Source of the DNA: Allorhizobium pseudoryzae
GTDB lineage: Bacteria; Pseudomonadota; Alphaproteobacteria; Rhizobiales; Rhizobiaceae
DNA: 64,000 nt
NCBI RefSeq assembly: GCF_011046245.1
Contig: NZ_CP049241.1
Location: 186,001 to 250,000, forward strand
Direction of reading: 5' to 3'
Shown piece by piece: positions 1 to 64,000 of this stretch. How positions within the stretch are numbered: the first letter of the stretch is position 1; each line of letters starts with the position of its first letter. Under the pieces are notes generated by a model. The model was not told the origin of the DNA and did no database searches. It saw only the letters and a program-made list of their open reading frames with translations. The position numbers and the translations under genes were made by a program.

Positions 1-246
1 AGCCGACTGGAGGCGGTTCTCGCCGCACTGCCGGAGCATATCCGGCTGACGCGGGCCGAACCCGGATGCCTGAAGTTCGAGATCTCGCCCAGCAAGACGG
101 TCGCCGGACGACTGATCGTTTCGGAAATCTTCATCGACGAAGCGGCCTTCGAAGCGCACCAGGCGCGCAACCGCGCCTCCGACTGGTTCCGCGTCACCGC
201 CGGCATCGAGCGGCACTTCCGCATCCGAACCGGGGATGATGCCTGA
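1..246 (+). CDS. Antibiotic biosynthesis monooxygenase (ABM) domain protein, 5' end cut off
   Basis: The reading frame is open from base 1 and stops with TGA at 244-246, leaving 81 C-terminal residues. The pattern (AEPGCLKFEIS, then SEIFIDEAAFEAHQ, then a C-terminal SDWFRVT) is the dimeric alpha/beta-barrel ABM fold, a small cytosolic family that includes heme- and quinol-oxidising enzymes and many proteins of unknown substrate. The start lies outside the window, so neither length nor promoter can be judged. No substrate can be assigned. It converges on the downstream ccrM gene. Confidence 0.75.
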   Translation, partial: SRLEAVLAALPEHIRLTRAEPGCLKFEISPSKTVAGRLIVSEIFIDEAAFEAHQARNRASDWFRVTAGIERHFRIRTGDDA

Positions 247-254
247 CCCGACCA

Positions 255-295
255 GAAAAAATTGACGCCCGGATCTTCAGCAAGATCCGGGCGTC
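255..295 (-). terminator. Rho-independent terminator downstream of ccrM
   Basis: A perfect 14-bp stem (264-277 with 282-295) encloses the loop CAGC. Read on the minus strand it is followed by a U-rich tail (plus-strand AAAAAATT at 255-262). It therefore fits termination of the leftward ccrM transcript. It may also stop the short rightward gene, although there is no T-run on that side. Confidence 0.85.
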
Positions 296-390
296 ATATC
301 CCTCTTCGGGACTGGAGAAAGGACCGAAAAAGGAAGCTCATCGACGGCGGCGGTGGATCATTGTCTCCGTGCAATGAGGAATGCCATTCC

Positions 391-420
391 AATGTCATGC
401 TGGCCAATGTCATGCTGGCC
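391..420. repeat. Tandem 15-bp direct repeat (two copies)
   Basis: AATGTCATGCTGGCC occurs twice, back to back, at 391-405 and 406-420, between the ccrM terminator and the 3' end of ccrM. It has no coding role that I can see. It looks like a simple slippage duplication in the ccrM 3' region. Confidence 0.8.
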
Positions 421-474
421 AAAATCACGCCGGACGGGGCGACCGTTCGCCCCTCCCCGATGTGAGACCTGCCT

Positions 475-2413
<1,939 letters not shown>

Positions 2414-2417
<4 letters not shown>

Positions 2418-2743
2418 GGCGACACCTTCGGGCCGTGCGGCAGTGATACGTTGCGCAGGAAAATCCGGTCTTCCTTGAGGATGAAGCGCTCTCGGCTGGC
2501 AAAGGCATAGTTTTCGCGCCCGAGCGGATCTTCGGCAAGGCGGGCGCGATAGGCCTCGTAGGCGGCGAGGCTTTCGATGGAATAGACGCCGTAAGCGGTG
2601 GTGGAAGACCCCTCGTGCGGGGCGAAATAGCCGATGAGATTGGCCCCGCAGCGGGGAATAGCCTGGCCCCAGGCTTTGGCGTAGTCGCAGAACTGGCTCT
2701 TCTTGAAAGGGTCGATCTCGTAGCGGATGAAGCAGGTGATCAT
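2414..2743 (-). CDS. NIPSNAP family protein
   Basis: A 109-residue protein beginning MITCFIRYEIDPFKKSQFCDYAKAW and containing LIGYFAPHEGSSTTAYGVYSIESLAAYEAYR, the recognisable NIPSNAP ferredoxin-like barrel. In bacteria these small cytosolic proteins are often paired with ABM-fold monooxygenases, as here. Substrate and reaction are unknown. It is the first gene of a two-gene leftward operon, overlapping the next gene by ATGA at 2414-2417. It is divergent from an ArsR-type regulator (start 2817), which probably controls it through the 2744-2816 intergenic region. Confidence 0.85.
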
Positions 2744-2787
2744 CGGTCTCTCTCCGGTTTCGGTGATCGCAGAGTGTACTATTGCAG

Positions 2788-2799
2788 AGCATCGATGCT
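2788..2799. promoter_or_regulatory. Perfect 12-bp palindrome in the divergent promoter region
   Basis: AGCATCGATGCT (2788-2799) is a perfect palindrome between the divergent NIPSNAP operon and the ArsR-type gene, 18 bp before the latter's start codon. Its position suits an operator for an autoregulating winged-helix dimer. The function is inferred from position and symmetry only. Confidence 0.45.
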
Positions 2800-2816
2800 T
2801 CGGTTACGATCGAAGT

Positions 2817-3509
2817 ATGAAAGAAGGACCCGACATTGCCCGCATCGCCACGCTGATCGGCGATCCTGCCCGCGCCAACATGCTGACGGCCCTGATGGGC
2901 GGCCAGGCGCTGACCGCAACCGAACTTGCGGCAAGCGCCGGCGTGACGCTGGCAACGACAAGCGCGCATCTCTCCAAGCTGGAGGATGGAGGCCTTCTCA
3001 TCCAGCGCCGCCAGGGGCGCCATCGATACTTCGCGCTGGCGGACCATGCGGTGGCCACCCTGCTGGAGGACCTGGCCGGCCTTGCCGCGACACGCGGCCA
3101 TCTGCGCCATCGCCCCGGCCCGAAGGATCCGGCGCTGCGCCAGGCCCGCATCTGCTACGATCACCTGGCCGGCGATTACGGCGTGCGGATCCTCGACAGC
3201 CTCATGACACGCGGCGCGATCATCGCGTTCGAGGACACGCTGACCTTGACGGACCTTGGCCGGCAATTCGTCTGCGACATGGGCATCGACGTGGAGGCAA
3301 CGCCGCGCCGGCCGCTCTGCCGGGCCTGCCTCGACTGGAGCGAGCGCCGTTCCCATCTGGGCGGCTCGCTCGGCAAGGCGATTTTCGCGCACATGCTCGC
3401 GAAGGGCTGGGCGAAACGCGACCCGGACAGCCGCGCCATCCGCTTCACCCGCGAGGGGACCCGCCGCTTTCTCGCCCTTTTCCCGGTCGAGAACGTCGAC
3501 GCCGCCTGA
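2817..3509 (+). CDS. ArsR-family winged-helix transcriptional regulator
   Basis: 230 residues. The N-terminal 90 residues form an ArsR-type winged helix (IARIATLIGDPARANMLTALMGG..., recognition region TLATTSAHLSKLEDGGLL, wing RRQGRHRYFAL). A C-terminal domain with a CRACLDWSERR motif around residues 163-173 is typical of the longer rhizobial ArsR-type proteins. The paired cysteines could be ligand- or redox-sensing, but that is not demonstrated. The ATG at 2817 was chosen because the winged helix begins immediately after it and the longer frame overlaps the promoter region. It is divergently transcribed from the NIPSNAP/ABM pair, its likely target. The effector is unknown. Confidence 0.88.
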   Translation: MKEGPDIARIATLIGDPARANMLTALMGGQALTATELAASAGVTLATTSAHLSKLEDGGLLIQRRQGRHRYFALADHAVATLLEDLAGLAATRGHLRHRPGPKDPALRQARICYDHLAGDYGVRILDSLMTRGAIIAFEDTLTLTDLGRQFVCDMGIDVEATPRRPLCRACLDWSERRSHLGGSLGKAIFAHMLAKGWAKRDPDSRAIRFTREGTRRFLALFPVENVDAA

Positions 3510-3581
3510 TTGTTATCAGAGCCCGTCTCGTGTAGGTCAGGCGCACTCCCCTTCCAAGACGTGACGAAAGAGCCTTTCTCC

Positions 3582-4271
3582 ATGAGCGAATTCGACCTCA
3601 TCATCTTCGACTGCGACGGCGTTCTGGTCGATTCCGAAATCATCGCCGCGCAGGTGGAATCCCGCCTCCTGACGGAAGCCGGCTATCCGATCAGCGTGGA
3701 AGAGATGGGCGAACGCTTTGCCGGCATGACCTGGAAGAACATCCTGCTTGCGATCGAGAAGGAGGTCGACATTCCGCTGTCCGCCTCATTGATCGACAAG
3801 TCGGAAAAGCTGCTCGATGCCAGGCTGGAGCGGGACGTGAAGGTGATCGAGGGCGTGAAGCTTGCGCTCTCCAGGATCACCACACAGGCCTGCATCTGCT
3901 CGAATTCATCAAGCCAGCGGCTCGACATGATGCTGACCAAGGTCGGCCTGAAGCCCTATTTCGCGCCGCACATCTTTTCGGCAAAAGATCTGGGACCCGA
4001 CAAGGTCAAGCCGCGTCCGGACATTTTCCTGCACGCGATCGACACCTTCAAGGTGCATGCGTCCCGCACCGTGGTGATCGAGGATTCCGTACACGGCATT
4101 CACGGCGCGGTCGCCGCCGGCTGCCGGGTGATCGGCTTTACCGGCGCCTCGCACACCTATCCGAGTCATGCCGACCGCCTGACCGATGCCGGCGCCGAAA
4201 CGGTGATAGCCCGCATGAGCGATTTGCCTGCGACGATTGCGGCGCTGGGGCAATGGGCGGGGGCTGTGTGA
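3582..4271 (+). CDS. HAD-superfamily hydrolase, beta-phosphoglucomutase/CbbY-like
   Basis: 229 residues with all four HAD motifs: nucleophile DCDGVLVDSE (Asp10, Asp12), motif II ICSNSSSQ, the lysine region in DKVKPRPDIFLHAI, and motif IV VIEDSVHGIHGA. A helical cap follows motif I, so it is subfamily I, the group of small-molecule phosphatases and phosphomutases that includes sugar phosphatases. Which phosphate ester is cleaved cannot be told from sequence. The ATG at 3582 leaves the usual very short N-terminus before motif I. It stands alone between the ArsR-type gene and a convergent lipoprotein gene. Confidence 0.88.
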   Translation: MSEFDLIIFDCDGVLVDSEIIAAQVESRLLTEAGYPISVEEMGERFAGMTWKNILLAIEKEVDIPLSASLIDKSEKLLDARLERDVKVIEGVKLALSRITTQACICSNSSSQRLDMMLTKVGLKPYFAPHIFSAKDLGPDKVKPRPDIFLHAIDTFKVHASRTVVIEDSVHGIHGAVAAGCRVIGFTGASHTYPSHADRLTDAGAETVIARMSDLPATIAALGQWAGAV

Positions 4272-4415
4272 GGGGTAGCGGCTTCGCCACTGATAAAGCG
4301 GTGCCTTCACCTCTTTGCAGGCACCCTTCCATCCTTCAGGCATAACGGGCACACACTGAGGCCTGAAACCGCAGACACCTGTTCAGTGGCGTTTCCTGAT
4401 GCCTGAAGAGACCGA

Positions 4416-4985
4416 TCAGCGCGGGCGGCGTGTCGTCTTCTTGGCCGCCATGTCCTCGAAGCCGAGGCGCACGCGGGTGAAACGCGAGACGCCGCCGACG
4501 GTGTTGGGGATCGATACGTCGTTCTTGGCGAAGATGAACTGGGTCGAGCCTTCCGGCGGGACATCGATATTGAACTGCGTGGTCTGCGAATAGATCGCCT
4601 TGTCGCCTTCGAGCACTTCGACCACCACCGGCACCTTTGTCGGGCCGGGCTTGCCGGCCGGACCGAGCACGATGCGGCCCTGGGCCATCACGGTGATCGT
4701 CAGCGTCGTCTCGTTGGCCGTGCAGGCGCGCGTCGCATCGCCGAGAGAGGCGCGGTAGATGAGCTTCTCCGGATCCTCCTTGGCATTGCCGGCATAGGTG
4801 CTGCGGATGGCGGTATCGTCGCGCATCACCACATCCGGGCAATAGGCCTGCACCACCGGAGTTGCCGGCGGCTGGGCCGCCTGCTGGCCGATGTTCAGGC
4901 CGGCAACAGGTGAAGCGGAGTTGCAGCCGGCAAGAACTGCGAGAAGCGACAGCGGGAGAAACTTGAGCGACAACTTGCCAGACAC
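4416..4985 (-). CDS. Conserved rhizobial lipoprotein of unknown function
   Basis: 189 residues with a clear lipoprotein signal: a hydrophobic stretch LKFLPLSLLAVL followed by lipobox LAGC, giving a lipidated Cys21. The mature part is rich in short beta strands (TTLTITVMAQGRIVLG, VPVVVEVLEGDKAIYS, STQFIFAKNDVSIP) and ends in a basic tail KKTTRRPR. The start is GTG at 4985, the only initiation codon that leaves a proper signal peptide. It is divergent from thrC. It is probably an envelope protein facing the periplasm. I cannot assign a biochemical role. Confidence 0.8.
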   Translation of the reverse strand: MSGKLSLKFLPLSLLAVLAGCNSASPVAGLNIGQQAAQPPATPVVQAYCPDVVMRDDTAIRSTYAGNAKEDPEKLIYRASLGDATRACTANETTLTITVMAQGRIVLGPAGKPGPTKVPVVVEVLEGDKAIYSQTTQFNIDVPPEGSTQFIFAKNDVSIPNTVGGVSRFTRVRLGFEDMAAKKTTRRPR

Positions 4986-5209
4986 GTGACTGCGACCCTT
5001 TTCTTCTGAACGGTCCCTGAATACTCATTCCGGGCTTTCACCGCAAATTCCGATGGTCTATACCAGCGGCGCACGGAAAAATCGATTGGCATTGCAGCTG
5101 AAATTTGTCCAGGCGGAACGATATCCTCCAGACGTCGATGACGCAAAGGTGGGCAGCGCTCCGAGGGACCGGCGGCGGGGCCAGCACAGTTCGTCTTGGG
5201 ATACGCATC

Positions 5210-6607
5210 TTGGATTACATTTCGACACGCGGCGATGCGCCGGCCTTGAACTTTCGCGACGCACTTCTCGCCGGCCTCGCCACGGATGGCGGCCTTTACC
5301 TGCCCCGCGAATGGCCAACCCTGTCCAAGAAGCAAATCCGCGGCATGCGCGGCAAGACCTATCAGGAGATCGCCTTCCAGGTGATCTCGCTCTTCGTCGA
5401 TGGAGAAATTCCAGACGAGGATCTGCGCCGGATGATCGACGAGGCCTATGCGACCTTCCGCCACCCGGCGGTCGTGCCGCTGGTGCAGACCGGCCCGAAC
5501 GATTTCGTGCTCGAACTCTTCCACGGCACGACGCTCGCCTTCAAGGACGTGGCGATGCAGCTGCTTGCCCGCCTGATGGACTATGTGCTTGCCGAGCGCG
5601 GCGAACGCGCCACCATCGTCGGCGCCACCTCGGGTGATACCGGCGGGGCGGCGATCGATGCCTTCGGCGGTCGTGAACGCACCGACGTGTTCATCCTCTT
5701 CCCGCATGGCAAGGTCTCGCCGGTGCAGCAGCGCCAGATGACGACATCCGGCCACGCCAACGTGCATGCGCTGGCGCTGAAGGGCAATTTCGACGACTGC
5801 CAGGATCTGGTGAAGGCGATGTTCAACGACGTCGCCTTCCGCGACAGCGTCAAGCTTTCCGGCGTCAACTCGATCAACTGGGCCCGCATCATGGCGCAGG
5901 TGGTCTATTATTTCTCCGCAGCCGTTGCGCTGGGCAGCCCGGACCGCAAGGTCTCGTTCACGGTCCCGACCGGCAATTTCGGCGATATTTTCGCCGGTTA
6001 CGTCGCCAAGCGCATGGGCCTGCCGATCGAACGGCTGGTGATCGCCACCAATGACAACGACATCCTGGCCCGCACGCTGAAGACCGGCCGCTACGAGATG
6101 AAGTCGGTCATTGCCACCACCTCGCCATCGATGGACATCCAGATCTCGTCCAACTTCGAACGGCTGCTGTTCGAGGCCTATGGCCGCGATCCCGCCGCCG
6201 TGCGCTCCGCCATGTCCGGGCTTCGCCAATCCGGCGCCTTCGAAATCCAGGCGGAGCCGCTGAAGGCGATCCGTAAGGAATTCCGCGCCGGCCGCGCGAC
6301 GCAAAAGCAGGTAGCCCAGACGATCCGCGAGACGCTGGCAGAAACCGGTTATCTGCTCGATCCGCACACGGCGACCGGCGTTTTCGTTGCGAAAAAGCAT
6401 GCCAAACCAACGAGCCCGATGGTGACGCTGGCCACCGCCCACCCGGCCAAGTTCCCGGCTTCGGTAGAATCCGCTTGCGGAATTCATCCGGCGCTTCCAT
6501 CATGGCTCGCTGATCTGATGAGCAGGGAGGAGCGCTACGATCTGTTGGAGGCTGAGCTTAAGGCGGTCGAAACTTTCATCGGCCAGCATGCCCGCGCAAA
6601 AGCTTGA
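5210..6607 (+). CDS. thrC: Threonine synthase (probable TTG start)
   Basis: A PLP enzyme converting O-phosphohomoserine to threonine, the last step of threonine biosynthesis. The sequence carries the N-terminal YISTRG signature, the PLP-lysine motif FHGTTLAFKD, the phosphate-binding SGDTGGAA region and the long form typical of fungal/proteobacterial type I ThrC. Orthologues begin (M)xYISTRG. In this genome that maps to TTG at 5210, giving 465 residues, the expected length. The ATG at 5138 would add 24 residues with no counterpart that I know. The 3' end lies 30 bp before the M16 peptidase start, so the two are probably cotranscribed. The homoserine kinase gene thrB lies elsewhere in this window (21.3-22.3 kb). 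Confidence 0.92.
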   Translation: MDYISTRGDAPALNFRDALLAGLATDGGLYLPREWPTLSKKQIRGMRGKTYQEIAFQVISLFVDGEIPDEDLRRMIDEAYATFRHPAVVPLVQTGPNDFVLELFHGTTLAFKDVAMQLLARLMDYVLAERGERATIVGATSGDTGGAAIDAFGGRERTDVFILFPHGKVSPVQQRQMTTSGHANVHALALKGNFDDCQDLVKAMFNDVAFRDSVKLSGVNSINWARIMAQVVYYFSAAVALGSPDRKVSFTVPTGNFGDIFAGYVAKRMGLPIERLVIATNDNDILARTLKTGRYEMKSVIATTSPSMDIQISSNFERLLFEAYGRDPAAVRSAMSGLRQSGAFEIQAEPLKAIRKEFRAGRATQKQVAQTIRETLAETGYLLDPHTATGVFVAKKHAKPTSPMVTLATAHPAKFPASVESACGIHPALPSWLADLMSREERYDLLEAELKAVETFIGQHARAKA

Positions 6608-6636
6608 ACAGGCATCGAGTGCCGGAAAGACCGACA

Positions 6637-7935
6637 ATGAATGTTGAAATCACCCGGCTTGCCTCCGGGTTGACCGTCGTGACTCAGAACATGCCGCATC
6701 TGGAGAGTGTGGCGCTTGGTGTCTGGATCAAGTCGGGTTCGCGCAATGAAACGACCGAGGAGCATGGCATTGCCCACCTCCTCGAGCACATGGCCTTCAA
6801 GGGCACCGCGCGCCGCAGCGCCCGCGACATTGCCGAAGAGATCGAGAATGTCGGCGGCGAGCTGAATGCCGCCACCTCGACGGAAACCACGTCCTATTAC
6901 GCGCGCGTCCTCAAAGACCACGTGCCGCTCGCCATCGACATCCTCGCCGACATCCTGACGGAATCGGCCTTTGACGAGGATGAGCTGCAGCGCGAAAAGC
7001 ACGTGATCCTGCAGGAAATCGGTGCTGCCAACGACACGCCCGACGATGTCGTCTTCGATCGTTTCTCCGAAGTCGCCTATCGCGGCCAGACGATCGGCCG
7101 GGCGATCCTCGGCACGCCGGAGACGGTGCAGTCGTTCACGCCGGACCAGATCCGCGGATATCTGTCGCGCAACTACACGACCGATCGGATGTTCATCGTC
7201 GCCGCCGGCGCCGTGGACCACGACACGCTGGTCAAACAGGTCGAGGAGCGTTTCGCGCTCTTGCCGCTGCAGCCTTCTGCACCGCCCGTTTTCGAGGCGG
7301 CACGGTATCTCGGCGGCGAAGTGCGCGAGACGCGCGACCTCATGGATACGCAGTTGCTCCTCGGTTTCGAGGGCAAGGCGTATCACATGCGTGACTTCTA
7401 CTGCTCGCAGATCCTTGCCAACATTCTCGGCGGCGGCATGTCCTCGCGCCTCTTCCAGGAGGTGCGCGAGCATCGCGGGCTCTGCTATTCGGTCTATGCC
7501 TTCCACTGGGGCTTTTCCGATACCGGCATTTTCGGCATTCATGCGGCAACCGGCGGCGAAGACCTGCCGGAACTCGTCCCGGTCATCCTGGACGAGCTGC
7601 GCAAGTCGTCCGAGGTCATCCACCAGCAGGAAATCGACCGCGCCCGGGCGCAGATCCGCGCCCAGCTGTTGATGGGTCAGGAAAGCCCTGCCGCCCGCGC
7701 CGGCCAGATCGCCCGTCAGATGATCCTCTACGGTCGCATCATCCCGAACCAGGAGATGATGGAACGGCTGGCGGGAATCACCACGCAGCGCCTGACCGAT
7801 CTTGCCGGGCGGCTGTTTTTCGATACAGTTCCCACTCTGTCCGCCATTGGCCCGGTCGAAAAGCTGGCGCCCCTGTCGGACATCACGGCGGCACTCTCAA
7901 TGCCGGGTTACAAGACGCAGAAGGCTCTCGGCTGA
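6637..7935 (+). CDS. M16-family zinc metallopeptidase (mitochondrial processing peptidase-like)
   Basis: A 432-residue M16B peptidase with the inverted zinc motif HLLEH (His47, Glu50, His51) and the conserved downstream glutamate region ENVGGELNAATSTETTSYYARVL. It is related to the beta subunit of mitochondrial processing peptidase. Rhizobial genomes usually carry a single copy next to thrC, as here. Substrates are not established. ATG at 6637 was preferred over the upstream TTG at 6604 because family members start MNVEITRL and a GGAAAGA ribosome-binding site lies just upstream. The C-terminal M16_C domain is complete. Confidence 0.92.
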   Translation: MNVEITRLASGLTVVTQNMPHLESVALGVWIKSGSRNETTEEHGIAHLLEHMAFKGTARRSARDIAEEIENVGGELNAATSTETTSYYARVLKDHVPLAIDILADILTESAFDEDELQREKHVILQEIGAANDTPDDVVFDRFSEVAYRGQTIGRAILGTPETVQSFTPDQIRGYLSRNYTTDRMFIVAAGAVDHDTLVKQVEERFALLPLQPSAPPVFEAARYLGGEVRETRDLMDTQLLLGFEGKAYHMRDFYCSQILANILGGGMSSRLFQEVREHRGLCYSVYAFHWGFSDTGIFGIHAATGGEDLPELVPVILDELRKSSEVIHQQEIDRARAQIRAQLLMGQESPAARAGQIARQMILYGRIIPNQEMMERLAGITTQRLTDLAGRLFFDTVPTLSAIGPVEKLAPLSDITAALSMPGYKTQKALG

Positions 7936-7993
7936 GCGCGGGTTTCCGCTCCGTTCAGCCTAGTCGCTTCGGACGGAGCGGAATGTTCTCAGC

Positions 7994-8617
7994 ATGACGA
8001 GGTCGGTCTTTCGGTTTTTATCGCGTCAGCCGGATACGCCGGAACTGTACGGGGATCACCACCTCCTGCGCCTGCCGCGTTATTCCGACTATCGCCCGTG
8101 GTTTGCGGTGCGCGCCGAAAGCCGCGCCTTTCTGCAGCCGTGGGAGCCGACCTGGCGGCATGACGAACTGACGGAGGCCTCCTTCCGGGCCCGGGTGACC
8201 CGCAATTCACAGGAATTCTCCTCCGGCCTTGCCGTGCCGATGTTTCTCTTCCGCCGCGACGACATGGCGCTGCTCGGCGGCATTACCATCGGTTATATCC
8301 GCCGTGGCGCAGCCCAGAGCTGCATGATCGGCTACTGGATGGGCGAACGACATGCGGGCCAAGGTCATATGTTTGCCGCACTCCGGCTTGTAGTGCCTTA
8401 TGTGTTTTCCGGGCTTCAGTTGCACCGTATCGAGGCAGCCTGTATTCCGGACAATTGGAAGAGCATACGGCTTTTGCAGAAGGCCGGCTTCGAGCGGGAA
8501 GGTCTGTTGCGCAAATATCTGAAAATCAACGGCGAATGGCGGGATCACATTCTCTATTCGCTGCTTGCGGGAGACGAGATGAGCGAGAGTGCGGACAAGG
8601 TGCGGACCGAACGATGA
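7994..8617 (+). CDS. GNAT N-acetyltransferase, RimJ/RimL-like
   Basis: 207 residues with the RimJ/RimL arrangement: acyl-CoA-binding segment IGYWMGERHAGQGHMFAALRLV, then LHRIEAACIPDNWKSIRLLQKAGFEREGLLRKYLKINGEWRDHILYSLL. This subfamily acetylates N-terminal amines of ribosomal proteins or, in other members, small amines. The substrate cannot be assigned here. Its TGA stop overlaps the ATG of the next gene (ATGA, 8614-8617), indicating translational coupling with the c-di-GMP phosphodiesterase. Confidence 0.88.
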   Translation: MTRSVFRFLSRQPDTPELYGDHHLLRLPRYSDYRPWFAVRAESRAFLQPWEPTWRHDELTEASFRARVTRNSQEFSSGLAVPMFLFRRDDMALLGGITIGYIRRGAAQSCMIGYWMGERHAGQGHMFAALRLVVPYVFSGLQLHRIEAACIPDNWKSIRLLQKAGFEREGLLRKYLKINGEWRDHILYSLLAGDEMSESADKVRTER

Positions 8618-11520
8618 CGATGGCCCGCTCCTTTATCGCGCTCGCCTGCAGCCGGCTGTCCGTGTTGCTGGCGCTTGTCATCCTGTCTCTGTCCACAGGT
8701 CAGGCGATGGCTTTCGAGCCGGTAAAAATCTCGCGCGACGACACCGCGCTGGATCTCACGGCGACCACCGACATCTATACCAATCAGGGCGAGGCCTTTC
8801 AGGTCTCGACCGCTGCCGGTGCCGATGGCATCCGCCGGCGCATCGAAGTGCGCGCCAGCACGCCCGGCCACCAGGGTGACTGGGCGGTCTTTGCGCTCGC
8901 CAACGTCTCCGAGGAGCAGCTCGAGCGCGTCATCGTCGCACCGCATTTCCGGCTGGTGGATTCCAAGCTGATCTGGCCGGATCTCGGCTCGCAGCGGATC
9001 AATGCCATCACGCCGTCGGAAGGTTTTGCGCTCGATCGCGTGTCGAGCCCGGATGCGGACGTCTTCCGCATCACGATCAATCCTGGCGCCGTCGTCACCT
9101 TCGTCGCCGAACTGACGACACCGGAGCTGCCGCAGCTCTATCTCTGGCAGCCGGATGCCTACAAGGATACCGTCAACTCCTTCACGCTCTATCGCGGCAT
9201 CGTGCTCGGCATTGCCGGCCTGCTGGCGGTGTTCCTCACCATCCTGTTCGTCGTCAAGGGCACCTCGATGCTGCCGGCGGCGGCCGCGCTTGCCTGGGCA
9301 GTGCTTGCCTATATCTGCGTCGATTTCGGTTTTCTGGAAAAGCTGATCAGCATCACCTCCGGTGACGAGCGGGTGTGGCGTGCCTGTGCGGAAGTGGCGC
9401 TGGCCTCCTCGCTCAACATCTTCCTGTTTGCCTATCTCAACCTCAACCGTTGGCATGTGCATCTCGGTTACGCCACCTTCGCCTGGGTGATCGGGCTCGG
9501 CCTCCTCTTCGGGGTGGGCATCTACGACCCGTCGATTGCGTCCGGCATCGCCCGCATCTCGCTGGCGCTGACGGCGACCGCCGGCATCGTGTTGATCATC
9601 TATCTCGGCTTCAACCGCTACGACCGGGCGATCCTGCTGGTGCCGTCCTGGACGCTGATCCTCGTCTGGCTGTTCGGCGGCTGGCTGACGGTGACGGGCC
9701 AGCTCGACAACGACATTGTGCAGCCGGCACTCGGCGGCGGGCTGGTGCTGATCGTCCTCCTCATCGGCTTTACCGTGATGCAGCACGCCTTTGCCGGCGG
9801 TGCCTACCAGCAGGGCCTGTTCTCCGACCTGGAGCGTCAGTCGCTGGCGCTGATGGGCAGCGGCGATACGGTCTGGGACTGGGACGTGGCGCGCGACCGG
9901 CTGGTGACGACGCCCGACATCTCGCTGCGGCTGGGTCTTCAGCCGGGTTCCATGCACGGGCCGGTGCGCAACTGGCTGCCGCGCCTGCACCCGGACGACC
10001 GCGACCGCTTCAAGGCGACGCTCGACGTGCTGCTCGAACAGCGCAAGGGCCGGCTGAACCACGAATTCCGCATCCGCGCCGAAGACGGGCATTTCCACTG
10101 GCTGCAGATCCGGGCACGGCCCGTGCTCGGCTCGAACGGCGAGATCATCCGCTGCGTCGGCACCATCATCGACGTGACGGAACCGAAGAATTCCGTCGAG
10201 CGGCTGCTGTCGGATGCGCTGCACGACAATCTGACGGGCCTGCCCAACCGGCAGCTTTTCCTCGACCGCCTACAGGCCGTTCTCTCCATCGCCGCAGTCT
10301 CCGACAGTGTTCGTCCGACGGTGATGGCGATCGACATCGATCGCTACAAGCAGGTCAACGACGTGCTGGGCATTGCCGCCGGCGACAATATCCTGATTGC
10401 GCTGACGCGCCGCCTGCGCCGTCTCCTCAAGCCACAGGACACGCTGGCCCGCATTTCCGGCGACCAGTTCGGCCTCATCCTCGCCTCCGAGCGGGATCCG
10501 GCCAAGGTCGCGGATTTTGCCGAAGCGGTTGCGCAGGCCATTCGCGTGCCGATCAACTTCGCCAATCGCGAGGTGATCTTGACCGCTTCCATCGGGCTTT
10601 GCTCCTGGGTGGACCAGCAGGAGAGCGCAGCTGGATTGCTGAGCGATGCGGAGCTTGCGATGTATCGCGCCAAGCGCGGCGGCGGCAATCGGGTCGAACC
10701 CTTCCGTCCGGCCTTCCGCACCAATGGCGTGCCGGACCGCCTGCAGATCGAGACCGAACTGCGCCGCGCCATCGAGCGCAAGGAACTCTCGCTCGCCTAT
10801 CAGCCGATCATCCGCCTGACCGACGGCGAGATTGCCGGCTTCGAGGCGCTGATGCGCTGGGAACACCCCAAACGCGGCACGATCCCGCCGAGCGAGTTCA
10901 TCCCGATCGCCGAGGCCTGCGACCTGATCGAGCCGCTCGGCATGTTCGCGCTGGAATGCGCGACGGCCGATCTCATCAGCTGGGAAAAGCAGACGGGCGA
11001 AATCCCGATCTTCGTCTCGGTCAACCTGTCCAGCGCGCAGCTTTTGAACGCCGATCTCTTCAACGAGATCCGCTCGCTGCTTTCCCGCACCCAGTGCGAT
11101 CCCGCCCGGCTGAAGCTGGAACTGACGGAATCCATGATGGTGGAAAATCCGGAGCAGGCGCGGCTCATCCTCTCGAAGCTGCGCGATCTCGGCATCAGCC
11201 TGGCGCTTGACGATTTCGGCACCGGCTATTCCTCGCTCGGCCACCTGACGCAGCTGCCGTTCGACACGATCAAGCTCGACAAGAGCCTGGTAACGGATAC
11301 CTCCGATCGAGGGCTGGTTCTCTTGCGCTCGGTGATCGCCATGTCGCGGGCGATGGACATGGCGATCGTCGCGGAAGGCATCGAGACCGACGAGGATGCG
11401 GCGGCGCTCGTCAAGATGGGCTGCCAGTTCGGCCAGAGCTATCTCTTCGGCACGCCGATGCCGACGGACGCGGTGCAGCGGCTGCTGAAGGAGCGGTTTC
11501 CGCTGACCAAGCGGGCCTGA
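8614..11520 (+). CDS. Membrane c-di-GMP phosphodiesterase: 7TM-type sensor, PAS, degenerate GGDEF, intact EAL
   Basis: 968 residues. A signal peptide (ending ...STGQAMA) and a ~170-residue periplasmic beta domain precede about seven membrane spans (residues ~195-395), resembling 7TM receptors with an extracellular DISM domain. A PAS domain follows (~405-520, with HPDDR), then a GGDEF domain (~530-690) and an EAL domain (~705-965). The diguanylate-cyclase site reads SGDQF instead of GGDEF, so cyclase activity is probably lost. The EAL domain keeps EALMRWEHP, VNLSSAQL, ELTES, LDDFGTGYSS, KLDKSLV and AEGIET, so phosphodiesterase activity is expected. Overall it should lower c-di-GMP in response to a periplasmic or membrane signal. 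Confidence 0.9.
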   Translation: MTMARSFIALACSRLSVLLALVILSLSTGQAMAFEPVKISRDDTALDLTATTDIYTNQGEAFQVSTAAGADGIRRRIEVRASTPGHQGDWAVFALANVSEEQLERVIVAPHFRLVDSKLIWPDLGSQRINAITPSEGFALDRVSSPDADVFRITINPGAVVTFVAELTTPELPQLYLWQPDAYKDTVNSFTLYRGIVLGIAGLLAVFLTILFVVKGTSMLPAAAALAWAVLAYICVDFGFLEKLISITSGDERVWRACAEVALASSLNIFLFAYLNLNRWHVHLGYATFAWVIGLGLLFGVGIYDPSIASGIARISLALTATAGIVLIIYLGFNRYDRAILLVPSWTLILVWLFGGWLTVTGQLDNDIVQPALGGGLVLIVLLIGFTVMQHAFAGGAYQQGLFSDLERQSLALMGSGDTVWDWDVARDRLVTTPDISLRLGLQPGSMHGPVRNWLPRLHPDDRDRFKATLDVLLEQRKGRLNHEFRIRAEDGHFHWLQIRARPVLGSNGEIIRCVGTIIDVTEPKNSVERLLSDALHDNLTGLPNRQLFLDRLQAVLSIAAVSDSVRPTVMAIDIDRYKQVNDVLGIAAGDNILIALTRRLRRLLKPQDTLARISGDQFGLILASERDPAKVADFAEAVAQAIRVPINFANREVILTASIGLCSWVDQQESAAGLLSDAELAMYRAKRGGGNRVEPFRPAFRTNGVPDRLQIETELRRAIERKELSLAYQPIIRLTDGEIAGFEALMRWEHPKRGTIPPSEFIPIAEACDLIEPLGMFALECATADLISWEKQTGEIPIFVSVNLSSAQLLNADLFNEIRSLLSRTQCDPARLKLELTESMMVENPEQARLILSKLRDLGISLALDDFGTGYSSLGHLTQLPFDTIKLDKSLVTDTSDRGLVLLRSVIAMSRAMDMAIVAEGIETDEDAAALVKMGCQFGQSYLFGTPMPTDAVQRLLKERFPLTKRA

Positions 11521-11544
11521 CGTCGCGCGCGGTTCCGCCGCTCC

Positions 11545-12606
11545 TCACACCTTCCCGTGGACCACGCTGTGGATAAACTCCAGCTTGGTCACGACGGCGG
11601 GCGTCAGGATGAACGGGTAGAGATCCGGAACGCCCAGCGAGCGGTGGATGCTGTTCAGCGCTACGCTGAAGGGCACCCAGGCATCGACCAACTGCTCCGC
11701 ATTGCGCGCCCTGTAGGGGTCAAACCGCACCTCGGATGTCAGGTCATCATGGCCGCGCGGATCGACCACCATGCCAAAGGCGCGCGCCGTCTCCAGCGTG
11801 TCGACGATGTGGATATAGTGGGCGAAACATTCGGCAAAATCCTCCCAGGGGTGGGAGGCGGCATAGGTGCTGATGAAATGCTCCTGCCAGTCGGGCGGCG
11901 GGCCTTCTTCGTAATTGCGCTTCAGCGCCTCGCCGTAATCGGCCCGTTCATCGCCGAACATTGCCCGGAACGGCTCCAGCCGATCCAGGTCACGCACCAG
12001 CTTGTCCCAGATGTAATGGCCGGTCTCGTGACGGAAATGGCCGAGCATGGTGCGATAGGGTTCGCTCATCGACACACGCACCTGCTCGCGCGTCACGTCG
12101 TCGGCTTCCGCCGCACGGATGGCAATCAGGCCGTCCTCGTGGCCGGTCATGGCGGGAACCACGGTGCCGTCCGGCTTCACCTCGTCCACCAGGAAATCGA
12201 AGACCAGGCCGCCGTCGGGATCCTCGTTGCGCGTGGTGCGCGGCAGGTTCCACTTCAGCAGGGAATAAAACAGATGCCGCTGCGCCTGGCTGATGCGGCG
12301 CCACTGCGACAGCCCCTCATCCGTTGCGGCATCCGGCACGAGGCGGTTGTGGCGGCAGGCGACGCAGAAGGTTTCCGTTCCTTCCGCCGGCACCGTCCAG
12401 TTGCAGATGTCGTTCGCCTCGTTGGCGCAGAGGCGCACCACATGCTCGGGCGCCGCCATCAGGTGCCATTCACCCGCCTGCCCCTCCGAAAGCGCATGCA
12501 TGGCAAGCCTTTCCGGCACGAAGGCCAGCCGCTGGCCGCAATTGACGCAGGTGCGGTTGTCGAAATGGATGGTCTGGCCGCAATGATCACATTCGTAGAG
12601 GCGCAT
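11545..12606 (-). CDS. Putative zinc-binding metallopeptidase (DUF2248/Peptidase_Mx type)
   Basis: 353 residues. The N-terminus is a rubredoxin-like zinc ribbon (CDHCG at residues 6-10, CVNCG at ~20). A second C-x2-C pair is in FCVACRHNR. The catalytic motif HETGHY (in HFRHETGHYIWDKLV) is a gluzincin-like HExxH with a following tyrosine. The C-terminal DFAECFAHYIHIVDTLETA supplies the likely third metal ligand. No signal peptide is present, so it is cytosolic. Substrate unknown. Its upstream region holds two direct copies of GTTCGACATA. Confidence 0.85.
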   Translation of the reverse strand: MRLYECDHCGQTIHFDNRTCVNCGQRLAFVPERLAMHALSEGQAGEWHLMAAPEHVVRLCANEANDICNWTVPAEGTETFCVACRHNRLVPDAATDEGLSQWRRISQAQRHLFYSLLKWNLPRTTRNEDPDGGLVFDFLVDEVKPDGTVVPAMTGHEDGLIAIRAAEADDVTREQVRVSMSEPYRTMLGHFRHETGHYIWDKLVRDLDRLEPFRAMFGDERADYGEALKRNYEEGPPPDWQEHFISTYAASHPWEDFAECFAHYIHIVDTLETARAFGMVVDPRGHDDLTSEVRFDPYRARNAEQLVDAWVPFSVALNSIHRSLGVPDLYPFILTPAVVTKLEFIHSVVHGKV

Positions 12607-12625
12607 GGCATGATCCGCAAAGAGA

Positions 12626-12653
12626 GTTCGACATAAAAAGAGGGTTCGACATA
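12626..12653. repeat. Two direct copies of a 10-bp motif before the metallopeptidase gene
   Basis: GTTCGACATA occurs at 12626-12635 and 12644-12653, an 18-bp period, 20-47 bp upstream of the leftward metallopeptidase start. Spacing and position suggest a binding site or a small duplication in the promoter. No regulator is identified. Confidence 0.4.
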
Positions 12654-12655
12654 CA

Positions 12656-12687
12656 GAAAACCTGCCCCGCCGAAACGGCGGAACAGG
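12656..12687 (-). terminator. Terminator after the CsbD gene
   Basis: 12-bp stem (12661-12672 with 12676-12687, two G-T pairs), loop of three bases, and a U-run on the minus strand (plus-strand AAAA at 12657-12660). It ends the leftward CsbD transcript. Confidence 0.75.
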
Positions 12688-12717
12688 CTCTCGAGGGAAT
12701 GGTACCGGTGACTGGTC

Positions 12718-12909
12718 TCAGGCGCGATCGACGACGTTCTTCACGCCTTCCTTCGCTTCGCCCTTGGCATGCTGCATCTTGCCCTTGGCTTCCTGGCTAT
12801 GACCATCGGCTTCCATGGAACGGTTGTCGGTGGCATCACCCACAGCCTGCTTCGCCTTGCCAGCCATTTCGTTGGCCTTGCCGGTCACCTTGTCGCTCAT
12901 GCTACCCAT
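12718..12909 (-). CDS. CsbD family stress protein
   Basis: 63 residues of the CsbD type: SDKVTGKANEMAGKAKQAVGD, then a repeat-like KGKMQHAKGEAKEGVKNV. These small, highly charged, intrinsically disordered cytosolic proteins are induced by general stress in many bacteria. Their molecular role is not known. ATG at 12909 is preceded by GGGAGA seven bases upstream. The upstream ATG-less extension was discarded. The gene has its own terminator at 12656-12687. Confidence 0.88.
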   Translation of the reverse strand: MGSMSDKVTGKANEMAGKAKQAVGDATDNRSMEADGHSQEAKGKMQHAKGEAKEGVKNVVDRA

Positions 12910-12991
12910 GGTGTTTCTCCCTTGGCTTGGCGCTGCTTCGTGCAGCGTCTTCGGGAGGTTAACGCGGCACACCGTATCCGGTTCCTTGCGA

Positions 12992-13612
12992 TCAGGCGTG
13001 ACCTGCCTCGGTGGAGAGCATTTCCGGTCGCACGCCGAGAAGTGCCAGCGCGCGCTCGTATTTCAAATCGAGCGCGCGGTCGAAGATGAGTTCCTCGGAG
13101 GCGGGGCAGTTCAACCAGCCATTGGCGCCGATTTCGCTTTCCAGCTGGCCGGGGCCCCAGCCGGCATAGCCGAGCAGCATGGTGGCCCGGCGCGGTCCAC
13201 GGCCATCGCAGATCGCCCGCACGATATCGAGCGTTGCGGTCATAGAGATGTCGTCGCTGACCGGGATGCTGCTTTCGCTGACATAATCATCCGAATGCAG
13301 CACGAAACCGCGTCCGGTTTCCACCGGTCCGCCGCTCAAGATCGGGAAGTCGCGCGTGGCGCCGGGCAGCATGATGGCTTCCGGCTGGTCCACCAGCTTC
13401 AGATGCAGCAGGATCTCGGTAAACGAGATGGACTGCGGGCGGTTGATGACGAAGCCCATCGCGCCGGCCGGCGAATGGGCGCAGATATAGACCACCGACC
13501 GGGCGAAATTGCCGTCCTGCATGCCGGGCATGGCAATCAGGAACTGGCCGTCCAGAAAACCGCGTTCGCGCGTGTTCAGATCGCGCTTATCCGTGAGTGT
13601 CGAAAATGACAT
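12992..13612 (-). CDS. YqgE/AlgH family protein (DUF179)
   Basis: 206 residues with the family landmarks [41 protein letters not shown] near the N-terminus, then [16 protein letters not shown] and the [13 protein letters not shown] signature. The fold is known from structures, but the biochemical function is unresolved. It was first linked to alginate regulation in Pseudomonas. An AGGAGG ribosome-binding site precedes the ATG at 13612. It is divergent from the DsbD-like gene at 13775. Confidence 0.92.
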
Positions 13613-13774
13613 CGTGCCTCCTGTTCCGGTAGGCCCGGCCCTCGGGCGGGCGGCTTTCCTGGAAAGCCTTCTTCAACGAAGATGGGGCAGTGTCTCTCAT
13701 CAATCAACCGAAAATGATCTCGGCCCTGCGCTTGTGACTGGCCGCTGTTGAAAGGATGACTTAAAAAACCGCCC

Positions 13775-14626
13775 ATGTTCAATTCTACTCCATTCTCTTT
13801 GGCCTGCCGACGCAGGGCTGCCGGTCTTGCCGCTCTGGCCGCCTCGCTCAGCCTGCTTGCCGGAACCGCTGACGCTGCGATGAGCCGTTGGGCGGAGAAC
13901 GAGGGCGGGCGCATGCGAATCATCGCGCTTGCGCCGGAGGCGGACGGAACCGTGCAGGGCGCCCTGCAGATCGAGCCGAAGGACGGCTGGATCACCTATT
14001 GGAAGGAACCGGGCGAAGCGGGCATTCCGCCGCAGATCACGCTCTCGCCCGGGCATGGCATCACGCTGAAGGACATTTCCTTCCCGGTGCCGAAACCCTT
14101 CGAGACCGGCAATATCCGCGATCTCGGTTACGACCATCCGGTGACCCTGCCGTTTACGCTGACGCTTGCCGACCCGTCGCAGCCGCTGAAGCTCAACGCC
14201 TCGGCCTTCATCGGGCTCTGCCGCAATATCTGCATTCCCTTTCAGGCCGAATTCGAGCTGGAACTGTCCACGGCCAGGGGCCTGCCGCTCGAAGAGAACC
14301 TGATCCTCGACAAGGCGGCGCGCAGCCTTCCCGAACGGCCCACCCCGGATTTCGCCATTGCGCGGCACGGCCTGAGCGACGACCTGAAGACTCTGACGCT
14401 TGCGGTAAAACTGCCGCAAGCCTCCGAAGCGCCGAAGATCTACGTGGCGGGTCCGGACGGACATGTGCTGTTCGACCAGGAAAACGCGCGCAGGACCGGC
14501 GGCCTCTATGAGGTGGAGATGCCGGTCGGCAAGCTGCCGAAGGGCTATGATCCCAAGGGAAAGAGCTGGGACATCCTGGTGGTGGCGGGCAGCCGCGCCA
14601 TGGAAACCTCGCTTGCCTTCGATTGA
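13775..14626 (+). CDS. Periplasmic DsbD N-terminal-domain-like protein
   Basis: 283 residues with a signal peptide (RRRAAGLAALAASLSLLAGTADAA) and the beta-sandwich of the DsbD alpha domain (PF11412-like), including WITYWKEPGEAGIPP and the redox pair FIGLCRNICIPF (C-x3-C). In full DsbD this domain passes electrons to periplasmic thiol oxidoreductases. Here the membrane and thioredoxin-like domains are absent, so it must take electrons from another membrane protein or act differently. It is followed 58 bp later by a peroxiredoxin, which suggests a shared thiol-redox role. That link is inference. Confidence 0.82.
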   Translation: MFNSTPFSLACRRRAAGLAALAASLSLLAGTADAAMSRWAENEGGRMRIIALAPEADGTVQGALQIEPKDGWITYWKEPGEAGIPPQITLSPGHGITLKDISFPVPKPFETGNIRDLGYDHPVTLPFTLTLADPSQPLKLNASAFIGLCRNICIPFQAEFELELSTARGLPLEENLILDKAARSLPERPTPDFAIARHGLSDDLKTLTLAVKLPQASEAPKIYVAGPDGHVLFDQENARRTGGLYEVEMPVGKLPKGYDPKGKSWDILVVAGSRAMETSLAFD

Positions 14627-14684
14627 CGCCGCTCTATAGTCGCGACGGAATTTTCGAACCACTTGTTCCATTAGGGAGATGAAC

Positions 14685-15170
14685 ATGACGATTGCCGTTG
14701 GCGATAGCCTGCCTGCTGCCACCTTCAAGGAAAAGACTGCAGACGGCCCGGTGGAAGTAACGACCGACGCCCTGTTCAAGGGCAAGAAGGTGGTGCTGTT
14801 TGCGGTGCCGGGCGCCTTTACCCCTACCTGCACGATGAACCACCTGCCGGGTTACCTGGAGAACCGGGATGCGCTTCTGGAGCGCGGCGTGGATGATATC
14901 GCCGTGGTTGCCGTCAACGACATGTTCGTGATGGGCGCCTGGGCGGAAAAGAGCGGCGGCATGGGCAAGATCCACTTCCTCTCCGATTGGGATGCCTCCT
15001 TCACCAAAGCGCTCGGCCTCGAGATCGACATTTCCGCCGCCGGACTTGGCGTGCGCTCCAAGCGCTATTCCATGCTGGTGGAAGACGGCGTGGTGAAGTC
15101 TCTGAACCTCGAGGAAAATCCGGGCCAGGCCACCGTTTCGGGTGCGGCCGCCATGCTGGAACAGCTCTGA
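14685..15170 (+). CDS. Peroxiredoxin, Prx5 type
   Basis: 161 residues. The peroxidatic motif VPGAFTPTC places the catalytic Cys49, and the rest (HLPGYLENRDAL, VVAVNDMFVMGAW, LSDWDASFTKALG) matches the Prx5/AhpE-like atypical class that reduces H2O2 and organic hydroperoxides with glutathione or thioredoxin. ATG at 14685 is preferred over ATG at 14679 because the AGGGAG ribosome-binding site is then six bases away rather than adjacent. A strong terminator follows at 15199-15225. Confidence 0.92.
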   Translation: MTIAVGDSLPAATFKEKTADGPVEVTTDALFKGKKVVLFAVPGAFTPTCTMNHLPGYLENRDALLERGVDDIAVVAVNDMFVMGAWAEKSGGMGKIHFLSDWDASFTKALGLEIDISAAGLGVRSKRYSMLVEDGVVKSLNLEENPGQATVSGAAAMLEQL

Positions 15171-15198
15171 TCTGTTTCGTCGCACAACCGACGTCGAA

Positions 15199-15225
15199 AA
15201 GCGGTCCAGAGGGGCCGCTTTTTTT
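15199..15225 (+). terminator. Rho-independent terminator after the peroxiredoxin gene
   Basis: 9-bp stem AAGCGGTCC / GGGCCGCTT (one G-T pair), loop AGAG, then a run of seven T. The same stem, with a different loop, recurs at the chemoreceptor terminator (17441). The remaining sequence up to 15479 holds no gene that I can support and presumably contains the chemoreceptor promoter. Confidence 0.9.
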
Positions 15226-15479
15226 GTTTTCGAGCACCGAACATTCCAAGCAGAGCCTTTTTCTGCTTCGGGCCATTGAGCCCAAGATGTTTCATCTCGG
15301 GCTTACTTATCAATTAACTAATTATCGAAATTTTAGCCCTACATCTTGGGAGTCTAATGGAAAGCGTGCATCAGGCGCGCTTGACCATGGCGGTGATGGC
15401 CACTTTAGCCTCACGTGAACTGCATCCCAGGCAATGAATGCTTTCGGTTGCGCACCGCATTCAACATGAGGATGTTCCC

Positions 15480-17411
15480 ATGAAGCATGTTCCCATTGTC
15501 GGGAAGTTCCTGATCATCATGATCACCTTCGGTCTGATGACGCTTGCGCTATCGATGTACGAAAGCCGGCAACTCTATACCGTGGACGAAGCCTATAGCG
15601 GCCTGCTTGACGAAGAGAGCACGGCAGCACTTTACCTGGCGCGGTCCAACCGCAGCCTGCAGGCCGTTCGTGCGACCATCGCCGAACTGATGATGGCCGA
15701 TACCCCGGATCTCAAAGCCCGGGCAGAAGAAGGCCTGAAGGATGCACAGGCGGGTTTTGCAAAGTTCATGGACCAGGTGACCAAGGCCATGAACAAGCGT
15801 GCCGATCTGGTCCAATTGAAGACCGACGGTCTGAAGATATTCACCGACACTTGCGGAGCCGCCGTTGCCGCCGGTCGCAGCGCAACCTCGCCTGACGGTC
15901 TCCAGGCCGCGCAGAAGATCTATCGCGACACATGTCAGCCCGCCTTTTCCGCCATGTCGCCCCGCTTCACGGCGGTGACCACGGAAATGGTGGAGGCTGC
16001 CGCCAAGACGAGCAACGAACTGACGGAACATGTCGATGGCACCGCCAAGCAGACGATCCTCAGCGTTCTCATTGCCCTCGCTATCGTTCTGACCGCCGGC
16101 TTCCTGGCCATCCGCAGCTGGCTCGTGACACCGCTGCGCACCATGAGCGACACGATGAAGACGCTGGCGAACGGCGACCTCTCCGCTGTCGTCAATGGCA
16201 CGGACCGTCGCGACGAAGTCGGCATCATGGCCAAGGCCGTGCAGATCTTCAAGGACAACGGCCTGCGCACGCGCGAGCTGGAACAGGAGGCGGAAGCCAA
16301 TCGCGGCAAGAGCGAGGCCGAGCAGGCGCGCGCCGCAGAAGCCGAACGGCGCCGGGCGGCCGAGATGGCAAAGGCCACCTCCGGTCTTGCCGAAGGCCTG
16401 AAACACCTCTCCTCCGGCGACCTGACCTTCCGCCTCAACGAGCCCTTCGCCAGCGACTTCGAAGCGCTGCGGGCGGACTTCAACGCGGCGGTCAAACAGC
16501 TGGCCGACAGTCTGCGCTCGGTCGCAACGGCCACCGGATCGATCGACAGCGGCGCGCGTGAAATCAGCCAGAGCGCCGAAGACCTGTCGAAGCGCACCGA
16601 ACAACAGGCGGCATCGCTTGAGGAAACCGCAGCCGCTCTCGATCAGATCACAACCAATGTGACGAACGCCTCCAAGCGGACGGAGGAAGCACGTCATGTG
16701 GCGATCGAGGCCAACAAGTCGGCCCGCCGCTCCGGCGAAGTCGTCTCCAATGCCGTCTCGGCGATGCAGCGCATCGAGCAGTCCTCCAACCAGATCTCCT
16801 CGATCATCGGCGTGATCGATGAAATCGCCTTCCAGACGAACCTGCTGGCGCTGAATGCCGGCGTGGAAGCGGCGCGTGCCGGGGAAGCCGGCAAGGGCTT
16901 TGCCGTCGTCGCGCAGGAAGTGCGCGAGCTGGCCCAGCGGTCTGCCCAGGCCGCCAAGGAGATCAAGGACCTCATCCGCAACTCCGTCGATGAAGTCTCG
17001 ACCGGCGTGACGCTGGTGCAGGAGACCGGCGCCGTGCTGAAGGTGATCGAAGAGCAGGTCGTTGCCATCAATACGCAGCTCGATGCGATTGCCACGTCCG
17101 CCCGCGAACAGTCCGTGGGGCTGGCCGAGGTCAATACCGCCGTCAACCAGATGGACCAGACCACCCAGCAGAATGCGGCCATGGTGGAGGAATCCACCGC
17201 CGCCAGTTCTTCGCTCGCCGGCGAAGTCCGCAAGCTGCGCGAGATCATCGGCGAGTTCCGCATCGGCGGTTCGGAGGCGGGCTTCTCCGGCAGGCCCGAG
17301 GTGGCGAGAGCCAGCCATGCGCCTGCCGCCTCGCCGGCACGCCGCATGATGGCGAAGGTCGCCGGTGCCATGGGTGGCGGTGCGGCCGCGGAAAGCTGGG
17401 AAGAATTCTAA
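15480..17411 (+). CDS. Methyl-accepting chemotaxis protein with CheR-tether tail
   Basis: 643 residues. TM1 (FLIIMITFGLMTLALSM, ~9-26) and TM2 (ILSVLIALAIVLTAGFLAI, ~195-215) flank a ~165-residue periplasmic helical sensor. A HAMP domain follows (RSWLVTPLRTMSDTMKTLANGD), then a second HAMP-like helical module (~310-360) and the methyl-accepting signalling domain with the conserved hairpin tip EIAFQTNLLALNAGVEAARAGE. The protein ends SWEEF, close to the NWE(T/S)F pentapeptide that tethers the methyltransferase CheR in high-abundance receptors. ATG at 15480 has a GAGG site eight bases upstream. The ligand is unknown. Confidence 0.93.
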   Translation: MKHVPIVGKFLIIMITFGLMTLALSMYESRQLYTVDEAYSGLLDEESTAALYLARSNRSLQAVRATIAELMMADTPDLKARAEEGLKDAQAGFAKFMDQVTKAMNKRADLVQLKTDGLKIFTDTCGAAVAAGRSATSPDGLQAAQKIYRDTCQPAFSAMSPRFTAVTTEMVEAAAKTSNELTEHVDGTAKQTILSVLIALAIVLTAGFLAIRSWLVTPLRTMSDTMKTLANGDLSAVVNGTDRRDEVGIMAKAVQIFKDNGLRTRELEQEAEANRGKSEAEQARAAEAERRRAAEMAKATSGLAEGLKHLSSGDLTFRLNEPFASDFEALRADFNAAVKQLADSLRSVATATGSIDSGAREISQSAEDLSKRTEQQAASLEETAAALDQITTNVTNASKRTEEARHVAIEANKSARRSGEVVSNAVSAMQRIEQSSNQISSIIGVIDEIAFQTNLLALNAGVEAARAGEAGKGFAVVAQEVRELAQRSAQAAKEIKDLIRNSVDEVSTGVTLVQETGAVLKVIEEQVVAINTQLDAIATSAREQSVGLAEVNTAVNQMDQTTQQNAAMVEESTAASSSLAGEVRKLREIIGEFRIGGSEAGFSGRPEVARASHAPAASPARRMMAKVAGAMGGGAAAESWEEF

Positions 17412-17440
17412 GAGCGCCCCCTCTTCACCGTCCTTGCGAA

Positions 17441-17466
17441 AGCGGTCCTTCGGGGCCGCTTTTTCG
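17441..17466 (+). terminator. Rho-independent terminator after the chemoreceptor gene
   Basis: 9-bp stem AAGCGGTCC / GGGCCGCTT closed by a stable TTCG tetraloop, followed by TTTTT. The stem arms are identical to those of the terminator at 15199. Confidence 0.9.
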
Positions 17467-17603
17467 TTGGGGCGTCTGATCACCCCTGTCATCTCTTTGA
17501 CGTGGAGCCTGCGAGTGCTTGCCGCATGGCGTCGAGTGGCTGCAGGCCTTACTGCACATCGCGCACAGCGCCCATCCAGCCTTGCCTTCTTGTCGCCGTA
17601 TTC

Positions 17604-17622
17604 GTTATAACATAACCGTTAT
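17604..17622. promoter_or_regulatory. Zur-like operator upstream of aztABC
   Basis: Three alternating half-sites, GTTAT-AAC-ATAAC-C-GTTAT, occupy 17604-17622, about 25 bp before the small ORF at 17647. The GTTATaacATAAC core resembles the AT-rich palindrome bound by alphaproteobacterial Zur, the zinc-uptake repressor. It lies upstream of a zinc importer, so zinc-repressed expression is likely. This is motif- and context-based inference. Confidence 0.65.
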
Positions 17623-17646
17623 AGAGTTACACAACGAAAGCCCGCC

Positions 17647-17769
17647 ATGCTCCGCTCCCCTCCCTCCTTCAGCCTGCTGCAGCAGGCGGCGCTGATCCGC
17701 GTGGCCGCCGCGCTTGTTCTGATCGCCGGCCTTTGGGCGGCGATTGCCTGGGCGGTCGCCTTGCCATGA
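17647..17769 (+). CDS. Small single-span membrane protein (40 aa) leading the zinc-importer operon
   Basis: A 40-codon frame encodes MLRSPPSFSLLQQAALIRV followed by one hydrophobic span (AAALVLIAGLWAAIAWAVA). It starts just after the Zur-like site. Its TGA overlaps an ATG in the aztA frame (ATGA at 17766-17769), so translation may be coupled to aztA. I do not recognise the protein. Possible roles are a leader peptide that opens the aztA initiation region or a small accessory subunit of the transporter. Confidence 0.5.
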   Translation: MLRSPPSFSLLQQAALIRVAAALVLIAGLWAAIAWAVALP

Positions 17770-17789
17770 TACGGGAGATGAGTGGCATC

Positions 17790-18530
17790 ATGAGCACGCC
17801 TGCCCTTTCCCTGCATGACCTGACGGTGACCTATGACCGGCATCCGGCGGTGCATCACCTCTCGGGAACGCTTACCACCGGCAGCCTGACGGCGATTGCC
17901 GGGCCGAACGGGGCGGGCAAATCCACGCTGCTGAAGGCGATCGTCGGCGAGCTTCGGCCTGCGGAAGGCCGGATCGAATACGCCTTTTCGCCACGCGACA
18001 TCGGCTATCTGCCGCAGGCGGCCGAGATCAACCGGCGTTTTCCGATCAACGTGCTGGATACGGTGCTGCTCGGTGACTGGCACCGGAGCGGCGCCCTTGG
18101 CCGGATATCCTCGACCGCCCGCGATCAGGCCCGCGAGGCGCTGTCCGCGGTCGGGCTGGAGGGTTTCGAAAAACGACCGATCGGCTCGCTATCCGCCGGC
18201 CAGTTCCAGCGCGTGCTGTTTGCACGGCTTCTCTTGCAGAATGCCCGGCTGATCCTGCTCGACGAGCCGTTTACCGCGATCGATGCCCGCACCACGCATG
18301 ACCTGCTCGAGATCGTGGCCCGCTGGCATGGCGAGGGCCGCACCGTGGTGGCGGTGCTGCATGACTTCGACCAGGTGCGCACGCATTTCCCGCAGACCCT
18401 ATTGATCGCCCGCGAACTGATCGGCTGGGGACCGACCGAGGAGGTGATGGCACCGGCCAATCTCCTGAAGGCACGCGCCATGGCCGAGCGCTGGGACGAT
18501 ACCGCCGGCATTTGCGAGACGGCGGCATGA
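17790..18530 (+). CDS. aztA: Zinc ABC transporter ATP-binding protein AztA
   Basis: 246 residues with Walker A GPNGAGKST, signature LSAGQ (a variant of LSGGQ), Walker B LILLDEPF and the H-loop LHDFDQ. The N-terminus LSLHDLTVTYDRHPAVHHLSGTL matches AztA, the ATPase of the cluster A-I zinc importer described in Paracoccus. ATG at 17790 was chosen because the family sequence begins there. ATGs at 17766 and 17778 are possible alternatives. It overlaps aztB by four bases (ATGA), and the Zur-like site upstream supports zinc as the substrate. Confidence 0.87.
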   Translation: MSTPALSLHDLTVTYDRHPAVHHLSGTLTTGSLTAIAGPNGAGKSTLLKAIVGELRPAEGRIEYAFSPRDIGYLPQAAEINRRFPINVLDTVLLGDWHRSGALGRISSTARDQAREALSAVGLEGFEKRPIGSLSAGQFQRVLFARLLLQNARLILLDEPFTAIDARTTHDLLEIVARWHGEGRTVVAVLHDFDQVRTHFPQTLLIARELIGWGPTEEVMAPANLLKARAMAERWDDTAGICETAA

Positions 18531-19399
18531 CCCTCTACGACCTCTTTCTCGCCCCGCTTGCCGATTACGGTTTCATGCGCCGGGCGCTCGTCGCGTGCCT
18601 CTGCCTGTCCCTCGGCTGCGGGCCGATCGGCGTCTTCCTGATGATGCGGCGCATGAGCCTGATGGGCGACGCCTTGAGCCATGCGGTGCTGCCGGGGGCT
18701 GCGATCGGCTATCTGGTGGCGGGCTCGCTGTCGCTCACCGCCATGGGGATCGGCGGGCTAATTGCCGGGCTCTCGGTCGCGCTGCTCGCCGGTGCCGTGT
18801 CGCGCGCCACGAGCCTCGCGGAAGATGCCAGTTTTGCCAGTTTTTACCTCACGTCTCTCGCGCTCGGCGTGCTGATCGTCTCGCTGCGCGGCTCCAATAT
18901 CGACCTGCTGCATGTGCTGTTCGGCACCATTCTGGCCATCGATTCCGAGGCGCTGACGCAGATCGGCGTGATCACCTCCGTGACGCTGGTGGCGCTTGCC
19001 ATCATCTACCGGCCGCTGGTGGCGGAGTGCTTCGACCCCGGGTTCCTGCGTGCCGTCGGCGGGCGCGGGCCGCTCTATCACATCGCCTTCCTGGTGCTGG
19101 TGGTGCTGAACCTGGTGGCCAGTTTCCAGGCGCTCGGTACGCTGATGGCGGTTGGCCTGATGATGCTGCCGGCGGCGATCGCGCAGCTCTGGTCGCGCAA
19201 CCTGCCCACCATGCTGGTGATCGCCTCCGGCACCGCGCTCGTTTCCGGTTATCTCGGGCTGATTGCCTCCTACCATCTGGAGCTTGCCTCCGGCCCGACG
19301 ATCATCGTCACCGCCGCCCTCTTCTACGGCCTGTCCATCCTGTTTGCGCCCTCCGGGCTTGCCCGGCGCTATTTCCCCCGCCCGCATCTGACGGGCTAA
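18527..19399 (+). CDS. aztB: Zinc ABC transporter permease AztB
   Basis: 290 residues, ABC-3-type permease with about eight membrane spans. Family landmarks are FMRRALVACLCLSLGCGPIGVFLMMRRMSLMGDALSHAVLPGAAIGY at the N-terminus (the SLMGDALSHAVLPG coupling motif) and ALGTLMAVGLMMLPAAIAQLW later. It forms the inner-membrane channel for zinc together with AztA. ATG at 18527 overlaps the aztA stop. The gene is followed 17 bp later by aztC with a good AAGGAG site. Confidence 0.87.
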   Translation: MTLYDLFLAPLADYGFMRRALVACLCLSLGCGPIGVFLMMRRMSLMGDALSHAVLPGAAIGYLVAGSLSLTAMGIGGLIAGLSVALLAGAVSRATSLAEDASFASFYLTSLALGVLIVSLRGSNIDLLHVLFGTILAIDSEALTQIGVITSVTLVALAIIYRPLVAECFDPGFLRAVGGRGPLYHIAFLVLVVLNLVASFQALGTLMAVGLMMLPAAIAQLWSRNLPTMLVIASGTALVSGYLGLIASYHLELASGPTIIVTAALFYGLSILFAPSGLARRYFPRPHLTG

Positions 19400-19416
19400 C
19401 CCGAAGGAGACGTTCC

Positions 19417-20316
19417 ATGTCACTCCGCCCCCTGCTGCTTGCCGCTGCCGCCATTCCGGCGATCCTTGCCTTCAGCGCCCCGGTTTCCGCCGCCGAGCTG
19501 AAGGCGGTCGCCTCCTTCACCGTGCTTGCCGACGTGGTCCACCAGGTGGGCGGCGACAAGGTGCGCGTGGCGACGCTCGTCGGCCCCGATGGCGATCCCC
19601 ATGAATTCGAACCCTCGCCGAGCGATGCGAAGAAGCTGAAGGAAGCCGATGTCGTCTTCGTCAGCGGTGAGGGCCTGGAAGGCTGGATGGACCGGCTGAT
19701 TTCCGCCTCCGGCTTCAAGGGCAAGCCGGTCACCGTTTCGGAAGGCGTCAACACCCGCACCATGGAAGAGGACGGCAAGACGGTCACCGATCCGCATGTG
19801 TGGAACAGCCCGGTCAATGTGAAGGTCTGGGTCGCCAATATCGAAAAGGCGCTCTCCGCTGCCGATCCGGCCGATGCCGCCACCTTCAAGACCAATGCCG
19901 AGGCCTATACGAAGAAGCTCGACGCCATGGACGCCTATGCGCGCGACAAAATCGGCAAGATCCCGGAAGACCGCCGCAAGGTGCTGACCAGCCACGACGC
20001 CTTCGGTTACTTCGGCCGGGAATACAAGGTCACCTTCCTCGCACCGCTCGGCGTCTCCACCGAAAGTGAGGCGTCCGCCACCGATGTCGCCAAGCTGATC
20101 GACCAGATCAAGGCCGAACATGTGAAGGTGTATTTCTTCGAAAACTCCAACGATCCGCGCCTCGTCAAGCAGGTGGCAAAGGCAACCGGCGCCGAACCGG
20201 GCGGCGAACTCTACGTCGAATCGCTCTCCAAGCCGAAGGGCCCAACCCCGACCTATGAAAAGATGTTCCGCTTCAACGTGGATCAGCTGGCGGGCGCGAT
20301 GAGCAAGGGCAGCTGA
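19417..20316 (+). CDS. aztC: Periplasmic zinc-binding protein AztC
   Basis: 299 residues, cluster A-I metal receptor. A signal peptide ends ...FSAPVSAAE. Metal ligands in view are His62 (GDPHEFEPSP), His127 (TDPHVWNSP) and His193 (TSHDAFGYFG). The fourth ligand, usually Asp in an LYSDxLS motif, seems to be Glu268 (LYVESLS). The His-rich loop of ZnuA proteins is absent, which is the AztC pattern. AztC is normally loaded by the chaperone AztD, but no aztD follows here. The gene is closed by a rhizobial palindromic element. Confidence 0.85.
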   Translation: MSLRPLLLAAAAIPAILAFSAPVSAAELKAVASFTVLADVVHQVGGDKVRVATLVGPDGDPHEFEPSPSDAKKLKEADVVFVSGEGLEGWMDRLISASGFKGKPVTVSEGVNTRTMEEDGKTVTDPHVWNSPVNVKVWVANIEKALSAADPADAATFKTNAEAYTKKLDAMDAYARDKIGKIPEDRRKVLTSHDAFGYFGREYKVTFLAPLGVSTESEASATDVAKLIDQIKAEHVKVYFFENSNDPRLVKQVAKATGAEPGGELYVESLSKPKGPTPTYEKMFRFNVDQLAGAMSKGS

Positions 20317-20372
20317 GGTTTCTCTGAGGGGGCACCCTCGGAGCGCTTTGCCCCTCACCCTCTGAAAGCCCA

Positions 20373-20513
20373 GCCCCTCACCCTAACCCTCTCCCCGCTA
20401 GGCGGGGAGAGGGGACCAGCCCCGTTGCAACGTCGCAACTGGTGGAAAACCGCGCGGCATATCCCTTCTCCCCGCTTGGCGGGGAGAAGGTGGCGGCAGC
20501 CGGATGAGGGGCT
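20373..20513. repeat. Rhizobial intergenic palindromic element (RIME-like)
   Basis: About 141 bp bounded by AGCCCCTCACCC and its near inverse GGATGAGGGGCT. Inside are two 12-bp hairpins with almost the same sequence: 20387-20398/20402-20413 and 20464-20475/20479-20490. A partial third copy of the end motif (CCCCTCACCC) is at 20351. This structure is typical of the mosaic palindromes scattered between genes in Rhizobiaceae. It may act as a transcript 3' end for both aztC and the convergent gene. Confidence 0.75.
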
Positions 20514-20534
20514 ATGAGCCGAAACCGCCGTCTC

Positions 20535-20843
20535 TCACACCTCCAGATCGAACACCAGAAGCCCCGCAAGCCCGCCGTCGCAGGCGGCGACGATGCGGTC
20601 GCCGACGGCCATGTGGTCGGGATGGGCGAGGTAGGCGTCGCGGGCCGCCGCATCCTCGAAGGTGACGGCGAAACCATCGCGGAAGCCGCCGCTCAGGCCC
20701 TCCGGCGAGACATTCGGACCCGTCTTGATGCTGACGATGCCGGGGATGATCGCTTGGAGTTTTGCGAGATCCTCGAAGATCGATTGCTTGTCGGCGGCCG
20801 GCAGCGATGCCTTCAGCCTCAGAAATACGCAGTGCAGGATCAT
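20535..20843 (-). CDS. Dabb (stress-responsive A/B barrel) domain protein
   Basis: 102 residues: MILHCVFLRLKASLPAADKQ, GIVSIKTGPNVSPEGLSGGF, RDGFAVTFEDAAARDAYLAHPDH. This is the small Dabb ferredoxin-like barrel, usually a homodimer. Plant members respond to stress; bacterial roles are mostly unknown. ATG at 20843 is set by the start of the domain. It lies just downstream of rnhA on the same strand, 46 bp away, so it may be the last gene of the ispH-thrB-rnhA run. Confidence 0.85.
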   Translation of the reverse strand: MILHCVFLRLKASLPAADKQSIFEDLAKLQAIIPGIVSIKTGPNVSPEGLSGGFRDGFAVTFEDAAARDAYLAHPDHMAVGDRIVAACDGGLAGLLVFDLEV

Positions 20844-20889
20844 GGTCTTCCTCCCTCGCCTTGCCGTGCCCCTGAAGAGGTCACGGTCT

Positions 20890-21332
<443 letters not shown>

Positions 21333-21336
<4 letters not shown>

Positions 21337-22304
21337 GGGGCGATCTCCAGCCCGTATTCGGTGGGCGAGACGATGGCGCGGTGGAAGCGCAACTTCTTCA
21401 GGTATTCGAGCGGGTCCTTCTTGACCACCAGCGCGCCCTCCGGCGTCATCTGCCAGTCATAAAGGCGGGTGAGGAAGAACCGCAGCGCCGAGCCGCGGGC
21501 GAGAATCGGCAGCGCCGCCTGTTCATCCACTGAGAGCGGCCGCACCGCCTGGTAACCGGCGAGCATCGCCGCACCCTTGGCGAAATTGTACGAACCATCC
21601 GGCTGGAAACACCAGGCGTTCAGGCAGATCGCCACGTCATAGGCGAGCAGGTCATTGCAGGCGAAGTAGAAATCGATGAGTCCGGAAAGCCGGTCCCCGA
21701 GGAAAAACACGTTGTCCTGGAAGAGATCCGCGTGGATGACGCCGGCCGGCAGATGTCTGGGCCAATGGCCGGAGAGATAATCGAGCTCGTCGCCGATTTC
21801 CGCTTCCAGCCCCTCCTGCACCTCGTCGGCGCGGGCGGCGGCCTTCTGCCACAGCTCGATCCAGCCATCGAGCGAGAGCGCATTGGGGCGGCGGATGGCA
21901 AAATCGGCCGCGGCCAGATGCATTTCGGCGAGCGCGCGGCCCACCTGTTCGCAATGGGCAGCATCCGGTTTTCTGAGCCACATGCCTTCGAGAAAGGAGA
22001 TGAGCGCTGCCGGACGGCCGGACAGCTCTCCCGTCAGCTTTCCGTCATGGCGCGGCAAAGGCAGCGGGCAGGACAGGCCCTTTTCCGCCAGATGCTGCAT
22101 GAGGCCGAGGAAAAACGGCAGGTCGCCGGCATCCACCCGCTTTTCGTAGAGCGTCAGGATCAGCGGATCCTTCGTGGTGTGCAGCAGGAAGTTGGAGTTC
22201 TCCACCCCTTCGGCAATGCCCTTGTAGGAGGTGAGGTCTCCCACATCATACTGGGCGAGGAAGGCCCTCAGATCGGTCTCGCTGATATCGGTATAGACGG
22301 CCAA
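21333..22304 (-). CDS. thrB: Homoserine kinase, type II (probable TTG start)
   Basis: 323 residues. An aminoglycoside-phosphotransferase-fold kinase with the catalytic loop [14 protein letters not shown] and metal-binding LIDFYFAC, phosphorylating homoserine to feed ThrC. Rhizobial orthologues start MAVYTDIS. Here that corresponds to TTG at 22304, with GGGGCAGGA just upstream. The frame continues further 5' (to 22364) but that part reads as unrelated sequence. Together with thrC this makes two threonine-pathway genes in the window with likely TTG starts. Confidence 0.92.
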
Positions 22305-22493
22305 TGGTCCTGCCCCTGCAACTGTGCGGCTGATCACCCAGCCAGTCTTGCACAAGGCATACACAGGGGGATGGCAGACTGGCTAGTCCCATGGAGGGGA
22401 TGGGCACAGGATTTGCGGGAGCCTTCTATGATCACCGGTCGCCGCGGTCCAGGCATCTCTCCTCAAGTGCTTTCATTTCCGCTGCAGAAGCTG

Positions 22494-22895
22494 TCATTGA
22501 GGCATCTCGCTCATTTGACGCCGCGCAGCCTGCGCCAGGAAACCGGAGCGAGTCAGGCCATGGGCCTGCGCATAGGCATCGATCTTCTCCAGCACGTCCT
22601 CCGGCAGGGTGATGTTCAATCGGACCGCCTTTTTTGCCTGGTTTTTCAGCGGCACAAGCACGGCGACCGCATCCCTGTTGTCCTGCACCGACATGACCTC
22701 TTCCAGCGAAGACGGCTCGGGGATTGCCTCGCCATCCTCGATCATGCCCTCGACATGGAATGCAAGCGCCTCCTCCGCCATACGGCGGGCGTCATCGAGA
22801 TCAGTGCCTGCCGTGATCACGCCGGGAAAATCGGGAAAGGATACGCCGTAATCGCTGTCCGGGTCCTTATGGATCAAGCCGATAAAGTTACGCAT
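22494..22895 (-). CDS. hicB: HicB antitoxin
   Basis: 133 residues: an N-terminal HicB RNase-H-like domain (IGLIHKDPDSDYGVSFPDFPGVITAGTDLDDARRMAEEAL) and a C-terminal ribbon-helix-helix DNA-binding region (KKAVRLNITLPEDVLEKIDAYAQAHGLTRSGFLAQAAR). It neutralises HicA and represses the operon. The start lies four bases after the hicA stop, so the genes are coupled in the toxin-first order. The pair is inserted between ispH and thrB, which are otherwise neighbours in rhizobia. Confidence 0.93.
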   Translation of the reverse strand: MRNFIGLIHKDPDSDYGVSFPDFPGVITAGTDLDDARRMAEEALAFHVEGMIEDGEAIPEPSSLEEVMSVQDNRDAVAVLVPLKNQAKKAVRLNITLPEDVLEKIDAYAQAHGLTRSGFLAQAARRQMSEMPQ

Positions 22896-22899
22896 GGGG

Positions 22900-23088
22900 T
22901 TACCTCAGCTTCAATGCCGCCTGCTTCTCGATATTCTTCAATGTGCCGATCGGAATATCCCGCTTCGGATGGGGCACTGTCACGCGTCCCGGCTTCGTGT
23001 CATGCTTGAACTGGACATGACTGCCCCTGGTGGTCACCTCATACCACCCGTCTGCGCGCAGAGCGGCAATGACATCCGAGCTTCTCAT
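22900..23088 (-). CDS. hicA: HicA toxin (mRNA interferase)
   Basis: 62 residues of the double-stranded-RNA-binding-like HicA fold. The catalytic histidine is His24 in RGSHVQFKHD, followed by VTVPHPKRDIPIGTLKNIEKQA. It cleaves mRNA when free of HicB. ATG at 23088 aligns with the family start (MRSSDVIAALRADGW). An inverted repeat at 23101-23113 lies directly upstream and is the likely HicB operator. Everything needed for activity appears intact, unlike the second HicAB locus at 35 kb. Confidence 0.92.
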   Translation of the reverse strand: MRSSDVIAALRADGWYEVTTRGSHVQFKHDTKPGRVTVPHPKRDIPIGTLKNIEKQAALKLR

Positions 23089-23100
23089 GGCAGAACTATA

Positions 23101-23113
23101 CACACGGAGTGTG
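23101..23113. promoter_or_regulatory. Likely hicAB operator
   Basis: CACAC-GGA-GTGTG, a perfect 5-bp inverted repeat, sits 13-25 bp upstream of the hicA start. HicB antitoxins with ribbon-helix-helix domains bind such palindromes to autoregulate. Inferred from position and symmetry. Confidence 0.5.
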
Positions 23114-23199
23114 CGTTTTCAATAAAGGACCGATTGCTTAGGCTTCGCCCGACCGTTCCCGGCTGCCGTCCTGGCCGCTCGCTCAGGCGCCGGCGCTGC

Positions 23200-24204
23200 T
23201 CACCCGTTCACCCAGGCCATGTCCTCGCGGGTGAGTTCGATGCTGCGCAGTTCGCGGTTGACGAGGAAGTGCTCGTTCTCTTCCGCCGTGATCGCGAGTT
23301 CCACCTTGGCGTCGAAACGCGCGCGGAAGGCTTCGATGATCTCGTCGACGATGACTTCCGGTGCGGACGCGCCGGCGGAGATGCCGAGCGTGCGGATATC
23401 GCCCACCTGGTCCCAGTCGATTTCGGAGGCGCGCTGGACGAGCAGGGAGCGGGTGGCACCGGCGCGCAGGGCCACTTCCACCAGCCGCTTGGAGTTGGAG
23501 GAATTCGGCGCGCCGACGACGATGAAGAGGTCACAGCCCGGTGCTGCCTGCTTGACCGCCTCCTGGCGGTTGGTCGTGGCGTAACAAATGCTGTCGGCCG
23601 CGGGTGCGGTGAGGTTCGGGAACCGTTCCTGCAGCTTGGCAATGACCCCGGCGGTATCATCCACCGAAAGCGTCGTCTGCGTGACATAGCCGAGATTGTC
23701 CGGATCGGCCGGCTGATAGGCCTCGGCATCCTCGACCGTCTCGATCAGCGAGACGGTGCCCTCCGGCAGTTGCCCCATGGTGCCGATCACTTCCGGATGG
23801 CCGGCATGGCCGATCAGCACCACGTGGCGGCCGAGGCGCTGGTGGCGCATGGCCTGCTTGTGCACCTTGGAGACCAGCGGACAGGTGGCATCGAGATAGA
23901 AAAGATTGCGCGATTGCGCGTCTTCCGGCACGGATTTCGGCACGCCATGGGCGGAAAAGACCACCGGCTGTTGGCGATGCTCTTCCGGGATCTCGTTCAG
24001 TTCCTCAACGAAGATCGCGCCCTTCGCCTCCAGGCCCTCGACCACATAGCGGTTGTGCACGATCTCGTGGCGTACATAGACCGGCGCGCCATAGGCTTTC
24101 AGCGCCAGAACGACGATCTGGATCGCCCGATCGACGCCGGCGCAAAAGCCGCGCGGTCCGCACAGGCGGATGGTCAGCGGCGGTCGGTTCACATGCATGT
24201 TCAT
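23200..24204 (-). CDS. ispH: 4-hydroxy-3-methylbut-2-enyl diphosphate reductase
   Basis: 334 residues. The three iron-sulfur cysteines are Cys21 ([14 protein letters not shown]), Cys108 ([12 protein letters not shown]) and Cys207 ([10 protein letters not shown]). Substrate-binding histidines lie in EIVHNRYVV and [12 protein letters not shown]. It catalyses the last step of the non-mevalonate isoprenoid pathway, making IPP and DMAPP with a [4Fe-4S] cluster. ATG at 24204 is used; ATG at 24198 is an alternative. It is five bases downstream of the DUF1304 gene on the same strand. Confidence 0.97.
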
Positions 24205-24208
24205 TCAG

Positions 24209-24574
24209 TCAACCCGCAATCAGGACGGCAAGAAGGGCAAGCCCCGCCGGAAGCGCCTGAATGACGAAGATCTTCCGCGAGGCCGTTGCTCCCCCATATA
24301 GGCCAGCGACCAGCACGCAGCCAATAAAAAACAATTTGAGCTGGACGGCGAAGGCCGGATCGGGATGCAGGAGCGCCCAAATGAGGCCCGCCGCCAGAAA
24401 CCCGTTGTAGAGGCCCTGGTTGGCAGCCATCACCTTCGTCATCTCCGCACGCTCCGGCGACAGGGCAAACGCCTTGCGACCCTGCGGTTTCGTCCAGAGA
24501 AACATTTCGAGCACGAGAATATAGATGTGCTCCAGTGCGACCAGCGCCACCAGCAGGTTCGAAACGACCGTCAT
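24209..24574 (-). CDS. DUF1304 membrane protein
   Basis: 121 residues with four predicted membrane spans (LLVALVALEHIYILVLEMFLW, GLYNGFLAAGLIWALL, LKLFFIGCVLVAGLYGG, IQALPAGLALLAVLI) and the DUF1304 motif ALEHIYILVLEMFLW. Function unknown. It sits between surf1 and ispH on the same strand. The ATG at 24574 begins the first membrane span; the upstream in-frame extension is not family-like. Confidence 0.85.
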   Translation of the reverse strand: MTVVSNLLVALVALEHIYILVLEMFLWTKPQGRKAFALSPERAEMTKVMAANQGLYNGFLAAGLIWALLHPDPAFAVQLKLFFIGCVLVAGLYGGATASRKIFVIQALPAGLALLAVLIAG

Positions 24575-24624
24575 CCATTCCCCCAACGGTTGAAGGGCGC
24601 GGCCGTCCACGCCGCCCCTTGCCT

Positions 24625-25344
24625 TTATGTCTTGCGCCTAAACAGCATCAGGCCGCTCACCGCCACCAGAGCGGCGGCCAGACCATACCAGGTCACCGCA
24701 TATTGCAGGTGGTTGTTGGGCAGGTCGAACTGCGTCACACCCCCCTTCGGCAGCCCACCCGGATTGGCAACACGCGCATCCGCGTCGACGAAGAAGGGCA
24801 GCACCTCGGCGGGGGTGAGGCCCACGCTCGTCGTCATGACCTGCCAGTCCTTCCAGTAGAAGATGTTTTTTGCCGGTTCGTTGTCCGGCAAAAGCGAGGA
24901 CGGCTTGGCCTCCAGGCGGGCGCGGACATAACCGGTGAGGGTGACTTCGCCGGGCACCTGCCCTGCGGCGCGCTTTCCCGCCTCCTTCAGGTCATAGGGC
25001 ACGAAACCGCGATTGACCCAGAGCTGGCGGCCATCGGCGAGCGCGAGCGGCGTATAGATGTAAAAGCCGCTCTGTCCTTCGAAGGTGGCAAAGAAGTGCC
25101 GCTCGCGGCTGTGATCGAAGGTGCCGCTGACCCGCACATGCAGGTATTCGGCATCCTCGCCCTTCGCCATCACCTGTTCGGCCTCGGTCAGATCGAGGGG
25201 CTCTGCATTGCGGCGGCTGTCGATCTGGGCCAGCAGGCTTTCCTTCCAATGGAGTCGCTGCACCTGCCAGGTGCCGAGCGACAGGAGGATGGCGAGCATG
25301 ACCAGCACGACCGCCCCGGTGACGAACGCCTTCGTTCTGCTCAT
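24625..25344 (-). CDS. surf1: SURF1-family cytochrome oxidase assembly protein
   Basis: 239 residues with the SURF1 layout: an N-terminal span (VTGAVVLVMLAILLSLGTWQVQRLHWK), a periplasmic beta domain (VRVSGTFDHSR, GQSGFYIYTPLALADGRQLWVNRGFVP) and a C-terminal span (LQYAVTWYGLAAALVAVSGLML). SURF1 assists heme a insertion into subunit I of aa3-type oxidases. It lies at the end of the cta cluster, 13 bp downstream of DUF983. The start at 25344 follows from the position of the first span. Confidence 0.92.
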   Translation of the reverse strand: MSRTKAFVTGAVVLVMLAILLSLGTWQVQRLHWKESLLAQIDSRRNAEPLDLTEAEQVMAKGEDAEYLHVRVSGTFDHSRERHFFATFEGQSGFYIYTPLALADGRQLWVNRGFVPYDLKEAGKRAAGQVPGEVTLTGYVRARLEAKPSSLLPDNEPAKNIFYWKDWQVMTTSVGLTPAEVLPFFVDADARVANPGGLPKGGVTQFDLPNNHLQYAVTWYGLAAALVAVSGLMLFRRKT

Positions 25345-25357
25345 CGACGCATCGGGC

Positions 25358-25741
25358 TTACTCGCGGTCAATCCGGCCCTCGCTGGCATTGTGCTTGTAC
25401 TGCAGCGCAATCAGCAGGCCTTTCAGCGCCCGCAGGCTGCCGAGGCAGACGATGACCGCAAAGGGCAGCGTGACGAGAAAATGCAGCCAGACGGTCGGAT
25501 GGAAGGTGAACTCGAACCAGAGCGCAAAACCGACCACCAGAAAACCGACGAGCAGCATGACGAAGACCGCCGGGCCATCGCCGGCATCGGCAAAACCATA
25601 GTCGAGCCCGCAGGCGGTGCAGCGCGGCTTCACCTTCAGCAGACCATCGAACAGCCGGCCCTGGCCGCAGCGGGGGCAATGGCCGCGAAGCCCCGTGGAG
25701 ACGGCATCCTGCGGCGGATAATGGGCTTCGTCCTTCGGCAT
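25358..25741 (-). CDS. DUF983 zinc-ribbon membrane protein
   Basis: 127 residues. A zinc ribbon (CPRCGQGRLF and CTACGLDYG, two C-x2-C pairs) precedes two membrane spans (GPAVFVMLLVGFLVVGFALWFEF and WLHFLVTLPFAVIVCLGSL). DUF983 genes are regularly found between ctaE and surf1 in alphaproteobacteria and are presumed to help oxidase biogenesis. The exact role is not known to me. Confidence 0.88.
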   Translation of the reverse strand: MPKDEAHYPPQDAVSTGLRGHCPRCGQGRLFDGLLKVKPRCTACGLDYGFADAGDGPAVFVMLLVGFLVVGFALWFEFTFHPTVWLHFLVTLPFAVIVCLGSLRALKGLLIALQYKHNASEGRIDRE

Positions 25742-25796
25742 GCGGTCGATCCTTTCGGCGGGCGTGAGCGGGCACCTGATGGGAGGAGCCTAACGG

Positions 25797-25822
25797 AAAA
25801 GGGGCGGTTCCGGCCCGCCCCT
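25797..25822 (-). terminator. Probable terminator after ctaE
   Basis: An 8-bp GC-rich stem (25800-25807 with 25815-25822) is followed on the minus strand by UUUU (plus-strand AAAA at 25797-25800). It could end or attenuate the ctaCDB-coxF-ctaG-ctaE transcript before DUF983 and surf1. Confidence 0.65.
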
Positions 25823-25850
25823 CCCATTGTCAACGGTTCAGGTCGCCGGC

Positions 25851-26726
25851 TCAATGCGCCAGCGGCGCGCCCCAGCCACCCCAGATGTAGATGGCGAAGA
25901 AGAGGAAGAGCCAGACCACGTCCACGAAATGCCAGTACCAGGCAGCGGCTTCGAAGCCGAAATGTTTCTGCGGGGTGAAGCCGCCATTGACCGCGCGGAT
26001 CAGGCAGACCAGCAGGAAGATGGTGCCGACGAAGACGTGGAACCCATGGAAACCGGTCGACATGAAGAAGGTCGCGCCATAGATCGAGTTCTTGAAGTCG
26101 AATGGCGCGTGCATGTATTCGTAGACCTGCACGAAGGAGAACAGCACGCCAAGCACCACCGTCAGCGCCAGGCCGTTCACCAGGCCCTTGCGGTCATTGT
26201 GCAGGAGCGCGTGGTGCGCCCAGGTGACACAGGTGCCGGAGAGAAGCAGGATCACCGTGTTGTAGAGCGGCAGGTGCCAGGGATCGAGAACCTCGATGCC
26301 CTTCGGCGGCCACTGACCACCGGTCGCGCCGACGCGGCTCGCCTGGATCGCTTCGTTGGCATAGAGGCTCGCATCGAAGAAGGCCCAGAACCAGGCGACG
26401 AAGAACATCACTTCGGAGGCGATGAACATGATCATGCCGTAACGCAGATGCAGCGACACGACACGGGTATGGTGGCCTTCGCGACCTTCCTTGATCGTAT
26501 CGGCCCACCAGCCGACCATGGTGTAGATCAGGATGGCAAGGCCGATGAAGAAGAGCCACGGATGGGCGAAGTTCAGGCCGAACATGTGGAAGGTGCCGCC
26601 ATGCAGGTACCGCATGTAACCGACACCGCCGAAGGTGACAATGAAGGCACCGACCGAGGCCATCAGCGGCCAGATGCTCGGGTCTATGATATGGTAGTCG
26701 TGGTTCTTTTGATGCGCTTCCGCCAT
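25851..26726 (-). CDS. ctaE: Cytochrome c oxidase subunit III
   Basis: 291 residues with seven membrane spans and the CoxIII landmarks HPWLFFIGLAIL, MFFVAWFWAFFDASLY, WPPKGIEVLDPW and FMSTGFHGFHVFVGTIFL, ending WYWHFVDVVWLFLFFAIYIWGG. It stabilises the catalytic core of the aa3 oxidase in the inner membrane. It is the last subunit gene of the cta cluster, separated from ctaG by a 62-bp gap containing a stem-loop. Confidence 0.97.
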   Translation of the reverse strand: MAEAHQKNHDYHIIDPSIWPLMASVGAFIVTFGGVGYMRYLHGGTFHMFGLNFAHPWLFFIGLAILIYTMVGWWADTIKEGREGHHTRVVSLHLRYGMIMFIASEVMFFVAWFWAFFDASLYANEAIQASRVGATGGQWPPKGIEVLDPWHLPLYNTVILLLSGTCVTWAHHALLHNDRKGLVNGLALTVVLGVLFSFVQVYEYMHAPFDFKNSIYGATFFMSTGFHGFHVFVGTIFLLVCLIRAVNGGFTPQKHFGFEAAAWYWHFVDVVWLFLFFAIYIWGGWGAPLAH

Positions 26727-26755
26727 GTGATCAGTCCCCGAAGTTTCTCCTCAAA

Positions 26756-26782
26756 GCCCGTCCGTCGAAAAAACGGACGAGC
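26756..26782 (-). other. Stem-loop between ctaG and ctaE
   Basis: A 9-bp stem (26756-26764 with 26774-26782, one G-T pair) with a nine-base loop lies in the ctaG-ctaE gap. It lacks a clear U-run on the minus strand, so it is more likely a transcript-processing or stability element than a terminator. Confidence 0.4.
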
Positions 26783-26788
26783 CCTCTC

Positions 26789-27412
26789 TCACAACCTGTT
26801 CGCGCCGTCCAACTTCTCGCCCTTCAAACCGGCAACCGGCTTGGCCCCCTGGCTGGGATAGAAGGTGTAGGACAGCGTGATATTCTTGATATTCCTTGTT
26901 TCTTCCGCCTTGACGATCTCCGGATCGATGAAGAACACGACGGGCATTTCCAAGGTTTCGCCGGGCTTCAGCGTCGTCTCCGTAAAGCAGAAGCACTGCA
27001 CCTTGTTGAAATAGGCCCCGGCTTCCATCGGCGTCACGTTGAAGACGGCGGTCCCGGTCACCGGCACGGGCGAGCGGTTGGTCGCCATGTAGTTGATCTG
27101 CACCGTTTCGCCGATCCGCGGTTCCACCATCTTGTCGACAGGCTTGAACTCCCAGTTCAGGCCGGTCGAGGTGTTGGCATCGAAGCTGACGCGCATCGTC
27201 CGGTCGAGAATGGTCTCGGAATACTGCTCCACCCGCTGCGTGGTGCCGTTATAGCCGGTGACCTGACAGAACAGGCGGTAGAGCGGCACCGACGCATAGG
27301 CCGCGCCCACCATGCCGCCGACAAAGACCAGACACGCGACGAGAATGGTGCTGTTGCCCACCCGGCCCTGGTTTTTCGCCTGGCGATCGATCGTTCCCTG
27401 CTGATTGGCCAT
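26789..27412 (-). CDS. ctaG: Cytochrome c oxidase assembly protein CtaG/Cox11
   Basis: 207 residues. One N-terminal span ([28 protein letters not shown]) anchors a periplasmic immunoglobulin-like domain. The copper-binding CFCF motif is in [18 protein letters not shown], and a further cysteine follows the span ([12 protein letters not shown]). Cox11 delivers copper to the CuB site of subunit I. The position after coxF is standard for rhizobia. Confidence 0.96.
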
Positions 27413-27433
27413 CCCGTTCTCCTCCCGTCCCGT

Positions 27434-27571
27434 TCAGCCCATTCCGCCCAGTTTGATGATGGTGACCACGTAAAACAGCAGCACCAGCGCCGCGAGCACA
27501 AGGCCGAGCGCGATGTTGCGACCCCGCCGCGATTTCTTCTGGGCCTCCGTCGGCTTCATCGTCTCGATCAT
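27434..27571 (-). CDS. coxF: Small CoxF-like cytochrome oxidase assembly protein (45 aa)
   Basis: A 45-residue protein: a basic N-terminus [19 protein letters not shown] and one membrane span [20 protein letters not shown], ending KLGGMG. Its ATG overlaps the ctaB stop (ATGA at 27568-27571). Small proteins of this shape between ctaB and ctaG are annotated CoxF in rhizobia and are thought to help oxidase assembly. The assignment rests on position, length and topology rather than a conserved motif. Confidence 0.75.
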
Positions 27572-28524
27572 GCCGAAGCTCCGACAAGGTCGAGGAGGTG
27601 CTGGCCGTAATGGCTGGCAATCAGCGCGGAGAAGATGGCGAAGAGATAGAGCACCGAATAGGCAAACATGCGCTTGGCCGGCATCATCTTCTCGTCGCCC
27701 TCCGGCATGCGCCGGACGGCGATGGAACAGTAAACGAAGATGGCGCCGAGCAAAGCGGCAAAGGCGCCGTAACCCCAGCCGACGAGACCGGTCATGGCGG
27801 GCACAACCGCGATGACCGCCGTCAGCACGGCATAGACCAGGATCTGGTTCTTGGTGGAGCTTTCGCCGGCCACGTTCGGCATCATCGGAATGCCGACCGA
27901 GCCGTAATCACGCATCTTAAAGAGGGCGAGCGCCCAGAAATGCGCCGGCGTCCACAGGAAAATGATGAGGAACAGAACAATGCTGTCGAGGGACACGCCA
28001 CCGGTGACGCAGGCCCAGCCGATCATCGGCGGGAAGGCACCGGAGGCGCCGCCGATCACGATGTTCTGCGGCGTCGAACGCTTCAGCCACATCGTGTAGA
28101 CGACGGCGTAGAAGAAGATCGTGAAGGCCAGCAGGCCGGCGGCAAACCAGTTGACCACCAGGCCGAGGATCGCCACGGAAAAGGTCGAGAGCGTCAGGCC
28201 GAAGGCCAGCGCCTCCTGCGGCATGATGCGGCCAGCCGGAATGGGGCGGCGCGCGGTGCGCGTCATCACCGCATCGATATCGGCATCGTACCACATGTTG
28301 AGCGCGCCGGAGGCACCCGCCCCCACGGCGATGCAGAGGATCGCAATCGCGCCAATGATCGGATTGATGGTGCCCGGCGCCAGAAGCAGGCCGGCAAAGG
28401 CCGTGAAGACCACCAGCGACATGACGCGCGGCTTCAGGAGTTCGAAGAAATCCCGCGCCCCGGCTTCGGAGAGGCGAACCTGCTCCTCTGTCAGCAGATC
28501 TGCGTGATCGTCGATCGTGGTCAT
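27568..28524 (-). CDS. ctaB: Protoheme IX farnesyltransferase (heme O synthase)
   Basis: 318 residues, a UbiA-type prenyltransferase with about nine spans. Asp-rich motif I is [19 protein letters not shown] and the second conserved loop is [22 protein letters not shown]. It farnesylates heme b to heme O, the precursor of heme a for the aa3 oxidase. ATG at 28524 is preferred because AGGA lies six bases upstream; ATG at 28530 is possible. The upstream frame extension overlaps ctaD in the wrong frame and is not real. Confidence 0.95.
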
Positions 28525-28591
28525 TGTCATTCCTGTTTTGCAAAACGCCCGTTCGGCGCAAGCCCTTCGCCCGCGCCGAACGGTACTGGCA

Positions 28592-30301
<1,710 letters not shown>

Positions 30302-31180
30302 TTACTTGGACGCGACGTCGACGGCGCGAGCCGGCTGGTCGGTGGCGGCCATCAGCTGGCGGTTGGCGCCCGGAAGGTCGCTTCCGGCAGCGGCGAGCCA
30401 GGCCTGGTACTGCGCATCGGAGACGACGCGGATGGCGATCGGCATGAAGGCGTGGTCCTTACCGCAAAGCTCGGAACACTGGCCGTAATAAAGGCCTTCC
30501 TTCTCGGCGCGGAACCAGGTCTCGTTCAGACGGCCCGGCACGGCATCGATCTTGACGCCGAAGGCGGGCATGGCGAAGGCGTGGATGACATCGGTCGGCG
30601 CGGCCGTCACCAGCATGCGCACCGTCTTGTTCACCGGCAGGACCAGTTCGTTGTCGACGGCGAGCAGGCGCGGATAGCGCGTGCGGTCTTCCTTGCCGGC
30701 ATCGGCGCGGTCCTTGTCCTGCAGCAGATAGCTGTCGAAACCAACCGGCGTCTGCAGGCCTTCGTATTCATAGCTCCACAGCCACTGTGTGGCCGTCGCC
30801 TTGACGGTCACGTCCGGGTTCTGCGGGATCGTCAGCTGCGCATTGAGCAGATTGAACGAGGGGATCGCCAGGAAGAGCAGGATGAGCACCGGCCCGAGCG
30901 TCCACACCACTTCGATCGTCGTGTTGTGGCTCGTGCGCGACGGTACCGGGTTGGCACTTGCGCGGTAACGCACGACCACCCAGATCAGAAGTGCCAGCAC
31001 GAACAGGGTGATCGGCACGATGAACCACAAAGTGTAGTGCGAAAACCACTTGATCTCATGCATGATCGGCGTCACGGGCTGCTGGAGGTCCAGCTGCCAC
31101 GGTACAGGCTGGTCTGCTGCCGCCCCCGAAGCGAACAGCAGACAGAGTGTTGCAGCCAAGGCTGCGCAGGCTCTGTTCAT
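30302..31180 (-). CDS. ctaC: Cytochrome c oxidase subunit II
   Basis: 292 residues with a signal peptide (ACAALAATLCLLFASGAAA), two spans and a periplasmic cupredoxin domain. The CuA site is GQCSELCGKDH plus the upstream His in DVIHAFAMPAFG. It accepts electrons from cytochrome c. It is the first gene of the cta operon. ATG at 31180 has GGGGAGAG eight bases upstream. An FNR/FixK-like palindrome lies 23-36 bp before the start codon. Confidence 0.97.
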   Translation of the reverse strand: MNRACAALAATLCLLFASGAAADQPVPWQLDLQQPVTPIMHEIKWFSHYTLWFIVPITLFVLALLIWVVVRYRASANPVPSRTSHNTTIEVVWTLGPVLILLFLAIPSFNLLNAQLTIPQNPDVTVKATATQWLWSYEYEGLQTPVGFDSYLLQDKDRADAGKEDRTRYPRLLAVDNELVLPVNKTVRMLVTAAPTDVIHAFAMPAFGVKIDAVPGRLNETWFRAEKEGLYYGQCSELCGKDHAFMPIAIRVVSDAQYQAWLAAAGSDLPGANRQLMAATDQPARAVDVASK

Positions 31181-31202
31181 CACGATGTCTCTCCCCATGC
31201 GT

Positions 31203-31216
31203 TTGATCTAGATCAG
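31203..31216. promoter_or_regulatory. FNR/FixK-like box upstream of the cta operon
   Basis: TTGAT-CTAG-ATCAG (31203-31216) matches the FNR/FixK consensus TTGAT-N4-ATCAA with one mismatch. Its core TGATCTAGATCA is a perfect 12-bp palindrome. It lies 23 bp upstream of ctaC, a position that suits oxygen-dependent repression of the low-affinity aa3 oxidase. No footprinting-level support is possible from sequence alone. Confidence 0.5.
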
Positions 31217-31478
31217 ATCGTCACGCGCATTCCCAATGCTATAGCCTATCGGTTGAACCACAGTTTAGCAGTTGTCGCAACATCCGGCCACGGCTTGACC
31301 CGTGCTCTTCGTGCGGCATTTTTGCGCGTTGTCAAATTGCGGTGCAAAACCTGCGAAAATTAAGCCTCCCGGCCGCTCCGCATTTTCGCCGCACTCGGCT
31401 GAAATGAGGTCAAGGGCTTTTCATTCGCGGTTGCGGGCGACAAGAATAGCCAGACTGATTCGAAAGACAGAGGTATCC

Positions 31479-32081
31479 ATGCGTTTCCCCACCCTGTGCG
31501 CCGCCGCCCTGGCCGCCCTGATGCCGGTTGTGCTTCCGGCCGCGCCGGTGCTCGCCCAGGCGACTCAGCCGGCGGAAAAGCAGGCTCGCCCGGATGCGCA
31601 GCAGATACCGGCCCCGACCGCACCACAGCAGCCGGGTGGCGCGCCGCAGGCGGGAACGGTCAAGGGCAATCACGGCGCCTGGTCCATCCTCTGCGACAAG
31701 CCGGCCGGCTCCACTGCCGACCAGTGCGCCCTGATGCAGAACGTGATCGCCGAGGACCGGCCGGAAGTCGGCCTGTCGGTCGTCGTGCTGAAGACGGCCG
31801 ACCGGAAAGCCCGCATCCTGCGCATCCTCGCGCCGCTCGGCGTGCTTTTAAAGGACGGCATGGACCTCTTCGTCGATGGCAACAATATCGGCCGCGCCTA
31901 TTTCACGCGCTGCTTCTCCGAAGGCTGCTACGTGGAAGTGGAAATCGACGACGAGCTGATGAAGATCCTGCGTGCCGGAAAGCGGGCCGTCTTTGCGCTG
32001 CGCGAATCGGTCGATCAGGACCGCGTTGGCATTCCGATCGAGCTTTCGGGCTTCGCCACCGGTTACGACGCCCTCCCCTGA
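31479..32081 (+). CDS. Invasion-associated locus B (IalB) family periplasmic protein
   Basis: 200 residues. A signal peptide (LCAAALAALMPVVLPAAPVLAQ) is followed by a Pro/Gln-rich linker (APTAPQQPGGAPQAG) and an IalB domain: HGAWSILCDKPAG, CALMQNVIAEDR, LGVLLKDGMDLFVDGNN and paired cysteines in TRCFSEGCYVEVE. The family was named from Bartonella; in free-living rhizobia its role is unclear. ATG at 31479 is preceded by AGAGG. It is divergent from ctaC and followed by tldD 91 bp later. Confidence 0.88.
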   Translation: MRFPTLCAAALAALMPVVLPAAPVLAQATQPAEKQARPDAQQIPAPTAPQQPGGAPQAGTVKGNHGAWSILCDKPAGSTADQCALMQNVIAEDRPEVGLSVVVLKTADRKARILRILAPLGVLLKDGMDLFVDGNNIGRAYFTRCFSEGCYVEVEIDDELMKILRAGKRAVFALRESVDQDRVGIPIELSGFATGYDALP

Positions 32082-32172
32082 CCCTCTCGCGAGGCTTGCT
32101 TCGGCCAGTCTTCGAACCTACATCGGCACAAGACGGCCGGGTCTTCATCTCATCGGCCAAAGGAGCCTGACG

Positions 32173-33588
32173 ATGAACACCGACCTCATCAACCTGTTCG
32201 ACTGCGACGAGAGCCGCCTGCGCCAGATTCTCGCCGACGCGCTTTCCGGCGCCGATGACGGCGAACTCTATCTCGAACACGCCCAGGCCGAATCGCTCAC
32301 CTTCGACAATGGCCGCCTGAAGGGTGGCTCGTTCAACACCGACCAGGGTTTTGGCCTACGCGCCGTGGCGGGCGAGGCCGTCGGATACGCCCATTCGGGA
32401 GAACTCTCCGCGTCGGCGCTCACCCGTGCGGCCGATGCCGTGCAGGCCGTGACCCGCGGTTATTCCGGCTCCTATGCGGGCGCCCCCCAGCGGACCAACA
32501 AAAAGCTCTACGGCGACGAGAACCCGATCGGCCAGCCCTCTTTCGAGCAGAAGGTGGCGCTTCTGACAGAGATCGACGCCTATCTGCGCGCCAAGGATCC
32601 GAAGGTGCGCCAGGTAACGGCCTCGGTGGCGGCGAGCTGGCAGGTGGTCGATATCCTGCGCGCCGATGGTCACCGGGTGCAGGACATCCGGCCGATGACG
32701 CGCATAAACATTTCCGTCGTGGTGGGCGATGGCGACCGGCAGGAAAGCGGTTCGTTCGGCACCGGCGGCCGCATCGGTTTCGGTGATTTCGTCACCGGCA
32801 GCAACTGGCATACCGGAGCGGATGAGGCGCTACGCCAGGCGCTCGTCAACCTCGAGGCGATCGACGCGCCGGCCGGCACCATGGATGTGGTGCTCGGCAA
32901 TGGTTGGCCGGGCGTGATGCTGCACGAGGCCGTGGGCCACGGACTGGAAGGCGATTTCAACCGCAAGAAGACCTCCGCCTTTGCCGGCTTGCTGGGCGAA
33001 ATGGTCGCGGCTCCCGGTGTCACGGTCGTCGATGACGGCACGATCGACAACCGCCGCGGTTCGATCACCGTCGACGACGAAGGCACGCCATCCGCCTATA
33101 ACGTCCTGATCGAGAACGGCAAACTCGTCGGTTACATGCAGGACCGGCAAAACGCCCGGCTGATGGGCATGAAGGCGACCGGCAACGGCCGCCGCCAGGG
33201 CTATGCCTACCAGCCGATGCCGCGGATGACCAATACCTACATGCTCTCCGGCGACAAGACCCCGGAGGAGATCATCGCGTCGGTCAAAAAGGGCGTCTAT
33301 GCCGTTTCCTTCGGCGGCGGCCAGGTGGACATCACGTCCGGCAAATTCGTCTTCGGCTGCACCGAGGCCTACCTGATCGAGAACGGCAAGATCGGCGCGC
33401 CCATCAAGGGCGCCATGCTGATCGGCAACGGGCCGGATGCGATGAAACGCGTCTCAATGGTCGGCAACGACACCAAGCTCGATACCGGCATCGGCAATTG
33501 CGGCAAGGGTGGCCAATGGGTGCCCGTCGGCGTCGGCCAGCCGCATCTGAGGATGGATCAGGTGACGGTGGGCGGCACCAAGGCGTAA
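32173..33588 (+). CDS. tldD: Metalloprotease TldD
   Basis: 471 residues. The zinc motif HEAVGHGLEGDF (HExxxH) is near residue 251. The N-terminal domain has GELYLEHAQAESLTFDNGRLKGGS, and the C-terminal barrel ends with VGNDTKLDTGIGNCGKGGQ. TldD works with TldE/PmbA in maturation of some ribosomally made peptides (microcin B17) and in CcdA turnover. Its tldE partner is not in this window. It neighbours the cta operon in many rhizobia. AGGAG precedes ATG at 32173. Confidence 0.96.
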   Translation: MNTDLINLFDCDESRLRQILADALSGADDGELYLEHAQAESLTFDNGRLKGGSFNTDQGFGLRAVAGEAVGYAHSGELSASALTRAADAVQAVTRGYSGSYAGAPQRTNKKLYGDENPIGQPSFEQKVALLTEIDAYLRAKDPKVRQVTASVAASWQVVDILRADGHRVQDIRPMTRINISVVVGDGDRQESGSFGTGGRIGFGDFVTGSNWHTGADEALRQALVNLEAIDAPAGTMDVVLGNGWPGVMLHEAVGHGLEGDFNRKKTSAFAGLLGEMVAAPGVTVVDDGTIDNRRGSITVDDEGTPSAYNVLIENGKLVGYMQDRQNARLMGMKATGNGRRQGYAYQPMPRMTNTYMLSGDKTPEEIIASVKKGVYAVSFGGGQVDITSGKFVFGCTEAYLIENGKIGAPIKGAMLIGNGPDAMKRVSMVGNDTKLDTGIGNCGKGGQWVPVGVGQPHLRMDQVTVGGTKA

Positions 33589-33612
33589 GCCGGGCTCGCG
33601 TTTCCGGGTTTA

Positions 33613-33800
33613 CCCCCCTCTGCCCTGCCGGGCATCTCCCCCACACGGGGAGAGATCGGCAAGGCGCACCGGCTTCCCATCACGCACCTGCACCTAAAGC
33701 CTCGAGTTTAGGACGCAGCTTAAATTCTTTTGGGGCAAGAAGCGGGCCGCAATTCGATCTCCCCCCTTGTGGGGGAGATGGCCGGCAGGCCAGAGGGGGG
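33613..33800. repeat. Intergenic inverted repeat, 45-bp arms (RIME-like)
   Basis: The arm 33613-33657 (CCCCCCTCTGCCCTGCCGGG...) and the arm 33756-33800 are inverted copies differing at about five positions, separated by 98 bp. Each arm also contains a short hairpin around TCTCCCCC. It fills most of the 309-bp gap between tldD and the HAD gene. The structure is typical of Rhizobiaceae intergenic palindromes and differs from the element at 20.4 kb. Confidence 0.75.
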
Positions 33801-33897
33801 CGACGCCGCACACGGGCGCTTTATGGACGGCCTGCACCGTTACCTCTTGCGACCGTTCCAGGATTTGGGTATCCGGCATTTTTGAAGGCGAGATCCA

Positions 33898-34584
33898 ATG
33901 TCCATGCTGCCCCGTCCGCCCAAAGCCGTCGTCTTCGATATGGACGGCCTGTTGCTCGATACCGAAATCCTCTATCGCCAGTCGATCATCTCAGCCGCTG
34001 AAGACGCCGGGCTGCCGATCGGTCCGTCGATCTACGAAGGCATGCTGGGGCGCCCGTGGGTGAGCATTGCCGAACTGCTGCGGGAGCATTACGGGCAGGA
34101 TTTTGATGCCGATCTCTTCCGCGCCGCCTGGCTTGCGCATTTCGACCGGCTGACGGAGACCGAGCTCAGGCTGAAGCCGGGCGTGGTCGCGCTCCTCGAT
34201 CTGCTGGACGACCACGAGCTGCCGCGGGCGGTCTGCACCTCCTCGGCGCATTTTCAGGTCAAGCACCATCTCGGCGAACTCGGCATCCTCGATCGCTTCC
34301 ACCACATTGTCGCTCACGGCGATTATCCGCGCGGCAAGCCGGCGCCGGACCCCTATCTGGCGGCCGCGGTCCGGCTCGGTATTGCGCCGTCCGATTGCCT
34401 GGCGCTGGAAGACAGTTTCAACGGCATCCGTAGTGCCGCCTCGGCCGGGATGATGGCGGTGATGGTGCCGGACATGCTGGCACCGACCGAGGAGATCCGG
34501 GCGCTCTGCGCCGTGGTAGCCGAGAGCCTTGATCACTGCTGCGCATTCTTCGATCGCAAGGTGGCGGATTTAGCGGCTCAATGA
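33898..34584 (+). CDS. HAD-superfamily hydrolase, beta-phosphoglucomutase-like
   Basis: 228 residues. Motif I is FDMDGLLLDTE (Asp14, Asp16), motif II VCTSSAHFQVKHH, the lysine is in YPRGKPAPDPYL, and motif IV is LALEDSFNGIRSAASAGM. The helical cap lies between residues ~25 and 90. This pattern fits the phosphatase/phosphomutase group that includes pseudouridine-5'-phosphatase and sugar phosphatases. The specific substrate is unknown. GAAGGCGAG precedes ATG at 33898. It converges on the second HicB gene with an 11-bp gap. Confidence 0.9.
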   Translation: MSMLPRPPKAVVFDMDGLLLDTEILYRQSIISAAEDAGLPIGPSIYEGMLGRPWVSIAELLREHYGQDFDADLFRAAWLAHFDRLTETELRLKPGVVALLDLLDDHELPRAVCTSSAHFQVKHHLGELGILDRFHHIVAHGDYPRGKPAPDPYLAAAVRLGIAPSDCLALEDSFNGIRSAASAGMMAVMVPDMLAPTEEIRALCAVVAESLDHCCAFFDRKVADLAAQ

Positions 34585-34595
34585 TCGGCGGCGTC

Positions 34596-35015
34596 TCAGC
34601 CGGTCTTATCGAAGACCAGTTCCTCCAGCCGTCGGCGGGCGGCATCGGCGAGGAAGGCGGACCGGCTCTGGTTGATGCGGCCGGCCGCGCGATCGACGGC
34701 TTCGACAAGGCCTTCATCCATCGAGATGTTGATGCGGACGGCCTTGCGCGGAACGTCGTAGCGGGCGACGAAGATCGTGCCGTCCACCAGAGCCTCCTGC
34801 ACGTCAGGGTCCAGCCGCAGGTCTTCCAGCGTCCGTGAGATCGGCAGCGCTTCGCCATCCTCGACCATTCCGGCGACATGGAAAGTCAGAACCTCATCCG
34901 CCTTGCGAAGCGCCTCCTCCTCGGTCGCTCCACCTGTCACGCAGCCGGGAAAATCGGGAAAGGAAACGCCGAAAGACTGGTTTTCGTGGTGCAAAATTCC
35001 GTATGTCGTCTGCAT
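34596..35015 (-). CDS. HicB-type antitoxin, partner toxin broken
   Basis: 139 residues. N-terminal HicB domain (YGILHHENQSFGVSFPDFPGCVTGGATEEEALRKADEVL) and C-terminal ribbon-helix-helix (RKAVRINISMDEGLVEAVDRAAGRINQSRSAFLADAARR). ATG at 35015 aligns with the family start. The upstream hicA reading frame (35036-35245) carries a premature TAG, so this antitoxin probably has no active local toxin. It could still repress its own palindromic operator at 35258 or cross-talk with the intact HicAB at 23 kb. Confidence 0.88.
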   Translation of the reverse strand: MQTTYGILHHENQSFGVSFPDFPGCVTGGATEEEALRKADEVLTFHVAGMVEDGEALPISRTLEDLRLDPDVQEALVDGTIFVARYDVPRKAVRINISMDEGLVEAVDRAAGRINQSRSAFLADAARRRLEELVFDKTG

Positions 35016-35035
35016 CTGGCTCTGTTCCTTGCCCA

Positions 35036-35245
35036 TTACCAATCCCACCAGGCCTGCCGGAAAATGGAACGGAGCGTGCCTGTCGGGATCTCCCGGACAC
35101 CCATGTCAAGCGAGACCCTCCGCAGTATCTGCGGATGCACATATTGGACGTGATCGCCAGGGCCATAACGCTTGATCAACCAGCCCTAATCTTTCAGGCG
35201 TCTGGCCACCTCGCGCGGCGTCATCGGGCTTCGCTTAGGTGTCAT
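35036..35245 (-). pseudogene. hicA toxin gene inactivated by an in-frame TAG
   Basis: Read from ATG at 35245 the frame gives MTPKRSPMTPREVARRLKD, then TAG (35188-35186), then continues in the same frame GWLIKRYGPGDHVQYVHPQ... to TAA at 35036. The whole 70-codon frame is recognisably HicA: PREVARRLK, GW, the catalytic-type histidine in GDHVQYVHP, and IPTGTLRSIFRQA at the end. One C-to-T change in a CAG codon would produce the stop. There is no frameshift. The toxin is therefore probably lost unless the stop is read through or translation restarts. Confidence 0.8.
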
Positions 35246-35257
35246 GCGCAGCTCCTT

Positions 35258-35277
35258 GTTGTGTAATTATACACAAC
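35258..35277. promoter_or_regulatory. Palindromic operator of the second hicAB locus
   Basis: Perfect 8-bp arms GTTGTGTA and TACACAAC around the spacer ATTA, 13-32 bp upstream of the hicA pseudogene start. It is a likely binding site for the ribbon-helix-helix domain of the adjacent HicB. Confidence 0.6.
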
Positions 35278-35346
35278 TGTTGTGACATCTTCAAGCTCAA
35301 GACGTCCTGTCACTGCCGACCAGCCTGTACATCCGCCGCTTGCGCG

Positions 35347-35379
35347 AATGGAAATTTCCATTACCTTTGTTATCAAAGG
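35347..35379. promoter_or_regulatory. vapBC operator and ribosome-binding-site hairpin
   Basis: A perfect 16-bp palindrome, AATGGAAATTTCCATT (35347-35362), lies 27 bp before the vapB start and is the likely VapB/VapBC operator. Immediately after it, CCTTTG-TTAT-CAAAGG (35364-35379) can form a hairpin that includes part of the AAAGGAG ribosome-binding site, which could limit vapB translation. Both readings are inferred from symmetry and position. Confidence 0.6.
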
Positions 35380-35388
35380 AGATCCGCA

Positions 35389-35640
35389 ATGACATCTCTG
35401 ACCGTGACGATGAAGGGCCAGGTAACGCTGAAACGCGAGCTGCTGCAGCATCTCGGCATCAAACCCGGCGAGCGCATCGTGTTCGACAAACTGCCCGGCG
35501 GAGAACTGCGCGTCCGAGCGCCCCGCCCCAGCGGCAGTATCGACACGTTCATCGGTCGTCATACGGGGAAGGTGAAGACTGCGCTCACCATCGACGATAT
35601 CAATGAGATCGCCCAGTCCGGCTGGGCCGGCGAGGAATGA
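35389..35640 (+). CDS. vapB: AbrB/MazE-fold antitoxin (VapB type)
   Basis: 83 residues. N-terminal swapped-hairpin AbrB domain: LTVTMKGQVTLKRELLQHLGIKPGERIVFDKLPGGELRV. The C-terminal tail (GSIDTFIGRHTGKVKTALTIDDINEIAQSGWAGEE) is the usual toxin-wrapping segment. It neutralises the PIN RNase encoded next and represses the operon. AAAGGAG precedes ATG at 35389. Its stop overlaps the vapC start (ATGA). Confidence 0.9.
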   Translation: MTSLTVTMKGQVTLKRELLQHLGIKPGERIVFDKLPGGELRVRAPRPSGSIDTFIGRHTGKVKTALTIDDINEIAQSGWAGEE

Positions 35641-36035
35641 AGATCACCGTCGATACGAATGTTCTGGTACGAGCTGTCCTGCAGGACGATCCCGCGCAAG
35701 GCGCTGCAGCGGCGCGAATCCTCAAGGAGGCGACATTGATTGCCGTGTCCCTTCCGGTACTTTGCGAACTCGTCTGGGTTCTGCGGCGCGGTGCGAAACT
35801 ATCGCGAGGCGAGATTGCCCAGACGATCCGCGACCTTCTGGCAACCGACAAGGTGGCCATGAACCGATCCGCTGTTGAAGCGGGTCTTGCCATGCTCGAG
35901 GCCGGAGGGGATTTCGCTGACGGCGTCATTTCCCATGAGGGTTTGTGGCTGGGAGGAGAGGCCTTCGTTTCCTTCGACCATCAGGCGGTGGCATTATTGG
36001 CCGCGCAGGGAAAAACGGCCCGCCCTGCAAGCTAA
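35637..36035 (+). CDS. vapC: PIN-domain RNase toxin (VapC)
   Basis: 132 residues of the PIN fold with acidic active-site residues Asp6 (VDTNVLVRA), Glu44 (CELVWVL), Asp92/Asp95 (GGDFADGVI) and Asp114 (SFDHQA). VapC toxins cleave specific tRNA or rRNA sites. The four-base overlap with vapB shows coupling. The motif set is complete, so an active pair is expected. Confidence 0.92.
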   Translation: MKITVDTNVLVRAVLQDDPAQGAAAARILKEATLIAVSLPVLCELVWVLRRGAKLSRGEIAQTIRDLLATDKVAMNRSAVEAGLAMLEAGGDFADGVISHEGLWLGGEAFVSFDHQAVALLAAQGKTARPAS

Positions 36036-36041
36036 CAACCC

Positions 36042-36359
36042 TCACTCGGGCCGGAACCGCCACTTCCGCTCGATCGCTGCCTCGAGGTCGAGCCCGTTGG
36101 CATAGGCAAACAGCAGAACATGGCCAAGCACATCCGCCGTCTCATCGGCGAGTTCACGGGCGAGATCCTCGGGCGTGCGGCCTTTGGGAAGGCCGCGGCC
36201 AGTCTTGCGGTTGAAGGCCTGGGTCAGTTCGCCCACCTCCTCGTGCAGTTTCAGCAGGTACCAATCCGGGTCGCGCGTCATTCCGTTTGCGTCCACATAG
36301 CGCAAGGACGCGGCCTCGAACTGTTGCATCAGCGTGGCGAGCATTTCCATGTTCTCCAT
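36042..36359 (-). CDS. MazG-like nucleotide pyrophosphohydrolase
   Basis: About 105 residues with the MazG/all-alpha NTP pyrophosphatase metal motif: LKLHEEVGELTQAF and ELADETADVLGHVLLFA. Such enzymes hydrolyse (d)NTPs, often non-canonical ones, to monophosphates. The start is uncertain: in-frame ATGs at 36359, 36350 and 36344 are all possible, and a GGAG site is best placed for 36344. It lies convergent with vapC, seven bases away. Confidence 0.85.
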   Translation of the reverse strand: MENMEMLATLMQQFEAASLRYVDANGMTRDPDWYLLKLHEEVGELTQAFNRKTGRGLPKGRTPEDLARELADETADVLGHVLLFAYANGLDLEAAIERKWRFRPE

Positions 36360-36506
36360 TTGTTTCGTTTCATCCCAAACCGATTCGCGACGCAAGGTCC
36401 AGCGAAACGGCGGGACCAGACGGCCATATTCAATCATTGACAGCCAAGCGGCTGCGGCTCACAAACCGTGCCTTGTCCGTCCCTCCGTCATCGGAACACC
36501 GTCCTG

Positions 36507-37298
36507 ATGCCCCTTTCCGAAAGCCTGTCTGCAACCGCCGATCAGCTTCTCATCGCCCATCCGCCTCAGCAGATCGCGCTGCTTTTTGCTGTCGCGCTGG
36601 TTGCCGGGCTGGCACGCGGTTTTTCCGGTTTCGGCGGCGCGCTCATCTTCGTGCCGCTGGCAAGTGCACTTGCCGGACCCCGCATCGCCTCACCGCTGCT
36701 GCTGGTGATCGATGCGACGATGACGCTGGGGCTTCTGCCGGATGCGGTCAAACGGGCGAACCGGCGCGACGTGCTGACCATGCTGATCGGGGCGCTGTTC
36801 GGCGTGCCGCTCGGAACGGCAGCACTCGCCTTTGCCCCGCCGCTCATCCTGCGCTGGACGATTTCCGTCATCGTCCTTGGCCTTCTCTGCTTTCTCATCA
36901 GCGGCTGGCGCTACCACGGAAAACCGAAGGCCCCGCTCAGCATCGCGACCGGCGCGGTCTCTGGCGTCTTCGGCGGCGTGGCACAGATGTCCGGGCCGCC
37001 GGTCGTCGCCTACTGGCTGGGCGGCGCCATCCCGCGGGAAACGGTGCGTGCCAATCTCGTGACCTATTTCGCGCTGAGTTCAGTCATTTCCGCGACCTCC
37101 TATATCAGCGCCGGTCTTTTGACTCTCGAAAGCCTGCTTCTGCCGGTCGCAGTCGGCCCGGGTTATGCGATCGGCATCGCCATTGGCTCTGCCCTCTTCG
37201 GCAAAGCGAGCGAACAGACCTTCCGGCGCATCTGCTACGCTCTGATTGCCTCCTCTGCTCTGATCAGCCTGCCGCTCCTGGACAACCTGCTGCGGTAG
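36507..37298 (+). CDS. TauE/SafE-family sulfite/anion exporter-like membrane protein
   Basis: 263 residues, about eight spans, with the duplicated TauE/SafE motif: LVAGLARGFSGFGGALIFVPL in the first half and ATGAVSGVFGGVAQMSGPPVVAYWL in the second. Members export sulfite, sulfoacetate or other organosulfur anions. The substrate here is not known. ATG at 36507 starts just before the first span; an upstream in-frame start at 36468 overlaps the region divergent to the MazG-like gene. Confidence 0.85.
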   Translation: MPLSESLSATADQLLIAHPPQQIALLFAVALVAGLARGFSGFGGALIFVPLASALAGPRIASPLLLVIDATMTLGLLPDAVKRANRRDVLTMLIGALFGVPLGTAALAFAPPLILRWTISVIVLGLLCFLISGWRYHGKPKAPLSIATGAVSGVFGGVAQMSGPPVVAYWLGGAIPRETVRANLVTYFALSSVISATSYISAGLLTLESLLLPVAVGPGYAIGIAIGSALFGKASEQTFRRICYALIASSALISLPLLDNLLR

Positions 37299-37390
37299 AG
37301 CAGGAAACAGCACACGTCTTCAGCAAGACTTAACCTTCTAGGCGCTAGCGTGCGCTTTCTGTTGGGTGGAAGGCAGGTTCGGCGGCACGC

Positions 37391-38446
37391 ATGAGCGTAA
37401 ATCTCGATGCCATTTGGCGCCGTGGCGTCAAGCGCGGCTTGATTGCCGGGGGACTGGAGACCGCACATGTGCTGGCGCGGCTCGGCCTGATGCGCCGTGC
37501 GCGCGGGCGTGGCGCGATCTTCACGCTCCATCACGTTCGTCCGTTTAAGCCCCGCATCATCGAACCGAACGCGCATCTGGAAGTGACGCCGGAATTTCTG
37601 GATCTCGCCATCCGGCGGCTCAGGGAGGACGGATACGACTTCGTGCCGCTCATCGAGGTGCCGGACCGTCTGCGCGCGCCCAAGGACCGGCCTTTTGCCT
37701 GCTTCACGCTGGACGATGGCTATCGCAACAATGCCGAGCATGCGCTGCCGGTGTTCGAGCGGCATGGCGTACCCTTTACGATCTTCATCAATGAGGGCTT
37801 TGCCGATCGCACGCACAGCATCTGGTGGGAAACTCTGGCGGCGATCCTGAATGCCGAACAGAGCCTGCGTTTCGATTTCGGCGCGGGTGAAGAGATTGTT
37901 CCTTTGGCGATGGAAACCCAGAAGCTCGACGCGTTCGACCGCTTTGCGCTGTTCATCCAGAGCGGAGACGAAGCAGAAGCCGTGACCGCGCTTGATGCTC
38001 TGGCCCGCCGCCACGGGGTGGAGCCGTTGAAGATCACCCAGAAGCTGACCATGGGACGCGACGAACTGGTGCGACTGATCCGCCATCCGTTGGCCAGCTT
38101 CGGCGCCCATACCGTCAGCCATCGGGCGCTGAAACGGCTGTCCGACGATGAAGCACGGCGCGAGATGCTGCGCTCGGCCGATTGGCTGGAGGCCTTGACC
38201 GGCGAGCGTCCCGTCACCCTCGCCTATCCCTACGGCACCGATTCGGCCGTGTCCCAGCGCGACCGGACGCTTGCGGCAGAACTCGGTTTTCAGGTGGCCG
38301 TCACCACGCGGCCGGGCACGATCTGCGAACGGTTTTCCGATCACCTGACCGGTCTGCCGCGCATCTCGCTGAACGGATACTATCAAGAACCCCGCTATGT
38401 GGCGGCGCTGGCGTCCGGCATTCCCTTCGCGCTGCACGCCGCCTGA
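37391..38446 (+). CDS. Polysaccharide deacetylase family protein
   Basis: 351 residues. The NodB-homology domain is recognised by ACFTLDDGYRNN (the metal-binding TFDDG motif as TLDDG), the FGAHTVSHRALKRLS histidine pair and LAYPYGT. The N-terminal ~35 residues (VKRGLIAGGLETAHVLARLGLM) form an amphipathic or membrane-associated helix rather than a signal peptide. The family deacetylates N-acetylated sugars in surface polysaccharides or peptidoglycan. No other polysaccharide gene is adjacent, so the substrate cannot be inferred. Confidence 0.88.
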   Translation: MSVNLDAIWRRGVKRGLIAGGLETAHVLARLGLMRRARGRGAIFTLHHVRPFKPRIIEPNAHLEVTPEFLDLAIRRLREDGYDFVPLIEVPDRLRAPKDRPFACFTLDDGYRNNAEHALPVFERHGVPFTIFINEGFADRTHSIWWETLAAILNAEQSLRFDFGAGEEIVPLAMETQKLDAFDRFALFIQSGDEAEAVTALDALARRHGVEPLKITQKLTMGRDELVRLIRHPLASFGAHTVSHRALKRLSDDEARREMLRSADWLEALTGERPVTLAYPYGTDSAVSQRDRTLAAELGFQVAVTTRPGTICERFSDHLTGLPRISLNGYYQEPRYVAALASGIPFALHAA

Positions 38447-38467
38447 CGGTTCTGCCTGATCTCGCCC

Positions 38468-39088
38468 TTACGGATACATCCGCGTCTTCGACCAGCCCTG
38501 CCCGCCCTCTGCATGGCGGAATTCCACGCGGTCGTGCAGGCGGAACGGCCGATCGTGCCAGAACTCGATCGACTGCGGCTCGATGCGGAAACCGGACCAG
38601 TGCGGCGGACGCGGGATCTCGCCGATCGCATAACGCGCGGTGTATTCGGCCACCGCCTTTTCCAGCGCGAATCGGCCTTCCAGCGGACGGGACTGCTTGG
38701 ACGCCCAGGCGCCGATGCGGCTGCCGCGGGGACGCGAGGCGTAATAGGCATCCGCCTCGTCATCGGAAACGACGCTGACCGGACCGCGTACCCGCACCTG
38801 ACGGCGCAGCGACTTCCAGTGGAAGCACATCGCCGCCTTCTTCTGGCCCAGGATTTCCCGGCCCTTCTGGCTCTCGAAATTGGTATAGAAGACGAAACCG
38901 CGCTCATCGAAGCCTTTCAGCAACACCATGCGCACATTCGGCAGCCCGTCGGCATCCACGGTTGCGAGCGCAACCGCGTTCGGATCATTGATCTCGGAGG
39001 CTTCCGCATCCTTCAACCACGTGGCAAAGAGGGCAAAGGGCTCGTTCTCTTCGGTGAAGTCACCAGCTGTTAACCGTTCTTCCGACAT
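38468..39088 (-). CDS. pdxH: Pyridoxamine 5'-phosphate oxidase
   Basis: 206 residues with PdxH landmarks: [40 protein letters not shown] (FMN/PLP binding), [19 protein letters not shown] and the C-terminal [24 protein letters not shown]. It makes PLP from PNP or PMP using FMN. ATG at 39088 matches the family start; longer in-frame starts run into the divergent lipoprotein gene. PLP made here serves enzymes such as ThrC. Confidence 0.96.
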
Positions 39089-39153
39089 ATTGACTAAAAC
39101 GCTCCTGATCTGATCGAATGCAGCCGTAGGACCTTTTCCGGATTGGACGCAAG

Positions 39154-39609
39154 GTGGCAGTGACTGATACGACAAAAAACCGCATTGGACTGCCCCTGTC
39201 ATTTCCGGTTCGGACATTCGCATTCATTTTCCTCGCAGCGGCCGTCTCCGGCTGCACCAGCGGCAGCCTCGACCTTTTCGAGGGCGCCAGCAAGGTGGAT
39301 CGCAACATCTCGACCGCCACCGTGCCGAAGCCGCCGCAGGAAACCGTCGCCGACCAGATCACCATCCTGAATGCCGTCACCTCCACGGATCTTTCCAAGC
39401 TGGGTGATTCGCCGCTTCCCTGGGCCAATACGACAACCGGAAGCGCCGGCGTCGTCTCGTCGATCCACGAAGCGAGCCGCAACGGCACCACCTGCCGGGA
39501 CTTCATCACCACCCGCCATGCCTTCGACGGCATTGCCCAATACCGGGGCAGCGCCTGCCTCGATCCTGCCGGTCGCTGGATGCTCGTCTCCTTTGCGGCG
39601 CGCTCCTGA
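39154..39609 (+). CDS. RT0821/Lpp0805-like surface lipoprotein
   Basis: 151 residues with a lipoprotein signal ([16 protein letters not shown], lipobox VSGC) and the C-terminal pattern [33 protein letters not shown] seen in the RT0821/Lpp0805 surface-protein family (17-kDa-antigen-like C-terminus). The start is GTG at 39154, with a second GTG at 39160 as an alternative. It is probably outer-membrane anchored. Function unknown. It is divergent from pdxH and followed by a terminator at 39632. Confidence 0.8.
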
Positions 39610-39631
39610 GACGCTCCTGATCGCTCTTGGC

Positions 39632-39657
39632 GCTTACCTTCCGGTAAGCTTAATTTT
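39632..39657 (+). terminator. Probable terminator after the lipoprotein gene
   Basis: A 7-bp stem GCTTACC / GGTAAGC with loop TTCC is followed by TTAATTTT. The tail is short but T-rich. Confidence 0.65.
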
Positions 39658-39820
39658 AGATCCAGCTTTCGCGTAAAAGCATATTTACCGGTTCTGCCGC
39701 TACCGTTCCTCCCATCGACGCCTCGGCCGGTCAGCCGGAACCCGAGGCTCATTTTGGGAGTTCATGCGAGGCAGCCTGTCGCCATATCGGGACGGCGCCC
39801 TCTTTTGACCGGTGGCTTTG

Positions 39821-40975
39821 ATGCGCGATCCTTATTCCATTCTCGGCGTACGACGGGACGCACCTGCAGACGAGATCAAAGCAGCATGGCGTACGAAAGC
39901 CAAGACGCTGCACCCGGACCATAACCAGGACGATCCAACCGCGGCACAGCGTTTTGCCGAGATGGGCCAGGCCTATGACGTGCTGAAGGATCCGGAGCGC
40001 AGGCGGCGTTATGACCGGGCGGTCGAAACGCAGCAAACGATCATGCAGCAGCGCGAGGTGCAGCGGCAGGCCGAGGAACGGGCCAAGGCGGCGCGCGCCA
40101 AGGCCGAACAGGTAATGGAAGAACTTGCCCGGGCCAACGTGCAGGCCGGCGGTCAGGCAAAGGCCAAGACCGGGACACAGGGTCAGGCCTCCGGCGCCAG
40201 CGCAGCCGAAACGCCGGAAGAAATGGTCGAACGCATCTTCGGCACCTCCGCCGAGGCAAGAGCCGCGGGTGCCAAGCTTCACGAGCAGCAGCAGGCCCAG
40301 GCAAAGGCCGACGGCGCATCACAGGACGGCGCAGATGCCGAACCCGGGGCGGAGGCCGGTGCTGCGTCCGACACGACACCGAAGCCGGCGCCTCCCCTGC
40401 CGCTTCAGGCGCTGGAACTGATCACCTCGCTGATGCGCCGCATTCGCGGCGAAGTACCGCCGCCGGAAAAGGCGCCCGACCTGCTGGCCACCGCCAAGGT
40501 GACGCTCGACGACATGCTGAAGCTGAACGTGGCGACGGTGGCACTCTCCGACGGTCGCGATGTACGCCTGCCGCTGGAGGCCGGCATGACCGACGGCCAG
40601 GAGATCCGGATGAAGGGACAGGGCTTGCGTCTTCAGGGCATGCAGCGCGGCGATCTCGTCGTCACGCTCAAGATGGCCCGCGACGAGCGCTTCCAGGTGG
40701 ACGGTTACGATCTGCACACGGTTCTGTCGATCTCCCTCGAGGATGCCGTCCTCGGCGGCGAACATGAGGTGGAGACACCGGGCGGCAAGATCCCGATTTC
40801 GGTTCCGGCCTGGTCCGGTTCGGACCAAAGCGTTACCGTTCCGGGCCTCGGCCTCCTGAAGGAAGGCGGCGAACGCGGCGATCTGATCGTTGAACTGCGC
40901 GTCATCCTGTGGGAAAAACCGGACGCCAAGGTGGTCGACCTGATGCGCCACATGCGCCACGGCCTGTTTGTTTGA
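39821..40975 (+). CDS. DnaJ-like co-chaperone (type II, CbpA-like)
   Basis: 384 residues. J domain at residues 1-70 with HPD at 31-33 (YSILGVRRDAPADEIKAAWRTKAKTLHPDH). A long Ala/Gln-rich, charged linker follows (~75-200), without the zinc fingers of DnaJ, and then the two C-terminal substrate-binding domains (VTLDDMLKLNVATVALSDGRDVRLPLEAGMTDGQEIRMKGQG; VLSISLEDAVLGGEHEVETPGGKI). It stimulates a DnaK-type Hsp70. ATG at 39821 opens the J domain directly. It precedes fabI, probably as a separate unit. Confidence 0.92.
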   Translation: MRDPYSILGVRRDAPADEIKAAWRTKAKTLHPDHNQDDPTAAQRFAEMGQAYDVLKDPERRRRYDRAVETQQTIMQQREVQRQAEERAKAARAKAEQVMEELARANVQAGGQAKAKTGTQGQASGASAAETPEEMVERIFGTSAEARAAGAKLHEQQQAQAKADGASQDGADAEPGAEAGAASDTTPKPAPPLPLQALELITSLMRRIRGEVPPPEKAPDLLATAKVTLDDMLKLNVATVALSDGRDVRLPLEAGMTDGQEIRMKGQGLRLQGMQRGDLVVTLKMARDERFQVDGYDLHTVLSISLEDAVLGGEHEVETPGGKIPISVPAWSGSDQSVTVPGLGLLKEGGERGDLIVELRVILWEKPDAKVVDLMRHMRHGLFV

Positions 40976-41106
40976 AACTTTTGCGACAGTTTCCAGCCCG
41001 CGCACCCTTTGTTACGCTGGCTTACAGGAGATGATCCCCGTCAAGCTTGAACGCGCTGGCGGGCTATGCCATAGGCATCCTTCGTTGATAGTTCAGAGGG
41101 ACGAGT

Positions 41107-41925
41107 ATGGCTCAGGCATCTGGCCTCATGGCAGGCAAACGTGGCATCATCATGGGTGTCGCGAACAATCGCTCTATCGCTTGGGGGATTGCTAAGGCCA
41201 TTCATGCTCAGGGCGGCGAAGTGGCGTTCACCTATCAGGGCGACGCAATCAAGAAGCGTGTCGAACCGCTGGCCGCCGAACTCGGCGCGGTCCTCGCTGG
41301 AAATTGCGACGTCGCGGACGAAGCTTCGATCGATGCCGTCTTTGCCGATATCGAGCAGCGCTGGGGCAAGATCGACTTCCTGGTGCACGCGATCGGCTTT
41401 TCCGACAAGGACGAACTGACCGGCCGTTACGTGGATACCACGCCGGAAAACTTCGCCAAGACCATGCAGATCTCGGTCTACTCCTTCACCTCGGTTGCGC
41501 GCCGGGCGGAGAAGCTGATGACCGATGGCGGCTCCATGCTGACGCTCACCTATTACGGTGCCGAGAAGGTCATGCCGAACTACAACGTCATGGGCGTTGC
41601 GAAGGCGGCTCTCGAAGCGAGCGTAAAATATCTCGCCGTCGATCTCGGCCCGAAGAACATTCGCGTCAACGCGATCTCGGCCGGCCCGATCAAGACGCTG
41701 GCCGCTTCCGGCATCGGCGATTTCCGCTATATTCTGAAGTGGAACGAATACAACGCACCGCTGCGCCGCACCGTGTCGATCGAGGAAGTGGGTGATGTTG
41801 GGCTCTACATGCTCTCCGACCTGTCCCGTTCGGTGACCGGCGAAGTGCATCACGCCGACAGCGGCTACCATGTCATCGGCATGAAGGCCGTGGACGCACC
41901 GGACATTTCGGTCGTCAAAGATTGA
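41107..41925 (+). CDS. fabI: Enoyl-[acyl-carrier-protein] reductase (NADH)
   Basis: 272 residues, SDR fold. The nucleotide-binding region is GKRGIIMGVANNRSIAWGIAKA. The FabI active site appears as Y-x6-K in NYNVMGVAKAALEASVKYLA. It completes each round of fatty-acid elongation. A GAGGGACG site precedes ATG at 41107. The histidine phosphatase gene begins 27 bp downstream, a conserved rhizobial pairing. Confidence 0.96.
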   Translation: MAQASGLMAGKRGIIMGVANNRSIAWGIAKAIHAQGGEVAFTYQGDAIKKRVEPLAAELGAVLAGNCDVADEASIDAVFADIEQRWGKIDFLVHAIGFSDKDELTGRYVDTTPENFAKTMQISVYSFTSVARRAEKLMTDGGSMLTLTYYGAEKVMPNYNVMGVAKAALEASVKYLAVDLGPKNIRVNAISAGPIKTLAASGIGDFRYILKWNEYNAPLRRTVSIEEVGDVGLYMLSDLSRSVTGEVHHADSGYHVIGMKAVDAPDISVVKD

Positions 41926-41951
41926 TCTGAACGCATCCGAAGGCAGGCACC

Positions 41952-42548
41952 GTGCTCATCTACATGATCCGCCACGGGCAGACCGACTGGAATGCCGAAG
42001 GCAGGCTTCAGGGCCAGAAGGACATCGGGCTGAACGACAAGGGGCGCGCGCAGGCGCGCCACAATGGCGCGACGCTTCGCATGCTGGTCGGCGACCGTGT
42101 GGGGGCGTTCGATTTCGTCGCCTCTCCCCTCTCCCGCACCCGCGAGACGATGCAGCTCGCACGCGGGGAAATGGGGCTCGACCCGCTCGACTACCGCACC
42201 GACGACCGGCTGGTCGAACTGTCCTTCGGGGACTGGGAGGGCCATACGCTGGACGAGATCCGGGCTGTGGCGCCGGATCGTCTCAAGATGCGCTCCCGGC
42301 AAAAATGGGCTTTCATTCCGCCCGGCCCCGATGCCGAAAGCTATGAGATCCTGTCATGGCGGGTGGGCGCCTGGCTACAATCGGTGGAGAAACCCACCGT
42401 CTGCGTCAGCCATGGCGGCGTCATCCGGTCGGTGCTGAAGCTCGTCGGCGGGTGGGATGAACTTGAGGCGGCCCGCTGCGATATCCCGCAGGACCGCGTG
42501 CTGGTCATCGAGCGCGACAAGGATCGCGCCGAGTGGCACCAGATCTAA
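41952..42548 (+). CDS. Histidine phosphatase family protein (phosphoglycerate-mutase-like)
   Basis: 198 residues with the RHG motif MIRHGQTDWNAEGRLQGQKDIGLND, the conserved arginine in SPLSRTRETM, the glutamate in ELSFGDWEGHTLDE and the second histidine in VSHGGVIRSV. It is of the cofactor-independent-looking phosphatase type rather than a true glycolytic mutase. Start is GTG at 41952. It follows fabI closely, so the two are likely cotranscribed. Physiological substrate unknown. Confidence 0.9.
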   Translation: MLIYMIRHGQTDWNAEGRLQGQKDIGLNDKGRAQARHNGATLRMLVGDRVGAFDFVASPLSRTRETMQLARGEMGLDPLDYRTDDRLVELSFGDWEGHTLDEIRAVAPDRLKMRSRQKWAFIPPGPDAESYEILSWRVGAWLQSVEKPTVCVSHGGVIRSVLKLVGGWDELEAARCDIPQDRVLVIERDKDRAEWHQI

Positions 42549-42564
42549 GACCTCTTTTTTCGTC

Positions 42565-42825
42565 TTATTGCATGACCTGCAGGTCATCCACCATGCGGTT
42601 GCCATCGACCACCGTATAGAAGACGACAACCTTCACACCCGCGCTCAGGCCGTCGAAGTTGAACTCCTCCGGCACCTTGTAGACCTTCCCGTCATCGAGG
42701 GTGAGGTTGAGCTTCTTGGTGTCCACTGCCTTAATGGTCGCCTCCACGTCCATGCTCTGCGAGAAGGCAGACAGGGGAGACAGCAGGCTTGCCGTGGCCA
42801 GAAGGGCGGAAATCAGGATGCGCAT
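42565..42825 (-). CDS. DUF1344 secreted protein
   Basis: 86 residues with a signal peptide (RILISALLATASLLSPLSAFSQ) and the DUF1344 core VEATIKAVDTKKLNLTLDDGKVYKVPEEFNFDGLSAGVKVVVFYTVVDGNRMVDDL, a small beta-barrel found mainly in Rhizobiales. It is periplasmic, with unknown function. ATG at 42825 gives the signal peptide its normal length. It converges on the phosphatase gene. Confidence 0.85.
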   Translation of the reverse strand: MRILISALLATASLLSPLSAFSQSMDVEATIKAVDTKKLNLTLDDGKVYKVPEEFNFDGLSAGVKVVVFYTVVDGNRMVDDLQVMQ

Positions 42826-43215
42826 CTGTGGAACTCTCATGAATCAAGCAAGCCTTACAGAGAACCGTTTTCTCGTTCGAATGTGGCGAAATTTGCCCGC
42901 TATGGCGACAATTTTATTATAATAGGACGCATTGTCCCCACGGACTGGGCGAGAAAGCCATTCTGGCGCAATCGCGCCTTTCAGGCAAATGCGCACCCGG
43001 ACAGACAAGATCGTATCCTTCCCCCGAGTCTTGCTGTCATCCGCTGTAAAACGCTCTCTTGACCGGAAGGTCTGGCGGAGGGGTTAAGCGCAAACCACTA
43101 GAAATCCCCCTCAAGTTTATGGGCCCAAGCGCAATCGGATGTTAACTGGCGGGCCGTAACTTCCTTGAAAAGCTCGGTAATACAGGGAAGGTCCAGGCGC
43201 TTGCTCTCCAGGCTC
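42826..43215. other. Gene-free 390-bp divergent intergenic region
   Basis: No coding frame, RNA gene or repeat that I can support lies between the DUF1344 gene and the large GGDEF-EAL gene. An AT-rich patch at about 42911-42930 (AATTTTATTATAATAG) is a candidate promoter for the DUF1344 gene, and a GANTC sequence (GAGTC) is at about 43026. Confidence 0.5.
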
Positions 43216-46200
43216 ATGATGAACAGGCACATGGACCATGCGTATCGACGGTATCGTGGCCCGATCGCCATTGCCGTTGCCATCGCCTTGATGGTCATCT
43301 GTGGCGGCGTCGTCATGGATTACCAACGGACGAAAAGCCATCAGCTTGCCCTCAAGGAAGCGGCCGACCTCAACGTCAATGTCATCCTGAAGCAGTTGAT
43401 CGAGCGGCTGGACAACCAGTTGTTTGCCGCCGACGGTCTTGCGCATACGTTGAAGGAGCATGGCAGCTTCGCCGTGCAATCCATTGATGAGCCGGTTCGC
43501 CATGAGCTGGAGCGCAGTCCTGCCTTGCTGGCCGTTGTCATCGCACCGAACAATCAGCTCGCGCGGCTCATCACCAGGACCACGGCCATCGGCGACGGCA
43601 CGCATCCTCTGAACGGCACCGTCGCCGGCATCAATGTGGACAACCTTGCACGGCAGCTTCGCGACTTCGATGCGTCCGACCGCAGCCTGCTTGTGGAAAG
43701 CGCCGAAGACACGACGCTGACGCTGGCGGTGCCGCTGACGGATGCCAAGGGACGCGATTGGGGAACGCTCGCCCTGTTGATCGACGAGCATCAGTTCCTG
43801 CTCGACGCGGGCATCAGCCCCTCGACCTCCACCATGAACATTCAGGAGACCACCAAGACCGGCTGGATGCATGTCTCCATCCAGCACCTGGGCTCTACGG
43901 GCACAACCCGGCTGACGGGGACGGATCTGTCCGACCTGGCGCCGATCGTCTCGTCCATTCCGGTCCCAGGCGGTGCCTGGGAGATTGCCGCCGCACCGCA
44001 TGGCGGCTGGGATGCCGCACCGGACGATCAGGGATCCTTCCGGCTGCTTCTTGCCTTCGGCGGCTTTGCAACCATCATCCCCGTCTTCGTGGCGAGCGTG
44101 CTGGTGGCCGAACGCAACCGGCACATCACGATGTTGAAGTCGCGGGAATCGAAGCTCGTCGAGTTGTCGCAGCGTTTCAGCCTCGCCATGGAAACGTCCA
44201 ATATCGGCATCTGGGAAGTCACGGGCGACAACCATCTCTCCTGGGATGCGCGCGCCGCCGCTCTTCACGGCCATTTCGGCGAGGTGGCGGACAACCGCCT
44301 CGAGGAATGGCTTCAGTCGGTCTATCCCGAGGATCTCGATGCCGCCGAGGCGCATTTCTTTACCTGCATCTGCTCGACCGGCCCCTGTTCGCAGGTCTAT
44401 CGCGTGCAAACGCCAGAAGGAGATGTCCGTTATCTGAGATCCGCGGGTGCCAGCTACCGCAATGCCGATGGCACGACGCGCACCACCGGCATCGTCTGGG
44501 ACATCACCTCCGACATGATGGTGAACCAGACGCTGCGCAGCGCCAAGGAAGACAGCGACATCAAAAACGCCGAGCTGGAACTGGCGCTTGAGGAACTTTC
44601 GAACCGCGAGCAGGAACTGGAAGAACTGTCCAGCCGCCTTGACCTGGCGCTCGCCTCCTACAATTGCGGGATCTGGGAATCGAACCTCGAGACGGGGAAG
44701 GAAATCTGGGACGCTCGCATGTGCCAGCTCTACAACGTCCCGTACACGGACGGCGTCATTGCCAGCGACAAGTGGATCAGCCTCATCCATCCCGATGACC
44801 GCCCCCGGGCTGAAGAGATACGCCCGAAGTTTCCGCGCGGCGACCAGAACTCTCTCACCGTGCGCGTTCCCCTGCCCGACGGCAGCATCCGCTACGTCCG
44901 CTCGTTCGGCAAAAGCCACGTGATGCGGGACGGCGCCCGCAAGATTGTCGGTATTGCCTTCGATGCGACCGAAGACATGCGGATGACCCAGGAGATCGAG
45001 GCCGCCAAGCACGAGGCGGAAGCCAAGAACATCGAGCTGGAGCTGGCGCTGGACGAGCTGTCGAACCGCGAACAGGATCTCGAGGAACTCTCCAGCCGTC
45101 TCGACCTGGCACTGGCTTCCTATAATTGCGGAATCTGGGAAGCCACGCCGCAAGACCGCACGGAAGTGTGGGATGCCCGCATGTGCCAGCTTTACGGCAT
45201 TGCCTCGACGGGTCGGACCGTCACGAACGAACAATGGCTTGCCATGGTTCACCCCGATGACCGGGAAATGGCACTGCACATCTCGCCCAACCTGCCCGTT
45301 TCCATGAAGGAACCGCTGACAGTGCGCGTGCCGCAGCCGGATGGCAGCATCCGTTACGTGCGCTCCTTCGGCAAGGCACACAGCATGCGCGACGGGACGG
45401 TGAAGATCGTCGGCATCGCGTTCGACGTGACGCAGGACATGCGCCTCACCCAGCAGCTGCAGATCGCCAAGCGGGATGCCGAGGCCAAGAACGTCGAGCT
45501 GGAACTGGCGAAACAGAGCATCGAGCACAACGCGCTGCACGATCCGCTGACCTTGCTCGGCAACCGCCGCAAGCTCGATCTGGAGCTCGACGCCTTGTCG
45601 CGGGACAGCCAGAGCTCCCGCCTGAGCGCGACGATCCTGCATCTCGACCTCGACCGCTTCAAGCAGATCAACGACACGCTGGGCCACGCCGCCGGTGACG
45701 CGATGCTGACGCATACGGCGACGATCCTGCGCAACGTCGTGGGCGCCGGGGCCGTCGTTGCCCGCATCGGCGGCGACGAATTCGTCATTCTCCTGCGCCA
45801 TACCGCCGATACGGCGGAGGTCTCGGAGCTTGCCAACCGCATCATCAGCGAGTTCCGCCAGCCGATGGATTTCGACGGTTTCTCCTGTCGCTGCGGTGTC
45901 TCCATCGGGATTGCCCAGGCCAACGGCATGCGCATCGATGCCCGTCGCCTGCTGATCAATGCCGACATTGCGCTTTACCGGGCCAAGGCCGAGGGGCGTA
46001 ACCGCTTCGAGTTCTTCACCCAGAACCTGCAGGCGGAGATCATCACGCACAAGCGCACGGCCGACGAGTTGCTGAGCGCGATCGAAAACGGAGAATTCAC
46101 AGCCTGGTACCAGCCACAGTTCTGCGCCGATTCCCGCGAAATGGTTGGCGTCGAAGCGCTTGTGCGCTGGAACCATCCCTATCGCGGCATCGTCGCGCCG

Positions 46201-46818
46201 GATGCCTTCCTGCCGATTGCCGAGGACCTTAATGTTTCGGCGGTGATCGACCAGATCGTTTTGGAAACCGTGCTGAAGGACCAGATGCGCTGGGCCGCCG
46301 CCGGCATCAGCGTACCGCGCGTCTCCGTCAACGTCTCCTCCAAGCGCCTGCATGATGAAAGCCTGGTCTCGACGCTGGAGACGCTGTCCATCACGCCCGG
46401 CCGGATTGCCTTCGAACTCGTTGAATCCATCTTCCTGGACGAGAGCGAAGACATCGTCACGCACAATCTGGAGCGCATCAAGGCGCTCGGGATCGACATC
46501 GAGATCGACGATTTCGGCACCGGCCACACCTCCATCGTCAGTCTTCTCAAGCTGAAGCCGAAGCGACTGAAGATCGATCGCCAGCTGGTGATGCCGATCA
46601 TCACCTCGCCGCAGGAGCGCTCGCTGGTGCGCTCGATCATCGAAATCGCCAAGTCGCTCGGGGTCGAGACCGTGGCCGAGGGCGTCGAGACGATGGAACA
46701 TGCCGCACTGCTGCGCAACCTCGGCTGCGACCTCCTGCAGGGTTACGCCTTTGCCCGTCCCCTGCCCTTCGCGGACTTTGTCGATGGCGCCCGCAATGGT
46801 TTCCGCAAGGTCGCCTGA
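43216..46818 (+). CDS. Membrane-bound sensor with three PAS domains, GGDEF and EAL (bifunctional c-di-GMP enzyme)
   Basis: About 1200 residues. TM1 (IAIAVAIALMVICGGVVM, ~16-34) and TM2 (LLLAFGGFATIIPVFVASVLVA, ~277-298) bracket a ~240-residue periplasmic sensor. Three PAS domains follow (~315-450, ~470-600, ~625-755); the second and third, with the helices between them, are near copies offset by 154 residues. The GGDEF domain is intact (RIGGDEFVILLRH, ~850), and so is EAL (VEALVRWNHPYRG, NVSSKRL, ELVES, IDDFGTGHTS, KIDRQLV, AEGVET). Both synthesis and hydrolysis of c-di-GMP are therefore possible. Start could be 43216, 43219 or 43231. It is divergent from the DUF1344 gene. Confidence 0.92.
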   Translation: MMNRHMDHAYRRYRGPIAIAVAIALMVICGGVVMDYQRTKSHQLALKEAADLNVNVILKQLIERLDNQLFAADGLAHTLKEHGSFAVQSIDEPVRHELERSPALLAVVIAPNNQLARLITRTTAIGDGTHPLNGTVAGINVDNLARQLRDFDASDRSLLVESAEDTTLTLAVPLTDAKGRDWGTLALLIDEHQFLLDAGISPSTSTMNIQETTKTGWMHVSIQHLGSTGTTRLTGTDLSDLAPIVSSIPVPGGAWEIAAAPHGGWDAAPDDQGSFRLLLAFGGFATIIPVFVASVLVAERNRHITMLKSRESKLVELSQRFSLAMETSNIGIWEVTGDNHLSWDARAAALHGHFGEVADNRLEEWLQSVYPEDLDAAEAHFFTCICSTGPCSQVYRVQTPEGDVRYLRSAGASYRNADGTTRTTGIVWDITSDMMVNQTLRSAKEDSDIKNAELELALEELSNREQELEELSSRLDLALASYNCGIWESNLETGKEIWDARMCQLYNVPYTDGVIASDKWISLIHPDDRPRAEEIRPKFPRGDQNSLTVRVPLPDGSIRYVRSFGKSHVMRDGARKIVGIAFDATEDMRMTQEIEAAKHEAEAKNIELELALDELSNREQDLEELSSRLDLALASYNCGIWEATPQDRTEVWDARMCQLYGIASTGRTVTNEQWLAMVHPDDREMALHISPNLPVSMKEPLTVRVPQPDGSIRYVRSFGKAHSMRDGTVKIVGIAFDVTQDMRLTQQLQIAKRDAEAKNVELELAKQSIEHNALHDPLTLLGNRRKLDLELDALSRDSQSSRLSATILHLDLDRFKQINDTLGHAAGDAMLTHTATILRNVVGAGAVVARIGGDEFVILLRHTADTAEVSELANRIISEFRQPMDFDGFSCRCGVSIGIAQANGMRIDARRLLINADIALYRAKAEGRNRFEFFTQNLQAEIITHKRTADELLSAIENGEFTAWYQPQFCADSREMVGVEALVRWNHPYRGIVAPDAFLPIAEDLNVSAVIDQIVLETVLKDQMRWAAAGISVPRVSVNVSSKRLHDESLVSTLETLSITPGRIAFELVESIFLDESEDIVTHNLERIKALGIDIEIDDFGTGHTSIVSLLKLKPKRLKIDRQLVMPIITSPQERSLVRSIIEIAKSLGVETVAEGVETMEHAALLRNLGCDLLQGYAFARPLPFADFVDGARNGFRKVA

Positions 46819-46954
46819 ACCGGCGACACAGCGTTCATCAGTCGAGACGGAAAGCTGCGCAAAAAGACTTTCCACCTCAAGCGCTTTTCCACTATGACAG
46901 AGCCGCTCCACGTCACGGCGCCTCGGGGAAGACGGCGCGCAACGGTCAGGTCTC

Positions 46955-48052
46955 ATGTCGCATAATACATTCGGTCATCTCTTCCGCGTCACCACCTGGG
47001 GTGAAAGTCACGGGCCGGCTCTCGGATGTGTCGTGGATGGCTGCCCTCCGGGCCTCACCTTCACGCTCGACGAGATCCAGTCCTTCATGGACAAACGCAA
47101 GCCCGGCCAGTCGCGCTTCGTGACGCAGCGGCGCGAGGACGACCTCGTCAAGGTTCTCTCCGGCGTGATGCTGGCCGAAGACGGCGTGACGATGACGACG
47201 ACCGGCACGCCGATCTCGATGCTGATCGAAAACACCGACCAGCGCTCCAAGGATTACGGCGAGATCGCCAAACGTTTCCGCCCCGGCCATGCGGATTTCA
47301 CCTACGACCTGAAATACGGCATTCGCGATTATCGTGGCGGCGGACGCTCGTCTGCGCGCGAGACGGCAGCCCGCGTGGCGGCCGGCGTGCTGGCCCGCAA
47401 GGTGGTGCCGCAGGCAACGATCCGCGGTGCCCTGGTGCAGATCGGCAAGCACAAGATCAACCGCGCCAACTGGGACTGGACGCAGGTCGACCAGAACCCG
47501 TTCTTCTGCCCGGATGCCGCGATGGTGCCGGTGTGGGAAGAGTATCTCGACGGCATCCGCAAGGCGGGCTCCTCCATCGGCGCCGTGATCGAGGTGGTGG
47601 CCGAAAACGTGCCGGCCGGGCTCGGCGCGCCGATCTATGCCAAGCTCGACCAGGACATCGCCTCGCTTCTGATGTCCATCAATGCCGTCAAGGGCGTGGA
47701 AATCGGTGACGGTTTTGCTGCAGCCGAACTCTCCGGCGAAGACAATGCCGACGAGATGCGCATGGGCAATGACGGCACGCCGCTGTTCTTGTCCAACCAT
47801 GCGGGCGGCATCCTCGGCGGCATCTCGACCGGCCAGCCGATCGTCGCCCGCTTCGCCGTCAAGCCCACCTCGTCGATCCTGACCGAACGCCAGTCGATCG
47901 ATTCCGACGGCAACAATGTCGATGTCCGCACCAAGGGACGGCATGATCCGTGCGTCGGCATTCGGGCCGCACCAATTGGCGAAGCCATGGTTGCCTGCGC
48001 GATCGCCGACCATTATCTGCGGGATCGCGGCCAGACCGGCCGCCTCAAATAA
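46955..48052 (+). CDS. aroC: Chorismate synthase
   Basis: 365 residues. Family signatures are [24 protein letters not shown] at the N-terminus, [36 protein letters not shown] in the middle and [24 protein letters not shown] near the end. It makes chorismate from EPSP with reduced FMN, the last shared step of aromatic amino-acid synthesis. It is followed 26 bp later by ribB, a frequent rhizobial pairing. Confidence 0.97.
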
Positions 48053-48078
48053 TCCGGCTTTCCAAGGGGATGAATGCC

Positions 48079-49179
48079 ATGCCTTTCGACCAGAAACGCG
48101 TCGTCGACGCCATCCGCGCCTTTGAAGCCGGGCAGATCGTCGTCGTCACCGATGACGACGATCGCGAGAACGAAGGGGATCTCATCGTCGCCGCCGTTCA
48201 CTGCACCGCCGACAAGATGGCCTTCATCGTGCGCCACACCTCCGGCATCGTCTGCACGCCGATGCCGCGCGAGGAAGCCAAGCGCCTGAACCTCAACGCC
48301 ATGGTGGCGGAAAACGACAGCGCGCATACCACGGCCTTCACCGTGACCGTCGATTTCAAACACGGCACGACCACCGGCATTTCGGCGGAAGACCGGACGC
48401 TGACGGTGCGCAACCTCGCCAATCCGAATGTCGGCCCCACCGATTTCGTTCGTCCCGGCCACATCTTCCCGCTGATTGCCCGCGAAGGCGGTGTCTTGAT
48501 GCGCTCCGGCCATACGGAAGCGGCCGTCGATCTCTGCAAGCTTGCCGGCCTGCCGCCGGTCGGCGTCATTTGCGAACTGGTGAACGACGACGGCACCGTG
48601 ATGCGCGGCCCGCAGGTTTCGGCCTTCGCCGAAAAGCACGGCCTGCTGCAGGTCTCGGTCGCCGATCTCATCGCCTACCGCCAGCGCAAGGAAACGCTGA
48701 TCGAGTTGCAGTCGAGCTTCGAGATCGCCACCCCCGTCGGTCCGGCGAAGGCGCATGCCTATTCGCTGCCCTGGGACCCGATGCAGCATCTCGCCGTCGT
48801 CTTCGGCGATATCCGTGACGGCGAGGACATTCCGGTGCGCCTGCATCTGGAAAACGTCGCCCGCGACGTCTTCGGCACCGATCGGTCCGTCTCCCGCTAC
48901 ATGCAGAAGATCAGCGAAGCCGGCCGCGGCATCATCATCTACCTGCGCGAAGGCTCCGTGGGTGTCGGCCAGTCCGGCACGGGACGACGTGCACGCAAAG
49001 GCGCGGAAGATCACGAGCAGGCGCAGAGCCGCGAAAGCGAGTGGCTGGAAATCGGGCTCGGCGCGCAGATCCTGAAAGATCTCGGCGTCACCTCGATCAA
49101 GCTCTACTCGTCCCGCGAGCGCCATTATGTCGGCCTCGAAGGGTTCGGCATCAAGATCACGGCGACCGAGATCGTTTGA
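48079..49179 (+). CDS. ribB: 3,4-dihydroxy-2-butanone 4-phosphate synthase with degenerate GTP-cyclohydrolase-II-like C-terminus
   Basis: 366 residues. The N-terminal ~200 residues are a complete RibB: DDRENEGDLIVAA, HTSGIVCTPM, RSGHTEAAVDLCKLAG, ICELVNDDG. The C-terminal half follows the RibA fold (VRLHLENVARDVFGTDRS..., SVKLYSS-like DLGVTSIKLYSS, YVGLEGFGI) but lacks the zinc cysteines of true GTP cyclohydrolase II (the HSxCLTGD...CDC region reads LHLENVARDVFG). Only DHBP synthesis for riboflavin is therefore expected. ATG at 48079 is favoured by an AAGGGG site nine bases upstream. Confidence 0.93.
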   Translation: MPFDQKRVVDAIRAFEAGQIVVVTDDDDRENEGDLIVAAVHCTADKMAFIVRHTSGIVCTPMPREEAKRLNLNAMVAENDSAHTTAFTVTVDFKHGTTTGISAEDRTLTVRNLANPNVGPTDFVRPGHIFPLIAREGGVLMRSGHTEAAVDLCKLAGLPPVGVICELVNDDGTVMRGPQVSAFAEKHGLLQVSVADLIAYRQRKETLIELQSSFEIATPVGPAKAHAYSLPWDPMQHLAVVFGDIRDGEDIPVRLHLENVARDVFGTDRSVSRYMQKISEAGRGIIIYLREGSVGVGQSGTGRRARKGAEDHEQAQSRESEWLEIGLGAQILKDLGVTSIKLYSSRERHYVGLEGFGIKITATEIV

Positions 49180-49188
49180 GCATGACGT

Positions 49189-49887
49189 TCAGCCGGCGAG
49201 CGGTCCTGTGACGACCGGCGCCGGCTCTCCATTCCAGACAAGCCGCCAGACGTCTGCCTGCCGGACCGATTGCACGGCAGCCGGGCGCAGGATCGCCAGG
49301 CAGGTCCCGCCTGGATGGCGCACCGACGGATAGATGATGCCGTTCGTGCCGGCATGGCGGGCGTCATCCGCCAGCCGATTGCCCGCCGGATAACCGCTGG
49401 CCTTGTCCGCTGCGAGCGACGGATGATCCGGCCTCTCGCGCAGATCGACGAAGTCGCCAGACACGCTGCACAGCATTTCCGCATAATCGACCGTCGCATG
49501 GAAATCGCCGGCCTTCTCTAGAAAATCCGTCATGTGGAAGGTGATTTCGGCGAGGCACGTCTCCACCGCAAGCGCCGCATACCAGGCACCACGCGTCTCG
49601 CCGTTGAACCGGTTCGGCTCGCGCGGCTTGGCATAGGCGAAGCTGGCATTGATGAAATGGCCATGCGGTACGTCATAGACGAGGTCCTGGGGAACGAGGC
49701 CGGACAACCCGATCGTCTCCGCCTGAAGGCGGCCCGAGGTGGCACCCTCGATCTCCGCCAGGTCCTGCAGTTCGCGCTCGCTATCCACGAGCGCTTCCAG
49801 GACAGAGGCCCTCAGCCGCGCCGTCGAGACGAGCCTCACGGTGCGCGGATAGGCAATCACCGTCACCGGAACGCCGGCCACCTGCAC
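49189..49887 (-). CDS. RES-domain toxin (NAD+ phosphorylase/ADP-ribosyl-type)
   Basis: 232 residues with the RES family residues: Arg93 in NRFNGETRGAWYAALAVETCLAE, a glutamate of that same helix (Glu109/Glu114) and Ser188 in YPSVRHPGGTCLAIL. RES toxins deplete NAD+ or modify targets, and they pair with Xre/MbcA-like antitoxins. Start is GTG at 49887, directly abutting the TGA of the antitoxin gene. The order is antitoxin first, then toxin, as is standard for this class. Confidence 0.9.
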   Translation of the reverse strand: MQVAGVPVTVIAYPRTVRLVSTARLRASVLEALVDSERELQDLAEIEGATSGRLQAETIGLSGLVPQDLVYDVPHGHFINASFAYAKPREPNRFNGETRGAWYAALAVETCLAEITFHMTDFLEKAGDFHATVDYAEMLCSVSGDFVDLRERPDHPSLAADKASGYPAGNRLADDARHAGTNGIIYPSVRHPGGTCLAILRPAAVQSVRQADVWRLVWNGEPAPVVTGPLAG

Positions 49888-50322
49888 TCAGAGCCCCCCG
49901 CGCACGGCATCGACGTATCGGCGCACTTCCAGCATGTGTGGAATGCCGCCGGACATCATCGCCTCGACCGGTGTGCGGCGATCAAAGAGGACGCCGCTGT
50001 TGGAAAGCTGCGGCCAGCGGTCGGCCATGTCATCGACGAACAGCAGATGCAGGCCCTTGTAGATGCCGGTGAGCGCCGAGATCCGCGTCATCTGATCCTG
50101 GCTCAGCATCTTTCCAGCCGGTCCGGCCTTCATCCGCTCCCAGGTGCTGACGGAGACCCCGAGCAGAGCTGCGGCCTGCTGCGCGGTAAGGCCCCACGCA
50201 GCCACCAGCCGCCCGTACGCCTTCAGCGCCGTCTGCGACAGACGCGCCCGTTCGCCCTCATCGGCAAAGCCGCGCCGCTCGATGATGCCCGGTTGGCGCG
50301 TTGCACTCGGTATGGCGACCAT
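49888..50322 (-). CDS. Xre/MbcA/ParS-type antitoxin of the RES toxin
   Basis: 144 residues. The central helix-turn-helix is seen in GRLVAAWGLTAQQAAALLGVSVSTWERMKAG, and the C-terminal DUF2384-like toxin-binding domain in GIYKGLHLLFVDDMADRWPQLSNSGVLFDRRTPVEAMMSGGIPHMLEVRRYVDAVRGG. It neutralises the RES enzyme encoded next. ATG at 50322 is used; a TTG further upstream would overlap the operator. A perfect 11-bp inverted repeat lies 12 bp upstream. Confidence 0.9.
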   Translation of the reverse strand: MVAIPSATRQPGIIERRGFADEGERARLSQTALKAYGRLVAAWGLTAQQAAALLGVSVSTWERMKAGPAGKMLSQDQMTRISALTGIYKGLHLLFVDDMADRWPQLSNSGVLFDRRTPVEAMMSGGIPHMLEVRRYVDAVRGGL

Positions 50323-50333
50323 AAGTCTCTCCG

Positions 50334-50364
50334 TCAAATGACGTGGGTATCATACGTCATTTGA
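50334..50364. promoter_or_regulatory. Operator of the Xre-RES operon
   Basis: Arms TCAAATGACGT (50334-50344) and ACGTCATTTGA (50354-50364) are perfect inverses separated by nine bases, immediately upstream of the antitoxin start. Centre-to-centre spacing of two turns suits a dimeric Xre protein. Confidence 0.7.
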
Positions 50365-50396
50365 TGGTTCGTTCCAACATTGTCCGTTTGTGCGGC

Positions 50397-50858
50397 TTAC
50401 GGGACGACCAGACCGCCGTGATAATTCATCCGATAGACCTCGCGGCCATCGGCGAGGATGCGTTCGAGGCCGACGAAGCTTTGATGATCTCCCTCGCTCT
50501 CATCGGCATAACGATAGAGGTCGACCTCCATGGAAAAGCCGCCGAGGAACCGGCCCTCACGATACATGGCAGGCAGTGCCGTGCGGATGACATGGCCGGC
50601 CCGCGCGCCATCGATCGCTGACGGATCCAGCACACGGCCATAATAGTTCATCACCCAGACCGGTTCATCGTGCCACCAGACGATCTCCTGTCCGAGAAAA
50701 TCCGTGCCGCCGAAATAGCTGTCGCGATAGGCCCAGTCGCCGCGCCGATACTGAAGATCGTGCGAACCGGTGCGTGACGAGGGCGCCGTTGCCCCGCCGC
50801 CGACATAGGTGGCAGCCTTGGCTTCGACGATGAACTCGTGCAGTTCCGCGTGATCCAT
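50397..50858 (-). CDS. DUF5680 domain protein
   Basis: 153 residues matching DUF5680: LHEFIVEAKAATYVGGG, LQYRRGDWAYRDSYFGGTDFLGQEIVW, VWVMNYYG and YRMNYHGG at the end. The domain is often attached to an XRE helix-turn-helix; here it is free-standing. Function unknown. ATG at 50858 is 13 bp downstream of the GNAT gene end on the same strand, so they probably share a transcript. Confidence 0.8.
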   Translation of the reverse strand: MDHAELHEFIVEAKAATYVGGGATAPSSRTGSHDLQYRRGDWAYRDSYFGGTDFLGQEIVWWHDEPVWVMNYYGRVLDPSAIDGARAGHVIRTALPAMYREGRFLGGFSMEVDLYRYADESEGDHQSFVGLERILADGREVYRMNYHGGLVVP

Positions 50859-50871
50859 CGCCTTCTTTCCC

Positions 50872-51291
50872 CTAGCGCCCAACAACCCGCGACATGCCGA
50901 CCGAGCGCGGCGCCGTTTCAGCGAAACCGAACTGGGCGTAAAGCCGGTTGGCCGGCACGTCGGCGATCAGACTGACATAGGCGGTCGCGGGGAGATGGAT
51001 TTCGATATAATCGCTGAGCGCCTGCATGATCCATTTCGCAAGCCCGCGGCCCTGATGCTCCGGCTGGATGGCGATGTCGGTGACCTGAAAGAAGCAGCCG
51101 CCATCGCCGATGATGCGGCCCATGCCGACCGTCTCGTCACCCCGCATCAGGCAGACGGCGAAGATCGTGTTCGGCAGACCCTTTTCCGCTGCTTCGCGGG
51201 AAAAGGGCGTGAGGCCGGAGACCAGCCGCAGCCGCATGTAATCCTCGACATGCGGCGTGCGGGCTTCGATCCGGTAATCGTCATTCGTCAT
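50872..51291 (-). CDS. GNAT-family N-acetyltransferase
   Basis: 139 residues with the acetyl-CoA loop in DIAIQPEHQGRGLAKWIMQALSDYI and the C-terminal VPANRLYAQFGFAETAPRSVGM. The overall size fits small-molecule acetyltransferases such as arylalkylamine-type members. The substrate is not known. ATG at 51291 is preferred over TTG at 51294. Confidence 0.87.
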   Translation of the reverse strand: MTNDDYRIEARTPHVEDYMRLRLVSGLTPFSREAAEKGLPNTIFAVCLMRGDETVGMGRIIGDGGCFFQVTDIAIQPEHQGRGLAKWIMQALSDYIEIHLPATAYVSLIADVPANRLYAQFGFAETAPRSVGMSRVVGR

Positions 51292-51313
51292 CAAAATTCA
51301 GCCTTTGCTTTTT

Positions 51314-52501
51314 TCAACCCTGCCAATCGGCCAAGAACTCGACCCTCTCGACACCCGAAAAGCGGGCGAGGCGCTGCAATTCCGCTTCCAGCTTTTCCAG
51401 CCGGCCGGCGCTTGCACGGATAGCCGGTTCCCACCAGAGGCGCTTGACGATCAGGGCTCCCGCCTTGCGATCGGCCTTCATGTCGATGCGACCGACCATG
51501 CGGTCGCCTTCCAGCAGGGGAAAGACGTAATAACCGTATTGCCGCTTCGGCTCCGGCACGAAAACCTCGATCCGGTAGTTGAAGCCGAACAGGCGTTCGG
51601 CGCGATCACGATCCCGCAGCAGCGGATCGAAGGGGCTGAGCACCCTCAGACGCGCCGGCGGTTCGGGTGCTTCCAAGAGGGACGGCAGTTGTTCGGCAAA
51701 GGCGAAGGAGGGACGCTTTCGCCCCTCCACCGTCTGCAATTCGACCTCTGCCAGCTCCTCGCGATGGTCGGCCACCCAGACCTTCGCCTCCTGCGGCGTC
51801 ACGAGATCGAAGAAGGCGGCGATTTCGCCGGAGGTGGCAAAGCCGAGCCGGGTCAGTGCAGCACGGCAAGCCCAATCGACGAAATCGGCATATTCGACCT
51901 CCGCCGAAAAATGGTCGGGCGGGATCACCCGTTCGGCGAGATCATAGACCTTCTGGAAGTTTTCGCGGCGGGCGATGGCGAGCTTGCCGGTGTGCCAGAG
52001 GAATTCCAGCGCCGTTTTCGAGGGATGCCAGTTCCACCAGCCGCCAGACTTGTGATCCTCCGCCTTCACCTCCCGCGCCAGCACCGGGCCATGATCGCGG
52101 ATGCGCCGAAAGGTTTCCTCGACAGCGGAATCATACCCTTCCCCCTGCCACTTTCCCCAGTTTTCACGGATGCGGGCCTCGCGGCGCACGAACCGGTGCT
52201 TCCAGAAGGGAAAGAAGGCGGACGGGATGATCGAGGCATCATGCGTCCAGTGCTCGAACAGGCTGCGGTGGTCTTCGAGAAGGGCTGCCAGATGTTCCCG
52301 GAGATAGGTCTGGTTGCGGGAAAACAGGATCTGGTGATGCGCCCGCTCGACCGTCTGGATGCTGTCGACCTGCACGAAACCGAGATCATGGATCAGCTCC
52401 AGCAACCCGTCCCGCCCCAGCAGCCGGTTGGGCGGCCGGGAGAGCCCCTGCCGTTCGAGAAAGATGTGCCGGGCCTGCCGGTTGTCGATCAGAATCGTCA
52501 T
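51314..52501 (-). CDS. YcaQ/AlkZ-like winged-helix DNA glycosylase
   Basis: 395 residues, HTH_42 superfamily. Landmarks are the N-terminal winged-helix region (LIDNRQARHIFLERQGL), the catalytic-type QVDSI near LGFVQVDSIQTVERAHHQILFSR, HDASIIPSAFFPFWKHR, and the C-terminal PFDPLLRDRDRAERLFGFNYRIEVF. Family members AlkZ and YcaQ unhook interstrand DNA cross-links and excise bulky alkylated bases. ATG at 52501 starts the conserved part. It heads a possible leftward unit with the GNAT and DUF5680 genes. Confidence 0.9.
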   Translation of the reverse strand: MTILIDNRQARHIFLERQGLSRPPNRLLGRDGLLELIHDLGFVQVDSIQTVERAHHQILFSRNQTYLREHLAALLEDHRSLFEHWTHDASIIPSAFFPFWKHRFVRREARIRENWGKWQGEGYDSAVEETFRRIRDHGPVLAREVKAEDHKSGGWWNWHPSKTALEFLWHTGKLAIARRENFQKVYDLAERVIPPDHFSAEVEYADFVDWACRAALTRLGFATSGEIAAFFDLVTPQEAKVWVADHREELAEVELQTVEGRKRPSFAFAEQLPSLLEAPEPPARLRVLSPFDPLLRDRDRAERLFGFNYRIEVFVPEPKRQYGYYVFPLLEGDRMVGRIDMKADRKAGALIVKRLWWEPAIRASAGRLEKLEAELQRLARFSGVERVEFLADWQG

Positions 52502-52700
52502 ACCTACGACGCTAGCGGATGTTCGTGTTTTGTTCAACAGGTGTACGGTTGCAGCCGAAAAATTCCTGCGTCAGATATCGCGACCCTTGAGGGAACCTTC
52601 GCGGATCGCCCAGCTTGCTGTCTCTCTGGGACAACCAGGTTGCAATTTGCAGTTTGCGGCGCAATTCTGGGCGGTGTTGTTCGAGGTCCAGTGAGGAAAC

Positions 52701-53186
52701 ATGCATGCGAGTGTGAAAGCCACGATCATTGGGGTGGCCTGCCTCATCGCGCTTTGGGCACCACAGGCACGCTTCGATCGGGCAAGCCTGGAAAGCACTT
52801 GGGGGCAAATGACAGCAGACTACGTCCACGGTCAATGTGATCCCTCATTCCGGGCATTCGTACACCGAGACCGCACAACGCTTGCGCCAGGCGAGCAGAT
52901 CAGCAACCGCTTTGTGAAAAGCGGGTCCCTGTCGGGAATTTATCCCGTTCTGAAAGAAGAGGAGGCGCAGGTAATTTTGGCCATTGAACGGGCTTTCGCC
53001 TGGGATTCAGCAAATGCGCTCCTCCAAGTTTGGCGGCGGGAGAACGGCAATGTTACCTTTCAGCCTGTCAGCCCCTCCGGTGGGCATTTGATGGATGGCA
53101 TTACGCTGGACGATTGTGGTTATTTGGTCGGAGATGATAACCGAACGCGCCAGCGGCTTGCGATCGCTGACCACGAACGCGGATGA
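52701..53186 (+). CDS. Hypothetical secreted protein
   Basis: 161 residues. The N-terminus (MHASVKATIIGVACLIALWAPQA) looks like a signal peptide or membrane anchor, followed by a soluble domain with two cysteines (GQCDPSFRAF and DDCGYLVGDD). GTGAGGAA precedes the ATG. I do not recognise the family. Neighbours (a DNA glycosylase and a biotin importer) give no functional hint. The surrounding DNA is less G+C-rich than the flanking genes, so recent acquisition is possible. Confidence 0.55.
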   Translation: MHASVKATIIGVACLIALWAPQARFDRASLESTWGQMTADYVHGQCDPSFRAFVHRDRTTLAPGEQISNRFVKSGSLSGIYPVLKEEEAQVILAIERAFAWDSANALLQVWRRENGNVTFQPVSPSGGHLMDGITLDDCGYLVGDDNRTRQRLAIADHERG

Positions 53187-53280
53187 TCGTGGGTCTGGCA
53201 AAGCCATCTCATGTCAAACAATATCGAGCGTTTCCCTGCGGCGAAGCACGGTCTATAGAGGCGGCAGTTTCTGGTAACGA

Positions 53281-53973
53281 GTGGCCCACCACGTGCACAT
53301 TCTCTTCGATCAGGCGGAGTTGCGATATGGCGAGCGGATCGCGCTTCATCCGCTGAGCCTTGACCTGAGCGAGCAACGCATTGGCGTCATCGGGCTGAAC
53401 GGCTCCGGCAAGACGAGTTTTGCCCGGCTCGTGAACGGGCTTGCCAAGCCGAGCCGTGGTCGCGTGACGCTGGATGGGCTCGATACGGTTGCAGACGACA
53501 AGGCGGTGATGGCGGCGACCGGTTTCATCTTCCAGAATCCGGGCCACCAGATCATCCTGCCGATCATCCGCGACGATATTGCGCTCGGACCGAAGAGCCG
53601 CGGACGGAAGGGTGCTGCACTCGAAGAGGCGGTGGATGCCGTGCTTGCCCGCTTCGGGATTGCCGATCTCGCCGACCGGCGGCCGCACGAGCTTTCCGGC
53701 GGGCAATTGCAGCTCGCAGCGCTGGCCGCCGTGGTGGTGACGAAGCCAAAACTGATCCTGTTCGACGAGCCGACCAACCAGCTCGATCTCAAGAACCGTG
53801 CGCTGGTGAAGGCGGCGATCGAGAGCCTAGACGAGCAGGCCATCGTCATCAGCCATGACCTCGACCTGGTACAGGATTTCGAGCGGGTGCTGGTGTTTCA
53901 TGAGGGCGCGCTCGCCTTCGATGGCGCGGGCGGGGCCGCGGTCGCCCGTTACCGGGAGATCGCCGCATGCTGA
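53281..53973 (+). CDS. bioM: Biotin ECF transporter ATPase BioM
   Basis: 230 residues. Walker A GLNGSGKTS, Q-loop FIFQNPGHQI, signature ELSGGQLQ, Walker B LILFDEPTNQLDL and H-loop SHDLD. The sequence type and the following bioN and bioY identify it as the energising ATPase of the BioMNY biotin importer. Start is GTG at 53281. An 8-bp palindrome TCTATAGA about 22 bp upstream weakly resembles a BioR (rhizobial biotin repressor) site. It overlaps bioN by seven bases. Confidence 0.93.
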   Translation: MAHHVHILFDQAELRYGERIALHPLSLDLSEQRIGVIGLNGSGKTSFARLVNGLAKPSRGRVTLDGLDTVADDKAVMAATGFIFQNPGHQIILPIIRDDIALGPKSRGRKGAALEEAVDAVLARFGIADLADRRPHELSGGQLQLAALAAVVVTKPKLILFDEPTNQLDLKNRALVKAAIESLDEQAIVISHDLDLVQDFERVLVFHEGALAFDGAGGAAVARYREIAAC

Positions 53974-54572
53974 ACAGCCTGCATGTGGAGGGTCGCACGT
54001 GGCTGCACCGGCTGCCGGCGGCGCCGAAACTTTTTCTGTTGGCGGCGGTCAGCCTCGTCCTGTTCTTTGTCCAGAGCCCGGTTGTTCTTGCGCTGGTGCT
54101 GCTGCTCGCAGGCGGCGTCTATACAAGCCTCGGCCTTCCGGCCCGCGAGGCGCTCAAGCGCATCCGGCCGGTGCTGATCACCATCCTGTTGTTTGCCCTT
54201 ATCAATCTCGTGCTGGTCTCGCCGCAGGAGGCGCTGACGACGACGCTCAGGCTTCTCTCGGTGCTGCTGCTGGCGGCGAGTGTCACGGCAACCACCACGA
54301 TTGCCGCCTTCATGGATGTGCTGGCGAAACTGTTTCTGCCACTGGAACGTCTCGGCCTTTTGAAGGCCGCCGATATCAGCCTTGCCGTCGGGCTCGTGCT
54401 GCGGTTCGTGCCGGAGATCGCCGCGCGATACGAGGGCTTGAAGGAGGCGCACCGCGCGCGCGGCCTGCCGTTGCGCATCCACCGGGTTCTCGGGCCGCTG
54501 ATCATATCGACGCTGAAGGATGCCGATACCATTGCCGAGGCGATTGACGCCCGCGGCATTCGGGGCCAGTAA
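53967..54572 (+). CDS. bioN: Biotin ECF transporter transmembrane protein BioN (EcfT)
   Basis: 201 residues, about five spans, with the EcfT coupling motifs in the C-terminal half: ARYEGLKEAHRARGLP and EAIDARGIRG (the two Ala-Arg-Gly motifs that contact the ATPase). It joins BioM to the substrate-binding BioY. The start ATG at 53967 lies inside the bioM end, showing coupling. Confidence 0.93.
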   Translation: MLNSLHVEGRTWLHRLPAAPKLFLLAAVSLVLFFVQSPVVLALVLLLAGGVYTSLGLPAREALKRIRPVLITILLFALINLVLVSPQEALTTTLRLLSVLLLAASVTATTTIAAFMDVLAKLFLPLERLGLLKAADISLAVGLVLRFVPEIAARYEGLKEAHRARGLPLRIHRVLGPLIISTLKDADTIAEAIDARGIRGQ

Positions 54573-54611
54573 ACACGGCATGACCCGTGTCACGTTCTTG
54601 AGGAGATTTTC

Positions 54612-55175
54612 ATGACGACCAGAGATTTGGTGCTTGCCGCCCTCTTCACTGCCATCATCATCGTGCTGGGCCTCATCCCGCCGGTCACGCTTGGCTTCAT
54701 CCCGGTACCGATCACCGCCCAGTCGATGGGCGTCATGCTGGCGGGCACCATTATCGGCGCCCGGCGCGGCGCGCTTGCCTATGGCCTGCTGGTGCTTCTG
54801 GTGGCGATCGGACTGCCGGTGCTTTCCGGCGGCCGCGGCGGCCTCGGCATCCTGATGGGCCCGACCGCCGGTTACATCGCCGGCTGGATCATCGGCGCCT
54901 TCGTGGTGGGGATGATTGCCGAACGGTTCGTACGTGAGGGCCAGTCGACCGTTCGCCAGATGGCCGGTTTCTTCATCGCCAGCGTCATCGGCGGCATCGT
55001 GGTGGTCTATGCGATCGGCATGCCCGTCGTTTCGCTGATCGCCGGCACGCCCTTTTCCAAGGTGATCATGGGTTCGCTCGCCTTCCTGCCGGGCGACCTG
55101 CTGAAGGCCGCGATTGCAACGCTGGCCGCGCGCGCGGTGATGGTGGGCTACCCGCTTCTGCCGCAGAAGGCCTAA
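54612..55175 (+). CDS. bioY: Biotin transporter substrate-binding subunit BioY
   Basis: 187 residues, six spans, with the BioY signature: GFIPVPITAQSMGVMLAGTIIGARRGALAYGLLVLLVAIGLPVLSGGRGGLGILMGPTAGYIAGW. It captures biotin and, with BioMN, imports it. A GAGGA site precedes ATG at 54612. A strong terminator follows, so the borosin genes downstream are a separate unit. Confidence 0.95.
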   Translation: MTTRDLVLAALFTAIIIVLGLIPPVTLGFIPVPITAQSMGVMLAGTIIGARRGALAYGLLVLLVAIGLPVLSGGRGGLGILMGPTAGYIAGWIIGAFVVGMIAERFVREGQSTVRQMAGFFIASVIGGIVVVYAIGMPVVSLIAGTPFSKVIMGSLAFLPGDLLKAAIATLAARAVMVGYPLLPQKA

Positions 55176-55203
55176 AAGGCAAACATCATCGGCGACGATG
55201 TCA

Positions 55204-55235
55204 GGGGCGTGCGGAGCGATCCGCGCGCCCCTTTT
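55204..55235 (+). terminator. Rho-independent terminator after bioY
   Basis: 12-bp GC-rich stem (55204-55215 with 55220-55231, one G-T pair), loop GCGA, followed by TTTTCTTT. It separates the biotin operon from the borosin locus. Confidence 0.88.
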
Positions 55236-55254
55236 CTTTGCCGGATGTCACACG

Positions 55255-55333
55255 CGAATACATCTTTTACGAGCATAATACTTTTGTAATAACTTTTACG
55301 TTTACAACTTATGAGAAGTATAAGATATTCAAT
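55255..55333 (+). promoter_or_regulatory. AT-rich leader region of the borosin locus
   Basis: This ~77-bp stretch is only about one quarter G+C, against well over 55% around it. CTTTTACG occurs twice (near 55264 and 55294), and TAATACTTTTG / TAATAACTTTT form a direct repeat. A TATAAG at about 55319 could be a -10 element. It ends ~70 bp before the first precursor start. It is the presumed promoter region; the exact start site is not determinable. Confidence 0.45.
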
Positions 55334-55404
55334 CCCGCATAGGTAAGCGACCCCGACAGCAAATGTCCGGGCCTCATCACAGCACTCACAGCGGGAGATT
55401 TCAC

Positions 55405-55632
55405 ATGAGCAGCAAGGAAGTAGCCCGATTCATGGTCGGGATGTCGATGGATGCCGCCGCTCTGCAGCGGTTCCACGCAAACCCGGATGCGGAGCTGAAG
55501 CGCTTCGGCATCTCGGATGCAGCCTCCAAGGTCATCAAAAGCAAGGATGCGCCGGCCATTCATAAGGCGATCAAGGACAATTTCGCCAGTGCCGCCTCCG
55601 ATGTCGTCAACGTCGTCGTCGTCGTTCTCTAA
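55405..55632 (+). CDS. Split-borosin precursor peptide 1 (C-terminal core VVNVVVVVL)
   Basis: 75 residues. Residues ~4-62 form a small helical domain (VARFMVGMSMDAAALQRFHANPDAELKRFGISD..., SKDAPAIHKAI) of the LigA-like type that serves as the borosin-binding leader in split borosins such as Shewanella SonA. The last residues, after AASD, are VVNVVVVVL, an almost pure valine core suited to backbone N-methylation. Precursor 2 shares the plan: RF..NP.A, S.D...I..A, AASD and a VVL end. GGGAG lies seven bases before ATG at 55405. The core is encoded by a run of GTC codons. Leader cleavage and final product are not predictable. The precursor role is inferred from the adjacent methyltransferase. Confidence 0.85.
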   Translation: MSSKEVARFMVGMSMDAAALQRFHANPDAELKRFGISDAASKVIKSKDAPAIHKAIKDNFASAASDVVNVVVVVL

Positions 55633-55667
55633 CGCCGCCTCCAACCGAAACCGGAAAGGGTAAGACC

Positions 55668-55904
55668 ATGCCAGCCATGGATAAACTTCTTGTCGATATT
55701 GCCACCAATGGCGCAACGGCCAAGCGGTTCCGGGACAATCCGGCCGCCGTGATTGCCGCCGCCAATCTCTCTGCCGTCGAGGAATCCGTGCTTCTGTCGC
55801 GCGATCCGAAGATGATCCAGTCGGCGCTGCATTCGGCGGCACTGAAGAACAGCCTGAAGGCCGCGAGCGACGACACGGTCTGGACCGTGATCGTGGTGCT
55901 TTAG
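55668..55904 (+). CDS. Split-borosin precursor peptide 2 (C-terminal core TVWTVIVVL)
   Basis: 78 residues with the same architecture as precursor 1: a helical leader (KLLVDIATNGATAKRFRDNPAAVIAAANLSAVEESVLLSRDPKMIQSALHS) and a hydrophobic tail after AASDD, TVWTVIVVL. The Trp followed by Val/Ile recalls the omphalotin core WVIVVGVIGVIG made by the fungal borosin OphMA. The two precursors have diverged throughout the leader yet keep matched spacing from RF..NP to the C-terminus, so they are paralogues, not a recent duplication. It starts 35 bp after precursor 1 and is followed by a hairpin at 55911-55938 before the methyltransferase gene. Confidence 0.85.
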   Translation: MPAMDKLLVDIATNGATAKRFRDNPAAVIAAANLSAVEESVLLSRDPKMIQSALHSAALKNSLKAASDDTVWTVIVVL

Positions 55905-55910
55905 ACGGGC

Positions 55911-55938
55911 GCGGCATCCGTCTCATCCCGGATGCCGC
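55911..55938 (+). other. Perfect 10-bp hairpin between precursor 2 and the methyltransferase gene
   Basis: GCGGCATCCG (55911-55920) pairs exactly with CGGATGCCGC (55929-55938) around an eight-base loop. There is no T-run, so full termination is unlikely. It could protect the 3' end of a precursor mRNA or lower read-through, keeping precursors in excess of the enzyme. Confidence 0.65.
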
Positions 55939-55991
55939 CCCGCGCGCCGCAGTCATCTGCCACCGAACAGGTCATCAACGGAGGAATGGGT

Positions 55992-56885
55992 ATGACCCTG
56001 ATGGAACAGACAAGGCCCGCCACATCGCCCGAAGGCGTGTCCGCCGCCGCATCGTCTCAAGGTTTTCTGGCCGTGGTCGGCGTCGGCATCAAGCTTGCGG
56101 CGCAGACGAGCCTGGAGGCCAAGGCCCAGATCGAGGCCGCCGACCGCGTTTTTTATCTGGTGACCGATCCCGGCACCGAATACTGGCTGCAGACGCTCAA
56201 CCCCACATCGGAATCGCTGCAGCCCTTTTATGACGGGCGCGACAGCCGGCTGACCACCTATCTCGACATCACCGACTATCTGCTCGACCATGTCCGGCAG
56301 GGCCTGCATGTCTGTGCCGTCTTTTACGGCCATCCGGGCATTTTCGTGTTTCCCTCGCACCGGGCGGTGGCGCGGGCCCGCAGCGAGGGTTTCCAGGCCG
56401 TCATGCTGCCCGGCATTTCGGCGGAGGACTGCCTGTTTGCCGATCTCGGCATCGATCCGGCCCGCAAGGGCTGCCAGACTTTCGAGGCGACCGACTTCCT
56501 GATCTTCCACCGCACCTTTGATCCGCGCAATGCGCTGGTTCTCTGGCAGGTCGGCGTTCTCGGTGAAGTCGGCTACAAGATCTCGCTGTCGCCGCAGAAG
56601 CTCGCCGTTCTGGTCGAGAGGCTTCTGGAGGCCTATCCGCCCGATCATCCGGTGGTGGTCTACGAGGCGGCACGCTATCCGGTCTGTGATCCGCTGATCA
56701 TCCGCACCACCCTCGCCGGGCTCGATGTCAGCATGATCAGCTCGATCACGACGCTCTACATTCCGCCGCTTTCCCAACGCAAGCCGGATCTCGAGGTCGC
56801 AGCGCGGCTCGGCATCCCGGCGGATTTCATTAAACGCCGCTTCGAGATGAGCGACGAAGAGATCGAACGCCTCGGCCTCGACTGA
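55992..56885 (+). CDS. Borosin peptide alpha-N-methyltransferase (split, OphMA/SonM-type)
   Basis: 297 residues, tetrapyrrole-methylase fold. SAM/substrate motifs: VVGVGI (28-33), YGHPGIFVFPS (112-122), LPGISAEDCLFADLGIDP (139-156), GCQTFEATDFL (160-170). Tyr80, Arg86, Tyr90 and Tyr112 fall at the same mutual spacing as OphMA Tyr66, Arg72, Tyr76 and Tyr98, residues implicated in backbone amide methylation. No core peptide is fused at the C-terminus (it ends EEIERLGLD), so the substrate must be supplied in trans, by the two precursors upstream. ATG at 55992 is chosen because GGAGG lies seven bases before it; ATG at 55986 is too close. Porphyrin or corrin methylation is unlikely given these motifs and neighbours. 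Confidence 0.9.
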   Translation: MTLMEQTRPATSPEGVSAAASSQGFLAVVGVGIKLAAQTSLEAKAQIEAADRVFYLVTDPGTEYWLQTLNPTSESLQPFYDGRDSRLTTYLDITDYLLDHVRQGLHVCAVFYGHPGIFVFPSHRAVARARSEGFQAVMLPGISAEDCLFADLGIDPARKGCQTFEATDFLIFHRTFDPRNALVLWQVGVLGEVGYKISLSPQKLAVLVERLLEAYPPDHPVVVYEAARYPVCDPLIIRTTLAGLDVSMISSITTLYIPPLSQRKPDLEVAARLGIPADFIKRRFEMSDEEIERLGLD

Positions 56886-56906
56886 GCGCCGAAGAAGACC
56901 GACGGC

Positions 56907-57299
56907 TTACTCCAGATACTGGTAAAGCCAGTCGCGCAATTCCTCCGGCAGCGGCACCGGTTCGCCGCTGTCGGGATTGCAGGCGCTCCAGACGATCTCG
57001 GCCTCTGCCACCAGGTCCTCGCCGCGAACCATCAGGACGGCAAAACCCGCCGTCCTGCCGCCGATCTTGCTGGCGCGCACGGATGTCTTCACCTCATCAC
57101 CGAAATGCAGCGCCTTGTGCAACTGGCAGCTGACCTTGGAGACACAGAAGGCCGGATCGGAGGGCTGCGGCGCACGCGCTGCCCAGAACTGGCCGAGCGC
57201 CTCTTCCGCATAGGCCAGATAGGCGGAAGAATGCATTTCGCCCCGCATGCCGACATCCCGGAACGGTACGCTGAACACGTAAGGATTCGCCTGGCTCAC
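56907..57299 (-). CDS. Acyl-CoA thioesterase, 4HBT hotdog family
   Basis: 130 residues of the hotdog fold: FSVPFRDVGMRGEMHSSAYLAYAEEALGQFW carries the helix with the conserved Asp/Glu region, then VSKVSCQLHKALHFGDEVKTSVRASKIGGRTAGFAVLM. It resembles YbgC/FcbC-like thioesterases that hydrolyse short or aromatic acyl-CoAs. Start is GTG at 57299. It converges on the borosin methyltransferase gene with a 21-bp gap. I see no reason to place it in the borosin pathway. Confidence 0.87.
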   Translation of the reverse strand: MSQANPYVFSVPFRDVGMRGEMHSSAYLAYAEEALGQFWAARAPQPSDPAFCVSKVSCQLHKALHFGDEVKTSVRASKIGGRTAGFAVLMVRGEDLVAEAEIVWSACNPDSGEPVPLPEELRDWLYQYLE

Positions 57300-57460
57300 G
57301 GTCTGCCCATCTCCCCTGCCCCCGCAATGGTCTCTCGTCGCGCGCCATTAAAGACGACAGTGCTGCGGCGAACAAGCTACCCAAGCGCAGGCACCTTGAA
57401 AAATGCGGGTTTTTGCGCCATCTCGGCAGGGCTTTCCTCGCGCGGCAGGAGCTTGCCCGA

Positions 57461-58396
57461 ATGACCACCCGCCTTTACGAGCACTCAATCTTCCTTGAAC
57501 ACAACACACCCAAGGGCCATCCGGAGCGCGCCGACCGGCTGCGCTCCCTGGCGCTGGCCCTGGAGCACCCGAATTTTGCCCGGCTGGAGCGGGTCAAGGC
57601 GCCGCAGGCGAACGAGGACGCGGTGATGCTGGCGCATCCCGAACGCCACTTCATGTCGGTCATGCGCGAGATCCCGGAAGAGGAAGACCTGATCCGCCAG
57701 ATCGAGGCGGATACGCATGTGAGTTCGAAAAGCCTGCAGGCGGCGCTGACCGGCATCGGCGGCGCGATGGCCGCGGTGGACGACGTCTTCACCGGCAAGG
57801 CCGACAATGCCTTCGTCGCCTCGCGCCCGCCCGGCCACCATGCGGAAAAGACGAAAGCCATGGGCTTCTGTCTGTTCAACAATGTCGCAATTGCCGCCCG
57901 CCATGCGCAGAAAACCTATGGCGTCGAGCGGGTCGCGATCGTCGATTGGGACGTGCATCACGGCAACGGGACGCAGGATATTTTCTGGGACGATCCGTCC
58001 GTGCTGTTCTGCTCCACCCACCAGATGCCGCTCTATCCCTGGACCGGCGAAAAGGATGAAACGGGCGCGCATCGCAACGTCGTCAACGCGCCGCTGGAGC
58101 CGAACGCGGCGGGCGATCATTTCCGTGAGGCCTTTGCCGATCGCGTGCTGCCGGCGCTTCACAATTTCCGGCCGGACTTCATCCTGATCTCCGCCGGTTT
58201 CGACGCCCACCACCGCGATCCGCTGGCGCAGATCAACCTCGTCGGCGATGATTTCGACTGGGCGACGGGACGGATCATGGAAATTGCCGGGAAATACGCC
58301 GGCAACCGGGTCGTCAGCCTTCTGGAAGGCGGCTATGATCTCGAAGGCCTCGCCGAATCGGCAGGCATGCATATCCTGAGACTGATGAAGGGTTGA
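57461..58396 (+). CDS. Histone deacetylase family protein (class II-like)
   Basis: 311 residues. Landmarks of the HDAC/acetylpolyamine amidohydrolase fold: [28 protein letters not shown] (active-site His pair), [19 protein letters not shown] (zinc Asp and His), [14 protein letters not shown] (zinc Asp) and [14 protein letters not shown]. The bacterial enzymes remove acetyl groups from small amines or proteins. The substrate is unknown. ATG at 57461 begins the conserved N-terminus. It overlaps the xseB region start closely and probably shares its transcript. Confidence 0.92.
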
Positions 58397-58398
58397 GT

Positions 58399-58653
58399 AT
58401 GGCGGAGAGCGCAACAGTCCACGACCTGAGCGGCTACACCTTCGAAAAGGCCGTTGCGGAACTGGAAAGCATCGTGGCACGCCTGGAACGCGGCGACGTG
58501 GCGCTGGACGAATCCATCGCCATCTACGAGCGTGGCGAGGCCCTCAAGAAGCATTGCGAGCAACTGCTCTCGGCGGCGGAGAACCGCATCGAAAAGATCC
58601 GCCTCGACCGCTCCGGCAAGCCGCAGGGCGTAGAGCCGCTCGACGGCGACTAA
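58399..58653 (+). CDS. xseB: Exodeoxyribonuclease VII small subunit
   Basis: 84 residues with the XseB core: [56 protein letters not shown], two antiparallel helices. With XseA it degrades single-stranded DNA. ATG at 58399 lies two bases after the deacetylase stop, so the genes are cotranscribed. This deacetylase-xseB pairing is common in rhizobia. Confidence 0.95.
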
Positions 58654-58690
58654 GTCCGGAACCGTTTCTGCCGGCGCGCGTTGAGGGCGC

Positions 58691-58816
58691 ATGGCAAAAG
58701 ACACCGGACACAAGGCCCGCAGCGGCATGATCACCTTCGTTCTCACCATTTTCGCGCTGGCACTGGTGCTGGCGGGAATCTACATGTTCGGCTTCACGCC
58801 CGGCGAGACCAATTGA
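58691..58816 (+). CDS. Small single-span membrane protein (41 aa)
   Basis: A 41-residue frame: a basic N-terminus MAKDTGHKARSG, one span MITFVLTIFALALVLAGIYMF and a short tail GFTPGETN. It begins 37 bp after xseB on the same strand. It is too short for a family assignment by eye. Basic-then-span topology, codon usage and position suggest a real gene. Function unknown. Confidence 0.55.
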   Translation: MAKDTGHKARSGMITFVLTIFALALVLAGIYMFGFTPGETN

Positions 58817-58825
58817 GGCTGGGCA

Positions 58826-60085
58826 TCACCGCAGCGCCGCAACCTTCAGATCCACCGCGGCCAAGGTTCGGTCCACATGGCCGTCGAAGACCAGTTCGGC
58901 CTCGTTCGACACCACTTCGATCTTCGGCAGGCCGCTCAGGCGCACGTGCAGCGACTGGCGCAAGCCTTCTTCCATCCCACCTGCGAGCAGATCGTAGAAG
59001 CGCGTTCCGGGGCCTGTGACGGTGATCGGCATCGTCTCGTTGAGGCTGAGAACCCGCGAGAGGCCCTGCCCCAATGCCAGCCCCGCCTGGCGGAAGGCAT
59101 ATTGTGCCATGCGCGCGCCCTGGCGGGCGGAGAGCGCGATCTTTTCGATTTCCGCCAGCGGCACGAATTTGGCAGGAATGGTGTTCGGCGGCACCTGGAA
59201 GGCGAGCCGCAGGATCCCGTAGAAGCCCGCCGTCGCCTCGATGCATCCGCGCGAGCCGCAGCGACAGAGGCGATCGTCCACCGCATTCAGCATATGGCCA
59301 AAATTCGGGGCGCTGACATTGAGCCTTCCGCCCTCCACCCTGGCGATGCCAAGCCCGATGCTGTGGCCGAGCGACAGCGCCAACAGCCCGCCAAACCCGC
59401 CGTCTGACCTCTGCGCCATCGCCTTGCGGGCGGCCGCATGCGCCACCAGCAGCGTTTCGTTGCTGACGAAGAGGTCTGCCGCCGGATAGGCCCCGATGAG
59501 CGAGGAGAATTCCACCGTCTTTTCGCCGAACACCGGCGACCAGACGAGCCTGCCAGCGTCCGGATCGACAATGCCCTTGCTCGACAGGGAGATCGCACCG
59601 ATCGACGCGGGCGAAAGTTTCGAGCGGCTGACCAGACGGGCAAAAGCGTCCGCCATCTCGCCCAGCAGGCTGTCCGGCGTGCCCGAAACGAGATCGCGCG
59701 GACGGCTGAAGCGGTCGATCATCGTGCCGCCGTAATCGGCCAGGCCGTAATGCACCTGGTCGGAAGAAATCTGCACCGCGATGACGTGGGAGAACGTGCG
59801 GCGACGGACAAACAGCACGCGCGGGCGTCCGCGTCCGCCCGACGCCGCCTGTTCCAGCCGCTCGATTGCGCCGGCACGCTCCAGATCGGCGGTGACCGCG
59901 GTGACGGTGGCCGATGCCAGCCCCGTACGCTCCGAAAGATCCGTATGCGACAGGCGGCCCGCCTGCCGCAGGGCCGCAAGAACGGCCGCCACATTCACCC
60001 GGCGCAGGTGTTCCGCCCCAGGCTTGAGCACCTGCGGCGAACCAAAACCGGCATTGTGAGGGTGGAGCGGATCGGCAGCGGCCAT
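58826..60085 (-). CDS. ROK-family transcriptional regulator (XylR-like)
   Basis: 419 residues. N-terminal winged helix (LRRVNVAAVLAALRQAGRLSHTDLSERTGLASATVTAVTADLERAGAI) followed by a ROK sugar-kinase-like domain with the zinc motif CRCGSRGCIEATAG and a GHSIGLGI stretch. It is divergent from a xylose-type ABC importer and separated from it by a perfect inverted repeat, so it is very likely the sugar-responsive repressor of that importer. ATG at 60085 is used; an upstream TTG at 60106 would add seven residues. Confidence 0.9.
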   Translation of the reverse strand: MAAADPLHPHNAGFGSPQVLKPGAEHLRRVNVAAVLAALRQAGRLSHTDLSERTGLASATVTAVTADLERAGAIERLEQAASGGRGRPRVLFVRRRTFSHVIAVQISSDQVHYGLADYGGTMIDRFSRPRDLVSGTPDSLLGEMADAFARLVSRSKLSPASIGAISLSSKGIVDPDAGRLVWSPVFGEKTVEFSSLIGAYPAADLFVSNETLLVAHAAARKAMAQRSDGGFGGLLALSLGHSIGLGIARVEGGRLNVSAPNFGHMLNAVDDRLCRCGSRGCIEATAGFYGILRLAFQVPPNTIPAKFVPLAEIEKIALSARQGARMAQYAFRQAGLALGQGLSRVLSLNETMPITVTGPGTRFYDLLAGGMEEGLRQSLHVRLSGLPKIEVVSNEAELVFDGHVDRTLAAVDLKVAALR

Positions 60086-60153
60086 GTTTTGGACGAGGGT
60101 TCGCAAATACTGAATTTCGTGCTGTTGACAGGCTGAAAATCATCTGACAGATA

Positions 60154-60174
60154 TTTTCTCGACTGTCGAGAAAA
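60154..60174. promoter_or_regulatory. Operator for the ROK regulator
   Basis: TTTTCTCGAC and GTCGAGAAAA form perfect 10-bp inverted arms around a single central T. It lies between the divergent ROK gene and the importer operon, about 95 bp before the importer's first start codon. ROK repressors of sugar operons bind AT-rich-ended palindromes of this size. Confidence 0.75.
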
Positions 60175-60269
60175 ACAATCTCCCTCAGGGGTAGCGGGGT
60201 TCATCGACGGTAGGTCCAGCGGGAGAGGCAGACGAGGAGGTCGGCCACCGCGTCAATCGGGAGGTTCCT

Positions 60270-61310
60270 ATGAAATCAGTTTTGAAGCTGATGGCCTGCG
60301 CGGCTGTCATCACGGCCGTTCACGCTCCGGCCTTCGCCAAGGACAAGATCATCGGCGTATCGTGGTCCAACTTCCAGGAAGAACGCTGGAAGACGGACGA
60401 AGCAGCGATCAAGAAGGCACTCGCCGCCTCTGGCGACAAATACATCTCGGCTGACGCCCAGTCGTCTGCCGCCAAGCAGCTGACCGACATCGAAAGCCTG
60501 ATCGCCCAGGGCGCCAACGCGCTGATCGTTCTGGCGCAGGATTCGTCCGCCATCGGCCCGGCCATTGAAAAGGCGACCGCAGAAGGCATCCCGGTCGTCG
60601 GGTATGACCGCCTGATCGAGAACCCGAAGGCCTTCTACATCACTTTCGACAACAAGGAAGTCGGTCGCCTGCAGGCCAAGGAAGTGTTCAAGGCGAAGCC
60701 GGAAGGCAATTACGTCTTCATCAAGGGCTCATCGTCCGACCCGAACGCCGACTTCCTGTTCGCCGGCCAGATGGAAGTGCTGAAGGCTGCGATCGACTCC
60801 GGCAAGATCAAGAATGTCGGGGAAGCCTATACCGACGGCTGGAAGCCGGAAAATGCCCAGAAGAACATGGAGCAGTTCCTCACCAAGAACAACAACAAGG
60901 TCGACGCCGTTGTTGCCTCGAACGACGGCACCGCCGGCGGCGCGATCGCAGCACTGACGGCGCAGGGCCTTGCCGGCTCCGTTCCGGTCTCCGGCCAGGA
61001 TGGTGACGCCGCCGCTCTTAACCGCGTGGCGCTCGGCACGCAGACCGTCTCGGTCTGGAAGGACGCCCGTGAACTCGGCAAGAACGCGGCCGAAATCGCC
61101 GTTGCTCTCGCCGATGGCAAGAAGATGGACGAAATCAAGGGCGTCCAGACGTTCAGCGGCGGCCCGAAGAAGGTGCCGATGAAGTCGGTCTTCCTCACCC
61201 CGATGGCGATCACCAAGGACAACCTGAACGTCGTGATCGACGCCGGCTGGATCACCAAGGCTGCTGCCTGCCAGGGCGTGAAGGCCGGCACGACCAAGGC
61301 CTGCAACTGA
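60270..61310 (+). CDS. xylF: Xylose-type ABC transporter periplasmic sugar-binding protein
   Basis: 346 residues with a signal peptide ([19 protein letters not shown]) and the periplasmic-binding fold of the XylF/ChvE group: [110 protein letters not shown]. It captures xylose or a related pentose. It is the first gene of the importer operon under the ROK operator. The exact sugar is inferred from family resemblance. Confidence 0.88.
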
Positions 61311-61408
61311 TCTGAAACACTCACGGCTGGCGCGTCGCGGATAAAGCGGCGCGCCTTTCGCCCGTCCAGGGATGGACCGGCACCAAGAACAGGGAGAACG
61401 GCAAGGGC

Positions 61409-62719
61409 ATGGCCGAAGCAACCAATGTCAACCGGGCGGCGGTCAGCACCCCCGCCGAAAACCCGATGAAGCGCCTGCTGCGCGCGACCGAACTGGATAC
61501 GCGCCTGCTCGGCATGATCGGCGCCATGCTGATCATCTGGATCGGCTTCGATATCTTTACCGGCGGTCTGTTCCTGACCCCGCGCAACCTGTGGAACCTC
61601 TCGGTCCAGACGGCCTCCGTGGCGGTCATGGCGACCGGCATGGTGCTCGTCATCGTCACCCGCAACATCGATCTCTCCGTTGGCTCGATCCTCGGTTTCG
61701 TCGGTATGATCATGGGCGTGCTGCAGGCGGAAATCCTGCCGCAGATCCTCGGCTTCGAACATCCGCTGATCTGGGTGATCGCACTGGCCGCCGGGCTTCT
61801 TCTCGGCGCCGCGATCGGCGCTCTGCACGGCGCCATCATCGCCTTCCTCAACGTGCCCTCCTTCATCGTGACGCTCGGTGGCCTGCTCGTCTGGCGCGGC
61901 GCGACCTGGTTCGTCACCAGCGGCCGCACCGTGGCCCCGATGGACGCGACCTTCCGGCTGATGGGCGGCGGCACCAACGGTTCGATCGGCGCCACCTGGA
62001 GCTGGATCGTCGGCCTTCTGGCCTGCGTTGCGATCGTCGCGATCATTCTCAATTCGCGCCGCCAGCGTTACCGGTTCGGCTTCCCGCTGCGCCCGGTCTG
62101 GGCGGAAGTCTTCCTCTCCGGTGTCGGCTGCGCGCTCGTGCTCGTCGCCATCTGGGTGGTCAACAGCTATCCCTGGCCGATCAACATCGCCCGCAACTAT
62201 GCCGAAGCCAATGGCATTGCCTGGCCGGAGGGCGGCCTCTTCATCGCGCATGGCATTGCGGTTCCGGTGCTTGTGGCACTTGCCGTCGGCATCGTGATGA
62301 CCTTCATCTCGACCCGCCTGCGCTTCGGCCGCTACGTCTTTGCCATCGGCGGCAATCCGGAAGCCGCCGAACTTGCCGGCATCAAGACCCGCTGGGTCAC
62401 CGTCAAGATCTTCGCGCTGATGGGGGCGCTTTGCGCCATCGCCGCGGCAATCTCCACCGCCCGCCTCAACGCTGCCACCAATGCGCAAGGGGAGCTGGAC
62501 GAACTCTACACCATCGCCGCAGCCGTGATCGGCGGCACGTCGCTTGCCGGTGGCACGGGCACCATTGCCGGTGCCATGCTCGGCGCCCTCGTCATGCAAT
62601 CGCTGCAATCCGGCATGGTGCTGCTCGGGATCGATACGCCCTTCCAGCGCATCGTGGTCGGCATCGTCCTGGTGGTGGCCGTCTGGCTCGACACCATCTA
62701 TCGCGGCCGCAGCCGGTAA
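61409..62719 (+). CDS. xylH: Xylose-type ABC transporter permease
   Basis: 436 residues, ten or more spans, BPD_transp_2 family. The conserved cytoplasmic coupling region is [24 protein letters not shown], and [23 protein letters not shown] is the typical permease motif. The length above 400 residues is characteristic of XylH rather than RbsC. AGGGAG and AAGGG sites precede ATG at 61409. Downstream xylG begins 11 bp later. Confidence 0.9.
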
Positions 62720-62730
62720 CGGAGGACATC

Positions 62731-63516
62731 ATGTCAGATACAAACACTCCGCTTGTCGAGATGCGCAATATCTCGATCTCCTTCGGCGGCATCCATGCCG
62801 TGGACAATGCCTCGGTGGATCTTCACGCCGGCGAAGTCGTGGCCCTGCTCGGCCACAACGGGGCGGGCAAATCCACCCTCATCAAGATCCTCTCCGGCGC
62901 CTATCGCCGGGATGCGGGCGAGATCCTGATCAACGGCGAACCGGCCGAGATCAGCAATCCGCGCGACGCCAAGCAATATGGCATCGAGACGATCTACCAG
63001 ACGCTCGCCGTCGCCGATAACGTCGATGCCGCCGCCAACCTTTATCTCGGCCGCGAGCTGCGCACCCCCTGGGGCACACTCGACGACGTGGCGATGGAGG
63101 CGAAGGCGCGCGAAGTCATGGGGCGGCTCAACCCCAACTTCCGCCGCTTCAAGGAGCCGGTGAAGGCGCTCTCCGGTGGCCAGCGGCAATCGGTGGCGAT
63201 CGCGCGTGCGATCCTGTTCGATGCGCGCATCCTGATCATGGACGAGCCGACCGCAGCGCTTGGGCCTCAGGAAACCGCGCAGGTGGGCGAGCTGATCACC
63301 CAGCTGAAGCGCGAAGGCATCGGCATCTTCCTGATTTCCCACGACATCCACGACGTGTTCGACCTCGCCGACCGGGTGTTCGTGATGAAGAACGGCAAGG
63401 TGGTCGGCCATGCGCGCACCGAGGACGTGACCAAGGACGAGGTGCTCGGCATGATCATCCTCGGCAAGGTTCCGCCGGGTGCGGTGCCGGGTCCGGGCGC
63501 CATGCAGGAAGCGTAA
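62731..63516 (+). CDS. xylG: Xylose-type ABC transporter ATP-binding protein (single-domain)
   Basis: 261 residues, a single nucleotide-binding domain: Walker [10 protein letters not shown], signature ALSGGQRQS, Walker [13 protein letters not shown] and H-loop ISHDIHD. Sugar importers of the CUT2 class usually have two fused domains. The single-domain form is the regular alternative in Rhizobiales. GGAGG precedes ATG at 62731. It completes the xylFHG operon; no xylose-catabolic gene follows in the window. Confidence 0.9.
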
Positions 63517-63534
63517 TACCTGCGAAGACGAGCA

Positions 63535-63560
63535 ACGGCAGCGCTTATCGGCGCTGCCGT
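63535..63560 (+). other. Hairpin at the end of the xylFHG operon
   Basis: A perfect 10-bp stem ACGGCAGCGC / GCGCTGCCGT with loop TTATCG follows the xylG stop by 18 bp. No T-run is present, so it may stabilise the transcript or act in a Rho-dependent 3' end. The octamer CAATAGTC is repeated in tandem just after it (63567-63582). Confidence 0.55.
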
Positions 63561-63658
63561 CTAAGACAATAGTCCAATAGTCGAAGCAGACGGCGATTGA
63601 CCACCCTTCCCCCGCACTCCATGATGGACGGGAGTGAACACGACTTGGGAGGGTCATC

Positions 63659-64000
63659 ATGAATCACATCACACGCCGCGCCGTTCTTGCCACCGCCATT
63701 GCCGCCGGTCTTTCGGCTGCCGCTCCTTCGGCCAAGGCTGCGGAATTCATCAACCTTCTGACCGGCGGCACATCCGGTGTCTATTACCCGCTCGGTGTTG
63801 CACTGTCGGAAATCTACGGCCAGAACATCAAGGATGCCCGCACGCAGGTGCAGGCGACCAAGGCTTCCGTCGAAAACCTGAACCTCTTACAGGCCGGCCG
63901 CGGCGAAATCGGCTTCGCGCTCGGCGATTCCGTCAAGATGGCCTGGGACGGCAACAAGGAAGCCGGTTTCCCCGGCAAGCTCGACAAGCTGCGCGGCATT
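63659..64000 (+). CDS. TAXI-family TRAP transporter solute-binding protein (3' end outside window)
   Basis: 114 codons are present. A signal peptide (RRAVLATAIAAGLSAAAPSAKAA) is followed by FINLLTGGTSGVYYPLGVALSEIYG, the TAXI signature, and VENLNLLQAGRGEIGFALGDSVKMAWDG. TAXI receptors feed TRAP transporters for organic acids such as glutamate. GGGAGG lies just upstream of the ATG. The gene is cut off by the window edge and its TRAP membrane subunit is not visible. Confidence 0.9.
   Translation, partial: MNHITRRAVLATAIAAGLSAAAPSAKAAEFINLLTGGTSGVYYPLGVALSEIYGQNIKDARTQVQATKASVENLNLLQAGRGEIGFALGDSVKMAWDGNKEAGFPGKLDKLRGI

Follow-up and report, generated by a model that had tools for sequence, protein, structure and literature searches.

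Organisation of the locus

The window analysed here is a stretch of 64,000 nucleotides from Allorhizobium pseudoryzae and lies on contig C1 in a genome of 5.4 Mb. Between positions 55405 and 56885 it carries three co-directional genes on the forward strand, in the order P1, P2 and enzyme, so that the two small proteins and the neighbouring enzyme announced by the original prediction are all present at this place. The precursor genes P1 (55405..55632, 75 amino acids) and P2 (55668..55904, 78 amino acids) are each supported by their open reading frame, by conservation, by profile and model evidence and by a profile match in their own genome. The third gene (55992..56885, 297 amino acids) encodes a stand-alone enzyme assigned to the borosin alpha-N-methyltransferases by Pfam, PDB and alignment evidence. 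The gaps between the genes measure 35 bases (P1 to P2) and 87 bases (P2 to enzyme), and a purine-rich, ribosome-binding-like stretch lies ahead of all three starts; in a mechanical list of open reading frames, P1 and the enzyme start further upstream (at 55363 and 55932), and the shorter versions were adopted here. No protease or exporter gene lies within the cassette, and no further precursor was found in the genome by the precursor profile at E <= 10 besides P1 and P2.

The nearest named related locus is that of Rhizobium wuzhouense (L010). Comparison of the window with this locus gave dN 0.091 and dS 1.18 for P1, dN 0.145 and dS 2.43 (saturated) for P2, and dN 0.165 and dS 1.16 for the enzyme; as dN is well below dS throughout, all three genes are under purifying selection and are thus more than the product of chance.

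The cassette is bordered upstream by bioY (54612..55175, forward strand, PF02632), coding for a BioY-family transporter subunit, and downstream by a 4HBT thioesterase-like gene (56907..57299, reverse strand, PF13279 and PF03061), both of which lie outside it. Behind bioY, an intrinsic-terminator-like hairpin (55203..55232, forward strand) with 13 pairs, a T-rich tail and a z-score of -5.8 would set the cassette apart from the transport genes upstream; two terminator-like sites were found in the region, where 1.7 were expected. A promoter-like site precedes P1 (55301..55329, forward strand, 9 of 12 matches) and is considered weak, since one such site was found where 0.6 were expected. Folding against shuffled sequences further indicated an RNA hairpin without a U-run between P2 and the enzyme gene (55906..55942, forward strand). 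This intergenic stretch has a z-score of -1.7 in the window (12 of 200 shuffles equally good) and of -3.5 in R. wuzhouense (none of 200), and the two hairpins occupy the same position with unlike sequences; such a structure might reduce expression of the enzyme relative to that of the precursors. No known RNA family reaches its gathering score between 52500 and 58800.

Family and active site of the enzyme

The enzyme matches PF00590 with 74 bits, and every one of the 25 distinct PDB sequences found at E <= 1e-3 is a borosin enzyme, with E-values from 2e-67 to 7e-66 for dbOphMA and OphMA, from 9e-62 to 3e-61 for SonM and of 4e-55 for MroMA. Up to E = 1, only four NCBIfam models were matched, namely YabN (50.6 bits, cut-off 525) and the three corrin models CobM (23.7 bits, cut-off 259.65), PRK05991 (21.3 bits, cut-off 391) and CobJ (16.5 bits, cut-off 246.35), all far below their cut-offs. 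The profile comparison of borosin enzymes with corrin and siroheme methylases, which had been put forward as a check, thus comes out on the borosin side. With its 297 residues the protein is too short to hold the clasp and core of OphMA, i.e. it is unfused, in agreement with the stand-alone enzyme of tetrapyrrole-methylase fold that had been described from the sequence.

The same agreement holds for the proposed catalytic set: Tyr80, Arg86, Tyr90 and Tyr112 align with the catalytic residues Tyr66, Arg72, Tyr76 and Tyr98 of OphMA, and Gln186 aligns with Gln172 (taking the PDB chain index as one below the published numbering). The set of four consists of the Tyr/Arg/Tyr of the active site and a Tyr of the SAM site. 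By motif, the four residues correspond to Tyr58, Arg67, Tyr71 and Tyr93 of SonM, a correspondence established via a related enzyme that was aligned with SonM. Tyr63 of OphMA is replaced by Gln77, a position that varies among the relatives. In OphMA, the substitutions Y66F and Q172A lowered methylation, and R72A, Y76F and Y98A left it absent or in traces, according to PMC6108569.

Leaders of the two precursors

P1 and P2 are homologous, with 29% identity in a nearly end-to-end alignment (E 2e-9 in a two-sequence comparison). Both match the LigA family PF07746 below its cut-off (E 0.008 for P1 and 0.034 for P2), and the PDB describes SonA itself as a LigA-domain protein. A joint profile was built from 15 precursors of both types, those of L011 and L070 included; the joint alignment (A3) omits the precursors of L067 and L038. 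The profile matches SonA over roughly positions 2-52 (1.8e-7 to 4.5e-7) and then, weakly, the clasp of MroMA and OphMA (0.03 to 0.8). Taken by itself, the P1-family profile reaches SonA at E 0.005; that of the P2 family reaches it at E 0.09 and ranks an unrelated chain higher (0.04).

AlphaFold predicts five helices followed by a tail with neither helix nor strand for both proteins (pLDDT 75 for P1 and 61, a low confidence, for P2), which bears out the helical leader plan that the two had been said to share. Foldseek places SonA chains at the top of the list for the P2 model and directly after LigAB for the P1 model, with weak best E-values (0.28 and 0.37) and TM-scores of at most 0.79 by target length. 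From the profile match and the helix plan, and with a weak fold match, we conclude that the P1 and P2 leaders, taken together, are borosin-binding domains; for the P2 leader considered singly, this conclusion draws on its homology to P1, its helix plan and its adjacency.

Two nearly fixed tails

Both proteins end in the hydrophobic C-terminal tails that had been noticed in the original prediction, and the average conservation of these tails exceeds that of the leaders. The probable cores, with presumed borders, are DVVNVVVVVL in P1 (residues 66-75, 55600..55629, forward strand) and DTVWTVIVVL in P2 (residues 69-78, 55872..55901, forward strand). Among the P1-type proteins (n=11), the last ten residues are DVVNVVVVVL with few changes, four of them having an extra final Pro, and the mean pairwise identity is 0.91 in the tail (minimum 0.60) against 0.68 in the leader (minimum 0.37). 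The P2-type proteins (n=11) likewise end in DTVWTVIVVL with few changes, with a mean of 0.91 in the tail (minimum 0.60) against 0.70 in the leader (minimum 0.57). Each alignment holds 11 of 12 sequences: the N-terminally short R. wuzhouense P1 record P0129 was left out of the first (A1), and P0142, a P2 homologue that has lost its tail, apparently through a frameshift, was left out of the second (A2). P0131 is only 47% identical to P1 and yet keeps DVVNVVVVVL intact. Between the window and R. wuzhouense, third-position differences occur in several of the Val codons in the P1 tail, so that this tail is no mere copy of a DNA repeat. Judged by these alignments, P1 and P2 constitute two distinct families whose respective tails hardly vary.

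The P1 core had been called Val-only, which is inexact, as VVNVVVVVL contains Asn69 and Leu75, both invariant across the 11 aligned sequences. The proposed resemblance of the P2 tail to omphalotin amounts to a Trp followed by Val/Ile residues and is one of composition only, and no macrocyclase is found among the four nearest neighbours.

Distribution and insertion site

Within the genus of the window (57 genomes) the enzyme was found at E <= 1e-30 in the window's genome only, and at E <= 1e-20 it occurs in 2 of the 394 genomes of the family, the window's own and G330, the latter being the sole carrier among the 63 genomes of its genus. We regard G330 as R. wuzhouense, since its locus (L090) matches L010 in identities and in spacing. 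In R. wuzhouense the same three genes lie in the same order between bioY and the thioesterase gene; the enzyme is 83% identical over residues 24-297, P1 is identical at 65 of 75 residues and P2 at 60 of 78, and the tails read NVVVVVL and VWTVVVVI. At the DNA level, these are the only two twin loci found, P1 and P2 being together in both and the thioesterase-like gene convergent to the cassette in both. For three more pairs of P1 and P2 homologues the longest contigs are equal to the base (1,419,359, 973 and 911 bases), from which each pair would lie on one contig, and this suggests linkage in these cases as well. In a quick FastTree tree, the enzymes closely related to that of the twin cassette group with one another.

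Among the cassette-free bioY loci of relatives (n=24), both neighbours were found in 21; L101, L113 and L114, which had no thioesterase match, were left out. The aligned ends of bioY and the thioesterase gene are 3 to 109 bases apart in 19 of these 21 loci, and in the other two, also from relatives without the cassette, an 806-base gap holds an MqsR/MqsA toxin-antitoxin pair at this junction (L092, 2098-2860; L095, 2104-2854). The empty junctions and the toxin-antitoxin pairs indicate that the cassette is accessory and sits at a place that takes other small inserts. A plasmid origin was considered and rejected, the search having given only four records, with partial matches to the enzyme (11-17% of the query) at 66-71% identity.

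Several precursors beside one enzyme

As a broader comparison, we considered 80 related loci, the best 80 of 161 relatives drawn from 216 stretches, with a profile of precursor open reading frames grown iteratively on these same 80 loci. A precursor-like open reading frame is present in 73 of these best 80 loci. Ten of the 80 have two or more, and eight have them beside one enzyme, L020 and L051 being set apart from the eight by their two enzymes each. The eight are R. wuzhouense together with L018, L059, L060, L064, L068, L081 and L082, which belong to Luteibacter, Dyella and a Rhodanobacteraceae assembly; the largest array is that of Luteibacter sp. dw_328 (L059), where seven precursor-like open reading frames with differing tails follow in a row downstream of one enzyme. 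Several precursors per enzyme is therefore an existing theme, and the idea that the twin arrangement might be unique was rejected on this count of 8 in the best 80 of 161. These Luteibacter, Dyella and Rhodanobacteraceae loci differ from the present cassette in that their open reading frames lie mostly behind the enzyme and their tails are often acidic or polar.

We found no twin-precursor split borosin of this clade in the literature searched; one may have been mentioned before in the two main surveys (Imani 2022, PMC9019853; Lee 2024, PMC11221551) or in Cho 2022, which lie outside that literature.

Comparison with known systems

In those features that can be read from the genes, the cassette conforms to the type IV split borosins as defined in PMC8429565; types V-X are mentioned in PMC11395268 and PMC11285071, and the assignment made here follows the type IV definition alone. 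Like the type IV system SonM/SonA of Shewanella oneidensis, as described in PMC8429565, it has a separate enzyme and precursors of about 75 amino acids, with a five-helix borosin-binding leader (here predicted), a C-terminal core and the four active-site residues. Unlike SonM/SonA, it has two dissimilar precursors ahead of the enzyme, tails that are Val-rich, one of them with Trp, and an enzyme with about 22 more N-terminal and about 20 more C-terminal residues beyond the part aligned with SonM. What goes beyond SonM/SonA is that one enzyme is accompanied by two dissimilar tails, each conserved in its own right.

The OphMA family (fused, omphalotin, PMC6108569) provides the highest-scoring solved relatives of the enzyme, and its active-site set is kept except for Tyr63; unlike in OphMA, the core is separate from the enzyme, and no prolyl-oligopeptidase macrocyclase is encoded among the four nearest neighbours (ABC, CbiQ and BioY transport genes and the thioesterase). 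As in the two-peptide RiPPs roseocin and thuricin CD, two different precursors occur in one system, and in the window and R. wuzhouense these have separately conserved cores and are kept together; roseocin and thuricin CD differ in their chemistry and are known two-component antibiotics, whereas a joint action of the present peptides is putative.

Interpretation and alternative explanations

The family of the enzyme, its catalytic set, the SonA-like leader profile and the five predicted helices lead us to read positions 55405-56885 as a SonM/SonA-type split borosin cassette. It is highly probable that SonA-like leaders are here combined with an enzyme of the OphMA/SonM family that would methylate both tails, and the split-borosin reading of the original prediction was largely right in view of the 25 borosin PDB matches and of the leader profile that finds SonA. 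By analogy with SonM/SonA, the enzyme would likely bind each leader, and its dimer would hold two precursors; the backbone amides of each hydrophobic tail would then be methylated one after another from the N- to the C-terminal side, with SAM as the methyl donor for the amides of Val, Ile and Leu. The leaders could be removed by a protease encoded elsewhere than in the cassette, which would free two short N-methylated peptides. Because the tails are separately conserved and the genes are together in both loci, both peptides would seem to be real products that possibly act as a pair, and the likely output of the cassette is two hydrophobic methylated peptides and not one.

How the two peptides relate to each other can be understood in more than one way, within the split borosin reading. 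We lean slightly towards considering the precursors as ordinary gene-dosage or diversification copies that yield independent peptides, an explanation compatible with a split borosin and opposed only to the two-component reading given below; it fits the multi-precursor loci among the best 80 of 161, with up to seven open reading frames in Luteibacter sp. dw_328, and the Mesorhizobium erdmanii relative (L011), in which one precursor was found, with the P1-like tail DTTVVVVVL. However, P1 and P2 are only 29% identical and each tail is nearly fixed, which free diversification would not give. A two-component borosin, in which one enzyme dimer loads two unlike leaders and complementary N-methylated tails act together, is a tentative and rather less probable reading; a Val-rich strand and a Trp-bearing strand might then pair, e.g. 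in a membrane, as a backbone-methylated two-peptide RiPP.

It is improbable that just one of the pair serves as substrate and that the other is an enzyme-binding regulator or an unmethylated partner. The isolated SonA leader inhibits SonM with a Ki of 3.9 uM (PMC8429565), so that a leader-bearing protein could compete; against this role, each tail is hydrophobic, conserved and placed at the C-terminus, and in both genes dN is far lower than dS. That the enzyme belongs to the corrin, siroheme or YabN-type methylases and has unrelated small genes beside it, as its tetrapyrrole-methylase superfamily (PF00590) and the 'precorrin methylase' or YabN-like names given to relatives by some sources might suggest, was rejected with near certainty, since the four models score 16-51 bits against cut-offs of 246-525, the PDB matches are borosin enzymes in 25 of 25 cases, the precursor profile matches SonA, and a further seven PF00590 matches occur in the genome. 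Of these, five lie within 7 kb of each other, and they presumably serve corrin synthesis.

As of 2021, no type IV split borosin pathway had been tied to a final natural product according to PMC8429565. The split borosin cassette considered here is small, its two tails are almost invariant, its insertion point is clean and empty sites are at hand for comparison, which makes it tractable for finding the product and purpose of such a system. It is also a natural test of one enzyme handling two leaders and supplies two hydrophobic, Val-rich candidate substrates for backbone N-methylation.

Possible fused forms and tandem forms among the relatives

In more distant loci (L116-L121), covered to about 1.5 kb on either side of the enzyme, the search found no twin precursors, and L118 has one weak precursor candidate (E 0.002). 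Three of them from distant alphaproteobacteria, with frames of 454-573 amino acids, have a match to the precursor profile inside the enzyme's own frame (L116, E 0.043; L119, E 0.0013; L120, E 1.9e-6), which suggests that they may be fused forms.

Fourteen homologues of the enzyme are 457-520 amino acids long (P0007, P0009, P0014, P0015, P0017, P0020-P0026, P0028 and P0029), and the five that were compared singly (P0007, P0009, P0014, P0015 and P0029) contain two enzyme domains in tandem. In the C-terminal halves, cut at residue 255, the equivalent of Arg86 is lost in 13 of the 14 and that of Tyr90 in all 14, a pattern suggesting that these long proteins may join an active half to an inactive one.
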